From Oecophyllibacter saccharovorans (lineage in GTDB: Bacteria; Pseudomonadota; Alphaproteobacteria; Acetobacterales; Acetobacteraceae): a DNA stretch of 64,000 nucleotides. The translations under genes were made by a program, and so were the position numbers. Below the pieces are notes generated by a model that searched no databases, had not been told where the DNA came from, and worked only from the letters and a program-made list of their open reading frames with translations. The stretch spans positions 372,001 through 436,000 of the forward strand of contig NZ_CP038143.1 of NCBI RefSeq assembly GCF_006542375.1, read 5' to 3'. Below, one piece after another: positions 1 through 64,000 of this stretch (positions within the stretch are counted from its first letter, which is position 1; every line of letters begins with the position of its first letter).

Positions 1-660
1 CGCCAGGCTGAAGCTTTCTGTCAGAAGGGCAGCCGTCGCACCTATCTGCTCCTGCATCCCGCCGGAAGCCCGCCTGACCCGGCGCCCCAGCTTCTGCACG
101 GGGATAATCGCCAGCGGATAGAGAATGACAGCAATCAGACTCAGCTCCCAATCCATCCACAGCATGGCGGCAACCAGCCCCACGACAGTGACCACATCCC
201 CCAATGCATTGACAGAACGGGTCAGCGCCTCACGAAGGGCCAGCGCATCACTGGTGAAACGTGACGCCCAGCTTGCCGGCGCCTCTTCTTCAAGGGAAGC
301 GACATCAGCCTGGAGACCCTGATTGAGCATCCGCAGCTGCAGACCGCGCACCACCTGCATCACCATGCCCTGCACCGCCACGTTCTGCCCGTACTGGGCC
401 AGAGCTTTGGCGCCGGTGACCGCCAGGACGAGCGCAGGCACCTGGTAGAGAATGCGCCTGTCATGGGCTGTGAACATGTCGATAGCACGACGGATGATGA
501 CCGGATAAAGCGCCGTCAGCCCGCCCATAAGCAGGGTAAGCAGAACGATGAGTCCTACCCGGCCTGGATGCTGGCGGATTTCTTCACGCCAGATGCGCCG
601 CACCAGTTTGAAGCTGGATGCCGGCGGCGCAGCGGACAGTCCTTGACCTGGACACTTCAT
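1..660 (-). CDS. ABC exporter, MsbA/HlyB-type transmembrane domain (3' part outside window)
   Basis: The first 220 residues of a fused ABC exporter read leftward from an ATG at 660 and stay open to the window edge. Hydrophobic segments lie at about residues 36-56, 73-88 and 152-188, followed by a basic loop (KLGRRVRR) typical of the type I exporter membrane domain. The nucleotide-binding domain would lie beyond position 1, so no Walker motifs are visible. The start is 9 bases after the CCA nucleotidyltransferase stop, so the two genes probably share a transcript. The substrate cannot be told; lipid A, lipid or drug export is possible for the family. Confidence 0.85.
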   Translation of the reverse strand, partial: MKCPGQGLSAAPPASSFKLVRRIWREEIRQHPGRVGLIVLLTLLMGGLTALYPVIIRRAIDMFTAHDRRILYQVPALVLAVTGAKALAQYGQNVAVQGMVMQVVRGLQLRMLNQGLQADVASLEEEAPASWASRFTSDALALREALTRSVNALGDVVTVVGLVAAMLWMDWELSLIAVILYPLAIIPVQKLGRRVRRASGGMQEQIGATAALLTESFSLA

Positions 661-669
661 GACGCCCCT

Positions 670-2058
670 TCAGCGGATGGATTCGCTGCGCTGGATTTCC
701 TGCGCCAGCCATTGCCTGCAGGCCTGCGCATCAGGACGGCACCCTTCTGACAGCCACCAGTCCCGGGTTCTGCACAGCCACTGGCCCAGTGCCGGGCCCG
801 GCTGAAGCCCGCATGCCAATCCGTCCTTGCCGCTCAGGGGAAAGACCGGGCGCGTCATGGCACCGAGCCGCGCCCGCAAGGCTTCCCAGCCCGCATCCGG
901 CCGCCCCAGCTCGGCTGCCTGCAGCAGCCAGCTGCGGTCTTCCAGCAGGGACAGCTCCTGCCCGGCTGCCGCACGGCGCAGGTCGTCATCGGTCATGTCC
1001 GGACTGAGTTCAGGGACATTCTGCGCAAAAACGTGCAATCGGTGACGCGCCAGACGTGAAAGCTTCAGGCGCGCCCCGAGCCCCTCATCAGGACACAGGG
1101 CATAAAGGCGCAGAAGCCCCAGGCGCTCTTCCCGTTCGCTTTCTTCGTTCCTGCCCTGTGCCTGTACTGAAGACACTGCAGACAAAGAGGGCGCCTCTTC
1201 ATCCTCCGTCATATTCCCGCAGGCGAGCAGGCGGGCAAGCCCTGCCAGCTGTGCCTGGGGCAGAAGAACATTCAGCAGGGTCGTCTCTTCCATCAGGCGC
1301 AGGGTGGGCAAAAGCCTGGGCCCCGTCAGAAGCCGCAACAGCTCCGAAGCCACCCGCTCCACCGAAAGCCGGCGGGTCAGCTCCACGCCTGCCCGAATGG
1401 CTGCCACGGCTTCCCCATCAGGGGTGCCGCTTCCGTAACGGGCCTGAAAGCGGAAAAACCTCAAAGCGCGCAGGGCATCTTCCTCCAGCCTGCGCGCAGC
1501 ATTCCCCACGAAGCGGACCCGCCCCTCGGCCAGATCCTTCACACCGCCGAATTCATCATGCAGTTTTCCGGCCCGATCAAATGAAAGGGCATTGATCGTG
1601 AAGTCCCGGCGCGCGGCATCCTCTCGCCAGTCATCCGTCCAGGCCACGACAGCATGACGGCCATCCGTCTCCACATCATGGCGCAGGGTCGTAAGTTCAT
1701 AAGGCCGCGATTCATGCACAACGGTCAGCGTGCCATGCGCCAGACCGGTCGGAACCACTTTCAGCCCTGCCGCTTCCAGAAGGGGTGTCGCCTCTTCGGG
1801 CGGCAGGGGACTTGCCATGTCAATGTCGTGCACAGGCCGCCCGCACAGGAAATCCCGCACGCATCCGCCCACCAGCCGGGCCTGCGGCAGAACAGACCAG
1901 ATGCGTTCCACGCCTGCGCGTTCCGGCAGGACCGACAGACGCTGCCAGATCAGTTTCTCCTGCTCTGACGCGTGCGTGTCTTCCCCGGCCGACGGAAGCT
2001 GCTCTTCATGGTGGCTCAAAACGCGACGTGTATCAGGCAATGTCTCTTCCCTTTTCAC
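670..2058 (-). CDS. cca: CCA tRNA nucleotidyltransferase
   Basis: This 462-residue protein adds or repairs the 3' CCA end of tRNAs, using CTP and ATP, in the cytoplasm. The class II nucleotidyltransferase signature is present: LVGGCVRD at residues 62-69, then DID at 78-80, the metal-binding acidic pair. RRDFTINAL and an RRLEEDALRALRFFRF block follow, as in poly(A) polymerase/CCA enzymes. The track-consistent start is a GTG at 2056-2058. The first roughly 40 residues are poorly conserved, so a later start is possible. An ABC exporter gene follows 9 bases downstream. In many alphaproteobacteria a CoA-pyrophosphatase (NUDIX) gene lies between DUF1285 and cca; none is seen here. Confidence 0.95.
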   Translation of the reverse strand: MKREETLPDTRRVLSHHEEQLPSAGEDTHASEQEKLIWQRLSVLPERAGVERIWSVLPQARLVGGCVRDFLCGRPVHDIDMASPLPPEEATPLLEAAGLKVVPTGLAHGTLTVVHESRPYELTTLRHDVETDGRHAVVAWTDDWREDAARRDFTINALSFDRAGKLHDEFGGVKDLAEGRVRFVGNAARRLEEDALRALRFFRFQARYGSGTPDGEAVAAIRAGVELTRRLSVERVASELLRLLTGPRLLPTLRLMEETTLLNVLLPQAQLAGLARLLACGNMTEDEEAPSLSAVSSVQAQGRNEESEREERLGLLRLYALCPDEGLGARLKLSRLARHRLHVFAQNVPELSPDMTDDDLRRAAAGQELSLLEDRSWLLQAAELGRPDAGWEALRARLGAMTRPVFPLSGKDGLACGLQPGPALGQWLCRTRDWWLSEGCRPDAQACRQWLAQEIQRSESIR

Positions 2059-2188
2059 ATCCCGTTTCCAGCTTTACTGCGGGAGCGCTTGTTACGGATT
2101 ACTGTCACGCCTCTTCTGGGCGCACCCGATGGGGCTGACTGATGGAGCTGACCGATTTTCGGCCAGGGATCAGGCTCCGAAAAAGACT

Positions 2189-2791
2189 TCAAGGGTCCAG
2201 GCGCGTCAAGGGAAAGAAGCATTTCCGGCTCCAGACACCCAGACATGTCTGACCGCCCACACGTTCCGGGATGGCAAGGGCTGTCAGCTCAAACATGACC
2301 GGCCGGCTCACGCGCGCCAGCAGGGAATCGCCGCCCTGTCTGCTGCCCATTTCCACATAGGCCGGTACCTGACCCCCGCGCTGCCAGTCACAGTGCAAGG
2401 GCCGGTCCTGACCAAGGCTGATCAGCTCGTCGGTATTGGTCCGCAGGCAGATATTCTGTGAGCGCGCGTCAGACCCCGTGAAATCCAATGCCACCGCCAG
2501 AAAGGGCGCATCTTCCACTTCAATGACGCCTTTCCGTCCTCCCAGGTCAAGCCAGTAACGACCCTGAGCGTCACGTTCCATCATGGAAGCGAAAAGACAC
2601 CGCAGCTCTTTTCGCCGTACCGGCTGGCCGCAGCAGTACCAGGTACCGTCCTTTCTGATTCTGAAAGGCAGGCGCGGCACGGAAGACACCCTTTGCCGCC
2701 ATTGCCCGATCGGCACTCCTCCTCCTGCCAGAAGCGATACGCCCTGGCGTTGCCGAGCGCTCACCAGACACGTATTTTTCATGCCATCCAT
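2189..2791 (-). CDS. DUF1285 family protein
   Basis: This 200-residue protein matches the DUF1285 pattern. It has a GTWYCCGQPVRRKEL segment near residue 49, RYWLDLGGRKGVIEVEDAPF near residue 77, and a later LRTNTDELISLG stretch. The family is found beside cca and MoxR genes in alphaproteobacteria; its biochemical role is unknown. It has no membrane helix or signal peptide. A second in-frame ATG at 2782 gives an alternative start three residues in. It is divergent from the MoxR operon across a 461-base gap and lies 130 bases upstream of cca, so a joint transcript with cca is likely. Confidence 0.85.
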   Translation of the reverse strand: MDGMKNTCLVSARQRQGVSLLAGGGVPIGQWRQRVSSVPRLPFRIRKDGTWYCCGQPVRRKELRCLFASMMERDAQGRYWLDLGGRKGVIEVEDAPFLAVALDFTGSDARSQNICLRTNTDELISLGQDRPLHCDWQRGGQVPAYVEMGSRQGGDSLLARVSRPVMFELTALAIPERVGGQTCLGVWSRKCFFPLTRLDP

Positions 2792-3252
2792 CTTCTCCTC
2801 CCTGCGCTTGCTGGAAGGTCAGCCCCCTTTCAGCACGTAGTTCCAGCTTCTGTAGGCCTTTTGGCCGGATCAGCGTTCTCCCTGTCACGTCACGGGCCAG
2901 GGCAAAGCAGGGAAAACGCTGTTATGGACAGTTATCTGGGAAGGAGGCAGGCGGAATGAAACCCCTGAGAGATTTTCCGTTCAGTAATTCTAAAATCTGT
3001 CAAGAGGCTTTATGGGCAAGACTTGAACAAAACCAGTCCTCACCCAATCTAAGAAAATCAATACAGAAAATCAGGAGCTTTCCTGCAGCCCTGTAAGCCA
3101 CAGGCTTTTGACGCTATATTGAAGCATTGAAATTGAACGCGATGACCGGAGCTGCCCCGGCCTCTCGTGATGCCGCTCCTTTCAGGAGGGCCTGATCCGC
3201 CCGCCCTGCAGTATTTTTCCTTCTCTCCCCCACGGCTCTTTTCGGAGTTTCC
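2792..3252. promoter_or_regulatory. divergent intergenic region between DUF1285 and moxR-like genes
   Basis: No gene is seen in these 461 bases. The stretch from about 2960 to 3150 is clearly more AT-rich than its surroundings and should hold the divergent promoters. A TTGACA hexamer reads leftward near 2999 and a TTGACG reads rightward at 3108-3113, but neither has a convincing -10 box at 16-18 bases. A GGAG ribosome-binding site at 3244-3247 sits just before the MoxR ATG at 3253. Confidence 0.4.
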
Positions 3253-4296
3253 ATGAGTGACCAATCCGCTTCCCTGACGCAGCCGCCCGGCGCCGTGCCT
3301 GATTCCCAGCAGGAAGGGGCTGCGACAGTGGCGGAAGCTGACCGTCTGGCACCGCGCCTCAAAGAGCTGCAGCAGGCCATCGGAAGCGTCGTGCTGGGCC
3401 AGGACGAAGTGATCAGCCAGGTGCTCACCGCCATTCTCGGCGGCGGCCATGCCCTGCTGATGGGTGCACCGGGGCTGGGCAAGACCCTGCTGGTCAAGAC
3501 AACGGCCCGGGTACTGGGACTGGAGAACTCCCGCATCCAGTTCACACCTGACCTGATGCCCTCCGACATTACCGGCGCTGAAATTCTCGAGACGGATGAG
3601 AACGGACAGCGGCATTTCCGCTTCCTGCCAGGGCCGATCTTCAGCCAGCTCGTTCTGGCAGATGAAATCAACCGGGCCAGCCCCCGAACACAGGCCGCCC
3701 TGCTGCAGGCGATGGCTGAAGGTGCCGTTACCCAGGGCGGCAAAACCTGGCCCCTGCCGCGCCCCTTTCATGTCCTGGCTACACAGAACCCCATTGAGCA
3801 GGAAGGCACTTATCCCCTGCCTGAAGCGCAGCTGGACCGTTTCATGCTGCAGATCAGCCTGCAGCCCCCTGCCCGCGAGGCCGAACGGCGCATGCTGCTG
3901 GCAACCACCGGCAGCACGCAGGCTGAGGCCCCGCGCCTGCTGACGGCAGGTGAACTGCTCCAGGCCCAGGCCCTGGTGCGCCGTCTGCCGGTAGGCGACA
4001 AGGTGGTGGATGCCATCATCGCGCTTGTGCGTTCCCTGCGCCCTGCCGAGCCCGGCGCGTCAGAACAGGTAACGCAGTATCTCGACTATGGGCCCGGACC
4101 GCGGGCTGGGCAGGCCCTCATGATGGCCACCCGTGCCCGTGCCCTTCTGGACGGGCGGCTTGCCCCCAGTCTCGATGATGTGCGCGCCCTCGCAGAACCT
4201 GTTCTCGCCCATCGTCTGGGCCTCAACTATGCCGCACAGGCGGAAGGCTACACCCCTGCGGGGATCGTCGCTGCTCAGACTGCACGGTTGAGCTGA
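3253..4296 (+). CDS. MoxR-type AAA+ ATPase
   Basis: This 347-residue AAA+ ATPase has Walker A GAPGLGKT at residues 71-78 and Walker B VLADEIN at 134-140. LPEAQLDRFML follows, as in MoxR/RavA ATPases, and the C-terminal lid is helical. MoxR proteins act as chaperone-like ATPases with VWA-domain partners. The next gene is a DUF58 protein, the usual partner, and two VWA/BatA-like membrane proteins follow. The ATG at 3253 has a GGAG ribosome-binding site. It is the first gene of a four-gene operon. The substrate of this complex is not known; maturation of membrane or periplasmic proteins is an inference from the family. Confidence 0.94.
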   Translation: MSDQSASLTQPPGAVPDSQQEGAATVAEADRLAPRLKELQQAIGSVVLGQDEVISQVLTAILGGGHALLMGAPGLGKTLLVKTTARVLGLENSRIQFTPDLMPSDITGAEILETDENGQRHFRFLPGPIFSQLVLADEINRASPRTQAALLQAMAEGAVTQGGKTWPLPRPFHVLATQNPIEQEGTYPLPEAQLDRFMLQISLQPPAREAERRMLLATTGSTQAEAPRLLTAGELLQAQALVRRLPVGDKVVDAIIALVRSLRPAEPGASEQVTQYLDYGPGPRAGQALMMATRARALLDGRLAPSLDDVRALAEPVLAHRLGLNYAAQAEGYTPAGIVAAQTARLS

Positions 4297-4316
4297 CGGA
4301 CACGGCCTGACGGACG

Positions 4317-5321
4317 GTGACGGTTCTCAACTCCCTTCTCGGTTTCTGGCACAAACATGCCCCTGGTGCTGGATCTCACGCCAAGGCCCGGCTTGCCGGC
4401 GGTCGCCCCCGGCCGACTGACGCCAAGTCCGGTCCGACACGGGCTGTCCGTGCACTGCCCGAGCTGCTCCTGGCCGCTCATCCGCTTGCCCAGGCCCTGC
4501 TGGACGGCCCCCACAGCCGCAAACGCGCTGGAGACGGCGAGGAATTCTGGCAGTTTCGCCCCTATCAGCCCCTTGAGCCTGCCTCAGCCATTGACTGGCG
4601 CCAGTCCGCCCGCTCTCCGAATCCTGAAATTCTCTGGGTTCGTGAACATGAGCAGAAAACCCCGCGCACTCTCCTCATCTGGATCGACCCTTCACCTTCG
4701 ATGCGCTGGGAACCGGATAACGCGACTGAAACCCGCAAGGGTGTACCCACCAAATCCGAGGCGGCCCTGACAGCTGCCCTGGCTCTGGGAGAAGCGGCTC
4801 TGAAAGCGGGTGAGCGGGTCGGAGTGGCAGGAAGGCCACGCCTTTATATGGGACCGCAGGCCTTCGGCGCGCTGGCCGCAGCTCTGAAGGAGAGCCTGGC
4901 AGAAGATCGACCTCCCCTGCCGCCTCTTGCTACCGTGCCCCCCCATGCCCAGCTTCTGCTGGTCAGTGATTTCCTGTGGCCCGAAAAGAGCATGGAGGAA
5001 ATCTTCAGCGCCTGCACCAGCCGCCCTGGCCGCACGGCGCTGCTGTGTGTGCTTGACCCGGCAGAGCGGGAACTGCCCTACCGGGGCCAGGTGCGTTTCA
5101 CGACGCCTGAAAGCGACCAGACCCTTACCTTGCCAGCTGTCGAAAGCCTGAGGGAAAACTACCGGACAGAGCTTGAGGGCCATCTGGCACGCCTGCGCAG
5201 CCTGCAAGGCCCTCGCAGCCGCTTCGTCCTCCACTGGACGGACACTTCCCTTCTGCCACCCCTCATGCAGTTGCATGCCTGGCTGGGGAAAAGGAACGCG
5301 GCTGGAGACGTACGCCCATGA
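4317..5321 (+). CDS. DUF58 domain protein (MoxR partner)
   Basis: This 334-residue protein has the DUF58 signature FWQFRPYQPLEPASAIDW near residue 77. A degenerate VWA-type fold follows: LLIWIDPSPSMRW around residue 120, with DPSPS in the place of the metal-binding DxSxS. The start is a GTG at 4317, 20 bases after the MoxR stop; the first 40 residues are low-complexity and could be trimmed. The stop overlaps the next start by ATGA, which supports translational coupling. DUF58 proteins are usually encoded beside MoxR and are thought to act with it; the client is unknown. Confidence 0.9.
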   Translation: MTVLNSLLGFWHKHAPGAGSHAKARLAGGRPRPTDAKSGPTRAVRALPELLLAAHPLAQALLDGPHSRKRAGDGEEFWQFRPYQPLEPASAIDWRQSARSPNPEILWVREHEQKTPRTLLIWIDPSPSMRWEPDNATETRKGVPTKSEAALTAALALGEAALKAGERVGVAGRPRLYMGPQAFGALAAALKESLAEDRPPLPPLATVPPHAQLLLVSDFLWPEKSMEEIFSACTSRPGRTALLCVLDPAERELPYRGQVRFTTPESDQTLTLPAVESLRENYRTELEGHLARLRSLQGPRSRFVLHWTDTSLLPPLMQLHAWLGKRNAAGDVRP

Positions 5322-8300
5322 TGCCTGTGAGTTTTCACACCCCCTGGCTGCTGCTGTTTCTGCTGGCCCTGCCTCTGCTGTGGTGGCTGGCGCGCGCCAC
5401 GCCCCCCGTGCCACGGCGACAGAGCTTCTCTTCTCTTGTCGTGCTGCGCCTGGTGCGGCCCCTGCAGCAGGACGCAGCTCATACGCCCTGGTGGCTGCTT
5501 GCGCTCCGCCTGTTGGCCCTGGCCCTGCTGATCCTCGCCTGTGCAGGACCGGTATGGCGCTCTGCAGACTCTTCCCCGACGGCGCAAAACACGAAAAAAA
5601 ACCTGATCATTCTCGATAACGGCTGGGCGGCCGGTCCCTTCTGGACGCAGCGGGTGCAGGTCGCTCAAGCACTAGGAGAACGCAGCTTCCGGAACGGAGG
5701 ACAGCCTTTTTACCTCCTGACTGCTCCGGCAGCGGACGGACAGCCGAGCGAGCCCCTGATCCCTGAGGACCTGCATGCCCTGTCCGGCCTGCTGGCCACG
5801 CTGCACCCCCAGCCCTGGCCTGTCCAGCGTGCAGTCGCGGCCCGGCGCCTGCTTGCCCCGCAATGGCAGGCGCGCCTGCAGCAGGCGACTGTCACACTGC
5901 TTTCAGACGGTCTGGCTCAGGGCGGCGAGGCGGCGCTGACCAAGGCCCTCGCCCCGGCAGCACGGGTTTACGATATACGCTGGGCGCCCTGCGCGCTGGT
6001 GCGCCTGAGCGCCACCCCGCCTGTCAGCGGTGACGACGGCACTACTGCCCGGCTTACCCTGCTGGCTGAACGGCTGCCCAAGTGTACGCAAAAAACAACC
6101 TCCCTGCTTCGAGGACTGAGCCTCAGCGGGGTTCAGGGTGGCAATCAGGAGACGTCAGGCACGCGCCAGCATTTCGACACGGTCATCCACTGGTCTGTGC
6201 CCGTGGGCAGCAGAACCACTGTCAGCCTGCCTGGCGCCCTGGCAGCCGATCTGGACGCCCTCAAGCTGGAAGATATTTCAGGACCGGCCGGCATGGCTCT
6301 GTTCGGAGGGGGGACGCACCAGAAAACCGTTGGCCTCCTGCGCCTGAACGGGGACACGACTCCTCTGCTCGGCAGCGCGTTCTACCTTACGCGCGCGCTG
6401 GGCGCTGACGTGCGGACAGGCAATCTGGAAAATCTTCTTTCCCCAACCAGCCCTCCTCTCTCCCTCCTCATCGCGCCTGATGGCACGCTTTCCACGCCGG
6501 AGGCGCAGCGCCAGGTGCTGAACTGGGTCCGGCACGGCGGCATGGTGGTGCGGTTCGCCGGGCCCGAACTCGCACAATCGGGTGAGACAGCCCCTGTTGC
6601 GCCAGGTTCCGCAACGGAGGCCCAGGCTCTCTTGCCTGTAACGCTGGTCCATGGGGAACGGCAGCTGGGTGGCCCGATGTCGTGGGGGAAGCCGCAGCCT
6701 CTGGCTCCTTTCCCCGAGCATTCTCCCTTCAACGGCCTGGAAGTGCCCCCCGACATCACGGTTACGCGCCAGGTGCTTGCTCAGCCGGAAGATGACCTGC
6801 AGGCACGCAGCTGGGCCAGCCTGGCAGATGGCACCCCTCTGGTGACAGCACGGCACGAAGGCCAGGGAATGGTGGTGCTTTTTCACATCACGCCCACTGC
6901 TGAATGGTCCAACCTGGCTCTGTCAGGCCTCTTTCCGGCCATGTTGGAGCGGCTCATCACCGCAGCCCCGACCCTTGCGCGCAGCACGGCAACTTCTGCA
7001 GGCCCACAAGTCCTGCAGAACCGCCTGCCCCCTTGGCGCATCATCACAATGGCTTCCCGCCTGGCGCTTCCCAACAGTGCCGCGCAGGCCCTGCATCTTC
7101 AGGGCCCGCTGCCTGCTGTCAGCGTGGACCATCCAGCCGGGCTGTATGGCACCCTGCCGCGCCTGCGTCCGCTCAACCTGCCGCAGAATGCCGGTCCGCT
7201 GCGCCCCGAGCCCCTGCTGGGCACACCACGCACGCCAAAAGGCCTGGCGCCTGCCACAGATCTCGCACCCTTTCTGGGGCTGGCTGCCATTGCGTTGCTG
7301 CTTCTGGATGGCCTGCTTGCCCTTCTGCGCCGGCTGCGCCCTGTCCCCCTTGAAGATGCCAATGGGAAACTTCCTTTCCATTTTCCGGATTTCAGGCGCA
7401 CGGCTTCAGGCAAGCCCCCCCTTCTTCTCCTGTTTGTAAGCCTCTCTTCGGCTACTGGCGCCCTGCTGTTGCCGAGTGCACTCCCGACCATGGCGCATGC
7501 AGGCGCTACCGCCGCCCCCACAAAGCCCGTGCCGCACCCCGTTTCAGAAGCAGCTTCCCATCCTGACAGAGGCCTCCCACCCCCCGGCGCCCTCGAGACA
7601 CGACTGGCCGCGATCAAAACGGGTGATCCTGAAATTGATCGCGCCAGCCTGGAAGGGCTGGAAGGCCTGACACGTTTTCTGAATCAGCGCAGCACGGCGC
7701 ATCTGGGTTCTCCTGTCAGCGTGGATGCCGATCAGGCAGAGCTCGGCTTCTATCCGCTGCTTTACTGGCCCATCACCCCTGGCCTGGTCGCTGATCCGAC
7801 CCGCAGCGCAGCCCTGAATGATTATATGAAACATGGCGGCTTGCTGATGATTGATGAGCTGGGCGCAGGCAGTGAGCTGAGCGGTACCAGTGCAGCCACC
7901 GCCCGGCAGAGCCTGAAGCGCGCGACAGAAGGGCTCGACATCCCCCCACTGATGAAACTGGACAGCAAACATACCCTCTCGCACACTTTCTACCTGCTGC
8001 ATTCGATGCCGGGCCGCATTGACGGTCAGCCTGTTTACGTGGCGCGCACGCAGGGCGAGGCGGAAAATTCCGAGAGTGTCAGTCCCGTCATCATCGGCAA
8101 TGGGGACTGGGCCCGTGCCTGGGCCGTCAATGAAGCCGGCGAACCGGCTTATGCGGTCGTCCCGGGCGGGGAAACGCAGCGCAATGCCGCTTACCGCTTC
8201 GGCACCAATGCGGTGATCTATGCCCTGACCGGCAATTACAAAAACGACCAGAAGCATTATCCGGAAATGCTCCGGCGCCTTGGTGGGAGCGCAGATAGTA

Positions 8301-8383
8301 GCAGCCCCTCCACGACCGGTGAGAACGAAGCCGGGGGGAATGACGCCAGCCAGAGCAGCAACGAGGCGGGAGAAGAGGAATGA
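5318..8383 (+). CDS. BatA-like / DUF4159 membrane protein
   Basis: This 1021-residue membrane protein begins with two helices (PWLLLFLLALPLLWWL near residue 9 and WWLLALRLLALALLIL near residue 59), the BatA-type N-terminus. A long extracytoplasmic region follows. Another helix pair lies around residues 650-670 and 705-730. The C-terminal part, about residues 760-1000, matches DUF4159, with YPLLYWPITPG and a GGLLMIDELGAG segment. The middle region has an amidotransferase-like stretch (MVVRFAGPELAQ). It overlaps DUF58 by four bases at its start and the next gene by four bases at its end. This architecture is common in alphaproteobacterial MoxR clusters; its function is not established. Confidence 0.88.
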   Translation: MMPVSFHTPWLLLFLLALPLLWWLARATPPVPRRQSFSSLVVLRLVRPLQQDAAHTPWWLLALRLLALALLILACAGPVWRSADSSPTAQNTKKNLIILDNGWAAGPFWTQRVQVAQALGERSFRNGGQPFYLLTAPAADGQPSEPLIPEDLHALSGLLATLHPQPWPVQRAVAARRLLAPQWQARLQQATVTLLSDGLAQGGEAALTKALAPAARVYDIRWAPCALVRLSATPPVSGDDGTTARLTLLAERLPKCTQKTTSLLRGLSLSGVQGGNQETSGTRQHFDTVIHWSVPVGSRTTVSLPGALAADLDALKLEDISGPAGMALFGGGTHQKTVGLLRLNGDTTPLLGSAFYLTRALGADVRTGNLENLLSPTSPPLSLLIAPDGTLSTPEAQRQVLNWVRHGGMVVRFAGPELAQSGETAPVAPGSATEAQALLPVTLVHGERQLGGPMSWGKPQPLAPFPEHSPFNGLEVPPDITVTRQVLAQPEDDLQARSWASLADGTPLVTARHEGQGMVVLFHITPTAEWSNLALSGLFPAMLERLITAAPTLARSTATSAGPQVLQNRLPPWRIITMASRLALPNSAAQALHLQGPLPAVSVDHPAGLYGTLPRLRPLNLPQNAGPLRPEPLLGTPRTPKGLAPATDLAPFLGLAAIALLLLDGLLALLRRLRPVPLEDANGKLPFHFPDFRRTASGKPPLLLLFVSLSSATGALLLPSALPTMAHAGATAAPTKPVPHPVSEAASHPDRGLPPPGALETRLAAIKTGDPEIDRASLEGLEGLTRFLNQRSTAHLGSPVSVDADQAELGFYPLLYWPITPGLVADPTRSAALNDYMKHGGLLMIDELGAGSELSGTSAATARQSLKRATEGLDIPPLMKLDSKHTLSHTFYLLHSMPGRIDGQPVYVARTQGEAENSESVSPVIIGNGDWARAWAVNEAGEPAYAVVPGGETQRNAAYRFGTNAVIYALTGNYKNDQKHYPEMLRRLGGSADSSSPSTTGENEAGGNDASQSSNEAGEEE

Positions 8384-10452
8384 CGCAGATCGGCTGGGCG
8401 CCTCTTCTCCCCGTCTGGATGCTCCTGGTTCTCGGCGCGTTGGGCCTCCTCATCACCCTGATCGGCTTTTTTACGCATCTGCGCGGCACCGGGCTGCGCC
8501 TGCTGGCCCTGCTGGTTGGCCTGCTCTGGTTGGCTGATCCGCAGTTGCGCCATCCCATTCTGCAGAGCCGCCCACAGGATGTACTGCTGCTGGTGGACCG
8601 CACGCCTTCCATGAACATTGCTAACCGCACGGCGCTGGCCGATCAGGCGGTCAAATCCCTGCAGCGCCAGGTGGGCAGCCTGCAGGGCATGAGCCTGCAT
8701 GTCGTTGACGTCCCGGGCGGCCATGGCCAGGGAACGCGTCTTTACGAAGCGATGGCGCGTGAAATACCGGGGCTGCCCGACCTGGCTGCTGTCATCATGG
8801 TAACCGATGGGGTGGACCAGTTCCCGCTGACGCATCTTCCAGCCGCCCTTACAAACCCGCCAGGTGGCGCGCCCGTTCCCCTGCATCTGCTCGTTACGGC
8901 ACGCGGCGAGGAAACTGACCGCACACTGCCCCTTCTCAGCGCACCGCCTTATACCCTCGCCGGCAAGGACGCTCATATCCGCTTCCAGACTGAGGATATA
9001 GGCGCTTACGAAGGTGCGCCCGTCATGGTCACCACGCGGCAGGACAGCGGAGCTGCACAGAAACTGGGGGAAGTCCGCTCAGGCCAGCCGATGGACCTGA
9101 CCGTACACCTGACCCATCCAGGGCAGACCCTCGTGGAACTGAGCGCTTCCCCCTTGCCGGGAGAGGCCTCTCTTCTCAATAACCATACGCTTGTGCGGCT
9201 GCAGGGCGTGCGTGACCGCCTGCGCGTCCTGCTGATTTCAGGCGTGCCCAACCAGAGCGCACGCGTCTGGAGGCAGCTGCTGAAGGCAGATCCCTCCGTC
9301 GACCTGGTTCACTTCACCATTCTGCGCTCTCCTGAAATGGAAGATGACACCCCCCTGTCCGACCTGGCGCTTATCCCCTTCCCAACTCACGAGCTGTTCG
9401 AGCAGAAAATCCGCAGCTTCGACCTGATCATTCTCGACGGCTTTCAGAACCACAACATCCTGCCTGATTCCTACCTGCACAACATCGCCGAATTCGTGCG
9501 CAAGGGGGGCGGCCTTCTGGTGGTTGCAGGCCCGGAGCAAACGCAGCCAGGGGCTTTGCAGGATTCCCCTCTGGACAGCGTCCTGCCGGCCCATGTCACG
9601 CCCGACAGCGTTCAGACCGGCATCTTTCATCCACGACCGAGCCGCCTGGGCCAACACCATCCTGTCACTCTGGATCTGCCGCCCGCCAGCAGCTGGGGAC
9701 CCTGGTTCCGTCTTCTGCGGCCTGACCGCACCCACGGAGAAACCCTGCTGGAAACCGATCACGGTCAACCCCTGCTGATACTGGACCAGGTTGGCAGGGG
9801 ACGCGTGGCCATGATGCTTTCCGACCAGATATGGCTGTGGTCACGCAGCACCCACAACAGCGGCCCCCAAGCTGAACTCCTGCGCCGCCTGGCTCATTGG
9901 CTGATGAAGGAACCCGAGCTGGAGGAAAACCGGCTCAAGGCGCATTTCAAGGGCTCAACCCTGGAAGTAACCCGCTACTCAACCACCGCCCTGCCGCCCA
10001 GCCAGGCAGAGATCACGGCCCCAGACGGCCATACCACCTCCCTGTCTCTCACCCCGGTGGCCGGAAAAGAGGGCATTCTGACTGGGCGGATAGCCGTCAA
10101 AGACCTGATGCCTGACCAGATCTGGACCGTTCGCCAGGGCGATCTGGTGACCTGTACAGCAGCCAACCGGGAAAACCCGATCGAGGATAAGGACCTGCAG
10201 GCCACAGCCACCTTGATAGGGCCGGTAAGCAAGTCACTCGGGGGCGCAACAGTATGGCTCGGCCGCAACGGACCGCCTGTCTTGCGCCAGGTCAGCGGTA
10301 CAGGAAGCCTGTTCGGTCCCGGCTGGATCGGCGTGCCCCGCCACCAGATTGCCGTGGCTGGCGCCACGCGCAGCAGGCCCCTTTTTCCAGGCTGGCTGGC
10401 GCTTCCCCTCCTGTTGATGCTGTGGGGCCTGGCCTGGCGCCGGGAGGGATAA
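8380..10452 (+). CDS. membrane protein with VWA-like and glutamine amidotransferase-like regions
   Basis: This 690-residue protein has two N-terminal helices at about residues 8-27 and 35-52, and a C-terminal helix (GWLALPLLLMLWGLAW) just before the end. After the first helices comes VLLLVDRTPSMN, a VWA-like strand with a DRTPS site. Around residue 345-385 a DLIILDGFQ...GGGLLVVAGPEQ stretch resembles the class I amidotransferase-like fold found in such MoxR-cluster proteins, but without a catalytic Cys-His-Glu set that I can identify. It is the last gene of the operon. The large soluble part is probably periplasmic. The precise role is unknown. Confidence 0.82.
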   Translation: MTQIGWAPLLPVWMLLVLGALGLLITLIGFFTHLRGTGLRLLALLVGLLWLADPQLRHPILQSRPQDVLLLVDRTPSMNIANRTALADQAVKSLQRQVGSLQGMSLHVVDVPGGHGQGTRLYEAMAREIPGLPDLAAVIMVTDGVDQFPLTHLPAALTNPPGGAPVPLHLLVTARGEETDRTLPLLSAPPYTLAGKDAHIRFQTEDIGAYEGAPVMVTTRQDSGAAQKLGEVRSGQPMDLTVHLTHPGQTLVELSASPLPGEASLLNNHTLVRLQGVRDRLRVLLISGVPNQSARVWRQLLKADPSVDLVHFTILRSPEMEDDTPLSDLALIPFPTHELFEQKIRSFDLIILDGFQNHNILPDSYLHNIAEFVRKGGGLLVVAGPEQTQPGALQDSPLDSVLPAHVTPDSVQTGIFHPRPSRLGQHHPVTLDLPPASSWGPWFRLLRPDRTHGETLLETDHGQPLLILDQVGRGRVAMMLSDQIWLWSRSTHNSGPQAELLRRLAHWLMKEPELEENRLKAHFKGSTLEVTRYSTTALPPSQAEITAPDGHTTSLSLTPVAGKEGILTGRIAVKDLMPDQIWTVRQGDLVTCTAANRENPIEDKDLQATATLIGPVSKSLGGATVWLGRNGPPVLRQVSGTGSLFGPGWIGVPRHQIAVAGATRSRPLFPGWLALPLLLMLWGLAWRREG

Positions 10453-10460
10453 GCGCCAGA

Positions 10461-10526
10461 TCCCGCTTCAAAGACAGATTTTTCCTTATTTACGCTTTGA
10501 CGGCGTGAAGCGGGACTCGCTCCCGC
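10461..10526 (+). promoter_or_regulatory. alternative-pairing hairpin region after the MoxR operon
   Basis: TCCCGCTTCA at 10461-10470 pairs perfectly with TGAAGCGGGA at 10506-10515 across a 35-base loop. Part of the second arm (GCGGGA, 10510-10515) can instead pair with TCCCGC at 10521-10526 across 5 bases. The two stems exclude each other. The site lies 9 bases after the upstream stop and 27 bases before the ankyrin-like gene, so it could be a terminator or an attenuator. There is no U run directly after either stem. Confidence 0.4.
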
Positions 10527-10552
10527 CGCAAGAGAAGGATATAATTTCCTCC

Positions 10553-11290
10553 ATGTCTGATTTGCCTCTGTCCGCTTCCCCGGAAGCTCTTTCCACCCCC
10601 TTTTCAGCACCCCGAGCCCTTTCTTCCAACCCGGAGAAAGAGCCGTGCGCGCGGCAGTTGCAGGCGCCTCTGAAGAGGAGGCTGGAAGCGGGAATGCTGC
10701 TCCTGGCACTCGGGGGCCTGCTGGGTACAGGGATTCTCACGACACCGGCAGCCCTGGCCGGCACGCAGTCACAGGCTGAGGCCGAGGCAGAATCGGAGGC
10801 CATGCAGGCGCAGGCAAAGGCTGAGGCGCGAAAGGCAGCCAAGCAGGCGGCTCCACCTTCAGCCCTGCCAGGTGCTGAAGGCAGCAGCGATGACGATGAG
10901 CATGCCCGTGTGGACATCAACCCGACAGCCGCTCTCTTCGATGCGATCAACAAGGGTTCCATCATCGCCGCCAAGGAGGCCCTGAACCGGGGAGCGGACC
11001 CCAATGCCCACAACGTCCTTGATCAGACCCCTCTCGACATGGCGATTGATCTGGGCCGCAACGACATCATGTTCCTTCTCCTGTCGATGCGCACCTATAA
11101 TCCGGACGGCCAGCTGATCACTGAAACCCATCACGGCCAGATCGGGCAGGACAGCCAGGGCAATGGCCATCTTGATGTCAGCAGCCGCGCCAATGTGGTT
11201 GCACGTGCCCGCCCGGTCCGCCCACCCCGCCCCAGCAGCGACGGGGGCCGGCCGCAGCCGCAGATCGGCTTCCTCGGCTTCGGACACTGA
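10553..11290 (+). CDS. exported ankyrin-repeat-like protein
   Basis: This 245-residue protein carries a hydrophobic segment (MLLLALGGLLGTGILTTPAALAG) about 45-70 residues in, which looks like a signal or anchor sequence. An Ala/Glu/Gln/Lys-rich stretch likely to be helical follows. About two ankyrin-like units come next (ALFDAINKGSIIAAKEALNRGADPN and TPLDMAIDLGRNDIMFLLL, quoted in parts), and the tail is rich in Pro, Arg and Gly. The ATG at 10553 is preferred over an in-frame GTG at 10505, because a purine-rich AGAGAAGGA precedes it (though 13 bases away) and the GTG has no site. It is convergent with the ccrM gene. Function unknown; a periplasmic protein-protein interaction role is inferred. 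Confidence 0.75.
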   Translation: MSDLPLSASPEALSTPFSAPRALSSNPEKEPCARQLQAPLKRRLEAGMLLLALGGLLGTGILTTPAALAGTQSQAEAEAESEAMQAQAKAEARKAAKQAAPPSALPGAEGSSDDDEHARVDINPTAALFDAINKGSIIAAKEALNRGADPNAHNVLDQTPLDMAIDLGRNDIMFLLLSMRTYNPDGQLITETHHGQIGQDSQGNGHLDVSSRANVVARARPVRPPRPSSDGGRPQPQIGFLGFGH

Positions 11291-11326
11291 AAACGCTCAA
11301 CACCCCCTTAATCGGCTGATAGCGCC

Positions 11327-12442
11327 TCAGGAAACCTGACGCGCAGCATGGCTTTCCTGCCGCAACACATCGAGCTGGACCTGCTTGCCATCGCGTTCAA
11401 AATACCAGAACGTCCAGCCATTGCATGAAGGCGCACTGGTCAGCAACGCGCCCATCTTGTGGATGGAACCACGCTGCTTGCCGGCGACCAAAGTGCCATC
11501 AGGGGCCACGCAGGCCTTGAGTCGTCCCTGCCGGTCACTCAGGATCGTGCCGGCCGGAAGGGCGCCGTTCTCCACAAAGGTTCCGAAGGGAATACGCGGC
11601 TGCTCCCGACGCGCCGGGGTGACCGCCAGCTGATCGCTCGGCAGGCATTCCACCAGTGCCAGACGGGCCAAAGCCGCCCTGAAATAATCCGGATGTCGCT
11701 CGATCGCGATATAATGCCGCCCCAGCCGCTTAGCCACAGCAGGCGTCGTGCCTGTACCACAGAAAGGATCCAGCACGACGTCTTCAGCATTCGTTGAAGC
11801 CAGGATCACGCGGTGAAGGAGGCTTTCGGGCTTCTGGGTCGGATGCAGCTTAAGCCCGTGCTCGTTGCGCAGCCGTTCATGGCCCGTGCACAGGGGCAAG
11901 TACCAGTCGGAGCGCATCTGCAGGTCATCATTGAGCGCTTTCATGGCCTGATAGTTGAACCGGTGGCGGCTTTCAGGGCTCCGGGCAGCCCAGATCAGGG
12001 TTTCATGCGCATTGGTAAAGCGGCGCCCCCGGAAATTGGGCATGGGATTGGCCTTGCGCCAGACGATGTCATTAAGGATCCAGAAGCCGAGATCCTGCAG
12101 GATCGTTCCGAGGCGGAAAATGTTGTGGTAGGAGCCGATCACCCAGATCGTGCCGTCCTTGTGCAGCAGGCGCCGCGCCTCTGAGAGCCAGTCCCGGCAG
12201 AAGGAATCATAAGCCCCGTAATCGGAAAACTTGTCCCAGGCGTCATCGACCCCATCCACCACGCTCTCATCGGGACGGCGCAGTTCGCCACGGAGCTGGA
12301 GATTATAGGGAGGATCGGCAAAAATGCAGTCAATGCTCCCCTCCGGCAGGCCGCGCATGACCTCCACACATTCACCGTGCAGAATACGGTCGAGACGCAG
12401 CTCTGCGGGGAGTGGCGGGCAGGACTTGTGACGCGACGTCAT
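11327..12442 (-). CDS. ccrM: CcrM-type adenine-N6 DNA methyltransferase (GANTC)
   Basis: This 371-residue methyltransferase has DPPY at residues 43-46 and the SAM-binding DPFCGTGTT at 225-233, the order of a beta-class adenine methylase. RKANPMPNFRGRRF and a C-terminal domain of about 80 residues (GSIHKMGALL...CNGWTFW) are characteristic of CcrM. CcrM methylates the A of GANTC and times cell-cycle transcription in alphaproteobacteria. The start overlaps the rnhB stop by ATGA, so the two are co-translated. Three GANTC sites sit in front of the operon (13118-13143), which would allow the enzyme to act on its own promoter region. Confidence 0.95.
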   Translation of the reverse strand: MTSRHKSCPPLPAELRLDRILHGECVEVMRGLPEGSIDCIFADPPYNLQLRGELRRPDESVVDGVDDAWDKFSDYGAYDSFCRDWLSEARRLLHKDGTIWVIGSYHNIFRLGTILQDLGFWILNDIVWRKANPMPNFRGRRFTNAHETLIWAARSPESRHRFNYQAMKALNDDLQMRSDWYLPLCTGHERLRNEHGLKLHPTQKPESLLHRVILASTNAEDVVLDPFCGTGTTPAVAKRLGRHYIAIERHPDYFRAALARLALVECLPSDQLAVTPARREQPRIPFGTFVENGALPAGTILSDRQGRLKACVAPDGTLVAGKQRGSIHKMGALLTSAPSCNGWTFWYFERDGKQVQLDVLRQESHAARQVS

Positions 12443-13074
12443 GCAGCGGACTCCGGCTGGCTGAGCATGTGGCGGATGGGGGCAAAGGACCGGCGGTGAT
12501 GGCGGGTGAACCCATGATTCCGCAACCCGCCCAGATGCACCGCAGTACCGTAGCCCGCATTACGCTCCCATCCATAAGGCTGGTGCCGATGTGCCAGACG
12601 ACCCATCAACCGGTCTCGCAGGACCTTGGCGATGATGGAAGCGGCGGCAATGGAAAGACTGCGCCCATCACCCTCGATCACCATCTCCACCGGGCAGTCC
12701 AGGACAGGGGCGTGTTTGCCATCCACCAGGGCCAGATCGGGCAGGCGACCCAATTTCCCGGTCAGTTGAACAAGAGCACGTTGCATGGCCAGAAAGCAGG
12801 CCTGGCTGATATTCAGACGGTCAATCTCCGCTACCGAGGCTGCGCCTACCCCGAACTTCACTTCCCGCTCTTCCATCAGAGCTTCATAGGCGCGCTGGCG
12901 TTTGCGGGCAGTCAGCTTCTTTGAATCATCCAGCATGACTGCCAGTGTTGCAGCAGGCGGCGACAGAAAGACGACAGCACTCGCCACTACGGGACCTGCC
13001 AGGGGACCGCGGCCGACTTCGTCAATGCCGGCCACGTATCCGGAATGCTTCAGCTCTAAACTGTAATCCGGCAT
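12439..13074 (-). CDS. rnhB: ribonuclease HII
   Basis: This 211-residue enzyme cleaves the RNA strand of RNA-DNA hybrids and single ribonucleotides in DNA. GIDEVGRGPLAGP at residues 16-28 supplies the catalytic Asp17-Glu18 pair. Further conserved acidic residues lie in the LDDSKKL and VDGKHAP segments. The length is normal for the family. The ATG is at 13072-13074. It is the first gene of a two-gene unit with ccrM, an arrangement often seen in alphaproteobacteria. Confidence 0.97.
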   Translation of the reverse strand: MPDYSLELKHSGYVAGIDEVGRGPLAGPVVASAVVFLSPPAATLAVMLDDSKKLTARKRQRAYEALMEEREVKFGVGAASVAEIDRLNISQACFLAMQRALVQLTGKLGRLPDLALVDGKHAPVLDCPVEMVIEGDGRSLSIAAASIIAKVLRDRLMGRLAHRHQPYGWERNAGYGTAVHLGGLRNHGFTRHHRRSFAPIRHMLSQPESAA

Positions 13075-13117
13075 GACCGCTCCGCCCCCGACAGCCTCAC
13101 TCCTGTGAAACCCTTAA

Positions 13118-13143
13118 GAATCGGTTGTGAATCACTCCGACTC
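13118..13143. promoter_or_regulatory. cluster of three GANTC sites upstream of rnhB-ccrM
   Basis: GAATC at 13118, GAATC at 13129 and GACTC at 13139 lie 44-69 bases ahead of the rnhB start, with start-to-start distances of 11 and 10 bases. The downstream gene encodes the enzyme that should methylate this site. In Caulobacter the ccrM promoter region also carries GANTC sites whose methylation state affects expression; a similar feedback here is an inference. Confidence 0.55.
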
Positions 13144-13252
13144 GAAAGAAAAGGGCTGATGCCGTTTTTTTGTGCAGAAAATCTGTCCCGAACCGCGTCC
13201 GAACCCTGGAAAGACCTTGAGCTTCTTACCATGAAACGGGCTGGCAGGCCTT

Positions 13253-14074
13253 TTAAAGCTGCAGCGTGTCGCTGTCTCCGCTTTCCGGCTCATCTGATGT
13301 TGAAGGCTCGGCTGGGGCAGGAGAAGGAGAGATTTTCTCGCGGTTGCCGGAGTTCCCGCCTACCGTGCCGTCGGAATCAGGGGCACTGAACAGAGACGAA
13401 CCCGGCGCTGAATGATGGAACTTGCCAGCTACCAGCGTTTCCTCCAGCAGCTTGGAAAATTTCTGCTCGCTGGCGACGGCTACCAACAGCCTGAGCAGGA
13501 AAAAAAGACTGCAGCCAATCAGAAGATCGCTTCCCCTGCCGCCCAGGATGCGCCTGCGCACCCAGAAGTAGCCGGGCGCGCACAGAAACCACCAGAAGGA
13601 AGGGGGCCTGAACCCCGCCCGCTCCAGATAACGGCGGTCTGTAATGAAGGCTGTCAGCTGAATGGTCAGCACCAGCAGAAGAATTATGCTGCAGGTTGCA
13701 GGATCGGGCACACCGTGCAGATAGGTGTTGAAAGCCACGTAAAGGGGCAGGATTTCCTTTCCGAAAATGAAAATCCACCCCCACAGGGCGGGCACGGAAG
13801 CAGCCCGCACTGCTTCAGGGACCTGAGTGGCAGACAGGAGGTCAGATTTTGCCGCAGCTCTCTCCCGCTCCTGCAGGCGCGCGGAAGAAGCTGCCGACAA
13901 TGACCTCAGGGGCGCGATCAGCCCGGCACGTGCGGCGGGCCGCCACTGATCGCCGAAAGAAGGCGTCCAGACAAGGGTTTGAGGCTGGATACGGCGCTGC
14001 ACGATCAGACGCAGGAGCTCCCCCCGCGTTACGGGGCCGGCCGGCTGTCCGTTCTGTTCGTAAAACCACTCCAT
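13253..14074 (-). CDS. GYF_2-domain membrane protein
   Basis: This 273-residue protein begins with a GYF_2 (DUF4339) domain. It has WFYEQNGQPAGPVTRGEL in the first 20 residues and LVWTPSFGDQWRPA near residue 45. Four hydrophobic segments follow between about residues 90 and 210, so it is an inner-membrane protein with a cytoplasmic adaptor domain. The tail is rich in Ser, Pro, Glu and Asp. The ATG at 14074 is chosen because the GYF_2 domain starts there; the frame is open for 32 more codons upstream. GYF_2 domains bind proline-rich peptides; no partner is visible here. Confidence 0.8.
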   Translation of the reverse strand: MEWFYEQNGQPAGPVTRGELLRLIVQRRIQPQTLVWTPSFGDQWRPAARAGLIAPLRSLSAASSARLQERERAAAKSDLLSATQVPEAVRAASVPALWGWIFIFGKEILPLYVAFNTYLHGVPDPATCSIILLLVLTIQLTAFITDRRYLERAGFRPPSFWWFLCAPGYFWVRRRILGGRGSDLLIGCSLFFLLRLLVAVASEQKFSKLLEETLVAGKFHHSAPGSSLFSAPDSDGTVGGNSGNREKISPSPAPAEPSTSDEPESGDSDTLQL

Positions 14075-14221
14075 GTTTCCGAGGCCTTTTCTCTTCCGCG
14101 TCTCTGCCAAGTGCCGCCTGCTCTTCAGGACACCGGTTACAGAATGCCCCGTTAAAAACAGGCTTCCCAAACCGGTTCAAGGTCTGGAAAGCCCCGATAA
14201 CAACCTGCTCTCCCTGAGCTC

Positions 14222-14247
14222 GGCTTTCCGGCAAACCCGGAAGAGCC
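14222..14247 (-). terminator. hairpin after the CsbD-like gene
   Basis: CGGCTTTCCGG at 14221-14231 pairs with CCGGAAGAGCCG at 14237-14248, with one bulged base, and begins within 10 bases of the CsbD-like stop. No U run follows on the minus strand, so termination here would be weak or Rho-assisted. Confidence 0.35.
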
Positions 14248-14256
14248 GGCCAGACC

Positions 14257-14541
14257 TCAGCGGCGACGACGGCGAAGAAGACCGCCCACGATCAGGCCAA
14301 CCACCGTCGCAATCCCCAGAGACACCAGCGGACGTTCCTGAATGAACGCAGTTGCGGCCTCGATCCGGGTTTCCCCCGCATCATAGAGATCAGCGAAATC
14401 ACGCTCTGCTTTGCCCGCCAGCTGATCCATCTTACCGGTGGCCTGCAGTTTGGCGTCTCCTGTCAGGTTGCCTGCGGCTTCCTTGACATGACCAGCTGCA
14501 TCCTTGAAGAGGCCTTCAACCTTTGCATTCGTGGTATCCAT
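14257..14541 (-). CDS. CsbD / DUF883-type small stress protein
   Basis: This 94-residue protein combines a CsbD-like N-terminus (AKVEGLFKDAAGHVKEAAGN and a second GDAKLQATGKMDQLAGKAE-type unit) with a C-terminal membrane helix (PLVSLGIATVVGLIVGGLL). It ends in five arginines, as in DUF883/ElaB-type tail anchors. A GAGGAGCG ribosome-binding site precedes the ATG at 14541. CsbD proteins are general stress proteins of unknown mechanism; DUF883 proteins such as ElaB sit at the inner membrane. A tandem repeat lies in the expected promoter region just upstream. Confidence 0.85.
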   Translation of the reverse strand: MDTTNAKVEGLFKDAAGHVKEAAGNLTGDAKLQATGKMDQLAGKAERDFADLYDAGETRIEAATAFIQERPLVSLGIATVVGLIVGGLLRRRRR

Positions 14542-14577
14542 GGTAACGCTCCTCAGAAAATCCGTGAATAACTCTGT

Positions 14578-14625
14578 TTAAAGCCGCTTTCTTATTAAAG
14601 CCGCTTTCTTAAAAGCAACTTTCCG
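14578..14625. repeat. tandem 17-base repeat with dyad symmetry
   Basis: TTAAAGCCGCTTTCTTA occurs twice without a gap, at 14578-14594 and 14595-14611. A degenerate third copy (TTAAAAGCAACTTTCC) overlaps the end at 14609-14624. Each unit contains the inverted repeat AAAGC-C-GCTTT. The array lies 37-84 bases ahead of the CsbD-like start codon, where the promoter should be, so it may be an operator array. A TAATAA reading leftward at the junction could serve as a -10 box. Confidence 0.7.
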
Positions 14626-15145
14626 AAAAACGCCCTCTGACCAGCCAGGACCGGGAATCAGGCGAAGCCTGAATAAGCAAGCCGCGGCCATGGGCAGGTG
14701 AGCGTTTTTTCAACTGCTTTTCTGATATGACCTTCCCGCCGGAAATCTACAAGTGCGACACGCCAAAAACTTCCTTTGGCAAACCACGCGCCTGGCGGCC
14801 CCGGTCCGATACGCGTCCGCTTCCTGCTGCCCCCTCCCACAACAGGGATAGACACAGGGACAGACATGGAAATGACGCATTTGGGTGCTTCAAGCACGGC
14901 TTCGGCAGGCTATATATCCGGGTTCTGTCCATCGGCTTGGCCAACACAGTTTCAGCCTGGTTCCAGACACCCCTGAGAGCGCCATCTCAAGTACCCCCTG
15001 TTCTGACATGCTTACGGAAAGCGTTTCAGATTACAGCGTCGGTTTTGGGAACGATGGTGCAGGCGACACCTCCGAAAGCGTCATTTCCCTGTTTTTCTGA
15101 CAGATCGGCGCACAGCCTCTGGGCATTCACCGCTTCCGTTCTCAT

Positions 15146-15162
15146 ATATGCAATCTGCATAT
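15146..15162. promoter_or_regulatory. operator-like dyad upstream of the MdtABC operon
   Basis: ATATGCA at 15146-15152 and TGCATAT at 15156-15162 form a perfect 7-base inverted repeat with a 3-base spacer. A TATAAC that could be a -10 box starts at 15163, directly next to it. Dyads of this size overlapping a promoter are typical of TetR/MarR-type repressors of efflux pumps. No regulator gene lies next to the operon. Confidence 0.45.
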
Positions 15163-15244
15163 TATAACGGATTTCCCTAATACTATCCCCACAGCTGGGC
15201 CCTCTGCTGATCTGGCGGCTGTCCCATGTTATTGCCTTCCCGTT

Positions 15245-15261
15245 TCTGACGTTCTGTCAGA
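15245..15261. promoter_or_regulatory. second dyad close to the mdtA start
   Basis: TCTGAC at 15245-15250 and GTCAGA at 15256-15261 form a 6-base inverted repeat with a 5-base centre, ending 33 bases before the mdtA ATG. It could be an operator or an RNA hairpin in the leader. Confidence 0.35.
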
Positions 15262-15294
15262 CCACGTTTCACAGATCCGGAAAGACGCCCTTCC

Positions 15295-16488
15295 ATGACG
15301 ACGCCCTCTCCCGCTTCTGCCCCATCCATGCCTGAACACGGGAAGACCCGCCGTCACCCGGTTGCTTTCACTTTGGTGCTTCTCGGGCTACTGCTTGGCC
15401 TCATCATCCTCTGGCGCCTGCTGCCCCACAAGAAAGCCACTGGCACCGGCCACGCCGCGCAGGCAGTGGCCGTCGCAGAAGTGGCCGCGGGAGACATTCC
15501 TGTCATCTACCAGCTGCTCGGCACTGTGGTTCCCATCGCCAATGTGACCATCACCCCGCGCGTCAACGGCTATATCGCCCGGATCGAGTACCAGGAGGGC
15601 CAGCACGTCAATGCAGGCGACGAGCTGGAACTGATCGACCCGCGGCCTTATGAAGCAGCTCTCACCCAGGCCCAGGGCGCTCTGGCCGCTGACAGGGCGC
15701 AGCTTGAAAAGGCACGGATCGATAACGGCCGTTACCAGCGCCTGCTCACCCAGAACTCAACGGCTGCCATGACGGCCAAGGACCAGCAGCTCCTGGTCAA
15801 GCAGCTTGAGGGCCAAGTCAAGTCCGACGAAGGCAATGTGCGCACCGCCCAGCTGAATCTCATGTACTGCCACATCATTGCACCCGTGACCGGGCGGATC
15901 GGTATCCGCGCCCTCGATCTCGGCAATTACGTGACGATCGGTCAGTCGGGTGGATTGGCGGTCCTGACGCAAATGCAGCCGATTTCGGTCATCTTCACCC
16001 TGCCCCAGAACACCCTGCCCGGCGTCTGGGATGAGATCCGGCAGCATGATGTCCTCACCGTGGAAGCATGGGACAGCGACAACCTGCAACGCCTGGCCAC
16101 GGGCACGGTGCGTGCGCTCGACAGCCAGATCAATACCGCCACAGGCACGGTGCGCCTGCGCGGCATCTTCCCCAACAAAACCGAAGAACTCTTCCCCAAT
16201 GAATTCGTCAACGCCCATCTGCACGTCAAAACCCTGAAACATGTCCTGCTCGTGCCGGGCATTTCAGTCCAGGTCGGGCCGAACGGCACCTTCACCTATG
16301 TCGTCGACAAGGACCTGCGCGTCCGGGTGCAGCCCGTCAAAACCGGTTATGCCAACGATACGCAGACCGTCATTCTCTCAGGCCTCAAGGCAGGAGACAA
16401 AGTCGTCACGGACGGCATTTCCCATCTCAAGCCAGGTGCCAAGGTCACGATTGTCGCCCGTGACAGAAGCACACCCTCGGCCCTCTGA
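15295..16488 (+). CDS. mdtA: RND efflux periplasmic adaptor, MdtA-type
   Basis: This 397-residue membrane fusion protein links an RND pump to its outer-membrane channel. One N-terminal anchor helix (VAFTLVLLGLLLGLIILW) is at residues 22-40. A split lipoyl/barrel-sandwich domain follows (TPRVNGYIARIEYQEGQHV and APVTGRIGIRALDLG-type halves), with a coiled-coil hairpin at about residues 115-185 and a beta-barrel with QVGPNGTFTYVV near residue 325. It is the first gene of the operon, 100 bases ahead of mdtB. Two dyads upstream suggest repressor control. Confidence 0.92.
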   Translation: MTTPSPASAPSMPEHGKTRRHPVAFTLVLLGLLLGLIILWRLLPHKKATGTGHAAQAVAVAEVAAGDIPVIYQLLGTVVPIANVTITPRVNGYIARIEYQEGQHVNAGDELELIDPRPYEAALTQAQGALAADRAQLEKARIDNGRYQRLLTQNSTAAMTAKDQQLLVKQLEGQVKSDEGNVRTAQLNLMYCHIIAPVTGRIGIRALDLGNYVTIGQSGGLAVLTQMQPISVIFTLPQNTLPGVWDEIRQHDVLTVEAWDSDNLQRLATGTVRALDSQINTATGTVRLRGIFPNKTEELFPNEFVNAHLHVKTLKHVLLVPGISVQVGPNGTFTYVVDKDLRVRVQPVKTGYANDTQTVILSGLKAGDKVVTDGISHLKPGAKVTIVARDRSTPSAL

Positions 16489-16587
16489 TCCTGCTCTCCC
16501 CAACTGGTCCGGCACCCATTACGCCGGTCTGAAAAACGTTCTTTCCCGAAGACATTCCTCCCGTTCCCTGTCGGAAGTTGAAGCCGC

Positions 16588-19500
16588 GTGAATCCCTCCC
16601 GCATCTTTATCGAACGCCCGATCGCCACCAGCCTGCTCATGGTGGCGCTCCTGCTCTCCGGCCTGCTGGGATGGAGGTTCCTGCCCGTGGCGGCCCTGCC
16701 GCAGGTGGAGTATCCGACCATCGTGGTCTCCACCTTCTATCCCGGCGCCAACCCCGACGTGATAGCCACCTCCGTCACCGCCCCGCTGGAGACCCAGCTG
16801 GGGCAGATGGCGGGCCTGTCGCAGATGACCTCGCAATCCTCCAGCGGCGCCTCGGTCATCACCTTGCGCTTCAATCTCAGCATGAGCATGGATGTGGCGG
16901 AGCAGGAGGTTCAGGCCGCCATCAACAATGCGGGCTCGCTCATTCCAAGCGATCTGCCCACTCCTCCCATCTACGCCAAGATCAATCCGGCCGATGCGCC
17001 GGTCATCTCCCTGGGGATCACCTCCAGCATCATGCCGCTGCCGGAGGTGGAGGATTACATCAACACCCGGCTGCAGCAGAAGCTGAGCCAGATCCCGGGT
17101 GTCGGGCTTGTCTCCCTGGCTGGCGGCAACCGCAAGGCCTACCGGATTCAGGTCAACATTCCCAAGCTGACTTCCTACGGGATCGCGCTTGATACAGTCC
17201 GCACCATCATCGGAACGGTGAACGTCAACTCCCCGACCGGCACCTTCGACGGGCCGCGCTATGCCACCACCCTGCGCATGGACGGCCAGATCAGCTCGGT
17301 TGACCAGCTTCTCGACCAGGTGATCGCCTATCAGGACAACGGTCCCATCCGCCTGCGCGATGTCGCCAATGTGGTGGAAGGGGCAGAAAACACCCAGCTT
17401 GCCGCCTGGGCCAATGCCACCCACGGACTGATCCTGGCCGTCCAGCGCCAGCCCGGCGCCAATGTCATCGATGTGGCCGACAGTGTCCGCGCTGCGCTGC
17501 CGCGCCTGCGGCTAGACCTGCCGCCCGGCATCGACATCATTCCCCTGACCGACCGGACCCTGACCATCCGCGCCTCGATCCATGATGTGGAGCTGGATCT
17601 GGCCCTGGCCGTCTTTCTGGTCGTGGCCGTCATCTTCCTGTTTCTCAGGAGTGTGCCGGCCACCATCATTCCGGCCCTTTCAGTGCCCCTTTCGCTCATC
17701 GGCACGCTGGGCGTCATGGACCTGCTGGGGTTTTCACTGGACAACCTGTCGCTGATGGCTCTGACGATTGCCGCAGGCTTTGTCGTGGATGACGCCATCG
17801 TGGTGATCGAAAACATCTCCCGTTTCATCGAAATGGGCGATGACCCCATGACGGCCGCGCTGAAGGGCTCGCAGGAGATCGGCTTCACCATCATCTCGCT
17901 CACCCTTTCGCTCATCGCGGTGCTGATTCCCCTGCTTTTCATGAGCGATGTCGTGGGACGGCTCTTTCATGAATTCGCCATGACGCTGTCGATCACTATC
18001 GTTCTGTCAGCCATCATCTCGCTCACTCTCGTGCCCATGATGTGCTCACGGATGCTCAAGCCGGAGATGAAAGACCCCGAGCTGCCGGATGGCCAGCTGC
18101 CCCCAGGCGCGCCCCACAGCTTCTGGAAACGCCTCTGGCTGCGCCTGGTGGGCGAGGATTTCCGGCTGATCCGGAAGGTCATTTCCGCCTATGACCGCAG
18201 CCTGGACTGGGTGTTCGACCACCAGAAGCTTCTGCTGGCCAGTTTCCTGGCCACCATTGCCCTGACAGGTATTCTGGCCTGGTACATTCCCAAGGGCTTC
18301 TTCCCCGTTCAGGACACGGGGCTTGTGCAGGGCATTTCCGAAATGGCCGAGACCATTTCCTTTGCGGGCATGGCGGAAAAGCAGCAGGCTCTGGGCCGTG
18401 AACTCCTCAAGGACCCTGATGTGCAGAGCCTGTCCTCGTTCATCGGCATCGACGGGCAGAACATGACCCTCAATGTCGGGCGGTTCTACATCAACCTGCG
18501 CCCGCGCGAGGCCCGCACCTCATCGCTGACGGCCATTCTGGCGCGCCTGTCCAAAGTGAGCGAGAAAGTGGTGGGCACGAAACTCTACGTGCAGCCTGTG
18601 CAGGACATCACGCTTGATACAGCAGTTTCAGCCATGGCCTACCAGTTCATTGCCGAATCCCCCAGCCAGAGTGATTTCGATCGCCTGATGCCGAAACTGA
18701 TGGCAGGCCTTCAGACGCTCCCTGTGCTGGGCGACGTGGCGGATGACCTGCAGCCGGGCGGGCTGACCGCCAAGCTCACGCTCGACCGCACTGACGGCGC
18801 GCGCTACTCCATCACCCCCCAGACCGTTGACAACCTGCTCTATGACAGTTTCGGCCAGCGCCAGGTCTCGACCATCTACACGCAGTCCAATCAATACCGC
18901 GTGGTGCTTGAGGCCCTGCCCCAGCTGCAACATGGCCTGACCTCCCTGTGGCAACTTTACCTGCCGGGCATCGCAGGGGATGCGGGCGCCAGCACTTCCG
19001 GCCCGACCCGCCAGCCGACCTCAGGGCTCGTGCCGCTGCTGCAGGTCACCCATCTGAGCAAGGAGTCTTCCCCCCTTCTGCTGACCCGCTACAACCAGTT
19101 TCCGGCCAGTATCGTTTCCTTCAACGTCGCTCCGGGCCACGCGCTGGGGGAAGCAGTCACCGCGATTGAAGAAAAGCGCGCCGCGCTGCATCTGCCTGCT
19201 AGCTTCCACACTGAGTTCCAGGGCACGGCAGCGGCTTTCCAGACTTCGCTTGGGCATGAACTCTCGCTCGTCGCCATTGCTCTGGTAGTGATCTACATCG
19301 TCCTGGGCGTGCTTTACGAGAGTTACAGCCAGCCGCTGACCATTCTCTCCACCCTGCCCTCGGCAGGCGTCGGCGCGCTTGTGGGGCTGGAGCTCTTCGG
19401 CATGCCGCTGGATATCATGGGGGTCATCGGCATCGTGCTGCTGATCGGCATCGTCAAGAAAAACGCCATCATGATGATCGACTTCGCCCTGCAGGCCGAG

Positions 19501-19812
19501 CGCGAAGACCATGCCACTCCCCTGCAGGCCATTCGCCAGGCCGCCGTGCTGCGTTTCCGCCCCATCCTCATGACCACGCTGGCTGCTCTTCTGGGAGCGC
19601 TGCCGCTCATGCTGGGCACGGGCACAGGCGCTGAGCTTCGCCGGCCCCTGGGTGTCTCCATTGTCTGCGGTCTGATGCTGTCGCAGCTTCTGACCCTGTT
19701 CACCGTGCCTGTCATCTACCTGTTCATGGACCGGCTGGGCGCACGCACGCGAGCGCTGTTCAAACGCAGCCCGCGCGCTGCAGGGCAGAGACCGGGAGAA
19801 ACGGCCTCATGA
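16588..19812 (+). CDS. mdtB: RND efflux permease, MdtB-type
   Basis: This 1074-residue proton-driven inner-membrane pump subunit has twelve predicted helices, with the proton-relay pair Asp401-Asp402 in TM4 (AGFVVDDAIVVIEN). Two large periplasmic loops are present, and the C-terminal half repeats the helix pattern with KKNAIMMIDFALQAE. The start is a GTG at 16588. The stop overlaps the next permease start by ATGA. Side-by-side paralogous permeases are the hallmark of MdtBC, which work as a heterotrimer exporting drugs, bile-salt-like compounds and siderophores in enterics. The substrate here is unknown. Confidence 0.93.
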   Translation: MNPSRIFIERPIATSLLMVALLLSGLLGWRFLPVAALPQVEYPTIVVSTFYPGANPDVIATSVTAPLETQLGQMAGLSQMTSQSSSGASVITLRFNLSMSMDVAEQEVQAAINNAGSLIPSDLPTPPIYAKINPADAPVISLGITSSIMPLPEVEDYINTRLQQKLSQIPGVGLVSLAGGNRKAYRIQVNIPKLTSYGIALDTVRTIIGTVNVNSPTGTFDGPRYATTLRMDGQISSVDQLLDQVIAYQDNGPIRLRDVANVVEGAENTQLAAWANATHGLILAVQRQPGANVIDVADSVRAALPRLRLDLPPGIDIIPLTDRTLTIRASIHDVELDLALAVFLVVAVIFLFLRSVPATIIPALSVPLSLIGTLGVMDLLGFSLDNLSLMALTIAAGFVVDDAIVVIENISRFIEMGDDPMTAALKGSQEIGFTIISLTLSLIAVLIPLLFMSDVVGRLFHEFAMTLSITIVLSAIISLTLVPMMCSRMLKPEMKDPELPDGQLPPGAPHSFWKRLWLRLVGEDFRLIRKVISAYDRSLDWVFDHQKLLLASFLATIALTGILAWYIPKGFFPVQDTGLVQGISEMAETISFAGMAEKQQALGRELLKDPDVQSLSSFIGIDGQNMTLNVGRFYINLRPREARTSSLTAILARLSKVSEKVVGTKLYVQPVQDITLDTAVSAMAYQFIAESPSQSDFDRLMPKLMAGLQTLPVLGDVADDLQPGGLTAKLTLDRTDGARYSITPQTVDNLLYDSFGQRQVSTIYTQSNQYRVVLEALPQLQHGLTSLWQLYLPGIAGDAGASTSGPTRQPTSGLVPLLQVTHLSKESSPLLLTRYNQFPASIVSFNVAPGHALGEAVTAIEEKRAALHLPASFHTEFQGTAAAFQTSLGHELSLVAIALVVIYIVLGVLYESYSQPLTILSTLPSAGVGALVGLELFGMPLDIMGVIGIVLLIGIVKKNAIMMIDFALQAEREDHATPLQAIRQAAVLRFRPILMTTLAALLGALPLMLGTGTGAELRRPLGVSIVCGLMLSQLLTLFTVPVIYLFMDRLGARTRALFKRSPRAAGQRPGETAS

Positions 19813-22800
19813 AACTCGTCCGCTTCTTTATCCTGAGACCCGTCGGCACCACCCTGCTGACGATTGCCATGTTCCTGGCCGGGATCCTGGGCTACACGCA
19901 GCTGCCCGTCTCCGAGCTGCCGAAGATGACCTTTCCCATCATCATGGTCTCAGCCCAGCAGCCAGGTGGTTCGCCCTCGGAAATCGCCAGCACCATCGCC
20001 GCCCCCCTTGAGCGCCACCTGGGCGCGATCGCCGGCATCCGGGAGCTGACCTCCACCTCGACGATCAACCAGGCGCGCATTCTGCTGCAGTTCGACCTGT
20101 CGCGCAGCGTCACGGGCGCAGCCCAGGACGTTGAAGCGGCCATCCGCGCCGCGCGCCAGGACCTGCCCACAAGTCTGCGCACCAATCCGCGTTACGTTGA
20201 AGCCAATACCGACGGCGCCCCCATCATGGTGCTGACCCTGACCTCCCCCACCCGAACCCCCCAGCAGCTCTACGACTATGCCAGCAACGTCATCGTGCCG
20301 GGGCTGAGCCAGGTGGAAGGGGTCGGCAGCGTTGACCTGCATGGCAGCGCCCTGCCTGCCGTGCGGGTGGAGATCAATCCTCTCCGCCTCTTCAGCTACG
20401 GCATCGGTTTCGAGGATCTGCGCGCTGCCCTTGCCTCGGCCAATGCCCACACCCCCAAGGGGTTCCTGGATCTGGCTGACCAGCGCTACATGCTTGCCAC
20501 CAATGACCAGGCAGAGGAAGCCAGCGCCTACCGCGATCTCATCGTCGCCTACCGCAACAGCCAGCCGGTCCGCCTGACGGACGTGGCTGATGTCATCAAC
20601 GGGGCCGAAGACCTGCGCCAGGCAGGCTATGTCAACGGCAAGCCGGATATCATCTGCCTGGTTTTCGCCAAAAGCGACGCCAACGTGATCAAGACTTCCA
20701 ACCAGATCAAGGCCCGACTGCCCCAGCTGCGCGAAGCCCTGCCCAGCGATACCGACTTCTCCATCCAGCTTGATGACTCGCTTACGATCCGTGCCTCCCT
20801 CTCCGACACGCAACGCACCCTGATCCTGGCCATCGTCCTGGTGGTGCTGGTGGTCATGATCTTTCTGCTCAACCCCAGCAGCACCCTGGTGCCGGCTATC
20901 GTCGTGCCGGTTTCCATCGTCTCGACCTTCGCTGTCATGGCCCTGCTCGGCTACCAGCTCGACATCCTCTCCCTGATGGCACTGACGATCGCCACCGGAT
21001 TTGTCGTGGATGACGCCATCGTGGTGCTGGAGAACATCACCCGCTTCATGGAGATGGGCCATCCACCTGAGGAAGCGGCGATCCTGGGCGCAGGTGAAGT
21101 GGCGTTCACAGTCTTTTCCATTACGCTCTCCCTGATCGTCGTCTTCCTGCCCATCCTGCTGATGGATGGCATCGGAGGCATGTTTTTCCATGAATTCGCC
21201 ATGACGCTGGTCATCGCACTCAGTGTGTCTCTGGTCCTCTCGCTCACCCTTACCCCCATGCTCTGCGCCCAGCTTCTGCGCCCCGAAACGCTGGACGACA
21301 CGGGAAACCTTCCATCCACGGGCAAAGCCGGCTGGAAAGCGCGCCTGACCCGTTGGGCAGCATGGCTGGAAAGACAGCAGCACAGGCTGACCGATGCCTA
21401 TTCCCGCTCCCTCGATGTCGCGCTGCGCTACCGGCGCTGGCTGGTGATGAGTATTCCCATCACCATCGCGCTTGCCATCGCCCTCTTCATGGTGCTGCCC
21501 AAGGAGCTGTTCCCGCAGGAAGACGAAGGCATGCTGATGGGCCGTCTTGTGACTGACCCCGACATTTCCTTTCATGCCCTCCAGGAACTGACGCGCCGCG
21601 TTGAGATACGCATCGCCAAGGATCCGAACATCGTCAGCGTCATCGGCGGCGTTGGCGGGCGCTCGACCAATTCGGTCAATCTCTTCATCACCCTCAAGCC
21701 GCTGAAAGAACGGACTGCCCCCGTTTCAGTGACCATCGAGCACCTCAACCAGCTTTACCGCAACACGCCTGGAGTCAGCCTGCGCCTGCGCCTGCCTTCA
21801 ATGATCGGCGGGGGTGCGCGCTCTGCAGACGGGCTTTACCAGTATACCCTGCAGGGCAGTTCAGCTGAGGAACTGGCCCAGTGGGCGCCGCGTGTCGTGA
21901 CCGCGCTCAGCAAGCTGCCCATGCTTCAGGACGTCAACTCCGACATGGAGAAGAACGGACGCGGCGTGACCCTCGTGCTCAACCGGGATCTGGAGGCTCG
22001 CTATCTCATCACGCCGCAGCTGGTGAGCAATGTCATTTACGACGCTTTCAGCCAGCGCTCGGCCTCCATTATCTACAAGCCCCTCAACCAGTACCGCGTC
22101 ATCATGGAAGCGGCACCGCGCTACTGGCGCAGCCCGACCTTTCTGCAGCAGATGTGGGTCAGTGTGGCAGGGGGCACCCCTGCAGGCGGCACGGCCTCCA
22201 ACAACATCCGCGTGCGCCTGCCCGACCAGACCTCCGACAAGCTTTCGGAAAGCCAGCTGTCCTACCGCAACGCGATGGCCAACGCGCTGGCAGGCGGGGC
22301 TTCCGCCTCCAACGGTGCGGCCGTGACGACGAGTGCGGAAACAATGGTGCCCCTGTTGCAGACCGGTAATCTGGTGCCCAGCGCCACGCCGCTTTCAGTC
22401 AATCACCAGGGCGAGTTCGTCGCCGTTACCATCTCGTTCAATCTCGCGCCCAAGGCCGCGCTGAGCGATGCCATGAAGGCCGTCAATGACACCATGGTCA
22501 GCCTGGGGCTGCCACACGACATCCAGGGCGGCTTCGCAGGCAGTGCCGCTGATTATGACAAGACGGCCGGACGCGAGCCCCTGCTCATCCTGGCCGCCCT
22601 GGTGGCCGTCTACATCGTTCTGGGCATCCTCTATGAAAGCCTGATCCATCCACTGACCATTCTTTCTACCCTGCCCTCGGCAGGGGTCGGCGCGCTTCTG
22701 GCAGTCTTCCTCTTCGGTCAGACCTTCTCGCTCATGACCTTGATCGGCATTATTCTGCTGATCGGCATCGTCAAGAAAAACGCCATCATGCTGGTCGATT

Positions 22801-23105
22801 TCGCCATTATCGATGAACGTCACGGAGCCAGCGCGGAGGAAGCGATCAAAAAAGCGAGCCATCTGCGTTTCCGACCCATTCTCATGACCACTCTGGCTGC
22901 TGCTCTCGGTGCGCTGCCTCTCCTGCTGAGCAAGGGATATGGCTATGAATTGCGTCGTCCGCTCGGAGTGGCCATTCTGGGCGGCCTTTGCCTGAGCCAG
23001 CTTCTGACCCTCTACACCACCCCTGCCGTTTATCTCACTCTTGATCGCCTGGCGGCCAGCATGCGCCGCCGCACCCGTCAGCTGCGCGCCGCTCTGCCTT
23101 TCTGA
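19809..23105 (+). CDS. mdtC: RND efflux permease, MdtC-type
   Basis: This 1098-residue RND permease is paralogous to the preceding gene. The TM4 proton-relay pair Asp401-Asp402 lies in ATGFVVDDAIVVLEN and the C-terminal half carries KKNAIMLVDFAIIDE. A Gly/Ala/Ser-rich stretch at about residues 775-835, absent from the partner, interrupts the second periplasmic domain. The gene overlaps mdtB by four bases and the outer-membrane factor start lies 56 bases downstream. Both subunits keep their Asp pairs, so both could transport protons. Confidence 0.93.
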   Translation: MKLVRFFILRPVGTTLLTIAMFLAGILGYTQLPVSELPKMTFPIIMVSAQQPGGSPSEIASTIAAPLERHLGAIAGIRELTSTSTINQARILLQFDLSRSVTGAAQDVEAAIRAARQDLPTSLRTNPRYVEANTDGAPIMVLTLTSPTRTPQQLYDYASNVIVPGLSQVEGVGSVDLHGSALPAVRVEINPLRLFSYGIGFEDLRAALASANAHTPKGFLDLADQRYMLATNDQAEEASAYRDLIVAYRNSQPVRLTDVADVINGAEDLRQAGYVNGKPDIICLVFAKSDANVIKTSNQIKARLPQLREALPSDTDFSIQLDDSLTIRASLSDTQRTLILAIVLVVLVVMIFLLNPSSTLVPAIVVPVSIVSTFAVMALLGYQLDILSLMALTIATGFVVDDAIVVLENITRFMEMGHPPEEAAILGAGEVAFTVFSITLSLIVVFLPILLMDGIGGMFFHEFAMTLVIALSVSLVLSLTLTPMLCAQLLRPETLDDTGNLPSTGKAGWKARLTRWAAWLERQQHRLTDAYSRSLDVALRYRRWLVMSIPITIALAIALFMVLPKELFPQEDEGMLMGRLVTDPDISFHALQELTRRVEIRIAKDPNIVSVIGGVGGRSTNSVNLFITLKPLKERTAPVSVTIEHLNQLYRNTPGVSLRLRLPSMIGGGARSADGLYQYTLQGSSAEELAQWAPRVVTALSKLPMLQDVNSDMEKNGRGVTLVLNRDLEARYLITPQLVSNVIYDAFSQRSASIIYKPLNQYRVIMEAAPRYWRSPTFLQQMWVSVAGGTPAGGTASNNIRVRLPDQTSDKLSESQLSYRNAMANALAGGASASNGAAVTTSAETMVPLLQTGNLVPSATPLSVNHQGEFVAVTISFNLAPKAALSDAMKAVNDTMVSLGLPHDIQGGFAGSAADYDKTAGREPLLILAALVAVYIVLGILYESLIHPLTILSTLPSAGVGALLAVFLFGQTFSLMTLIGIILLIGIVKKNAIMLVDFAIIDERHGASAEEAIKKASHLRFRPILMTTLAAALGALPLLLSKGYGYELRRPLGVAILGGLCLSQLLTLYTTPAVYLTLDRLAASMRRRTRQLRAALPF

Positions 23106-23160
23106 TGGCTCTTCTCGCACTTTCTTCCCGCCCAGGCATGTCATGGCCCCCGGAGCTTTC

Positions 23161-24744
23161 ATGAGCCGTTTCACCCCCACTGCCTTGCTTTCCCTGCCCA
23201 CTCTGGCCCTGCTGGCTTTGGCAGGCTGTATGGTCGGCCCGAACTATCACCGACCTGCTGCCATCGTCTCGCCCAAGCTCAAGGAAGCTCAGCCCCCGCC
23301 GGGCTGGGTAAAGGCGCAACCGGATATGGCCATGTTCCCGAAAGGAGACTGGTGGACGATTTTCCATGATCCGCTGCTCGACAAGCTGGAACACCGCGTC
23401 GCCACTTCCAACCAGAGCCTGAAGGAATACGTGGCGCAGTATCACAAGGCAGCGGCCATGATCGATTCGATCCGCGCCAACCTGTTTCCGACCATCAACG
23501 GCAAATTCAGCTTCGGCCATACGATGCACGGTGCCTATTCCACCAACAGTGCAACCGGCGGATCGACGGGTTATTACACCAAGGGCGGAAGCCGCTCCAT
23601 TTCCAGCAACAGCTGGGATTTCGGGCCGAGCGCCAGCTGGACCATTGACGTCTGGGGGCAGATCCGCCGCCAGGTGCAGGAACAGGTCACAGCCACGCAG
23701 GCAAGTGCGGCACAGGTGGCCAACATGAAGCTCTCCTATGAGCTGCAGCTGGCTGAAGACTATTTCGACCTTCGTTACCAGGACAGCCTGATCGCGCTCT
23801 ACGCCCGCAACGTCAAGCTCTACAGGCACAACCTGGATATCCTCGAAAACCAGCTGGCCGCCGGTGTGGCAGACCCGGCCAGCGTGCTGCAGGCGCGCTA
23901 CCAGTATCAGGGCGTTGAAGCCAGTCTGGCCAATGCCCATGTGGCCCGTGCCCAATATGAACACGCCATTGCCGTTCTGGCCGGAATGCCACCTGCAGAG
24001 CTGACCATTCCTCCAGCGCCTCTGCCCAGCACGCTGCCGCCCCCGCCGCTCGTGGTGCCTTCCACCCTGCTTCAACGCCGCCCTGACATCGCACAGGCTG
24101 AGCGGGAAATGGCCAGCAACAATGCGGAAATCGGCTATGAAATCGGCGCTTTTTATCCGCAGATCACCCTGAGCTCCAATTACGGCTACAGTGGCAATCC
24201 CATCACGCAGCTCTTCCGCCTGGCTACGGAAAGCTGGGAGGCCGGTGCCGGTGCCACGGAAACCATTTTTGAAGGCGGCTCACGCACGGCAGCTGTCAGG
24301 GGCGCACGGGCTGATTATGCCAATGCGGTGGCGGCTTATCGCCAGACGGTTCTGACAGCCTTTCAGCAGATCGAAGACCAGCTGTCCAATCTGCGTTACC
24401 TTGGCGAGCAGATGGGGCTTGAGAAACAGGCTGTCAAAAGTGCTGATGAAGCAGTGCGCGTTTCGATGAACGAGTATCTGGCCGGCACCCAGATCTACAC
24501 CACCGTGATCAGTGCCCAGCAGACTGCTCTGCAATATGAGCAGACATGTCTTCAGATCCAGGAACAGCGCTACCAGTCTGAGCTCAACCTGATAACGGAT
24601 CTGGGAGGTGGCTGGAGCGTCAAGGACCTGCCCACCAAAAACCAGCTTCAGCAGGACAATCCCTTCCTGCCTTCCTTCATTCAGCCCAATATCGACGGCG
24701 CCCCCAATATGGGTACCACGCGTCAGAGCCTGGCTGGAAAATAA
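23161..24744 (+). CDS. NodT-type outer-membrane efflux lipoprotein
   Basis: This 527-residue TolC-like channel has a lipoprotein signal with lipobox LALAGC, the lipidated cysteine being residue 23. MVGPNYHRP follows, then paired outer-membrane efflux repeats. LQRRPDIAQAEREMASNNAEIG marks the second repeat; only part of it is needed for recognition. The ATG at 23161 is chosen over upstream codons because a GGAG sits 6 bases before it and the lipobox then has the usual spacing. It completes the tripartite MdtABC system. A hairpin terminator follows. Confidence 0.93.
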   Translation: MSRFTPTALLSLPTLALLALAGCMVGPNYHRPAAIVSPKLKEAQPPPGWVKAQPDMAMFPKGDWWTIFHDPLLDKLEHRVATSNQSLKEYVAQYHKAAAMIDSIRANLFPTINGKFSFGHTMHGAYSTNSATGGSTGYYTKGGSRSISSNSWDFGPSASWTIDVWGQIRRQVQEQVTATQASAAQVANMKLSYELQLAEDYFDLRYQDSLIALYARNVKLYRHNLDILENQLAAGVADPASVLQARYQYQGVEASLANAHVARAQYEHAIAVLAGMPPAELTIPPAPLPSTLPPPPLVVPSTLLQRRPDIAQAEREMASNNAEIGYEIGAFYPQITLSSNYGYSGNPITQLFRLATESWEAGAGATETIFEGGSRTAAVRGARADYANAVAAYRQTVLTAFQQIEDQLSNLRYLGEQMGLEKQAVKSADEAVRVSMNEYLAGTQIYTTVISAQQTALQYEQTCLQIQEQRYQSELNLITDLGGGWSVKDLPTKNQLQQDNPFLPSFIQPNIDGAPNMGTTRQSLAGK

Positions 24745-24776
24745 CAGGGAATTTTCCTGCCAGACACCCAGAAGCA

Positions 24777-24808
24777 AAAACCCCGCACTCTTTTCGAGGC
24801 GGGGTTTT
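24777..24808. terminator. bidirectional hairpin terminator
   Basis: AAAACCCCGC at 24777-24786 pairs with GCGGGGTTTT at 24799-24808 around a 12-base loop. It ends the MdtABC operon on the plus strand and, because of its symmetry, can also serve the small gene converging from the right. Confidence 0.85.
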
Positions 24809-24840
24809 CCGATCGGCAGGATTTTCCCGCTGACTCAGGC

Positions 24841-25035
24841 TTACTTTGAATGATCGTGGCAGCCCTTCTTTTTACGGCAGCAAGGCCTGCGGCCCAGCAT
24901 AATGCCGACAATCAGCGCCCCCACTGTCCAGAGCCATGGGCGGTCAATGACCATGTCGCGCACGGTTTCACTGACCTGAGAAACGACAGGGCAGCATCTG
25001 TCTTTGAGGCAGCTGCCATTAACGCCAGAATTCAT
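24841..25035 (-). CDS. small cysteine-rich single-helix protein, DUF883-like tail
   Basis: The frame gives 64 residues from an ATG at 25035, with GGAGAG 6 bases upstream; the longer frame to 25143 has no such site. Cysteines are at 9, 14, 15, 52, 53 and 59, so a CC pair lies on either side of a hydrophobic helix at about residues 34-49 (WLWTVGALIVGIMLG). The helix preceded by SETVRDMVIDRPW resembles the C-terminus of DUF883/ElaB proteins. Cysteine pairs at both ends and a basic His-rich tail (KKKGCHDHSK) suggest metal or redox chemistry, but that is a guess. The gene lies between the MdtABC terminator and the rplQ terminator. Confidence 0.65.
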   Translation of the reverse strand: MNSGVNGSCLKDRCCPVVSQVSETVRDMVIDRPWLWTVGALIVGIMLGRRPCCRKKKGCHDHSK

Positions 25036-25133
25036 GGGATTCTCTCCAGACTTTCTGCAAGGCTGTCTTAAACCGCGCTTTCTTTCCTGAACATTCTCTG
25101 GGCAGTGGGAAAAGCACGCAAAAGCCAGCAAAC

Positions 25134-25175
25134 TGAAAAACAAAATAGACTGGAAGCTAGTGCTTCCAGTCTATT
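25134..25175 (-). terminator. Rho-independent terminator of the ribosomal supercluster
   Basis: A perfect 14-base stem with arms at 25144-25157 and 25162-25175 and a 4-base loop is followed on the minus strand by a T-rich tract at 25134-25144. It lies 43 bases after the rplQ stop and marks the end of the alpha operon transcript. Confidence 0.92.
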
Positions 25176-25218
25176 CATATTGGGTCGCTCTTCCTGCCCC
25201 GCAAGACAGTAGGAGAGA

Positions 25219-25638
25219 TCAGGCCGCTTCCTGTTCAGCAGAAGCCTGGACAGGACCGCTATCCTTGCCTTTTGCAGACACGTCACGGTCCACCAGCTCG
25301 ATAACGGCCATGTCGGCATTATCACCATAGCGCACACCGGCCTTCAGAACACGGGCATAACCTCCAGCCCGCTTGGCATAACGATCAGCCAGAGTGGAGA
25401 ACAGCTTCCGCACGATATCTTCATCACGCAGCTGGGCAAAAGCCTGACGACGCGCATGCAGGTTACCGCGCTTGCCGAGCGTGATCAGCTTTTCAACAAC
25501 CGGACGAAGTTCCTTGGCCTTCGGCAGGGTCGTTGTGATCTGTTCGTGCTTCAGCAGGGCGACAGCCATGTTGCGAAACATGGCAGCACGGTGTGAAGAG
25601 GTAACGTTGAGCTTACGACCGCTCATATTATGGCGCAT
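25219..25638 (-). CDS. rplQ: 50S ribosomal protein L17
   Basis: This 139-residue large-subunit protein has the L17 opening [11 protein letters not shown] and the family segment [14 protein letters not shown], which contacts 23S rRNA near the exit tunnel. The C-terminal 20 residues are a charged extension past the conserved core. It is the last gene of the alpha operon, after rpoA, and is followed by a strong terminator. Confidence 0.98.
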
Positions 25639-25713
25639 TTTCTTTCCCTAATCCTTGCCTGTGGCTTCCCAGCCTGGGCTTTGCGGCCTGAAGGGCCGAC
25701 TGAGGTTTTCCAA

Positions 25714-26739
25714 TCAGAATGTTTCGTCAAGACGACGTGCAAGATCCTCGATGCTCTCGGGCGGCCAGGCCGGAACGTTCATTCCCAGAGACAGCCCCAT
25801 TCCCGTCAGCACTTCCTTGATCTCATTCAGTGACTTACGGCCGAAATTCGGCGTCCGGAGCATTTCCTGCTCGGTTTTCTGCACCAGATCGCCGATATAG
25901 ACAATATTGTCATTCTTCAGGCAGTTGGCACTACGGACGGAAAGCTCAAGCTCATCCACCTTGCGAAGCAGGTGACGGCTGAAGGGCAGATCATCCTGGG
26001 GCTCTTCATGCTGGACCGGACGGGGTTCGTCAAAATTGATGAAGAGCTGGAGCTGGTCCTGCAGGATGCGCGCCGCAAGCGCCACACCATCTTCAGGTGA
26101 AACTACCCCGTTCGTTTCAACGGTCAGGAGCAGCTTGTCATAATTCGTCACCTGCCCCACGCGGGTCGGTTCGATCTTGTAGGAGACACGCTTGACCGGA
26201 GAATAGATGGCATCAATGGGGATCAACCCGATCGGCGCATCTTCAGGACGGTTCTCCGATGCCGGAACATAGCCCTTACCACTATTGACGGTGAATTCCA
26301 TACCCAGCTTGACGTCATCATCAAGGGTACAGATCACCAGATCGGGATTGAGGATCTCGATATCAGGGCCCGTCTGGATCTGACCCGCTGTCACTTCACC
26401 GGGACCGGTGGCGGTCAGCAGCATGCGCTTGGGGCCTTCACCATGCATGCGGATCGCCATCTGCTTGACGTTCAGAACGATGTCCGTCACATCCTCACGC
26501 ACGCCGGGGACGGAAGAGAATTCATGCAGAACGCCGTCAATCTTGATGGCCGTTACCGCAGCACCCTGCAGAGAGGACAGGAGGATACGACGCAGGGCAT
26601 TGCCAATAGTCAGACCGAAGCCGGGTTCCAGCGGATCAGCCACAATGGTGGCAACCTGTGACGGAACGGAACCGGGCTGTACTTCAAGCTTCTCGGGTCT
26701 GATGAGGGACTGCCAGTTTTTCTGGAGAACCAAGGTCAT
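25714..26739 (-). CDS. rpoA: RNA polymerase alpha subunit
   Basis: This 341-residue alpha subunit nucleates RNA polymerase assembly and binds promoter UP elements and activators. The N-terminal dimerisation domain includes [17 protein letters not shown]. The C-terminal DNA-binding domain includes the [14 protein letters not shown] helix region, from about residue 250 on. The length is usual for the class. rpsD (S4), found just before rpoA in enterics, is absent, as is normal in alphaproteobacteria. A GC-rich hairpin lies in the 118-base gap before it. Confidence 0.98.
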
Positions 26740-26820
26740 GGCCTTTCAAACAACGAAGCCCGCCGAAAGGAGGGCATCAGGCCGGCACCGTGTGGCGCGG
26801 CGCGAACTTCACAGGCATGA

Positions 26821-26846
26821 TCCCCCGCGCCTTCAGGCCCGGGGGA
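26821..26846 (-). promoter_or_regulatory. GC-rich hairpin between rpsK and rpoA
   Basis: TCCCCCG at 26821-26827 pairs with CGGGGGA at 26840-26846, and an inner GCC/GGC pair closes a TTCA loop. No U run follows. It lies just after the rpsK stop and may be a processing or attenuation site that tunes rpoA output. Confidence 0.45.
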
Positions 26847-26857
26847 CCGCCACGCTC

Positions 26858-27247
26858 TCAGACGCGGCGACGCTTGCGCGGACGGCAACCGTTATGCGGA
26901 ACGGGCGTCACATCGCGGATTGATGTGATGGTGAACCCGACCGCCTGAAGGGCACGCAGCGCGCTCTCACGCCCCGATCCAGGGCCTGAAACCTCGATCT
27001 CAAGGGTTTCCATGCCATGCTCACGCGCCTTGCGACCAGCGTCTTCAGCAGCCACCTGAGCAGCGTAAGGGGTGGACTTACGGGACCCCTTGAATCCCTG
27101 TGCCCCGGAAGAAGACCATGCAATGGCATTCCCCTGCGCGTCCGAAATGGTGATCATCGTATTGTTGAAGGTCGACAGAACGTGCGCAACACCGGAAATG
27201 ATGTTCTTACGCTCTTTTCTGCGGATACGGGGGGCTGCCTTGGCCAT
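26858..27247 (-). CDS. rpsK: 30S ribosomal protein S11
   Basis: This 129-residue small-subunit platform protein binds 16S rRNA near the E site with S7. Conserved segments are [26 protein letters not shown] and the C-terminal [12 protein letters not shown]. The length is standard. It sits between rpsM, 51 bases upstream, and rpoA in the alpha operon. Confidence 0.98.
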
Positions 27248-27298
27248 ATTCTTTCTGTCCTAAATAGTTTGCTGAAGCGCGAAAAATGCCACGTCTGA

Positions 27299-27676
27299 TT
27301 AACGGGTGGCTTTTTTCTTGCCGGCAATGGCCACAGCCTTGCCCTTGCGGGTCCGGGCGTTGGTATGCGTGCGCTGCCCATGAACGGGCAGACCGCGACG
27401 GTGACGCAGCCCGCGATAGCAGCCCAGATCCATCAGACGTTTGATGTTCATCGCCGTCTCGCGGCGCAGGTCGCCTTCAACGCGGAACTCGCTGTCAATC
27501 AGATCACGAATGCGGGTGATCTGGTCGTCAGACAGCTCATTCACACGCGTAGGAGCGGGAATCTCAAGCTTTTCGCAGATGACTTCCGCCGTGGACGGCC
27601 CGATGCCGTAGATATAAGTCAGACCGATGACCACACGTTTGTTGGTCGGAACGTTTACGCCGGCAATACGTGCCAC
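27299..27676 (-). CDS. rpsM: 30S ribosomal protein S13
   Basis: This 125-residue head protein of the small subunit forms bridges to the large subunit and contacts P-site tRNA through its basic tail. Recognised by [15 protein letters not shown], the LTYIYGIG segment and [19 protein letters not shown] near the C-terminus. It is the first gene of the alpha operon and has its own candidate promoter at 27818-27846. No rpmJ gene is found beside it. Confidence 0.98.
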
Positions 27677-27817
27677 GCCAATTCTCCCATCAACGCGGCA
27701 TTTCTGATCCGCGTCTCCATGTTTCTTTTTCCCGACTGGAAGTGTGGTCCCCAGGACGCCACACTCCTCTGCAGAACGATTCTAGCTCGCGCGAGCTGCG
27801 TTCGATACGTGCTCGGC

Positions 27818-27846
27818 GGAATATACTGCCCAGCACGGCAAGTCAA
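27818..27846 (-). promoter_or_regulatory. candidate promoter of rpsM-rpsK-rpoA-rplQ
   Basis: On the minus strand TTGACT (27841-27846) is followed by a 17-base spacer and TATTCC, overlapping a TATATT at 27820-27825. The -35 box and next two bases (TTGACTTG) equal those of the rpsL promoter candidate. It lies about 145 bases ahead of rpsM. Confidence 0.5.
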
Positions 27847-27854
27847 ACTCTAAC

Positions 27855-27872
27855 GATCACTTTTTCGTGATC
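27855..27872 (-). other. small hairpin after adk
   Basis: GATCAC at 27855-27860 and GTGATC at 27867-27872 pair around a 6-base T/C loop, just upstream of the rpsM promoter candidate. A 14-base palindrome, AGCTCGCGCGAGCT, lies further on at 27784-27797. Either could limit read-through from adk or bind a regulator. Confidence 0.35.
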
Positions 27873-27892
27873 TGTGTCAAGTCTCTCCGATC

Positions 27893-28504
27893 TCAGCCTA
27901 CGCCCTTACCGGTCTCCTGCTCTTGCGAAGCACGGACCTGCTGAAGCAACTGGTCGATTTCACCAGCCACCTGATCAACGGCCTGCATGCCGTCCAGACG
28001 CTTGAGACGCCTGTTCTGCTCGTAATAAGGCAGAATAGGCGCCGTCTGAGCCCGGTAGGTTTCCAGTCGTTTGTGAATCACTTCAGGCTTATCATCGGCC
28101 CGCCGTGAACCGTCTTCGCCCTGCCGCGCCGCCAGTCGCGCAATCAAGGCCTGCTCGTTCACATCCAGCAGAATGACTTCATCAATCCGCAACCCTCTTT
28201 CCTCCAGCATACGGTCAAGAGCCACAGCCTGGCTCTCGGTCCGCGGAAAGCCGTCAAGAATGAAGCCCTTCTGGCAATCAGGCTGGGAAATACGCTGGGA
28301 GATCATTTCAATCATGATGGCGTCAGGCACGAAATGGCCCTTCTCCATCAGCTCCTGAACTTCACGTCCCAAAGGGGTATGCGCCTCAACCTCGGCGCGC
28401 AGCATATCACCTGTGGAAATCTGCTTCAGGCCCCAACGCGCTTCAAGGCGCTTGGCCTGTGTCCCCTTGCCTGCCCCTGGAGGCCCAAGAAGAATGATAT
28501 TCAT
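27893..28504 (-). CDS. adk: adenylate kinase, short-LID form
   Basis: This 203-residue enzyme interconverts ATP plus AMP with two ADP. The P-loop GPPGAGKGT is at residues 7-15, LDGFPRTESQA marks the NMP-binding region, and the LID (around RQGEDGSRRADDK) is only a short loop. The large zinc-type or E. coli-type LID domain is missing, giving the compact form common in alphaproteobacteria. The start overlaps the secY stop by ATGA, as in the classic spc operon end. Confidence 0.97.
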   Translation of the reverse strand: MNIILLGPPGAGKGTQAKRLEARWGLKQISTGDMLRAEVEAHTPLGREVQELMEKGHFVPDAIMIEMISQRISQPDCQKGFILDGFPRTESQAVALDRMLEERGLRIDEVILLDVNEQALIARLAARQGEDGSRRADDKPEVIHKRLETYRAQTAPILPYYEQNRRLKRLDGMQAVDQVAGEIDQLLQQVRASQEQETGKGVG

Positions 28505-29871
28505 CGTGCGCTCCTGCTCCTGTTGCGCTGCCGGGTGCCGCCCCGGTTACGCTGCTGGCGAATCAGGCCCTGATACTGGTGCGCCACCAGATGGGACTGC
28601 ACCTGACTGACCGTGTCGATCGTCACCGTCACAATAATGATCAGACTTGTACCGCCGAAATAGAATGGCACGTGATACTTGTTGATCAGGAACTGCGGCA
28701 GCAGACATACCAGCACCATATAGCCCGCGCCGATTGCCGTCAGGCGCGAGAGAATGCGGTCCAGGTACTCGGCTGTGGCCTTGCCGGGGCGGATACCCGG
28801 AATGAAACCGCCCTGCTTGCGCAGGTTTTCAGCTGTTTCCTCGGGATTGAAAGTGACCGCCGCATAAAAATACGAGAAGAAAACGATCATGACGGCATAA
28901 AGCGCCATGTAGAGAGGCTGCCCCTGCGAAAGCCACTGACCGATCCGTCCCAGAATTCCGGTGCTGTTATGCATGAAACCGGCCAGAGTGGCAGGAATCA
29001 GCAATACAGAGGAGGCAAAGATCGGGGGAATGACACCAGCCGTGTTCACTTTCAGCGGCAGATGGGTTGTATCGCCGCCGTAAATGCGATTACCGACCTG
29101 ACGCTTGGGATATTGAATCGTCACGCGGCGCTGCGCCAATTCCATGAAGACGATAAACGCCACCACCCCCAGGGCCGCCACCAGGAATATAATGACAAAA
29201 AGGGGAGACAGCGCCCCTGTCCGACCCAGGTCCAGCAGACTCATCATGGCCTGGGGCAGATTAGCGACAATACCGGCAAAGATGATCAGCGAAATGCCGT
29301 TACCAATGCCGCGAGCGGTAATCTGCTCTCCGATCCACATCAGGAACATGGTCCCCGTCACCAGGACCACCACATAGGTCAGCAGGAACATCGGACCGGG
29401 CGAAATAATGGCGCTCAACCCGTTAGCCGTTCGCAGACTGCCCAACCCCATGGCAAAGCCATAAGCCTGAATAACCGCGATCACCACTGTCAGGTAACGG
29501 GTATATTGATTCAGTTTCTGTCGGCCGCTTTCCCCGTCCTTTTTCAAAGTCTCCAGTGAAGGCAGAGCGGTCGAGAGCAGCTGGACGATAATGGAAGCAC
29601 TGATATAGGGCATGATGTTCAGGGCAAACACAGTCATGCGCCCCAAGGCGCCACCTGTGAACATGTCGAACATCCCCAGAATGCCGCTCTGGTTCTGGGA
29701 GACGATCTGCCCCAGCACAGCTGCATCAATGCCGGGTACCGGAATATAGGTGCCAAGCCGGTAGATGATCAGCGCACCCAGGGTGAACCAGATGCGCTTT
29801 TTGAGTTCGGTCGCTTTTGAAAAAGCTTTTAAATTCAGGTTGGCAGCAATCTGTTCCGCAGCGGAAGCCAT
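28501..29871 (-). CDS. secY: protein translocase subunit SecY
   Basis: This 456-residue channel subunit of the Sec translocon has ten hydrophobic helices. Conserved pieces are LGTYIPVPGID in the first helix region, FNPEETAENLRKQGGFIPGIRPG in the long cytoplasmic loop before helix 9, and GTSLIIIVTVTIDTV in helix 10. The tail is basic and Arg-rich (RQQRNRGG). It lies between rplO and adk, the usual spc operon position. Confidence 0.98.
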   Translation of the reverse strand: MASAAEQIAANLNLKAFSKATELKKRIWFTLGALIIYRLGTYIPVPGIDAAVLGQIVSQNQSGILGMFDMFTGGALGRMTVFALNIMPYISASIIVQLLSTALPSLETLKKDGESGRQKLNQYTRYLTVVIAVIQAYGFAMGLGSLRTANGLSAIISPGPMFLLTYVVVLVTGTMFLMWIGEQITARGIGNGISLIIFAGIVANLPQAMMSLLDLGRTGALSPLFVIIFLVAALGVVAFIVFMELAQRRVTIQYPKRQVGNRIYGGDTTHLPLKVNTAGVIPPIFASSVLLIPATLAGFMHNSTGILGRIGQWLSQGQPLYMALYAVMIVFFSYFYAAVTFNPEETAENLRKQGGFIPGIRPGKATAEYLDRILSRLTAIGAGYMVLVCLLPQFLINKYHVPFYFGGTSLIIIVTVTIDTVSQVQSHLVAHQYQGLIRQQRNRGGTRQRNRSRSAR

Positions 29872-29965
29872 CTCCCCATCCTTTCAAGAAAACAGCGCCG
29901 CCGCACACCGTGCGGGACGCCGTTAACTAAATCATCCAGCTCCTGCCCCTCCGAGGGAAAGAACC

Positions 29966-30457
29966 TCAGGCTGCTTCCTGGGTCTCTTCCTTGGGGGCGA
30001 GAATCTTGACGCTGCCGCCGGCTTTTTCAACAGCAGCCTGAGCCGCCTTCGAGGCGCCCGCCACTTCAAAATTCACCGGCTTGTCCAGCTCACCCTTGGC
30101 AAGGAGACGCACACCGGCCAGACGGTGATGATGACGCACCACACCCGCGTCACGCAAGACCTGCAGGGAAATGGGCGCGGAAGCGGAAAGCTTGCCCTCC
30201 TCCAGAGCCTGGGCAATCTGTCCCAGATTCACCACCGCATATTCCTTACGGAAAATATTGACGAAGCCACGCTTCGGCATACGGCGGTAAATGGGCAGCT
30301 GACCACCTTCAAAGCCATTCAGAGCCACGCCCTTACGCGCTTTCTGACCTTTATGGCCCTTGCCGGAAGTCTTGCCCTTGCCGGAACCGATGCCTCGGCC
30401 CAGACGCTTCTTGCGATAACGCGCGCCATCATTGTCGCGCAGTTCGTTCAGGTTCAT
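29966..30457 (-). CDS. rplO: 50S ribosomal protein L15
   Basis: This 163-residue protein has the glycine-rich N-terminal extension [24 protein letters not shown]-type stretch that threads into 23S rRNA, and the [18 protein letters not shown] core. The length is normal. It lies one base after the rpmD stop. The 94-base gap to secY contains a small CCGCAC/GTGCGG hairpin at 29901-29915. Confidence 0.98.
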
Positions 30458-30458
30458 A

Positions 30459-30644
30459 TCACCCCTCCACCTTAAGCAGATGGGCCACCTTGCGGATCAT
30501 GCCGCGCACAGCTGGCGTGTCTTCCAGCTCACGGGAAGAGCCGATACCGCGCAGGCCCAGGCCCTTGATCGTTTCCGCCTGTCCCGGCTTACGTCCGATG
30601 ACGGAAGCAATCTGGGTGACGCGGACTGTCTTATGCTCAGACAT
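30459..30644 (-). CDS. rpmD: 50S ribosomal protein L30
   Basis: This 61-residue protein has the L30 pattern [14 protein letters not shown], then [23 protein letters not shown]. The start is the ATG at 30644, which overlaps the rpsE stop by 8 bases; the frame is open further upstream only because it runs over rpsE. The overlap suggests translational coupling. Confidence 0.97.
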
Positions 30645-31206
30645 TGGCGCCCTCCCCTTCAGACTGTTCGCGACGGCCGAAGATCTCGAAAGTCTTTTTA
30701 CCACGACGCGCGGCCACCTGACGGGGGCTGCTGGCGCGCTGCAGCGCATCGAACGTAGCCTTGATCATGTTGTGTGGGTTACGGGTGCCCAGGCTCTTGG
30801 TCACTACGTCACTGACCCCTAGACTCTCGAAAACCGCACGCATAGGACCGCCGGCGATAATTCCGGTACCTGCTTCGGCAGCGCGGACCACTACCTTGCC
30901 AGCGCCGAAATGCCCGTTGGCATCATGATGCAGCGTACGACCCTCTTTAAGGGGCACACGGATCATGTTGCGACGCGCACGTTCGGTTGCCTTGCGGATG
31001 GCTTCCGGAACTTCGCGGGCCTTGCCGGCTCCGTAGCCGACCCGGCCCTTCTGATCACCGACAACAACCAGCGCTGCAAAAGCGAAACGACGGCCGCCTT
31101 TGACGACCTTCGCAACACGATTGATGGTCACCAGCTTGTCGACGAGCTCATCACCCTGCTCGCGATCACGACCGCCACGGCCGCCTTCTCTTGGCTCACG
31201 TGCCAT
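30637..31206 (-). CDS. rpsE: 30S ribosomal protein S5
   Basis: This 189-residue small-subunit protein contributes to decoding accuracy and mRNA unwinding. [19 protein letters not shown] is the double-stranded RNA-binding part and [19 protein letters not shown] the C-terminal core. The GGRRF loop, where spectinomycin-resistance changes usually fall, looks wild-type. The tail after residue 170 is a charged extension. It is followed by rpmD with an 8-base overlap. Confidence 0.98.
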
Positions 31207-31218
31207 GTGTGATCCTCC

Positions 31219-31581
31219 TTAGAATGAGAGCCCGCCCTCACGGGCAGCCTCTGCCAGGGCTTTGACCCGGCCATGATAGAGATAAGAGCCGCGATCGAAC
31301 ACGACTTCCTTGACGCCTGCAGCAACAGCCCGTTCAGCCACCAGCTTGCCGATGGCAGCTGCAGCTTCAATATTCGCACCGCTCTTGCCGTTGTCACGGA
31401 CCGCTTTTTCAAGCGTCGAGGCGCTGGCCAGAGTATGACCACGGGCATCGTCAATGACCTGAGCGTGAATCTGTTTGTTGGAGCGGAAGACCGACAAACG
31501 CGGCCGGCCGCCGCTCTTGCGACGCAGCTGGAAACGCAACCGCTTGCGGCGACGTTCCTGCAATCCTTGCAGCGATGCCAT
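31219..31581 (-). CDS. rplR: 50S ribosomal protein L18
   Basis: This 120-residue 5S rRNA-binding protein opens with a basic stretch ([11 protein letters not shown]). [18 protein letters not shown] follows and it ends in [24 protein letters not shown], the family C-terminus. The start codon shares one base with the rplF stop (TAATG), a tight coupling. The length is normal. Confidence 0.98.
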
Positions 31582-32117
31582 TACTTCTTCTTCCCTTCCT
31601 TACGACGCAGAACTTCAGTGTCATAACGCACACCCTTGCCTTTATAGGGCTCCGGCTTGCGGAAGCTGCGGATATCAAGTGCCACCTGCCCGACACGCTG
31701 CTTGTCATTACCTTCAACCAGAATGGCTGTCGGACGTGGGGTGGTGATCTTCACATCAGACGGAATCGGATAGATCACGTCATGCGAATAGCCAAGGTTC
31801 ATGACCAGATTAGATCCCTGCACGGCGGCACGGAAACCGGTTCCCTGGATTTCGAGCCCCTTGGAGAACCCCTCGCTCACACCCTTGACCATATTGGCCA
31901 GCAGAGCGCGCGTGGTTCCCCACATTGCAGCCCCTTCTCCTGAGCGGGTGGTTACAGGAGTCACGACAACCTGATTGCCTTCCACCTTCACCTCGACAAA
32001 AGGGGTCAGGGGCAGCTTCAGTTCACCGCGCTTGCCTTTAACCGTGCAGACACCGTCATTGACGGTCACCTGGACACCGCTCGGCAGCTCGACAGGACTT
32101 TTACCTACGCGAGACAT
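31581..32117 (-). CDS. rplF: 50S ribosomal protein L6
   Basis: This 178-residue protein near the factor-binding site has the L6 start [15 protein letters not shown] and the C-terminal [23 protein letters not shown]. The ATG at 32117 is used; the open frame extends upstream over rpsH but carries no family resemblance there. It is 10 bases after rpsH and overlaps rplR by one base. Confidence 0.98.
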
Positions 32118-32127
32118 GCTTTCCTCC

Positions 32128-32526
32128 TCAGAAAACGCGGCAGAGGACCTCACCGCCAACATTGGCAGCGCGGGCCTCGACGTCAGAAAGAACGCCACGG
32201 GGGGTGGAAAGGATGGATACACCGAGACCGGCGTAAACGCGCGGCAGTTCCTTGATCTTGGAATAAACTCGGCGGCCGGGACGGGAGACGCGATGAAGCT
32301 CACGGATGACAGGCTGGCCGTCAGCATATTTCAGCTCAATGTTGAACTGCGAGATTCCCTTGCGCACTTCCTCGGAAGAGTAACCGCGGATATACCCTTC
32401 ACGCTTGAGGGCTTCCAGCACGCTTCCGCGCAGCTTGGAGGCCGGAGCAACGCAGGTGGCATGACGGGCACGCTGGGCGTTGCGGATCCGGGTGAGCATA
32501 TCACCCAGGGGATCAGACATGGACAT
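32128..32526 (-). CDS. rpsH: 30S ribosomal protein S8
   Basis: This 132-residue 16S rRNA-binding protein opens with [37 protein letters not shown] follows, and it ends with [22 protein letters not shown]. In E. coli S8 represses the spc operon by binding an mRNA hairpin near rplE. A strong hairpin is found here between rplE and rpsN, which would be a candidate site, though that is unproven. Confidence 0.98.
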
Positions 32527-32538
32527 GCAGAATACCCT

Positions 32539-32844
32539 TTACCAGCTGGCTTTGACCATGCCGGGAATCTGTCCCGTCGAGGCCAGGTCACGCAGTGCGA
32601 TACGGCTTATCTCGAACTTGCGGTAGTTCGCGCGGGGACGGCCAGAAACCTTGCAGCGCAGACGCACGCGTGTCTGAGACCCGTTACGTGGCATCTGAGC
32701 CAGTTTCAGGGTCGCTTCAAAGCGCTCTTCCACAGGCAGTTCGCGATTATTGATGATATTCTTGAGCGCGGTCCGCTTCGCCTTGTCGCGCTTCGCCATG
32801 GCGGCGCGGCGATTGTTGCGGTTGACCGCAGAGACTTTTGCCAT
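32539..32844 (-). CDS. rpsN: 30S ribosomal protein S14, zinc-independent form
   Basis: This 101-residue S14 is the long form lacking the two CxxC zinc motifs, the usual form in proteobacteria. [15 protein letters not shown] and the C-terminal [20 protein letters not shown] are the recognised segments. It is preceded by a 133-base gap that holds a long hairpin, unusual inside the spc operon, where genes are otherwise 0-50 bases apart. Confidence 0.98.
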
Positions 32845-32902
32845 TTTCGATTTCTCTCCCGGAACCTGTCAGGCCCATCCTGACGGTTTTCCAAACAGTG
32901 TT

Positions 32903-32958
32903 CTTGTAACGGGTCCCCCCCCTCTCTGTGAAGGGGAAAAGACCCGTTCTTTTACAAG
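32903..32958 (-). promoter_or_regulatory. long intergenic hairpin between rplE and rpsN
   Basis: CTTGTAACGGGTC at 32903-32915 pairs with 32941-32958, where GACCCGT and TTACAAG are separated by a short bulge. An inner run of C at about 32916-32922 can pair with AGGGG at 32932-32936. The structure stands alone in a 133-base gap inside the spc operon. On the minus strand the second arm is not followed by a T run, so it is more likely a protein-binding or RNA-processing site than a terminator. Confidence 0.65.
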
Positions 32959-32977
32959 AGTGCCTTCAAAAGGACGT

Positions 32978-33535
32978 TCAGGACGCCAGCGGAAGATCAA
33001 AGGCTTTCAGCAGGGCCTTGGCTTCCGCATCGGTCTTGGCGGACGTCACGAAAATGATGTCCATGCCACGGACATCATCGATCTTGTCATAGTCAATCTC
33101 GGGAAACACGATCTGTTCCTTGAGACCCATGGCAAAATTACCGCGGCCGTCAAAACCTTTATTGGCAGGCAGACCGCGGAAATCGCGGATTCGCGGCATG
33201 GCAATCGTGACCAGACGGTCAAGGAACTCATACATACGTCCCTTGCGCAACGTGACCTTACAGCCAATGGGCAGACCCTCACGGATCTTGAAGCCCGCGA
33301 TAGCCTTGCGCGCCACCGTCTTGACAGGCTTCTGACCGGTGATCATGGCCATTTCCGCCACGGCCGCATCAAGTTTCTTCTGGTCAGCCGCCGCTTCACC
33401 GACGCCCATGTTCAGCACGATCTTCTCGAGCTTGGGAATCTGCATGTCATTCGTATAGCCGAACTTTTCACGCAGCTGCTGCTTAAGGACGTCATTATAC
33501 TGCTTCTGCAAACGGGGCAGGGTTTTCTCGCTCAT
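32978..33535 (-). CDS. rplE: 50S ribosomal protein L5
   Basis: This 185-residue protein binds 5S rRNA and contacts P-site t[44 protein letters not shown] and the C-terminal [20 protein letters not shown] are the conserved segments, quoted in part for recognition. The length is normal. A 10-base spacer separates it from rplX upstream; a long hairpin follows its stop. Confidence 0.98.
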
Positions 33536-33545
33536 CGCTTGCTCC

Positions 33546-33866
33546 TCAGCCTTCGATCACTTCGCCGCTCGCCTTGGCGACGCGAACTTTGCGACCATCC
33601 TCAAGGATGCGGAAGCCGACCCGGGTCGGTTTGCCGCTCTTGGGATCGATCAGCATCAGATTCGAAAGATGGACCGGCATCTCCTTGTCGATGATGCCGC
33701 CCCCCTCACCCATACGGTTGGGCTTGGCATGACGCTTGGCGATCGCAACACCACGCACCGTCGCCTTCTGGACTTTCGTATGCACGGCAAGAACTTCCCC
33801 GCGCACACCACGGGAGCGACCCGTGGTGACCACAACCTGGTCACCCTTTCTGATACGTGCAGCCAT
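33546..33866 (-). CDS. rplX: 50S ribosomal protein L24
   Basis: This 106-residue assembly-initiator protein has the KOW motif near its start ([21 protein letters not shown]) and the segment [16 protein letters not shown] at the end. The start shares one base with the rplN stop (TAATG), so translation is probably coupled. The length is normal. Confidence 0.98.
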
Positions 33867-34234
33867 TACAGCACCTCCGGAGCCAGGGAGATGATCTTCA
33901 TGAACTTGCGCGCGCGCAGCTCACGAACGACCGGGCCAAAGATACGCGTGCCGATCGGTTCCTGCTGTTTGTTGATCAGCACAGCCGCATTGCGGTCAAA
34001 GCGGATCACGGAACCATCGGGGCGCTTGACCGGATAGGAAGTGCGCACGATCACCGCCTGGTGAACGTCACCCTTCTTAACCTTGCCGCGGGGAATGGCT
34101 TCCTTGACGGAAACGACAATGATGTCGCCGACCGAGGCGCTCTTACGCTTGGAGCCACCCAGCACCTTGATGCACTGCACCCGACGTGCACCGGAATTAT
34201 CGGCCACGTCCAGGTTGGTCTCGGGATGGATCAT
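33866..34234 (-). CDS. rplN: 50S ribosomal protein L14
   Basis: This 122-residue protein lies at the subunit interface. The L14 core is clear: [21 protein letters not shown], then [20 protein letters not shown] and [13 protein letters not shown]. The length is exactly that of the E. coli and most bacterial L14s. It overlaps rplX by one base and follows rpsQ by 12 bases. Confidence 0.98.
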
Positions 34235-34246
34235 GTGTCGCCTCCC

Positions 34247-34525
34247 TTATGCGTTTACTGGGGTCGAGGAAGCCGGGGCCTCCATGTCGACGCCATTACG
34301 GGAAACAACCGTCCATGTTTTGCGCTTGGAGATTGGAGCGCATTCTTCGATACGCACCATATCACCAGGCTTGCACACATTACCCGCATCATGGGCTGCG
34401 TACTTCTTGGAACGGCGGATGAATTTCTTATAGAGCGGGTGCATCACGCGACGATCAACAAGAACGGTTACCGTCTTGTCCATCTTATCGCTGGTCACTC
34501 GCCCTGTCAGGACGCGCCTTGGCAT
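34247..34525 (-). CDS. rpsQ: 30S ribosomal protein S17
   Basis: This 92-residue primary 16S rRNA-binding protein is recognised by [33 protein letters not shown] and [18 protein letters not shown]. The ATG at 34525 is used; the frame is open upstream over rpmC. It has a short Ala/Ser/Pro-rich tail. The gap to rpmC is 13 bases. Confidence 0.98.
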
Positions 34526-34538
34526 CGTCCGTCTCCTC

Positions 34539-34766
34539 TCAGGACTTGGCGGCGGACGTTGAGGCGCCCGCACGGTTCTGGTGAAGCAGCGTCTTGACGC
34601 GCGCAATTGCACGACGCACGATTTTGACGCGGCCTGTATTTTCGGTCTGCCCGGTGGCAGCTTCGAAACGCTGATTGATCTGCTCTCGCTTCAGGTCGAC
34701 GAGAAGAGCTTTCAGCTCATCAACCGTCTTGCCGCGCAGATCATTAACCTTATACGCGTCAGCCAT
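34539..34766 (-). CDS. rpmC: 50S ribosomal protein L29
   Basis: This 75-residue protein lies at the tunnel exit, where it helps bind the signal recognition particle and trigger factor. [21 protein letters not shown] and the later ARVKTLLHQ are typical. The ATG at 34766 is preferred; a TTG two codons upstream is the other option and sits closer to a GGAG. The tail is Ala/Ser-rich. It begins two bases after the rplP stop. Confidence 0.96.
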
Positions 34767-34768
34767 GC

Positions 34769-35185
34769 TCAAACATCTCCGATACGCTGAACGAATTTGG
34801 TCTTGATCGGCAGCTTGGCAGCCGCCAGACTCAGGGCCAGCCGTGCAACATCCGGCGGAACGCCTTCGATCTCAAACAGAATACGTCCCGGCTTGACGCG
34901 GGCAGCCCAGTATTCCGGGTTGCCTTTGCCCGAACCCATACGCACTTCTGCAGGTTTTGTCGAGACCGGAAGATCCGGAAAAATTCGGATCCACACACGC
35001 CCGGCACGTTTCATCGCACGTGTGATCGCACGACGCGAAGCTTCAATCTGGCGCGCGGTGATGCGCTCCGGCTCGAGCGCCTTAAGGCCATAAGCCCCGA
35101 AATTCAATTCGGTGCCACCCTTGGCCATGCCATGAATACGGCCCTTGCGGACCTTACGGAACTTAGTCCGCTTTGGAGAAAGCAT
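34769..35185 (-). CDS. rplP: 50S ribosomal protein L16
   Basis: This 138-residue protein positions the A-site tRNA. It starts [16 protein letters not shown] and contains the conserved basic segment [20 protein letters not shown], which includes the Arg near the peptidyl-transferase side that is often hydroxylated in other bacteria. The length is normal. It follows rpsC after 48 bases. Confidence 0.98.
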
Positions 35186-35233
35186 TTCTTATATCCTCAC
35201 ATCAAGCCCACTCGACGAGAAGGGTCTCCCCTC

Positions 35234-35911
35234 TCAGCGCTGCGGCGCCTGCTCTGCGGCGCGACGATCCTGCGCCAGCGGATCATGGCCCATGATTTCA
35301 CCCTTGAAGATCCAGACCTTCACCCCGCAGGTGCCATAGGTGGTGTGGGCCGTGGCGGTCCCGTAATCGATGTCAGCACGCAGGGTGTGCAGCGGCACGC
35401 GTCCTTCACGATATTTCTCGTCACGGGCGATTTCCGCCCCACCCAGACGACCGCTGCAGGTAATACGGATACCCTGGGCACCAAGACGCATGGCCGACTG
35501 AATGGCCCGCTTCATGGCGCGACGGAAAGCAACGCGCCGCTCCAGCTGCTGAGCAATGTTCTCCGCAACCAGAGTGGCATCGATTTCCGGCTTGCGGATC
35601 TCGACAATATTCAGCGCCACATCCGTCTTGGCCAGACGGCTCAGCTCCTTGCGGAGCGCGTCGATATCCTGCCCCTTCTTGCCGATGATCACACCGGGGC
35701 GCGCAGCGTAAATCGTGATGCGCGGCTTTTTGGCCGGGCGCTCGACCACCACGCGGGAAACCCCAGCCCCTGAAAGCTTCTTGCGCAGGAAGTTACGCAG
35801 CTTCAGGTCTTCATGCAGCAGGCGGGAATAATCGCCGGCTGCATACCAGCGGCTGTCCCAGGTGCGGTTGACGCCAAGACGAAGTCCGATCGGATTAACC
35901 TTGTGTCCCAT
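35234..35911 (-). CDS. rpsC: 30S ribosomal protein S3
   Basis: This 225-residue head protein forms part of the mRNA entry helicase. [13 protein letters not shown] opens it, the KH domain has [18 protein letters not shown], and [37 protein letters not shown] is the C-terminal domain signature (only parts needed). The 3-base gap to rplV indicates coupling. The length is in the normal range. Confidence 0.98.
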
Positions 35912-35914
35912 GGC

Positions 35915-36340
35915 TCAGGCTGCCTTCTGCTGTTTAGCGCTTTTGCCCTTCGGCGGTGCGACGGGGGTTTCAGGCTGCTCGGCCACGACAATTTTCAGGT
36001 GGCTGAAAAACTTCTCGATGCGAGCAGAACGTCCACGTCCACGAGCGTGAAAACGCTTCATGACAATCGACTTGCCGACCTCAGCGTTTTTGACGATCAG
36101 GCGATCGACATCCAGCTGATGGTTGTTTTCGGCATTGGCCACGGCGCTTTCGAGCGTCTTCTTGACCTGCTGGGCGATACGACGACGCGAAAAGGTGAGC
36201 GCAGCCAGGGCCTTTTCAACCGGCTGGTTGCGGATCATGCCGGCCACCAGGTTGAGTTTGCGGGGGCTGACACGCATGTTGCGTGCAATCGCCTGGGCCT
36301 CAGTGTCCTCCAGAGGACGGGTATGCTTAGGCTTGCTCAT
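35915..36340 (-). CDS. rplV: 50S ribosomal protein L22
   Basis: This 141-residue protein's long loop lines the exit tunnel. [22 protein letters not shown] is the start of the core; [16 protein letters not shown] lies at the loop tip, where macrolide-resistance changes would fall, and looks unaltered. A C-terminal Ala/Pro/Lys extension of about 20 residues goes beyond the usual core. It has 2-3 base spacers on both sides. Confidence 0.98.
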
Positions 36341-36342
36341 GA

Positions 36343-36621
36343 TCAGCCTCGCTTCGACTTCTTATCGGAGCCATGGCCGGTATAGGTGCGGGTCGGTGAG
36401 AATTCACCGAACTTGTGCCCAACCATGTTCTCCGTCACCTGCACGGGCAGGAATTTGTGACCGTTATAAACACCGAACGTCAGACCAACGAACTGCGGCA
36501 GGATGGTGGAACGACGTGACCAGATCTTGATCACTTCGTTACGACCGGAAGCGCGAGCCTTCTCAGCCTTGCCAAACAGATACCCGTCGACGAACGGACC
36601 TTTCCAGACGGAACGTGCCAT
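36343..36621 (-). CDS. rpsS: 30S ribosomal protein S19
   Basis: This 92-residue head protein pairs with S13. [16 protein letters not shown] and [21 protein letters not shown] are the standard start and end segments. The length is standard. It lies between rplB and rplV with short spacers. Confidence 0.98.
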
Positions 36622-36638
36622 CTTGATTATGTCCTTTC

Positions 36639-37472
36639 TTACTTGCCGGTTTTACGACGACGGATAATCAGGCTGTCCGTCCTCTTGTTAGTGCGCGTCT
36701 TGTAGCCCTTGGTCGGCACACCCCACGGTGTGACCGGATTACGACCGCCTGAAGTGCGGCCCTCACCACCACCATGCGGATGGTCGACCGGGTTCATAAC
36801 GACGCCACGGTTGTGGGGGCGACGACCCAGCCAGCGATTGCGCCCGGCCTTGCCGAGATGCTGGTTCATGTTGTCAGGGTTGGAGACTGCCCCGACCGTC
36901 GCCATGCATTCTCCCCGCACGAGACGCAGCTCACCGGATTGCAGCTTGACCTGCGCGTAACCCGCATCCTTGCCGACCAGCTGACCATACGTGCCCGCAG
37001 AGCGCGCCAGCTTGCCGCCAGCACCCTTCTTGAGCTCGATATTATGAACGATCGTTCCGACCGGCATGGCGCCAAGCGGCATTGCATTGCCGGGGCGCAC
37101 GTCTGTCTGGTGATCAGCCACCACACGATCGCCGACCTTCACACGCTGCGGTGCGAGAATGTAGGACAGGTCCCCATCCTCATAGCGGAGCAGGGCGATG
37201 AAAGCCGTGCGGTTGGGATCATATTCCAGACGCTCGACAGTTGCCGGAACACCGAACTTACCGCGCCGCTTGAAGTCGACATAACGATAGGACTGCTTAT
37301 GCCCACCGCCACGGAAACGAACGGTTGTCCGACCATAATTGTTACGGCCGCCCGATTTATTCTTGCCCTCTGTCAACTGCTTGACCGGCTTGCCCTTCCA
37401 GAGCTCGCTGCGATCAATCAGGACGGTGCCGCGGGTGCTCGGCGTCGTGGGATTAAAGTGCTTCAATGCCAT
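36639..37472 (-). CDS. rplB: 50S ribosomal protein L2
   Basis: This 277-residue protein is required for subunit joining and peptidyl-transferase activity. [20 protein letters not shown] and the C-terminal [16 protein letters not shown] segment are present. The latter contains the conserved histidine close to the catalytic centre. The length is normal. It is separated from rplW by 16 bases. Confidence 0.98.
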
Positions 37473-37488
37473 GATGTGTTTCCCCCGC

Positions 37489-37830
37489 TCAGCCCAGACG
37501 GGCGGTCAGGTCGATGACCTGACCTTCCTCGAGCTGGACATACGCCTTTTTCATGTCGGAACGACGGCCCGGACGGCCTTTGACGCGCTTGACTTTACCC
37601 TTCTGGACAAGCGTGTTCACGCCAGCCACTTTCACATTGAAGAGCTTCTCGACCGCGTTCTTGATCTCGAACTTCGTCGCCTTGATAGCCACCTGGAAAA
37701 CAACCTGATTGTGCTCGGTCGCCTGGGTGGCTTTCTCAGTGATCAGCGGCTTGCGGATCACGTCATACAGGTTTTCCTGTGACAGATCATTCGCCGTCTT
37801 GCGGGCATTCAGGACAGGTCTGATAGTCAT
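37489..37830 (-). CDS. rplW: 50S ribosomal protein L23
   Basis: This 113-residue protein at the tunnel exit docks trigger factor and [21 protein letters not shown] marks the L23 start, preceded by about 20 extra N-terminal residues. The rest ([23 protein letters not shown]) is typical. It overlaps rplD by four bases (ATGA), so the pair is translationally coupled. Confidence 0.98.
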
Positions 37831-38450
37831 CCCAGGCGCTCCTTGAGACCCTCAAGCCCTGCCTGCGTGATGACGAGCAGATCATGATTGAGGATATCGT
37901 AAACATTCGCCCCGACCGTCGGAATAATGTCGATCTTGGGCAGGTTATCAATCGCGCGACGGAAAGGCATATCCACGGTCTGGTCAACAATCAGCGCAGA
38001 GCGCCAGCCCAGATCCTTCAGACGCTTGGCGGCGTCAGCCGTTTTCTGCACACCGCTTGCACGCTCCAGCACGACCAGCTTGCCGTCTGCCGCTTTCTTC
38101 GAAAGAGCGGAAAGCAGGCCCAGGCGACGCACCTTCTTAGGCAGATCGAAGCCATGGTCACGCACAACCGGGCCGTGCACAACGCCACCTGTGCGGAACT
38201 GAGCCGCACGCAGGGAGCCCTGTCGGGCTGAACCCGTGCCTTTCTGCTTGTAAGGCTTGCGGGTCGTACCGGAAACGGCACTGCGGCCTTTGACGGCATG
38301 CGTGCCGGCACGGCGCTTGGCCAGCTGCCAGTTCACCACCCGCGCCATAATGTCGCGGCGCGGTGCGTGGCCGAAAATCTCTTCCGGAAGCGTGACTTTT
38401 CCAGCGCTGCCGTTATCGAGGGTTTTGATATCGTGTTCCATGTTGGTCAC
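37827..38450 (-). CDS. rplD: 50S ribosomal protein L4
   Basis: This 207-residue protein lines the exit tunnel; in E. coli it also represses the S10 operon. The tunnel loop [21 protein letters not shown] is clear and unaltered, which argues against macrolide-resistance changes there. It overlaps rplC and rplW by ATGA at each end. No E. coli-like L4 leader is recognisable ahead of rpsJ. Confidence 0.98.
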
Positions 38451-39130
38451 CCGGCGGCCTCCACGGTCGCAGCCGGATAGGGTGCGTCCGCATGACGGGC
38501 CTTCTTGATTGCATCGCGAACCAGCACGTAGCCGTTCTTGGCTCCGGGAATGGCGCCCCGCACCATGATAAGATTGCGCTCTTTGTCGACAGCAGCGATT
38601 TCGAGGTTCTGTGTCGTGACACGCTCATCACCCATGTGCCCGGCCATCTTCTTACCTTTGAAGACTTTGCCCGGATCCTGGCGCTGACCAGTGGAACCGT
38701 GCGAACGATGGCTGATGGAAACACCGTGAGACGCTTCAAGACCCGCAAAATTATGGCGCTTCATCGCCCCCGCGAAACCCTTACCCTTGCTGCGGCCGGT
38801 CACGTCGACTTTCTGGCCCACCACGAAATGGTCAGCAGACAGCTTGGTGCCCGGCTCAAGAAGCGCATCGGGGGAAACGCGGAATTCAGCCAGTTTCTTC
38901 TTCGGCTCAACCTTGGTGCGGGCAAAATGCCCACGGTTCGCTTTCGTGACATGCTTGGGCTTAGCTGCACCGAAACCGAGCTGAACGGCTGTATAACCGT
39001 CGCGCTCATCAGTGCGGGCATCCACCACCTCGACGTCTTCGAGGCTCAGCACCGTCACCGGCACATGAGTGCCGTCATCCTTGAACAGCCGGGACATGCC
39101 CAGCTTCTTTGCAATCAATCCGGTACGCAT
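38447..39130 (-). CDS. rplC: 50S ribosomal protein L3
   Basis: This 227-residue assembly-initiator protein has [16 protein letters not shown] at its start, so the ATG at 39130 is chosen over an upstream in-frame codon. The segment [16 protein letters not shown] surrounds the finger that reaches the peptidyl-transferase centre; its glutamine may be methylated, as in E. coli. It lies 10 bases after rpsJ. Confidence 0.98.
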
Positions 39131-39140
39131 CGTCTGGACC

Positions 39141-39449
39141 TTACAGTTTGATCTCGACGTCAACGCCAGCGGCGAGGTCGAGTTTCATGAGGGCGTCCAC
39201 GGTCTGCGGAGTCGGCTCGACGATATCGAGCAGCCGGCGATGGGTTCGCATTTCGAACTGTTCGCGGCTTTTCTTGTCCACATGGGGTGAACGGTTCACG
39301 GTAAACCGCGCAATATGTGTCGGCAGCGGGATAGGACCGCGCACTCGCGCACCCGTACGTTTAGCCGTATTGACGATCTCGCGGGTACTGTTGTCCAGCA
39401 CGCGGTGATCGTATGCCTTGAGGCGAATACGGATGTTTTGGTCGTCCAT
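39141..39449 (-). CDS. rpsJ: 30S ribosomal protein S10
   Basis: This 102-residue protein also takes part in antitermination as Nus[23 protein letters not shown] and the [30 protein letters not shown] region (family-defining, not listed in full) are present. It is the first gene of the S10 operon, following a hairpin after tuf. Confidence 0.98.
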
Positions 39450-39511
39450 GATCTTATTTCATCCAACTCGGTAGTCTGCAGTCGGGCCGTTCCCCAAAGA
39501 GCCAAATGGAA

Positions 39512-39537
39512 CCCCGGCCGAAGACCTTCGGCCGGGG
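39512..39537 (-). terminator. strong hairpin between tuf and rpsJ
   Basis: CCCCGGCCGAAG at 39512-39523 is followed after two bases by CTTCGGCCGGGG at 39526-39537, a perfect GC-rich 12-base dyad. It lies about 28 bases after the tuf stop. The minus strand then reads TTCCATTTGG, a poor T tract, so partial termination or 3'-end protection of the str transcript is most likely. Confidence 0.6.
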
Positions 39538-39565
39538 CGACCACGCTCAATGGTCAACAAGGACC

Positions 39566-40756
39566 TCAAGCAGTGATGGAGGACACCACGCCAGCGCCGA
39601 CAGTGCGGCCACCTTCACGAATGGCGAAGCGCAGGCCTTCATCCATGGCGATCGGGGCGATGAGTTCGACATCCATGGCGACGTTATCACCAGGCATGAC
39701 CATCTCCACACCATCCGGCAGCTGAACCACACCCGTCACATCCGTCGTACGGAAGTAGAACTGCGGACGGTAGTTGGTGAAGAACGGCGTATGACGGCCA
39801 CCTTCTTCCTTGGTCAAAATGTAGGCTTCTGCCTTGAACTTGTTGTGCGGCGTAATGGTGCCGGGCTTGGCCAGAACCTGGCCACGCTCGACGTCTTCAC
39901 GCTTCGTGCCACGCAGCAGCGCACCGATGTTATCACCGGCTTCGCCACGGTCGAGCAGCTTACGGAACATTTCAACGCCGGTCACGGTCGTCTTGGAGGT
40001 CGGCTGCAGACCGACGATCTCGACTTCATCACCCACGTTGACTTCACCACGCTCCACACGACCCGTCACCACGGTGCCGCGACCGGAGATCGAGAACACG
40101 TCTTCGATCGGCATCAGGAACGGACGGTCAACCGGACGCTCCGGCTGAGGGATGTAGCTGTCGACAGCGTCCATCAGCTCGCGCACGCGGTCCTTGCCGA
40201 TTGCCGCATCACCGTCTTCAAGAGTGGCCAGAGCCGAACCCTTGATGATGGGGATATCGTCGCCGGGGAACTGATAGGAGGACAGAAGCTCACGCACTTC
40301 CATTTCCACCAGCTCAAGCAGCTCCGGATCGTCAACCTGGTCAACCTTGTTGAGGAAGACCACCAGGGCAGGAACACCGACCTGACGCGCCAGCAGGATG
40401 TGCTCACGGGTCTGCGGCATCGGGCCGTCTGCAGCGGAGACCACCAGAATCGCACCGTCCATCTGGGCAGCACCGGTGATCATGTTCTTCACGTAATCGG
40501 CATGGCCGGGGCAGTCGACGTGCGCGTAGTGACGCTTGTCGGTCTCGTATTCCACGTGTGCGGTGGAAATCGTGATGCCACGTGCACGCTCTTCGGGGGC
40601 CTTGTCGATCTGGTCGTAAGCACTGAAGGTCGCGCCGCCCGTTTCAGCCAGCGTCTTGGTGATCGCAGCCGTCAGCGAGGTCTTGCCGTGGTCGACGTGA
40701 CCGATGGTGCCGATATTGCAGTGCGGTTTAGTCCGCTCAAATTTAGCTTTTGCCAT
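39566..40756 (-). CDS. tuf: elongation factor Tu
   Basis: This 396-residue GTPase delivers aminoacyl-tRNA to the ribosome. The P-loop GHVDHGKT is at residues 19-26, followed by the switch [15 protein letters not shown] and NKVD, all intact. Domain II and III segments are standard ([29 protein letters not shown]). It normally follows fusA in the str operon, but here it comes 118 bases after rpsG with no fusA. A second tuf copy elsewhere cannot be excluded. Confidence 0.98.
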
Positions 40757-40820
40757 CGTCTCTCTCCAAAACCCTGATCCGGAACGGACCAGAGATAAAC
40801 CTGAACTTCATATCGCCCCC

Positions 40821-40844
40821 TGCCCTCTTCAAGAGCGGAGGGCA
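40821..40844 (-). other. hairpin in the rpsG-tuf gap
   Basis: TGCCCTC at 40821-40827 pairs with GAGGGCA at 40838-40844, with further C/G-rich pairing outside. It is the only clear structure in the gap where fusA would normally be and could control the ratio of tuf to rpsG expression. Confidence 0.4.
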
Positions 40845-40874
40845 AAGCAGGCGAAAATTGTTAGCCGGTAAAAC

Positions 40875-41351
40875 TTACCAGCGATAGTGGCTGAAGGCCT
40901 TGTTGGCTTCAGCCATACGGTGCGTGTCTTCGCGCTTCTTGACAGCGGCGCCGCGGTTATTCACGGCGTCCATCAATTCGTTGGACAGACGCTCCTGCAT
41001 GGTGTTCTCACCCCGCTTGCGGGAAGCGTCGATCAGCCAGCGGATCGCCAGGGCCTGACGGCGCTCGGCACGCACTTCAACCGGCACCTGATAGGTAGCG
41101 CCGCCGACACGACGGGAGCGCACTTCAACAGCCGGCTTCACATTATCCAGAGCCGCATGGAACATGGCGACCGGATCAGCCGTTGCGCCACCACGGGCGC
41201 GCAGCACATCCAGCGCACCGTAGACAATGCGCTCTGCAGTGGATTTCTTGCCATCGTACATCAGCGCATTCATGAAGCGCGTAATAACGATGTCTCCGAA
41301 CTTCGGATCGGGAAGGATCTCGCGCTTGACAGCGCGGTGGCGGCGACTCAT
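40875..41351 (-). CDS. rpsG: 30S ribosomal protein S7
   Basis: This 158-residue head-initiator protein has [20 protein letters not shown] at its start, the [16 protein letters not shown] hairpin and the end AFSHYRW. It is two residues longer than the usual 156-residue bacterial form. It follows rpsL by 12 bases. In E. coli S7 represses the str operon; here fusA is not downstream. Confidence 0.98.
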
Positions 41352-41363
41352 TCGGTATCCCCC

Positions 41364-41735
41364 TTATTTCGGACGCTTGGCGCCATACAGCGAACGGCGC
41401 TGACGACGCTTGGCGATACCCTGCGTGTCGAGAACGCCACGCAGGATGTGGTAACGCACGCCCGGCAAATCCTTCACACGCCCGCCACGGATAAGCACCA
41501 CGCTGTGCTCCTGCAGGTTATGGCCTTCACCCGGAATGTAGCTCACCACCTCATACCCGTTGGTCAGACGCACTTTGGCAACCTTACGCAGGGCGGAGTT
41601 CGGCTTCTTGGGTGTAACAGTATAGACACGCGTACAAACACCACGCTTCTGCGGGCACCCCTGCAAAGCAGGAACCTTGTTCCGCTTAGCGGCAGGCTCG
41701 CGGCCCTTTGCGATCAACTGGTTGATGGTCGGCAT
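41364..41735 (-). CDS. rpsL: 30S ribosomal protein S12
   Basis: This 123-residue decoding-centre protein has [12 protein letters not shown] at the start, [14 protein letters not shown] with the Lys corresponding to E. coli 43, and [11 protein letters not shown] with the Lys at 88. Both are wild type, so no streptomycin-resistance change is seen. The ATG at 41735 gives the family start. It is the first gene of the str operon, behind a leader of about 250 bases. Confidence 0.98.
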
Positions 41736-41995
41736 GCGCCCTTCCCAATCCTTGTCCATTTCATGCTGACGAAGGCTCATCCCCCGTCATGACATCCGTT
41801 CAAACCGACATGCGGCCTGAACCGCCTGTCTTCGCACAACTACCCGGGAGAAAGAGATCTTCCCTCTCCCGTTAGCTCTGAGCTTTCAGCTTAACCCTCT
41901 TCTTTTCAGAGGAGAGTAGACATGAAAGCGAATCGTTTAACCTGGAGCGATTCCCGCATCCTCTTTTCAGAAGATGAGAACAGCCTAGGGCGCGG
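41736..41995 (-). promoter_or_regulatory. leader region of the str operon
   Basis: No gene is seen. The region between the promoter candidate and rpsL is about 250 bases long. CGGGAGA at 41845-41851 pairs with TCTCCCG at 41865-41871 around a purine/pyrimidine-rich loop, and there are several smaller dyads. A leader this long could host a ribosomal-protein binding site. Confidence 0.4.
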
Positions 41996-42024
41996 AACGT
42001 AAGGCGGCTGGGGCATCAAGTCAA
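41996..42024 (-). promoter_or_regulatory. candidate str operon promoter
   Basis: On the minus strand TTGACT (42019-42024), a 17-base spacer and TACGTT (41996-42001) form a good alphaproteobacterial housekeeping promoter. It lies between the rpoC terminator and rpsL and shares TTGACTTG with the rpsM promoter candidate. Confidence 0.6.
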
Positions 42025-42083
42025 GCCTTTCTACCGACACAATTGTTGTACGGCCCAACAGGAATGCTCCGCTTTTCCCATGC

Positions 42084-42120
42084 AAAAGGGCTGGCAAATC
42101 CTTAGCGGATCTGCCAGCCC
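42084..42120 (-). terminator. Rho-independent terminator after rpoC
   Basis: GGGCTGGCA at 42088-42096 pairs with TGCCAGCCC at 42112-42120, and the inner ATCC/GGAT also pair. The minus strand runs into TTTT at 42084-42087. The hairpin is 29 bases after the rpoC stop and separates the rpoBC transcript from the str operon. Confidence 0.88.
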
Positions 42121-42149
42121 GATTTTACCCGGTCTTTCTGAGCGCGATC

Positions 42150-46466
<4,317 letters not shown>

Positions 46467-46554
46467 ATGCCCAAACCCTCCTCGCCGGTCGGCACACAGG
46501 CCGCCGGCGTCTTATAAGTCATCATTCAAACAATATAGGCAGCCGGGTCGCCGA

Positions 46555-49500
46555 TTACGACCCGGACTGCTCGAGTTCCACGTTCAGGCCGAGCGATTTC
46601 AGCTCCTTGACGAGCACGTTGAAGCTCTCGGGGATACCCGCTTCAAAGTCATCCTGCTCACGCACGATCGCTTCATAGACTTTCGTACGTCCGGACACGT
46701 CATCGGATTTGACCGTCAGCATTTCCTGCAGGGTGTAAGCCGCACCATAGGCTTCGAGGGCCCACACTTCCATTTCACCGAAGCGCTGCCCACCGAACTG
46801 CGCCTTGCCGCCCAGAGGCTGCTGAGTCACGAGCGAATAGGGCCCGATCGAACGCGCATGGATCTTGTCATCCACGAGATGGTGAAGCTTCAGCATGTAG
46901 ATGTAGCCCACCGTCGTCTGGCGCTCGAACTTTTCTCCCGTCCGACCGTCGATCAGCTGCGACTGGCCCGAGCGATCCACCCCGGCGCGCGCCAGCATCT
47001 CCTCGATGTCGGGAATGGAAGCACCATCGAACACGGGCGTGGCGATCGGCACACCTTTGCGCAGGTTGTTGGCCAGTTCCACCAGCTGGTCATTGGAAAG
47101 CGTGGCAATGTCTTCCTTGAAGACGCGCTCGCCATACACTTCCTTCAACCGGTCCAGGAGCTCCTGGCGCTTTTCACCCGTGCGCTGATACTCATCCACC
47201 AGCTCGGCGATGCTCTGGCCGATATTGGCACAGGCCCAGCCCAGATGGGTTTCAAGGATCTGTCCCACATTCATGCGCGACGGCACGCCGAGCGGATTGA
47301 GCACGATATCGACAGCCTGGCCGTTTTCAAGGAAAGGCATGTCCTCCACCGGCACCACACGCGAGACAACACCCTTGTTGCCGTGACGGCCCGCCATCTT
47401 GTCCCCTGGCTGCAGCTTGCGCTTCACCGCGACGAAGACCTTGACCATCTTCATCACGCCCGGGGGCAGCTCGTCACCGCGCTGCAGCTTTTCAACCTTG
47501 TTGTCGAAACGGGCATTGATGCGCTTGAGCGCTTCATCGAACTCCCGCGTCAGCGTTTCCACCTCGGCATTGACGGAGGGTTCCGTTACCGAGATATGCC
47601 GCCACGTGCCACGCGGCTGCTCAGCCAGTAGCTCCGGCGTCACCTCGGTCCCGGCCTTGATACCCTTTACCCCTGCTGCAACGACCTGACCGAGCAGGCG
47701 CTCCTTGAGGCGGTTGTAGAAGCTGCGCTCCTGAATGGCGCGTTCGTCATCGCGATCCTTGGCCAGGTGAGCGATCTCAGCACGCTCAATGGCCATGGCG
47801 CGCTCATCCTTGTCCACGCCACGGCGGGAGAACACCCGCACGTCCACCACTGTCCCGGTCGTGCCGGGCGGCAGTTTCAGCGACGTGTCACGGACATCAG
47901 AGGCTTTTTCACCGAAAATGGCCCGCAGGAGCTTCTCTTCAGGGGTCATCGGGCTCTCGCCCTTCGGGGTCACCTTGCCGACCAGGATATCGCCCGGATT
48001 CACCTCAGCACCCACATAGACGATGCCGGCTTCGTCAAGATTGCGCAGCGCCTCTTCACCGACATTGGGAATGTCGCGCGTGATTTCTTCCTGACCGAGC
48101 TTGGTGTCGCGCGCCATCACCTCGAATTCCTCGAGATGAATCGACGTGAACACGTCATCACGCGCGATGCGCTCGGAAATCAGGATGGAATCCTCGAAGT
48201 TATAGCCATTCCAGGGCATGAAGGCCACGAGCACGTTGCGGCCCAGCGCCAGCTCACCAAGATCCGTTGACGGACCGTCAGCGATGATATCGCCGGCCGC
48301 CACCTGATCACCCACCCGCACCAGAGGCTTCTGGTTGAGACAGGTGGACTGGTTGGAGCGCATGTATTTGCGCAGACGGTAGATATCCACCCCCTGCGTC
48401 GCACCCTTCTCATCGGTAGCCCGGATCACGATGCGCGCACCGTCAAGCTGATCAACGATACCGCCCCGCTTGGCGATGATGGTGGCGCCTGAATCATGCG
48501 CCACAGCCGCTTCCATCCCCGTGCCGACCAGCGGCGCATCGGCTTTCACCAGCGGCACCGCCTGACGCTGCATGTTGGAGCCCATCAGCGCACGGTTGGC
48601 GTCATCGTTTTCCAGGAAGGGAATGAGGGCCGCCGCAACCGAAACCAGCTGCTTGGGCGAGACGTCACACGCCGTCACCTGAGTTGGCGGAACGAGGCGG
48701 AAATCCCCCTGCTGGCGCACTGATACCATTTCGTCAGTCAGACGGCCGCCTTCGAGACGGGCATCAGCCTGCGCAACGGTCAGCTTTTCCTCTTCCATGG
48801 CGGAAAGATATTTCCAGCCGTCCTGAAGCACGCCGTCCTGCACAAGACGATAAGGTGTTTCGATGAAGCCGTATTTGTTGACCTTGGCATAAGTGGCCAG
48901 AGAATTGATCAGACCGATGTTCGGCCCTTCAGGCGTCTCGATCGGGCAGATGCGGCCATAATGCGTGGGGTGGACGTCGCGTACCTCGAAGCCAGCACGC
49001 TCACGGGTCAGTCCCCCCGGACCCAGTGCGGAGAGACGGCGCTTGTGCGTCACTTCCGACAGGGGGTTGGTCTGGTCCATGAACTGGCTGAGCTGCGAGG
49101 AACCGAAGAACTCACGCACTGCAGCAGCAGCCGGCTTGGCGTTGATGAGATCGTGGGGCATGACGGTGTCGATGTCCACGGAACCCATGCGCTCACGGAT
49201 GGCGCGTTCCATGCGCAGCAGGCCGATGCGATACTGGTTTTCCATCAGCTCGCCGACAGAACGCACGCGCCGGTTGCCCAGATTGTCGATGTCATCGACC
49301 TGGCCGCGGCCGTCCTTGAGGTCACACAGCACCTTGACCGTCCGCAGGATATCTTCCTTGCGCAGCACGCGCAGGGTGTCAGGCGCATCAACGTCCAGAC
49401 GCATGTTCATCTTCACACGTCCGACTGCCGACAGGTCGTAACGGTCCGGATCGAAGAACAGGCCATGCAGCATAGCCTCAGCCGTCTCACGGGTCGGCGG

Positions 49501-50724
49501 CTCGCCCGGGCGCATGATGCGATAGATATCGATCAGGGCTTCCTCACGGGACGTGTTCTTGTCAGCCATCAGGGTATTGCGGATCCACGGCCCGTGCGTG
49601 CTGTCGACGGCCAGAGTCGGGATCTCTTCAATTCCGGCTTCCTCAAGCTCGGTCAGACGGTCGTCGGTAAGCTCTTCGCCAGCTTCAGCATAGATCTCAC
49701 CGGTCTGGGGATTCACCAGGTCATGCGCCACGAAACGGCCGATCACATCCAGCCGCCCCACCTGCACAACGCGCGTCTTCTCAGAAATTTTCTTGACAAC
49801 GCGTGCGGTCAGCTTCGTATCGGCTTCAGCGATCACTTCCCCACTATCGGCATCAACGAGCGGGCTCAGAAGTTTCTGACCCCGGAATGCGTCGGGATCA
49901 AACGGACGCGCCCAGCCGTCACCGGCACGGCTGTAGATGACCGTGTCATAGAAATAAGACAGGATTTCATCCTGATCCATGCCAAGGACGTCCAGGCTGT
50001 CAACGTCCCCGCCAGCCGCTTCCTTGGCCTCACGGGCCTTGATGGAATTGAGGCCTTCAAGGGCATAGAGCAGGGTGGTGACAGGCAGCTTGCGCTTGCG
50101 GTCGATGCGGACATGCAGGACGTCCTTGGCATCGAACTCGAAATCCAGCCAGGAGCCACGATAAGGGATGATTCGGGCAGCATAGAGATACTTGCCCGAA
50201 GAATGGGTCTTGCCCTTGTCATGGTCAAAGAACACGCCGGGGCTGCGATGCATCTGCGAAACGATGACGCGCTCGGTGCCATTGATGATGAATGTGCCGT
50301 TCTCGGTCATGAGCGGCATGTCACCCATATAAACGGGCTGTTCCTTGAGATCACGGATGGACCGGGTACCCGTATCCTCGTCAATGTCCCAGGTGGTCAG
50401 GCGCAGGATCACCTTCAGCGGGGCCGCATAGGTCAGGCCCCGCTGAATGCATTCCTCGACGTCGTATTTCGGCTCTTCAAATTCATAATGCTGGAAGTCC
50501 AGCCGTCCCTTGCCCGCAAAATCGTGAATCGGAAACACGGAGCGGAACACTTCCTGCAGTCCCTCCGGCTGGCGGCTGTCAGGATTGACGTTCATCTGCA
50601 GGAACGCTTCATAGGAAGCGCGCTGCACATCAATCAAATTAGGCATCGGCGCGACTTCGGGAATGCGCCCGAAGCTTTTGCGGATCCTTTTACGCCCTGT
50701 GAACGATTTTGTGATTGCGTTCAT
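46555..50724 (-). CDS. rpoB: RNA polymerase beta subunit
   Basis: This 1389-residue subunit starts at [19 protein letters not shown]; the ATG at 50724 is chosen and 19 upstream codons of the open frame are not family-like. The rifampicin-binding region reads [27 protein letters not shown] in pieces. The residues equivalent to E. coli Asp516, His526 and Ser531 are wild type, so it should be rifampicin-sensitive. The length is close to E. coli 1342 plus a usual alphaproteobacterial extension. Confidence 0.98.
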
Positions 50725-51027
50725 CTCATCCTGCCTCTGAACCAGACCTCCGAGGCGCCCGCCCTGGACAACTCCCGCCACCTGTGAATCCTTTTATCGG
50801 AAACAGGAAACGGAAAAGCCCTCTGGCGCCAGGCGACTCGAACGACCGGCTTCATTTGTTCAAGCTATAAAAAACATAGATAAGCGCTCCACTTTAAGGA
50901 TACAACAGAGTGAGAGCAAGAATAATCTTAAGCGCTGCCAACACCAAAAGGGACGAGGGTTTTTGAACCTTCGTCCCTTAAGGAATATCCCCTTGCCTGA
51001 CAGGCAAGGGGGCAGCATAGCAGACGC
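50725..51027 (-). promoter_or_regulatory. rplL-rpoB intergenic region with tandem hairpins
   Basis: The gap is 303 bases. After the rplL stop two hairpins come in a row: CCCCTTGCCTG/CAGGCAAGGGG at 50989-51011, and AAGGGACGA-containing arms at 50948-50960 and 50967-50979. The first has a single-base nominal spacer (a small loop in practice) and the second has one mismatch and is followed by TTTTGG on the minus strand. In E. coli this gap carries an attenuator and an RNase III site that set the L7/L12 to RpoB ratio; a similar role is inferred. The remaining 220 bases are AT-richer and could hold a weak rpoB promoter, but I see no clear box pair. Confidence 0.65.
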
Positions 51028-51405
51028 TTATTTGACTTCGACGGTCGCGCCGGCTTCTTCAAGAGCCTTCTTGATTTTCTCGGCTTCGTCCTTGGAAACG
51101 CCTTCCTTCAGGGTTTTCGGCGCACCTTCGACCAGGTCCTTGGCTTCCTTCAGGCCCAGACCGGTGATGGTGCGGACTTCCTTGATGACGTTGATTTTCT
51201 TGTCGCCGGGCTTGGCCAGGATCACGTCGAATTCCGTCTTCTCGGCAGCAGCTTCACCAGCAGGCGCAGCACCGCCAGCGGCGGCCACAGCAACCGGAGC
51301 GGCGGCGGAAACGCCCCACTTCTCTTCAAGCAGCTTGGACAGCTCAGCAGCTTCCAGAACGGTAAGGGCGGACAGTTCGTCAACCAGTTTTGCCAGATCG
51401 GCCAT
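51028..51405 (-). CDS. rplL: 50S ribosomal protein L7/L12
   Basis: This 125-residue stalk protein recruits translation factors. The N-terminal dimerisation part is followed by an Ala/Gly-rich hinge at about residues 35-52. The C-terminal domain contains [20 protein letters not shown] and ends GATVEVK. The length is normal. It lies 60 bases after rplJ and ahead of the hairpins that precede rpoB. Confidence 0.98.
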
Positions 51406-51465
51406 GGGATTATCCTCTATGATACATGTTGGTGGGCCATCTCCGTGCGGGAGACAACCCGGTTA

Positions 51466-51990
51466 TTATGCGGCTTCTGCTTCGCCGGTTCTGGCATAGG
51501 CACCCAGAACACGAGCAAGCTGGCCAGCCGGGGCCTGGGTGATACCGGCAATGCGGGTAGCGGGGGTATTGATCATACCCACCAGCTTCGCACGCAGCTC
51601 ATCCAGGGACGGCAGCTCTGCAAGGGCCTTGACACCGTTGACGTCGAGCGTCTGGCTGCCAAGCGCACCGCCGAGCAGCGCGAGCTTGTCGTTGTTCTTG
51701 GCGAACTCGACCAGCACTTTGGCAACTGCAACCGGCTCATCTGCCCATGCAAGGGCAGTCGGGCCTTTAAGCAGCGACGCAATGCCAGCGAACGGGGTCC
51801 CATCCAGAGCCCGGAGGGCCAGCCGGTTTTTCGCGACCTTGTATGAAGCCCCTGCCTCGCGCACCTTGCGGCGCAGATTCGTCACATCCTCAACGGTCAG
51901 ACCCAGATTCTGGGTCACGATAACCGTGTTGGTCGTGCCGAACACTTTGGCGAGGAAGTCGACAAAGGCACGTTTTTCCGTACGGTCCAC
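51466..51990 (-). CDS. rplJ: 50S ribosomal protein L10
   Basis: This 174-residue stalk base protein carries L7/L12 dimers on its C-terminal helix. MDRTEKRAFVDFLAKVF, YKVAKNRLALRAL and FAGIASLLKGPTALAW are family segments. Together with L7/L12 it normally represses its own translation by binding the mRNA leader; a 391-base leader lies upstream here. Confidence 0.98.
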   Translation of the reverse strand: MDRTEKRAFVDFLAKVFGTTNTVIVTQNLGLTVEDVTNLRRKVREAGASYKVAKNRLALRALDGTPFAGIASLLKGPTALAWADEPVAVAKVLVEFAKNNDKLALLGGALGSQTLDVNGVKALAELPSLDELRAKLVGMINTPATRIAGITQAPAGQLARVLGAYARTGEAEAA

Positions 51991-52381
51991 AACCTGTCTC
52001 CTCGTCAGCCTGATATCTCAGGCCGGGTTACCCATGGGAGGGCTCCGCTAGCCGAAGCTGAAAACGGCACCACTCCCGCTCGCCTGTCCATAGAAGGAAA
52101 CCGCTTCATGTATCACGCTGCAGACAAGCCCTAGAGCCTCATTGCAGCACACATTCCTTCGGTCTCTTCCCGTCTCACGCCCGCGCCGCTTTGGCCTTAG
52201 GGATCCCGTAAGGACCCACGTGCGCTCTTGGACAGGTCGGAAAAGCCATCTGGGTTCCTGCACCGCTGATCCGATAGGGCCGGAAAAGTGCAAGACCCTT
52301 GGCCTTTCCTACGACTGCACCTTGCGATGCAGCAATCTCGTGGCTGACGTTCTGGTGAAGAGACGTCAGCCTGTCAAGAGC
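51991..52381 (-). promoter_or_regulatory. probable L10 leader
   Basis: No gene lies in these 391 bases between rplA and rplJ. Near the rplA end GGCTGACGT at 52342-52350 pairs with ACGTCAGCC at 52363-52371. A TTGACA hexamer at 52372-52377 lies next to it, but has no good -10 box. Further on, GTGCA and TGCAC flank a purine-rich stretch at about 52287-52317, a shape like the L10-L12 binding leader. The assignment rests on position and length, not on a covariance-model match. Confidence 0.5.
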
Positions 52382-53074
52382 TCATCCCTCGAGGTTGGAA
52401 ACGTCCAGGCGAACACCCGGCCCCATGGTGGAGGAAAGAGACCCTTTTTTCATGTAGGTGCCTTTGGCACCGGTCGGGCGCGCCTTCTGGACCGCATCGA
52501 TCAGCGCTTTGACGTTATCGCGGAGTTGATCGGCGGTGAAGGAAGCCTTGCCCACGCCGGCATGAACGATACCGGACTTCTCGGCACGGTACTCAACCTG
52601 ACCGGACTTGGCGGCATCGACAGCGCCCTTGACGTCCATCGTGACCGTGCCCAGGCGTGGGTTCGGCATAAGGCCACGCGGCCCAAGGATCTTGCCCAAC
52701 CGGCCCACGAGACCCATCATGTCCGGGGTGGCGATACAACGGTCAAAATCAATCTGACCGGCCTGCACCTGTTCAGCCAGATCTTCCGCGCCGACGACTT
52801 CCGCACCGGCGGCGCGCGCTTCGTCAGCTTTCGGGCCACGGGCGAACACGCCGATACGCACGCTCTTGCCCGTGCCGTGCGGCAGGGCGACGACGCCACG
52901 CACCATCTGGTCGGCATGACGCGGGTCGATGCCCAGGGACAGGGCGATCTCGATGGTTTCATCGAATTTCGCCTTCGCATTGTCCTTTACCAGGGCAACG
53001 GCTTCGGCCACTTCATACAGCCGCTCATTGTCGACTTTTGCGCGTGCGGCGCTGAGACGCTTGTTCTTAGCCAT
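52382..53074 (-). CDS. rplA: 50S ribosomal protein L1
   Basis: This 230-residue protein forms the mobile L1 stalk that helps release E-site t[22 protein letters not shown] opens it; the core has [27 protein letters not shown] in its middle (parts of the L1 signature). The ATG at 53074 is chosen; the longer frame overlaps rplK. It starts 4 bases after the rplK stop. Confidence 0.98.
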
Positions 53075-53078
53075 GATT

Positions 53079-53513
53079 TCAGCCCTCCACCACGTCGATG
53101 CCCATCGACTTCGCGGAGCCGGCCAGCATGCGCACGGCGGCATCGATGTCGTTGGCGTTCATGTCCTTGAACTTCGTTTCCGCAATCTCACGCAGCTGAG
53201 GCACAGTCACCTTACCCACGGAAGCGGCCTTGCCGACTGTCTGGCTGCCTTTATTGATTTTGGCGGCCTTGAGCAGGAAATAGGTGTTCGGCGGGGTCTT
53301 GGTGATGAAGCTGAACGTGCGATCCGCATAGGCCGTGATGACCACCGGGATGGGCATGCCGGGCTCAAGGCCCTGGGTCTTGGCATTGAATTCTTTACAG
53401 AACTGCATGATGTTCAGGCCGCGCTGACCAAGAGCGGGACCAACCGGCGGCGAAGGATTGGCCTTGCCGGCGGGGATCTGCAGTTTGATGTAGCCAACGA
53501 TTTTCTTGGCCAT
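53079..53513 (-). CDS. rplK: 50S ribosomal protein L11
   Basis: This 144-residue protein binds the GTPase-associated centre and thiostrepton. [30 protein letters not shown] is the hallmark start (only a piece needed). The Pro-rich [13 protein letters not shown] segment is intact. The ATG at 53513 matches the family start. In most bacteria secE and nusG lie just upstream; neither is present, and the 3' end of an efflux gene takes their place. Confidence 0.98.
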
Positions 53514-53602
53514 ATCCGGGACTCCCTTGTTTCCAGTTCCCGAACCGCGGTCTGACGGCACAGCTTCTGTAGCCATGCCTCCCGCGTTCGATTCAGGGGC
53601 GT

Positions 53603-53631
53603 TCCCTAAAGGAGATTCCGGGCGCCGTCAA
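53603..53631 (-). promoter_or_regulatory. candidate rplK-rplA promoter
   Basis: On the minus strand TTGACG (53626-53631), a 17-base spacer and TAGGGA (53603-53608) lie about 90 bases ahead of rplK. The -35 box and spacing are good but the -10 box is weak. It would give the ribosomal genes a promoter independent of the efflux operon upstream. Confidence 0.45.
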
Positions 53632-53751
53632 CTTCCCTTCTCCCTACAACCTGGCTGGCAGGCCTGACAGTCTAGAAAGTCCTGACCCTGAGATTTTCCG
53701 GGCATTTCCAAAACGATCAGGCGGCTGCCAGCCTTTTGCCAGTCTTTCTTG

Positions 53752-55427
53752 TCAGTCCTTCGCTGAGCCTGGAGCAGGCGCCGTTCTGCTGTCCCCCATA
53801 AGGCCGGAACGGGGCTGAGCGCCAGAAGACCCTAAGGCAGGAGCGGTCAGCCAGTTCCCGTCGAGATCAGCGGAAGCCGCGGCAACCGCCCTGGTTTCAG
53901 TCGGCACATCCTGCACCGGGCGCGGGTGCTGCAGCCCTGTGTACTGCAGCGGGCCGATCGGATCTATCTGCTTGACTTTCGGCATATCCTGATCGGTCCA
54001 TCCGCCTCCCATGGCGCGGATCAACTTGACGGTCGCCCGCAATTGGTTGGTTTCAGCACTCACCTCCACCAGCCTTGCCGTCAAAGCATCCTGCTGGGCG
54101 ACAAGCGCATCAAGGTAATTGGAAAGCCCCCGGTATAAAGCGCCATGGTCATGCTCTGCGTGCGCATGGCCGCTTCCACGGCCTTGTGCTGCTGGTGCTG
54201 TTCCTGCCGATAGAGCCGCGTCTGGCTCAGGGCATCCTCAACTTCCTGAAAAGCGCTCAGGACCACCCCCCGGTAGGAATCGACAGTCTCGCGGTACTGC
54301 GCCCAGGCGCGCTGCAGCGCCGCACGACGCAGACCGCCGGTGAAAGCGGGCTCCACCGCCTGCACGGCAATACGCCAGAAGGCCCTGGACATGCTGGCCA
54401 GGTCAAAGCCGCCATCCTCGAATCCGCCGGCTGCGGTGAAGGTGAAATTCGGGTAGAAAGCTGCCCGCGCCACCCCGACGCCGCGGGTCGCCGCAGCCAT
54501 TTCGCGCTCCGCCATGGCGATGTCAGGACGGCGCTGAAGCAGGGTGGACGGCAGATAGGGTCGGATCGTCACATCCCTGAAGGGCATCTTCACAGAAGTG
54601 AGCGGTTTGATGTGAAAAGCGGCCGGGGCTGTATTCACCAGAACGGAAATCGCATGTTCCATGACCTGGCGTTGAGCGAGGAGCTTGCTCTGCGCTCCTA
54701 AGGCGGCATAGAGCTGGTTTTCCGCACGTGACACATCCAGTCCGGCGCCGATGGCGCCCCCCTGACGCAACCGTGTGATCTCCACGGCCGTCCGGAAGTA
54801 ACGGATGGAATCGGCATAAACGGCCAGCTGCGCATCAAAGCCGCGCAGGGCGATGTAGTCGGAAGCGAGCTCTGCCTGCAGGCTCAGCCGCAGGAGGGCA
54901 TAATCCGCCGCGCTGGCCTGCGCCAGGTTCTTCTGCATGTGCGACGTATTGCGAATGTAAGACCAGAAATCCGGCTCCCAGCTTGCCGCGCCGCTATAAG
55001 CCTCGTTGGATTCATATTCCAGCCCGTGGCTCGTGCGCCGACTGTAGAACAGACGCCCCAACGACCCCTTGTTCTTGCTCAGATGGGCTCCGCCAGCCAC
55101 CTGCGGGAAGAGCTGGCTTTCGCTCTCGAGCGCCAGATCCCGCGCCTGGGTGAAGGCCTCGGCGGCGGCCTGCAGATCGGGATTGGTAAGGGTCAGCTTC
55201 TCTTCCATCCGATTGAGCAGCGGATCCTCATAGACTTCCCACCATTTCCCCCGCGGCACATCAGCAGCCGGCAGGGCATCCACCATCATCCCCTTTCCGC
55301 CCCAGCCATTGGGATAGATGAATTTCGGCGTCTGGTACCGGGGCGCCAGATTGCAACCTGTGACCACCAGAAGCAGGGTCAAGGTACTGAACGCGCGCCT
55401 GCACACAGGAGCCCTCCTTTCCTTCAT
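53752..55427 (-). pseudogene. NodT-type outer-membrane efflux lipoprotein, frameshifted near its 3' end
   Basis: The main frame (54081-55427, 448 residues) is a TolC-like lipoprotein with lipobox VVTGC, lipidated Cys25, and an LQRRPDIAMAEREMAAATRGVG repeat mark. It ends abruptly after ALYTGGF with a non-family tail. The expected continuation (LSNYLDALVAQQDALTARL) is in the next frame and joins 53752-54084, whose TARLVEVSAETNQLRATVKL is the normal end. Adding one G to the five-base run at 54127-54131 restores one protein of about 558 residues. The start overlaps the adaptor stop by ATGA. Sequencing error, a true inactivating mutation or slippage are all possible. Confidence 0.85.
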
Positions 55428-56905
55428 GGCCCTCCTCCGCCCTGGGAAGGGGCAGAGGGCAAGGCCTGCGATGGATTGGTCGACGGCGCGGTGCTGTTGT
55501 GGGCGTCGTCATGGCCTGGGGCTTTATTATCTCCTGAAGCGACGGCAGAGGCTTTTTCCTTCTCCGCTTCCCTGCGTGCCTCCAGCTGACCCCGCAGTCG
55601 GGCAGCGGCCTTGCGGCCCTTGACAGTGGAGGTATCGTCATCTTGCGCCTCACCTTCCTCAGGCGCCATAGCGCCTGCCCTGCGCATATCGCCTGTGGTG
55701 GCGTTCGACAGCGGCACAGGCGGCGGCAGGGGCGTATTGTAGCCGCGCGTTTCAGGAACGATCCGGACCTCATCTCCCTCCAGCAGGTCAGCCGTCGGGT
55801 TGGCAATCAGCCTGTCACGGGTAGTGACGCCTGTGAGAACCTGGCATGTCAGACCAAAATTGATGCCGACCTGCACGTTCAACAGATGAACGTGGTTGCC
55901 CACCACTTTGGCCAGCTGCATTCCCTCTCCCCGGAAGATAAGGGCATTAGTGGGCACGATGAGAATGCTCGGATTGCCCGGTGCCGTGATATGGGCCGTG
56001 GCATAGGAATTGGGCCAGAGCAGGTCGTCCTTGTTGTCGAGCATCAGCTCGGTCGTGACCGTTCTGGTGGCAGCATTGAAAGCATTGGCCGTGGCCAGAA
56101 AACGGGCCTTGAAAATCCGCCCGGGATATTGCGGCACGCTGAGCTCAGCGGTGATCTTGGGCGAAATCACGCTGGCATAGTCCTGCGGCACTGAAACGAA
56201 CACACGCATCTTGCGCACATCGGCCACCGAAAACAGTTCTCCTGCTGTGCCGCGGGAATTGAGGTTGCCTCCGTCGCCATTGACGTAATCCCCCACATTG
56301 ACCAGGCGCGAGGTGACGATGCCATCAAAGGGAGCGACAATTTTCTTGAAGTTCTCCAGCGCCTGGTAACGTTCCACCTCATGCGCCGCCGCCTCCAGCT
56401 CCGCTTTCTGGGCTGCGGCATTGGCCTGCTGGACGTCAACTTCCTGCCGTGAAACGGCCTGGGTGCCTTTGAGCGCACTCCAGCGGGCTGCGGTGATCAG
56501 GGCCAGCTTGTAACGGGCCAGCACGACATCGTAATGCGCCTTTGCCGCCGCAAACTGGGCATCCAGACTGGGCGTGCTGATGACTGCCAGCACTTCGCCC
56601 TGTTTCACATGCGCGCCATAGTCCTTGTACCACATTTTCACGTAGCCCGAGACCTGCGCGTAGATCGGCGCCTCATACCAGGCTGCCAGATTGGCCGGCA
56701 AAGCGAGATGGCGCACTTTGGGGCCATGTTTGGGAGAAATCAGAACCACTGGCGGCACTGCCGCCAGGCGGGTCTCTTCGGAAATGTCACGCCGGTCCAG
56801 CAGGCGCTGCAGAATCCCCCACCCCACCAGACCGAGAGCGAAGGCCAGCATCAGCCAGAGCACGCTTCTGGGAAACCGTCGCTTGCCGGAAGACATCGGG
56901 ATCAT
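55424..56905 (-). CDS. RND efflux periplasmic adaptor with long C-terminal tail
   Basis: This 493-residue membrane fusion protein has an N-terminal anchor helix (VLWLMLAFALGLVGWGIL) at residues 15-32. Lipoyl/barrel-sandwich halves (YAQVSGYVKMWYKDYGAHV and VAPFDGIVTSRLVNVGDYV-like) flank a coiled-coil hairpin at about residues 110-180. A beta-barrel runs to about residue 390. The last ~95 residues are a low-complexity tail rich in Pro, Ala, Glu, Asp and Arg, not found in the MdtA of this window. It overlaps the permease and the outer-membrane factor by ATGA, so all three are translationally coupled. Confidence 0.92.
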   Translation of the reverse strand: MIPMSSGKRRFPRSVLWLMLAFALGLVGWGILQRLLDRRDISEETRLAAVPPVVLISPKHGPKVRHLALPANLAAWYEAPIYAQVSGYVKMWYKDYGAHVKQGEVLAVISTPSLDAQFAAAKAHYDVVLARYKLALITAARWSALKGTQAVSRQEVDVQQANAAAQKAELEAAAHEVERYQALENFKKIVAPFDGIVTSRLVNVGDYVNGDGGNLNSRGTAGELFSVADVRKMRVFVSVPQDYASVISPKITAELSVPQYPGRIFKARFLATANAFNAATRTVTTELMLDNKDDLLWPNSYATAHITAPGNPSILIVPTNALIFRGEGMQLAKVVGNHVHLLNVQVGINFGLTCQVLTGVTTRDRLIANPTADLLEGDEVRIVPETRGYNTPLPPPVPLSNATTGDMRRAGAMAPEEGEAQDDDTSTVKGRKAAARLRGQLEARREAEKEKASAVASGDNKAPGHDDAHNSTAPSTNPSQALPSAPSQGGGGP

Positions 56906-59900
56906 GCCTGGTTTCCTTCTGGAGCGGATGAGGAGGAAGCCGCAGCCCCTGCCCGGCCCGGCCGGTGCTGAACCAGAGCGAAGACACAGGGCACGAACAG
57001 CAGGGTTGCGATCGTGGCCAGCAGCAGCCCGCCGATCACGGCCTTGCCGAGAGGCGCATTGGCCGAATTGCTGAGCGCCATGGGAATCATACCCACCATC
57101 ATTGCCAGCGCTGTCATCAGGACCGGTCGCATCCGCTCATACCCTGCTTCCACCGCCGCCCGCAGCGCATTGCCGTGCAGGTCCATCCGCTCACGCGCAA
57201 AGGCCACGACCAGAATGGAGTTCGCGGTGGCTGTGCCCATGCACATGATGGCGCCGGTCAGGGCGGGCACCGACAGGGAAGTATGCGTGAGAAACAGCGC
57301 CCAGGCGATCCCAGCCAGGGCCCCGGGCAGCGCCATGATGATAACGAAGGGATCAAGCCAGGACTGAAAATTCACCACGATGATCAGATAAACCAGCACA
57401 ATCGAGAGCGCGAGGCCACCCAGCAGCTGAAGATAGGCGCTCATCATCGTGACGGCCTGGCCGCGCACCACCATGCTGGCCCCGTGTGGCAGGTGCGGGC
57501 GTTCTTCGGCAACAACCCTGTTCACGGCGCGCGCCACAGTGCCGAGATCCATCCGTTCAGGTGCTGCATAGATGTCGAAAACCGGCATGATGTTGTAATG
57601 CGACACCTCAGCGGGGGTACCGGTCTGGCGCAGGTCACTCACCCCGCCGAGCAGCTGGAGGATGCGGTTATGCGGGTTGCCGTCTCCATTGTCGATCGGC
57701 AGGATCTCCAGCTCGTTGAGGGTCTGGAGATAATTGGCCGGCACTTGCACATCAATCAGCTGCGACGTCCCCATCTTGTTCAGATAATAGGTCTGCCCGA
57801 CCTGCCCACTGCCTGAAAGGGCCACGAGCGCATTGAAGGCGATGTCCTTCTCAGTCAGCCCCGTCCCGAGGGCAAAACTGCGCCTGGCATCGACCACCAT
57901 GGTCGGCTGGGTCATCGGCTGCTGGATGGAAACATCGGTGATGCCCGTGATCTGCCGGAGCCTGCTGGCCAGGTGGCGGGCAAAATCGTAGTTGGCCTGC
58001 AGGTCGCGCCCGACGATCTGCACGTCAATGGGCGAGGGCAGACCGAAATTCAGAATCTTGGCCGTCAGATCCGCTGGCTGAAAGGTGAAGACCGTTCCCG
58101 GAAAAGCATTCGTCAGGCCTTTGCGCAGCAACCTGCGATACTGGGCGGTCGGGCTTTCGGGATCATTGAGCTGGATGGTGACGTCACAATCCTGTGGGCC
58201 GGTGGAAGGCGAGGAGACCATGGCCTGGTTGATGCCGCTGACAGGCAGGCCGCAATTGGTCACAACCGTGGCAACCTTGCCGGGCAACATCTGGCGCACC
58301 TGTTTTTCCACCAGGCCGCTGATCAGCCCGGCCTGCTCGATACGCATGCCGATCGGCGTGCGGATGTGCATCTGCAGCGTATCGGACCGGATTTCAGGGA
58401 AGAAATTCTGCCCCACGAAGAACAGCAGACCCAGCGAAGCCACGGCCAGCCCGAGAAAAACAGCGATGAACCTGCCGCGGATAGTCACCAGCTTCTGCAG
58501 AAGGCCTTGGTAGGCTTTGCGGAAAGCTTCAAACTTCCGGTCGAAACCCTTCTGAAAACGCACCAGCACGCCCAGGGCTTTTTCAGCCTCCTGCTCGCCC
58601 TTCTCCCCAAGTGCTTCCTTGAGGCGCTGCTGCGACACATGCGCGCTCAACAGCCACTTGGCCATTGTGGGCACCAGGGTACGGGAAAGGATGAAGGAAG
58701 CGATCATGGCAAAGATGATGGCTTCAGCCAGCGGCATGAAGAGCCAGCCGGAAACCCCGGTCAGCTCGAAAAGGGGCAGCCAGACGATACAGATGCAGGT
58801 CGTGGAGACAAAGGTGGGGATGACGATCTGGTTGGCTGCATCAATGATGGCTTCTTCCAGCCCTTTTTTCCTCTTTGTTTTTCTGCTTCCTGCTTCCGCA
58901 GGCTCTGCCCCTTCTTTCCCTTCGGAGCTCCCAGACTCTTCAGAAGGCAAATGCAGATGGTGGTCAATGTTCTCGATCATCACGGTAGCATCATCAACGA
59001 GAATGCCGACCGCCAGCGCCAGGCCGCCCAGGGTCATCACGTTGATCGACTGCCCGGCCAGCTGCAGGCAGATCAGGGCAGACAGGATGGCCAGCGGAAT
59101 GGAGGTTGCGACAATCAGCGTGTACCGCCACGAGCCCAGGAAAAGCAGCACGGTCAGGCTTGTCAGCAGGGCGGCCATCACCATTTCCCGCACCACGTCG
59201 ATGACGGATTCCTTCACGAAGGTCGAGGCATCGGTCAGGATGCGCATCGTCGTGCCGGCAGGCAGCGTCGCCTGGACCTGGGGCAGCAGGTTCTTGATGC
59301 CCTGCACCACCTCCAGCGTGGAGGCATTGCCGCTTTTGAGGATGACGATCATCACGGCCTGTTGACCGCGCACCAGAACGGCATTGGTCTGGGGCGGGCC
59401 GCCCTTATGCACCCAGGCCACATCCCGCAGGTAGATCACTGAATTGCCCACCTGCTTGATCGGCATGTTGTTGAAAGCCTCGATTTCACGTGGAGCGGCA
59501 TTGGTCCGCACCATGAAGTCGAACTTGCCCACCTTCTGGTCACCGGCCGGCAGAACGATGTTCTGCTGATTAAGCGCGCGCGCCACGTCCTCGGCCGACA
59601 GGCGGTGGGCAAGCAGCTTGACCGGATCGAGATCGACCATGATATCGGCGGCCAGCCCACCGTAAGGGCTGGGGATCGCGGTGCCAGCAACCGAGACCAG
59701 CTCGGGCCGGATCAGATTGGAAGCCATGTTGTAGACTTCCGATGCCGACATGTTGGGATTGTTGACCTGAAGCGACAGCACCGGCACCGAAGAGGCATCA
59801 AGCGCCAGGATCAGCGGTGGCGTCGCCCCTGTCGGCAGCTGCTTGATCACCGTCTGTGAAACTGAAGTGATCTGCGTCTGCGCAACAGCCGGGTCCGTTC

Positions 59901-60198
59901 CGGGCTGGAAGTAGATCTTGACGATGCCGCGCCCGTAATACGAGTTGCTTTCGATATGCTCGATATTGCTGACCGTCGCCGTCAGCGAGCGCTCATAATA
60001 ATAGACAATACGGCCCGACATCTCCTCGGGCATCAGACCGGTATAGGTCCAGACGGCAGCCACCACAGGGATGCGGATATTGGGAAAGACATCGGTCGGC
60101 GTGCTGAGGATGGCGCGCACACCGAAAATGACGATAACGATGGCCAGGACGACAAAAGTATAGGGACGCCGCAGCGCCGTAAGAACAATAGCGTTCAC
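56902..60198 (-). CDS. RND efflux permease (single-subunit type)
   Basis: This 1098-residue pump has twelve predicted helices and the TM4 Asp pair 402-403 (VGILVDDATVMIEN). A charged insertion lies after TM4 at about residues 417-446 (Glu/Ser/Gly-rich, then KTKRKKG). The start is taken as a GTG at 60198, where the family-like sequence VNAIVLTALRRPYTFV begins; the frame stays open 47 codons further but that part is unlike the family. The ribosome-binding site is poor, so the start is uncertain. It is the first gene of the efflux operon and follows a two-component system. Confidence 0.9.
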   Translation of the reverse strand: MNAIVLTALRRPYTFVVLAIVIVIFGVRAILSTPTDVFPNIRIPVVAAVWTYTGLMPEEMSGRIVYYYERSLTATVSNIEHIESNSYYGRGIVKIYFQPGTDPAVAQTQITSVSQTVIKQLPTGATPPLILALDASSVPVLSLQVNNPNMSASEVYNMASNLIRPELVSVAGTAIPSPYGGLAADIMVDLDPVKLLAHRLSAEDVARALNQQNIVLPAGDQKVGKFDFMVRTNAAPREIEAFNNMPIKQVGNSVIYLRDVAWVHKGGPPQTNAVLVRGQQAVMIVILKSGNASTLEVVQGIKNLLPQVQATLPAGTTMRILTDASTFVKESVIDVVREMVMAALLTSLTVLLFLGSWRYTLIVATSIPLAILSALICLQLAGQSINVMTLGGLALAVGILVDDATVMIENIDHHLHLPSEESGSSEGKEGAEPAEAGSRKTKRKKGLEEAIIDAANQIVIPTFVSTTCICIVWLPLFELTGVSGWLFMPLAEAIIFAMIASFILSRTLVPTMAKWLLSAHVSQQRLKEALGEKGEQEAEKALGVLVRFQKGFDRKFEAFRKAYQGLLQKLVTIRGRFIAVFLGLAVASLGLLFFVGQNFFPEIRSDTLQMHIRTPIGMRIEQAGLISGLVEKQVRQMLPGKVATVVTNCGLPVSGINQAMVSSPSTGPQDCDVTIQLNDPESPTAQYRRLLRKGLTNAFPGTVFTFQPADLTAKILNFGLPSPIDVQIVGRDLQANYDFARHLASRLRQITGITDVSIQQPMTQPTMVVDARRSFALGTGLTEKDIAFNALVALSGSGQVGQTYYLNKMGTSQLIDVQVPANYLQTLNELEILPIDNGDGNPHNRILQLLGGVSDLRQTGTPAEVSHYNIMPVFDIYAAPERMDLGTVARAVNRVVAEERPHLPHGASMVVRGQAVTMMSAYLQLLGGLALSIVLVYLIIVVNFQSWLDPFVIIMALPGALAGIAWALFLTHTSLSVPALTGAIMCMGTATANSILVVAFARERMDLHGNALRAAVEAGYERMRPVLMTALAMMVGMIPMALSNSANAPLGKAVIGGLLLATIATLLFVPCVFALVQHRPGRAGAAASSSSAPEGNQA

Positions 60199-60510
60199 GG
60201 AGAAACATTCATGATGGAAATGACGTGCCCGGACAGAGGCCTGAGCGCTTGAAACGCCAGCCGCTGACCCCTGGGTTGAAAGCCCCTTCGCACAGCCAGC
60301 GCACCTGCAGGCCGAAAAAGCGTGTGCGTTGCCAGGCACGAAAAAAGAACTGTTTTCATACCATTATTTAGGGACCGAAACCCTGCAACGCAAAGCCATG
60401 GGCTGCAAACAGCACCGGAAAAGCCGAAGAATCTACTCATCTCCCTTTCTCCACACCCTGAACAGAGCCGGAAAAAACGCCATGAAAGCCCAGCCCTGAC
60501 AGACAGTTCC
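60199..60510 (-). promoter_or_regulatory. intergenic region ahead of the second efflux operon
   Basis: No gene is supported in these 312 bases. On the minus strand TTGCGT (60388-60393), a 17-base spacer and TAAATA (60365-60370) form a possible promoter about 165 bases ahead of the permease. No clear direct repeat for the adjacent OmpR-type regulator was found. Confidence 0.35.
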
Positions 60511-62160
60511 TCACCGCAGGGGCGGAAACAGGAGGCGGAAAACCGTTCCACGCGGCACGCCGTCTTCTGAGGCTTCTGGGGTGCCAGTTCCGCTGCTGGA
60601 AGGGGGCTGCACCTTCCAGGCGGGACCGTCACCTATCTCCAGGCGGGCCTCGTGAAGACGGACGATGGCGGCCACCAGGCTCAATCCCAGACCGCTGCCT
60701 GGAATGTGGCGACTCTTGTCAGCACGATAAAAACGGCCGAGCACCGCTTCACGCTCTTCAGGTGGAATGCCCGGGCCCGTATCGCCAATTTCAAACCAGC
60801 TTTCTCCCTGGGCATTCTGCCCGCTCCGGATCACGACCTTGCCGCCGGCCGGAGTGAATTTCAGGGCGTTGTCCAACAGATTGGCCAGCACCTCATTGAG
60901 CAGGTCGGCATCGCCGACCAGCGGCAGGACGGCCTGCGAGCGCCCGGAAACCGGAGGGCCGCTGAAAGTCGGCCCTTCTGCCGGTTGCAGCGAAAGCGTG
61001 ATGCCCTTTGTTTCCGCCATGGGTTCGTAGAGATCGGCCATCGCTGCAACCAACGGCGCCAGGTCCATGGTATCAAAGCCTGCACGGCGCTGACCGCTTT
61101 CAATCTCGCCGATCCGTAGCAGGGAGGTGATGACCGAAAAGCACTGCTCCAGATCCGCCCGGCAGCGCAGCAGCGCCTCTTCCACCTTTTCCAGCTGACC
61201 GGCCGGAACTTGGACCAGACTGCTCGAAGCGGGTGACTCCAGGGACAGCTCAGGGCCCGACAGGGATTGATCCCCCCCCTGGGCGTAGTGGCGCGCCAGA
61301 ACCTGCTGCTGCAGTGCAACAGCCCGATCAAGCCGGGCCTGCACCCGCGCCAGGGGCGTGCGCAGATCATGGGCAATACTGTTTCCCACATCGCGCATGT
61401 CTTCCATGAGGTGCTGAAGGCGATCAAGCATGCGGTTGACGGAACGCGCCAGAAGCTGGAAATCGTCCCGACCACTGCCGAGAGGGAAGCGCTCGTGCAG
61501 ATCGCCTTTCATGATCCGCTCCAGCGCCTCATGAATGACCTTGATGTGCACCAGGGTCCTCTGGCTCAGGAACAGGCCGGCCAGCAGCGCGAACAGAGCA
61601 ACGGGCAGCACGGAATACATGGCGGTTTTACGTGCCATGCGCCGCAGCTCATCGGCCGTGTGCCGCGACCGCTCCACCACCAGGAGACGCGGCTGGCCAT
61701 CCACGCCCTTCACCCGCACCACCAGAAAGCGCATCGCCGTTTCAGTTCCGTCCGGCAGGGTGACGGTCAGCGGCTGCACCTTGAGGGCGCGGAAGGAAAC
61801 GGGGCCTGGGGGTGGGGCCTGAAGGCCCGGGGGCCAGCGGCGGATATCACCTCCGACATGGTGGTGCTGAAGATCAAACAACCCGGCGCCGTTGAGCAGG
61901 ACCCGCAACTCGTTGGTGCTGCGGTCGTGCAGGGTGACTTCCAGCTCACGCGGCGTCTCCTGGGCCAGCATCTCGGCAGCGCCCTGAAGAATTTCGCTGG
62001 TCCGGTGCTGGTCAAAAGCGTTCATCTGCCAGCACAGCAGGCCCAGCTGCAGCCCCATGCCCAGCACGATGACGCACACCAGGCCGAGTGTCAGGCGGAA
62101 AGGCGCTGTGCGGAACAGTTCCGCAGGCGGGCGCAGCGCATTCCAGAACACGCGTTTCAT
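60511..62160 (-). CDS. two-component sensor histidine kinase
   Basis: This 549-residue membrane kinase has helices at about residues 22-46 and 182-200 enclosing a periplasmic sensor of about 135 residues, then HAMP and HisKA. The phosphoacceptor is His264 in SIAHDLRTPL. A loop of about 35 residues widens the dimerisation hairpin. The ATPase domain shows the N-box LANLLDNALKF, then GDTGPGIP and GSGLGLSL. The start overlaps the response regulator by ATGA. The gene lies directly ahead of the efflux operon, whose expression it probably controls; the signal is unknown. Confidence 0.94.
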   Translation of the reverse strand: MKRVFWNALRPPAELFRTAPFRLTLGLVCVIVLGMGLQLGLLCWQMNAFDQHRTSEILQGAAEMLAQETPRELEVTLHDRSTNELRVLLNGAGLFDLQHHHVGGDIRRWPPGLQAPPPGPVSFRALKVQPLTVTLPDGTETAMRFLVVRVKGVDGQPRLLVVERSRHTADELRRMARKTAMYSVLPVALFALLAGLFLSQRTLVHIKVIHEALERIMKGDLHERFPLGSGRDDFQLLARSVNRMLDRLQHLMEDMRDVGNSIAHDLRTPLARVQARLDRAVALQQQVLARHYAQGGDQSLSGPELSLESPASSSLVQVPAGQLEKVEEALLRCRADLEQCFSVITSLLRIGEIESGQRRAGFDTMDLAPLVAAMADLYEPMAETKGITLSLQPAEGPTFSGPPVSGRSQAVLPLVGDADLLNEVLANLLDNALKFTPAGGKVVIRSGQNAQGESWFEIGDTGPGIPPEEREAVLGRFYRADKSRHIPGSGLGLSLVAAIVRLHEARLEIGDGPAWKVQPPSSSGTGTPEASEDGVPRGTVFRLLFPPLR

Positions 62161-62870
62161 CCCCGGGTGCGCAGGCAGAATCCGGCGCCGCGGATACTCT
62201 CTATGATCGAGGCTTCCCCCGGCGCGTCAATCTTGCGCCGCAGCTTGCCCACATGAACATCGACCAGATTGGTCTGGGGAATGAAACGATAGTTCCAGAC
62301 GTCCTCCAGCAGCATGCTGCGGGTCAGGACAGTGTCAGGCCGGCGCATCATGTATTCCAGCAGGCGGAATTCACGCGGCAGCAGGTCGATCTCCCGCGCT
62401 CCCCGGCGCACCGTGCGTTCGATCAGGTCCATTTCCAGCTCGCCCGCCCGCAGGACGGTGGCACGCGTTTCAATGGGGCGCCGCAGCAGCGCTTCCAGGC
62501 GGGCCACCAGCTCTTCCATAGCAAAAGGTTTGGTAAGGTAATCATCCCCCCCGGCCTTGAGGCCGTTCACCCGGTCATCCACCGCCGAGAGAGCGGACAG
62601 CACCAGGACGGGAACGGGATTGCCCTGACCACGCAGAGCGGCCAGCACTTCCAGCCCTTCCATCTCCGGCAGCATGCGATCGATGATCAACAGGTCATAC
62701 ACGCCGCTCCGGGCGGCCTGCAGACCGCCCGTCCCTGTCGCTTCGCGCTGCAGCTCATAACCACGCGCCGTCAGTTCTTCAACGATTTCACCAGCCAGGC
62801 TTTCATCGTCCTCAACGAGAAGAACACGCGGCGCGGTTTCCCGCTCCCTGCTGCCGTCAGCCTCTGTCAT
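62157..62870 (-). CDS. OmpR-family response regulator
   Basis: This 237-residue regulator has a receiver domain with the acidic pocket at residues 20-22, phosphoacceptor Asp64 (LIIDRMLPEMEG) and Lys114 (YLTKPF). A winged-helix DNA-binding domain follows from about residue 140, with LLPREFRLLEYMMRRP and ending RRKIDAPGEASIIESIRGAGF. It is co-transcribed with the kinase by a four-base overlap. The neighbouring RND operon is the likely target, by analogy with efflux-linked systems such as BaeSR and CusRS. Confidence 0.95.
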   Translation of the reverse strand: MTEADGSRERETAPRVLLVEDDESLAGEIVEELTARGYELQREATGTGGLQAARSGVYDLLIIDRMLPEMEGLEVLAALRGQGNPVPVLVLSALSAVDDRVNGLKAGGDDYLTKPFAMEELVARLEALLRRPIETRATVLRAGELEMDLIERTVRRGAREIDLLPREFRLLEYMMRRPDTVLTRSMLLEDVWNYRFIPQTNLVDVHVGKLRRKIDAPGEASIIESIRGAGFCLRTRG

Positions 62871-62982
62871 ACCCCTATCTCCCTGCCTTTCGCCTATCAG
62901 GACATGCGTCCTTTCCCTGGCAGGCGGTTACTCCGGCCCTCTCAGGGAACAGCATCTTAGGGAAATTGCAGGGAGAAAAAAA

Positions 62983-62996
62983 TAAAACCGGTTTTA
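62983..62996. other. 14-base palindrome between rmuC and the response regulator
   Basis: TAAAACCGGTTTTA is a perfect palindrome, followed on the minus strand by a run of seven T. It lies 37 bases after the rmuC stop. It could act as a weak terminator or be a protein-binding site. A second dyad, AGGAC-ATGC-GTCCT, is at 62899-62912, 29 bases ahead of the regulator start. Confidence 0.4.
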
Positions 62997-63032
62997 GCGC
63001 CTCTGCTGCACAAACAGGTCCGCTTCAGCCGA

Positions 63033-64000
63033 TCAGGAACCGGAAGATAAGCGCTGGGAAGCGGCAGCCGTTTCATCGTTCTGGAAATCCGTCTCCCCTG
63101 CATCGGCGGAATCCACCTCTCCAAGGGCGTTGAGCTTGCGGCCCAGCACCCTGGTCCGGCGGCGCGCCTCTTCGATCGTGTTGCCGATCGTGCCGGCATT
63201 GCGCTGGAGTTTTTCCAGCACCTGGTCCATGCGCAGCATTTCCTGGCGTGTTTCCCCAAGCAGGCCGGCAATCATTTCCGTGCGCTCTTCCAGCGCCATC
63301 GTCACGTAACCGAGATGCACGCTCCGCAGCAGCCCGGGCAGCAGTGACGGGCCCAGCACGAGAACACGGCGCGTGCGCCCGACTTCATCAATCAGCCCCG
63401 GAATATGCGCAATTTCCGCATACAACCCATCAGTCGGCACGTACAGCACAGCAAATTCCACCGTGATGGGCGGGCGGATGTATTTATCAGCGATCTTGCG
63501 GGCTTCAAGACGCACCACATTCTCCAGCGCCTTGCGTGCCGCCTTCTCTTCCTCCGCCTCTCCCGTTTCCACGGCATTGAGCAGGCGTTCGTAGGCTTCC
63601 GTGGGAAACTTGCTGTCGATAGCCAGCACAGGCGCACGCGCCGTCCCCCTGACAGGCATGCGCAAGGCGAATTCCACCACCTCGCCACTTTCAGGTGAAA
63701 GGCGGAAATCACGCTCATAGCTTCCGGCAGGCAGAATGTCATCCAGGATGGCCTGACATTGCGCCTCGCCCCAGCCCCCACGTGTTTTCACGTTGGAGAA
63801 CAGCTTTCTGAGGTCACCGATCTGGGCCGTCATGCCCTGTACTTCACCCACCGCTTTCTGCAGGGCGGCAAACTGTTCCACAACGCGCTGGAAGCTGCTT
63901 TCCATCTGGCGCTCCACCGCCTCCTGCAGGCGCTGGTTCACACTCGCCTGCAGCTGCGCCATCTGCTCCTGCTGCAACGTGCCCATCTCGCGCAGCCCTT
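63033..64000 (-). CDS. rmuC: DNA recombination protein RmuC (5' end outside window)
   Basis: The visible 322 residues contain a coiled-coil start (QEQMAQLQASVNQRLQEAVE-like heptads), then the RmuC core with GGWGEAQCQAILDDILP and LAIDSKFPTEAYERLL. RmuC is a nuclease-fold protein that limits DNA inversions between short repeats. The frame has no stop up to 64000, and RmuC proteins usually have a longer N-terminal coiled coil and membrane anchor, so the start is probably beyond the window. The ATG at 63986 is only an internal possibility. Confidence 0.92.
   Translation of the reverse strand, partial: GLREMGTLQQEQMAQLQASVNQRLQEAVERQMESSFQRVVEQFAALQKAVGEVQGMTAQIGDLRKLFSNVKTRGGWGEAQCQAILDDILPAGSYERDFRLSPESGEVVEFALRMPVRGTARAPVLAIDSKFPTEAYERLLNAVETGEAEEEKAARKALENVVRLEARKIADKYIRPPITVEFAVLYVPTDGLYAEIAHIPGLIDEVGRTRRVLVLGPSLLPGLLRSVHLGYVTMALEERTEMIAGLLGETRQEMLRMDQVLEKLQRNAGTIGNTIEEARRRTRVLGRKLNALGEVDSADAGETDFQNDETAAASQRLSSGS

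Follow-up and report, generated by a model that had tools for sequence, protein, structure and literature searches.

Does the GANTC methyltransferase CcrM control its own production through the very sites that it methylates? The question is raised by the rnhB-ccrM operon of the acetic acid bacterium Oecophyllibacter saccharovorans, which is preceded by three closely spaced GANTC sites. We studied these sites in a 64,000-nucleotide stretch of the genome (the window; positions 372,001 to 436,000 of NZ_CP038143.1) and compared the region 5' of rnhB with that of relatives. Our comparison suggests that the methyl marks set by CcrM control the production of CcrM itself, and we consider the GANTC cluster to be probably a methylation-responsive control region of rnhB-ccrM.

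Three GANTC sites 5' of rnhB-ccrM in O. saccharovorans

The features of the locus are collected in Table 1. The window CcrM matches the crystallised Caulobacter enzyme (6pbd) over 349 residues with 484 bits, and its top family is NF050803 (CcrM), at a score under the cut-off (607.8 vs 830). The gene order rnhB-ccrM was held across the Acetobacteraceae wherever the stretch included both genes. The intergenic stretch 5' of rnhB comprises 178 bp (13075-13252) and is bounded at 13253 by the end of the neighbouring co-directional gene. Because the three sites lie within this short region, they would belong to the promoter or to the leader with almost any transcription start of rnhB. A sigma-70 consensus scan of the region returned no promoter, and no terminator was found there.

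Table 1. Features of the rnhB-ccrM locus, in window coordinates
Feature	Position	Strand	Basis or remark
ccrM, GANTC adenine methyltransferase with C-terminal RAMA domain	11327..12442	-	4-bp overlap with the end of rnhB
rnhB, ribonuclease HII, first gene of the operon	12439..13074	-	open reading frame and product match
Candidate Shine-Dalgarno sequence of rnhB, GGAG	13080..13083	-	sequence; graded probable
GANTC site 3, GATTC, context CGATTCT	13118..13122	-	fits YGAKTCK
GANTC site 2, GATTC, context TGATTCA	13129..13133	-	fits YGAKTC, not the final K
GANTC site 1, GAGTC in operon direction, context CGAGTCG	13139..13143	-	fits YGAKTCK
Pyrimidine-rich block GCCCTTTTCTTTC, directly 5' of site 1	13144..13156	-	alignment, pairing comparison
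GGGACA, counterpart by position of the conserved Gluconobacter TTGACA; possibly a degenerate -35 element	13184..13189	-	alignment

The first-pass annotation had placed GAATC, GAATC and GACTC at 13118, 13129 and 13139, spaced 11 and 10 bp, and these positions are exact. Its distance of 44 to 69 bp 5' of rnhB matches the ATG at 13074 on the minus strand; in operon direction the sites start 69, 59 and 48 bases 5' of this ATG. The background rate that it quoted, one GANTC in 256 bases, was too high, as the window holds 97 in 64 kb (1 in 660) and is depleted of the motif relative to dinucleotide shuffles (269). Two more GANTC sites lie inside rnhB, at 12516 and 12923.

Could such a cluster simply have drifted into AT-richer DNA, given the known enrichment of GANTC in intergenic regions? 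At the GANTC density of the window, at least three sites are expected in a 178-bp intergenic region with a probability of 0.0027, and dinucleotide shuffles of the same stretch contain at least three in 4.5% of cases (P = 0.045), as drift would allow. Also compatible with drift is the lack of any genome-wide excess of loose triples (spacers of 2 to 30 bp; 5 found vs 5.7 expected). A triple confined to 26 bp is rarer in shuffles of the intergenic stretch (P = 0.0011), and a triple with spacers of 4 to 6 bp occurs once in 1.94 Mb, at the rnhB locus (0.06 expected). In this one genome alone, the cluster is moderately improbable and by itself only suggestive. Since the single-genome case is modest, we accept the cluster as real because of its conservation in relatives.

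GANTC clustering among acetic acid bacteria

The comparison with relatives that the first-pass annotation had proposed drew on 80 ccrM loci, a search of 200 genomes of the family and 40 further rnhB loci. GANTC was counted in 87 upstream regions from acetic acid bacteria, none of them identical, with 43 other Acetobacteraceae as the outgroup. The sites cluster 5' of rnhB in all 87 acetic acid bacteria, with a mean of 4.34 per 150 bp (range, 2 to 7), which is 17-fold above the 0.25 expected from local density; rnhB itself has 0.30 per 150 bp. The clustering is specific to GANTC, as the 15 other palindromic pentamers of the same form have means of 0.07 to 1.34 in the same 150 bp. In the outgroup the mean falls to 0.81, and 24 of the 43 genomes have no site at all. 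Of 75 loci spanning about 9 kb, 74 have their highest GANTC density in the region 5' of rnhB, with one tie. A 17-fold enrichment at one locus over 87 genomes, which other pentamers do not share and which is weak in the outgroup, argues against ordinary intergenic drift, which is strongly disfavoured and which we regard as very improbable.

How the sites are kept differs among the genera. The spacing of the window genome is shared by 24 of the 87 genomes, and these all belong to the Gluconobacter side (Gluconobacter, Saccharibacter, Acidomonas, Brytella and the window genome); their sites 2 and 3 are homologous. GA..TC is intact at 72 of 72 sites of this 10/11 group (24 of 24 genomes at each site), and the middle base varies, with G, C and A occurring at site 1 and T and C at site 3. 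Different genera have extra sites at nonhomologous positions. Gluconobacter has an extra GANTC at -134 and Asaia a fourth site, an extra GACTC. In Bombella and Neokomagataea a GANTC lies within a TTGACTC element; in Acetobacter GACTC is joined to TTGCGC, and the Acetobacter conturbans group has six or seven sites 5' of rnhB (up to 7 per 150 bp). On the evidence of these comparisons, it is the number of GANTC sites, more than a fixed geometry, that is conserved.

A search for tight triples in 12 genomes of acetic acid bacteria did not show comparable clusters 5' of many unrelated genes. One Acidomonas-like genome (G037) has 22 tight triples genome-wide vs 3 to 10 in each of the other 11. No study of acetic acid bacteria that deals with CcrM or GANTC turned up in the limited literature searched.

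Spacing of the sites and pairing in the leader

Do the sites have to lie on one face of the helix? The first-pass annotation had read their spacing as helical phasing for cooperative reading by a regulator. The phasing itself holds for the 10/11 group; elsewhere the start-to-start spacings are 16 and 18 (main Acetobacter group), 9, 11 and 17 (Asaia) or mostly 25, 8, 69 and 20 (Komagataeibacter). Spacing and position thus vary so strongly by genus that no single protein-site geometry is kept, and helical phasing as a family-wide rule was rejected. Reading from the same face may apply to the window genome and is not a general rule of the system. What stands of the earlier proposal is a probable GANTC-based control region 5' of the methylase gene, carried by conserved, GANTC-specific clustering in 87 genomes; the one-face phasing with cooperative reading is supported in part.

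Phasing would be needed if a SeqA-like protein bound hemimethylated GANTC clusters in pairs and sequestered the promoter after replication. Enterobacteria have Dam, SeqA and clusters of GATC. There, too, methylation sites lie close together and could be read jointly; the enzyme and the motif are different, and here the spacing is not kept across acetic-acid-bacterium relatives. The 10/11 spacing on the Gluconobacter side would suit paired binding, as would the lean of the pooled genus spacings toward multiples of 10.5 (R = 0.32, nominal p = 0.001), a test that is not independent as the genera share ancestry. Against it stand the 16/18 spacing of the main Acetobacter group and the different spacings of the others; moreover, no SeqA-like protein is known to read GANTC. 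We therefore give sequestration of this kind very little chance.

Another possibility is that the sites are arms of hairpins in the leader RNA, with GANTC favoured by mutual pairing and control exerted on the RNA by hiding the ribosome-binding site of rnhB. In Acetobacter, the last two GANTC sites (sites 2 and 3) indeed lie in opposite arms of a hairpin, and the base pairs next to them covary (0.187 vs 0.113 in shuffles, 0 of 500); this hairpin could explain some of the sites in that genus without methylation. In addition, the pyrimidine-rich block is complementary to the Shine-Dalgarno region of rnhB in many genera (e.g., L042, L051, L078, L024 and L057), and in Komagataeibacter the complementarity extends across the rnhB start codon. 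Own pairs of block and Shine-Dalgarno region beat swapped partners (genus permutation p = 0.0016), the signal being strongest in Komagataeibacter and Gluconacetobacter. These pairings suggest that the cluster is part of the transcribed leader in the genera that have them. In the window genome, however, such pairing is weak, at -24.5 kcal/mol vs -23.6 for swaps, and Rfam has no matching family for the rnhB leader. All 16 palindromic pentamers could pair with themselves, and GANTC alone is enriched; the middle bases of the 10/11 group show no covariation, with mismatches of C.U and C.C in Saccharibacter and A.C in Brytella. Because these middle bases fail to covary and the other self-pairing pentamers are not enriched, leader pairing does not explain the enrichment of GANTC. 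For the 10/11 group we rejected the idea that the sites arose purely as RNA hairpins, and control by leader RNA is unlikely to be the main reason for the cluster.

A separate feature was seen in Acetobacter (L041-L072) about 100 bp 5' of rnhB, where a near-invariant CTTGCGC is preceded by GACTC or GAGTC. Its flanks are the changing arms of an inverted repeat (CACCG/CGGTG, GACTCCGAG/CTCGGAGTC and TGCGACTC/GAGTCGCA), and CTTGCGC may serve as a -35-like element or else form the loop of a further hairpin.

Candidate readers and the CtrA phosphorelay

If methylation of the cluster controls rnhB-ccrM, which protein would read it? We looked for GcrA and MucR. GcrA is a sigma-70 cofactor that binds methylated GANTC, and a GcrA family protein is encoded in all 24 genomes tested. 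The GcrA of the window genome scores 89.9 bits with PF07750, and both its domains match solved GcrA. Outgroup Acetobacteraceae lacking the cluster encode GcrA as well, so its presence does not predict the cluster. As to its architecture, the window-genome protein (L111, 1307454-1308251) has a long low-complexity linker of Ala, Pro and Lys between the two domains, in a frame of 292 codons vs 173 residues in the solved Caulobacter chain; several relatives give a separate match for each domain.

Methylated promoters of Caulobacterales controlled by GcrA and CcrM were reportedly described by Fioravanti in 2013. Such promoters are also ascribed to Haakonsen 2015, as cited in PMC7987155. The present locus resembles them in that GcrA and CcrM are encoded, that GANTC lies near the presumed promoter and that YGAKTCK, which has been put forward for Caulobacter as the motif of activation by GcrA (PMC7987155), is matched by two of the three window sites; it differs in having several clustered sites. 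Weighted by genus, 85% of the cluster sites fit YGAKTC and 54% fit YGAKTCK, compared with 61% and 31% when every GANTC in the loci is counted. This enrichment is supportive and not diagnostic, because the preference was not reproduced with Brevundimonas GcrA (PMC7987155).

MucR offers a different kind of reader. A repressor of this type, or another one, could cover the sites, leave them unmethylated during part of the cycle and compete with CcrM, creating an on/off methylation switch. MucR keeps GANTC in its target promoters unmethylated in Caulobacter and Sinorhizobium, one such promoter having four GANTC sites (Ardissone 2016, PMC5172544). The locus is like these hypomethylated promoters in having several GANTC per promoter in a genome with MucR homologues, namely, two ROS_MUCR proteins with PF05443 matches above the cut-off. 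However, no MucR sites were identified at the locus, and the cluster sites are GC-flanked, cGANTCg being common. A repressor that shields the sites from CcrM is, on balance, improbable.

Comparison with Caulobacter shows what else may have changed. There, ccrM is activated by CtrA (PMC2877005) and is named with those genes for which control through GANTC methylation is most probable (Stephens et al. 1995, via PMC3973325). The two promoters share GANTC 5' of a GANTC methylase gene of the same CcrM family. The array of the acetic acid bacteria differs from the Caulobacter ccrM promoter in being denser (mean of 4.3 per 150 bp) and in having rnhB as the first gene, and the CtrA input looks different: none of the acetic acid bacteria examined has a full CtrA site (TTAA-N6/7-TTAA) within 200 bp 5' of rnhB. 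ChpT was not detected in any of 12 acetic acid bacteria tested; of 12 other Acetobacteraceae genomes, 7 have it. The phospho-acceptor Asp51 of CtrA is replaced by Glu in the orthologues of 10 of these 12 acetic acid bacteria (L117 of the window genome, 1485147-1485812, and L189, L191, L193, L194, L196-L199 and L202); the exceptions are His in one Acetobacter and Asp in another. The DNA-binding domain of the Glu-carrying orthologues is still 56 to 64% identical, and CtrA in these bacteria is possibly a natural phosphomimetic. The query was a Caulobacter CtrA sequence, and the identity of the hit as CtrA is backed by NF045991 as its top family, at a score under the cut-off. In a group of Rhodospirillales, the CckA-ChpT-CtrA relay was lost to varying degrees with CcrM and GcrA retained (PMC2877005). 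The missing CtrA site, the undetected ChpT and Glu51 in CtrA make a different input to ccrM plausible in this clade, and we infer that the GANTC array may be that input.

How would the array work? CcrM would methylate the GANTC sites in its own promoter or leader, and passage of the replication fork would leave them hemimethylated. Hemimethylation would alter the transcription of rnhB-ccrM, tying the supply of CcrM to replication and to its own activity. GcrA with sigma-70 RNA polymerase would be the most likely reader, and negative feedback, in which full methylation lowers expression, seems slightly likelier than activation by methylated sites. More speculatively, the acetic acid bacteria might have moved ccrM from the CtrA phosphorelay, with ChpT lost and CtrA frozen by Glu, to a self-reading GANTC array in the promoter or leader of rnhB-ccrM, to which many genera would have coupled an RNA leader able to hide the ribosome-binding site, the density of the array and not its exact geometry being selected. 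We put this wider scenario forward tentatively, as one that is more probably wrong than right.

That a methylase gauges its own activity through its own promoter is still only "probable" in Caulobacter. A clade with 3 to 7 conserved sites at one locus and compact genomes makes the question directly testable, and it includes tractable laboratory species in Gluconobacter oxydans, Acetobacter pasteurianus and Komagataeibacter. The array also suggests a way in which CcrM could be timed in bacteria with a decayed CtrA phosphorelay.
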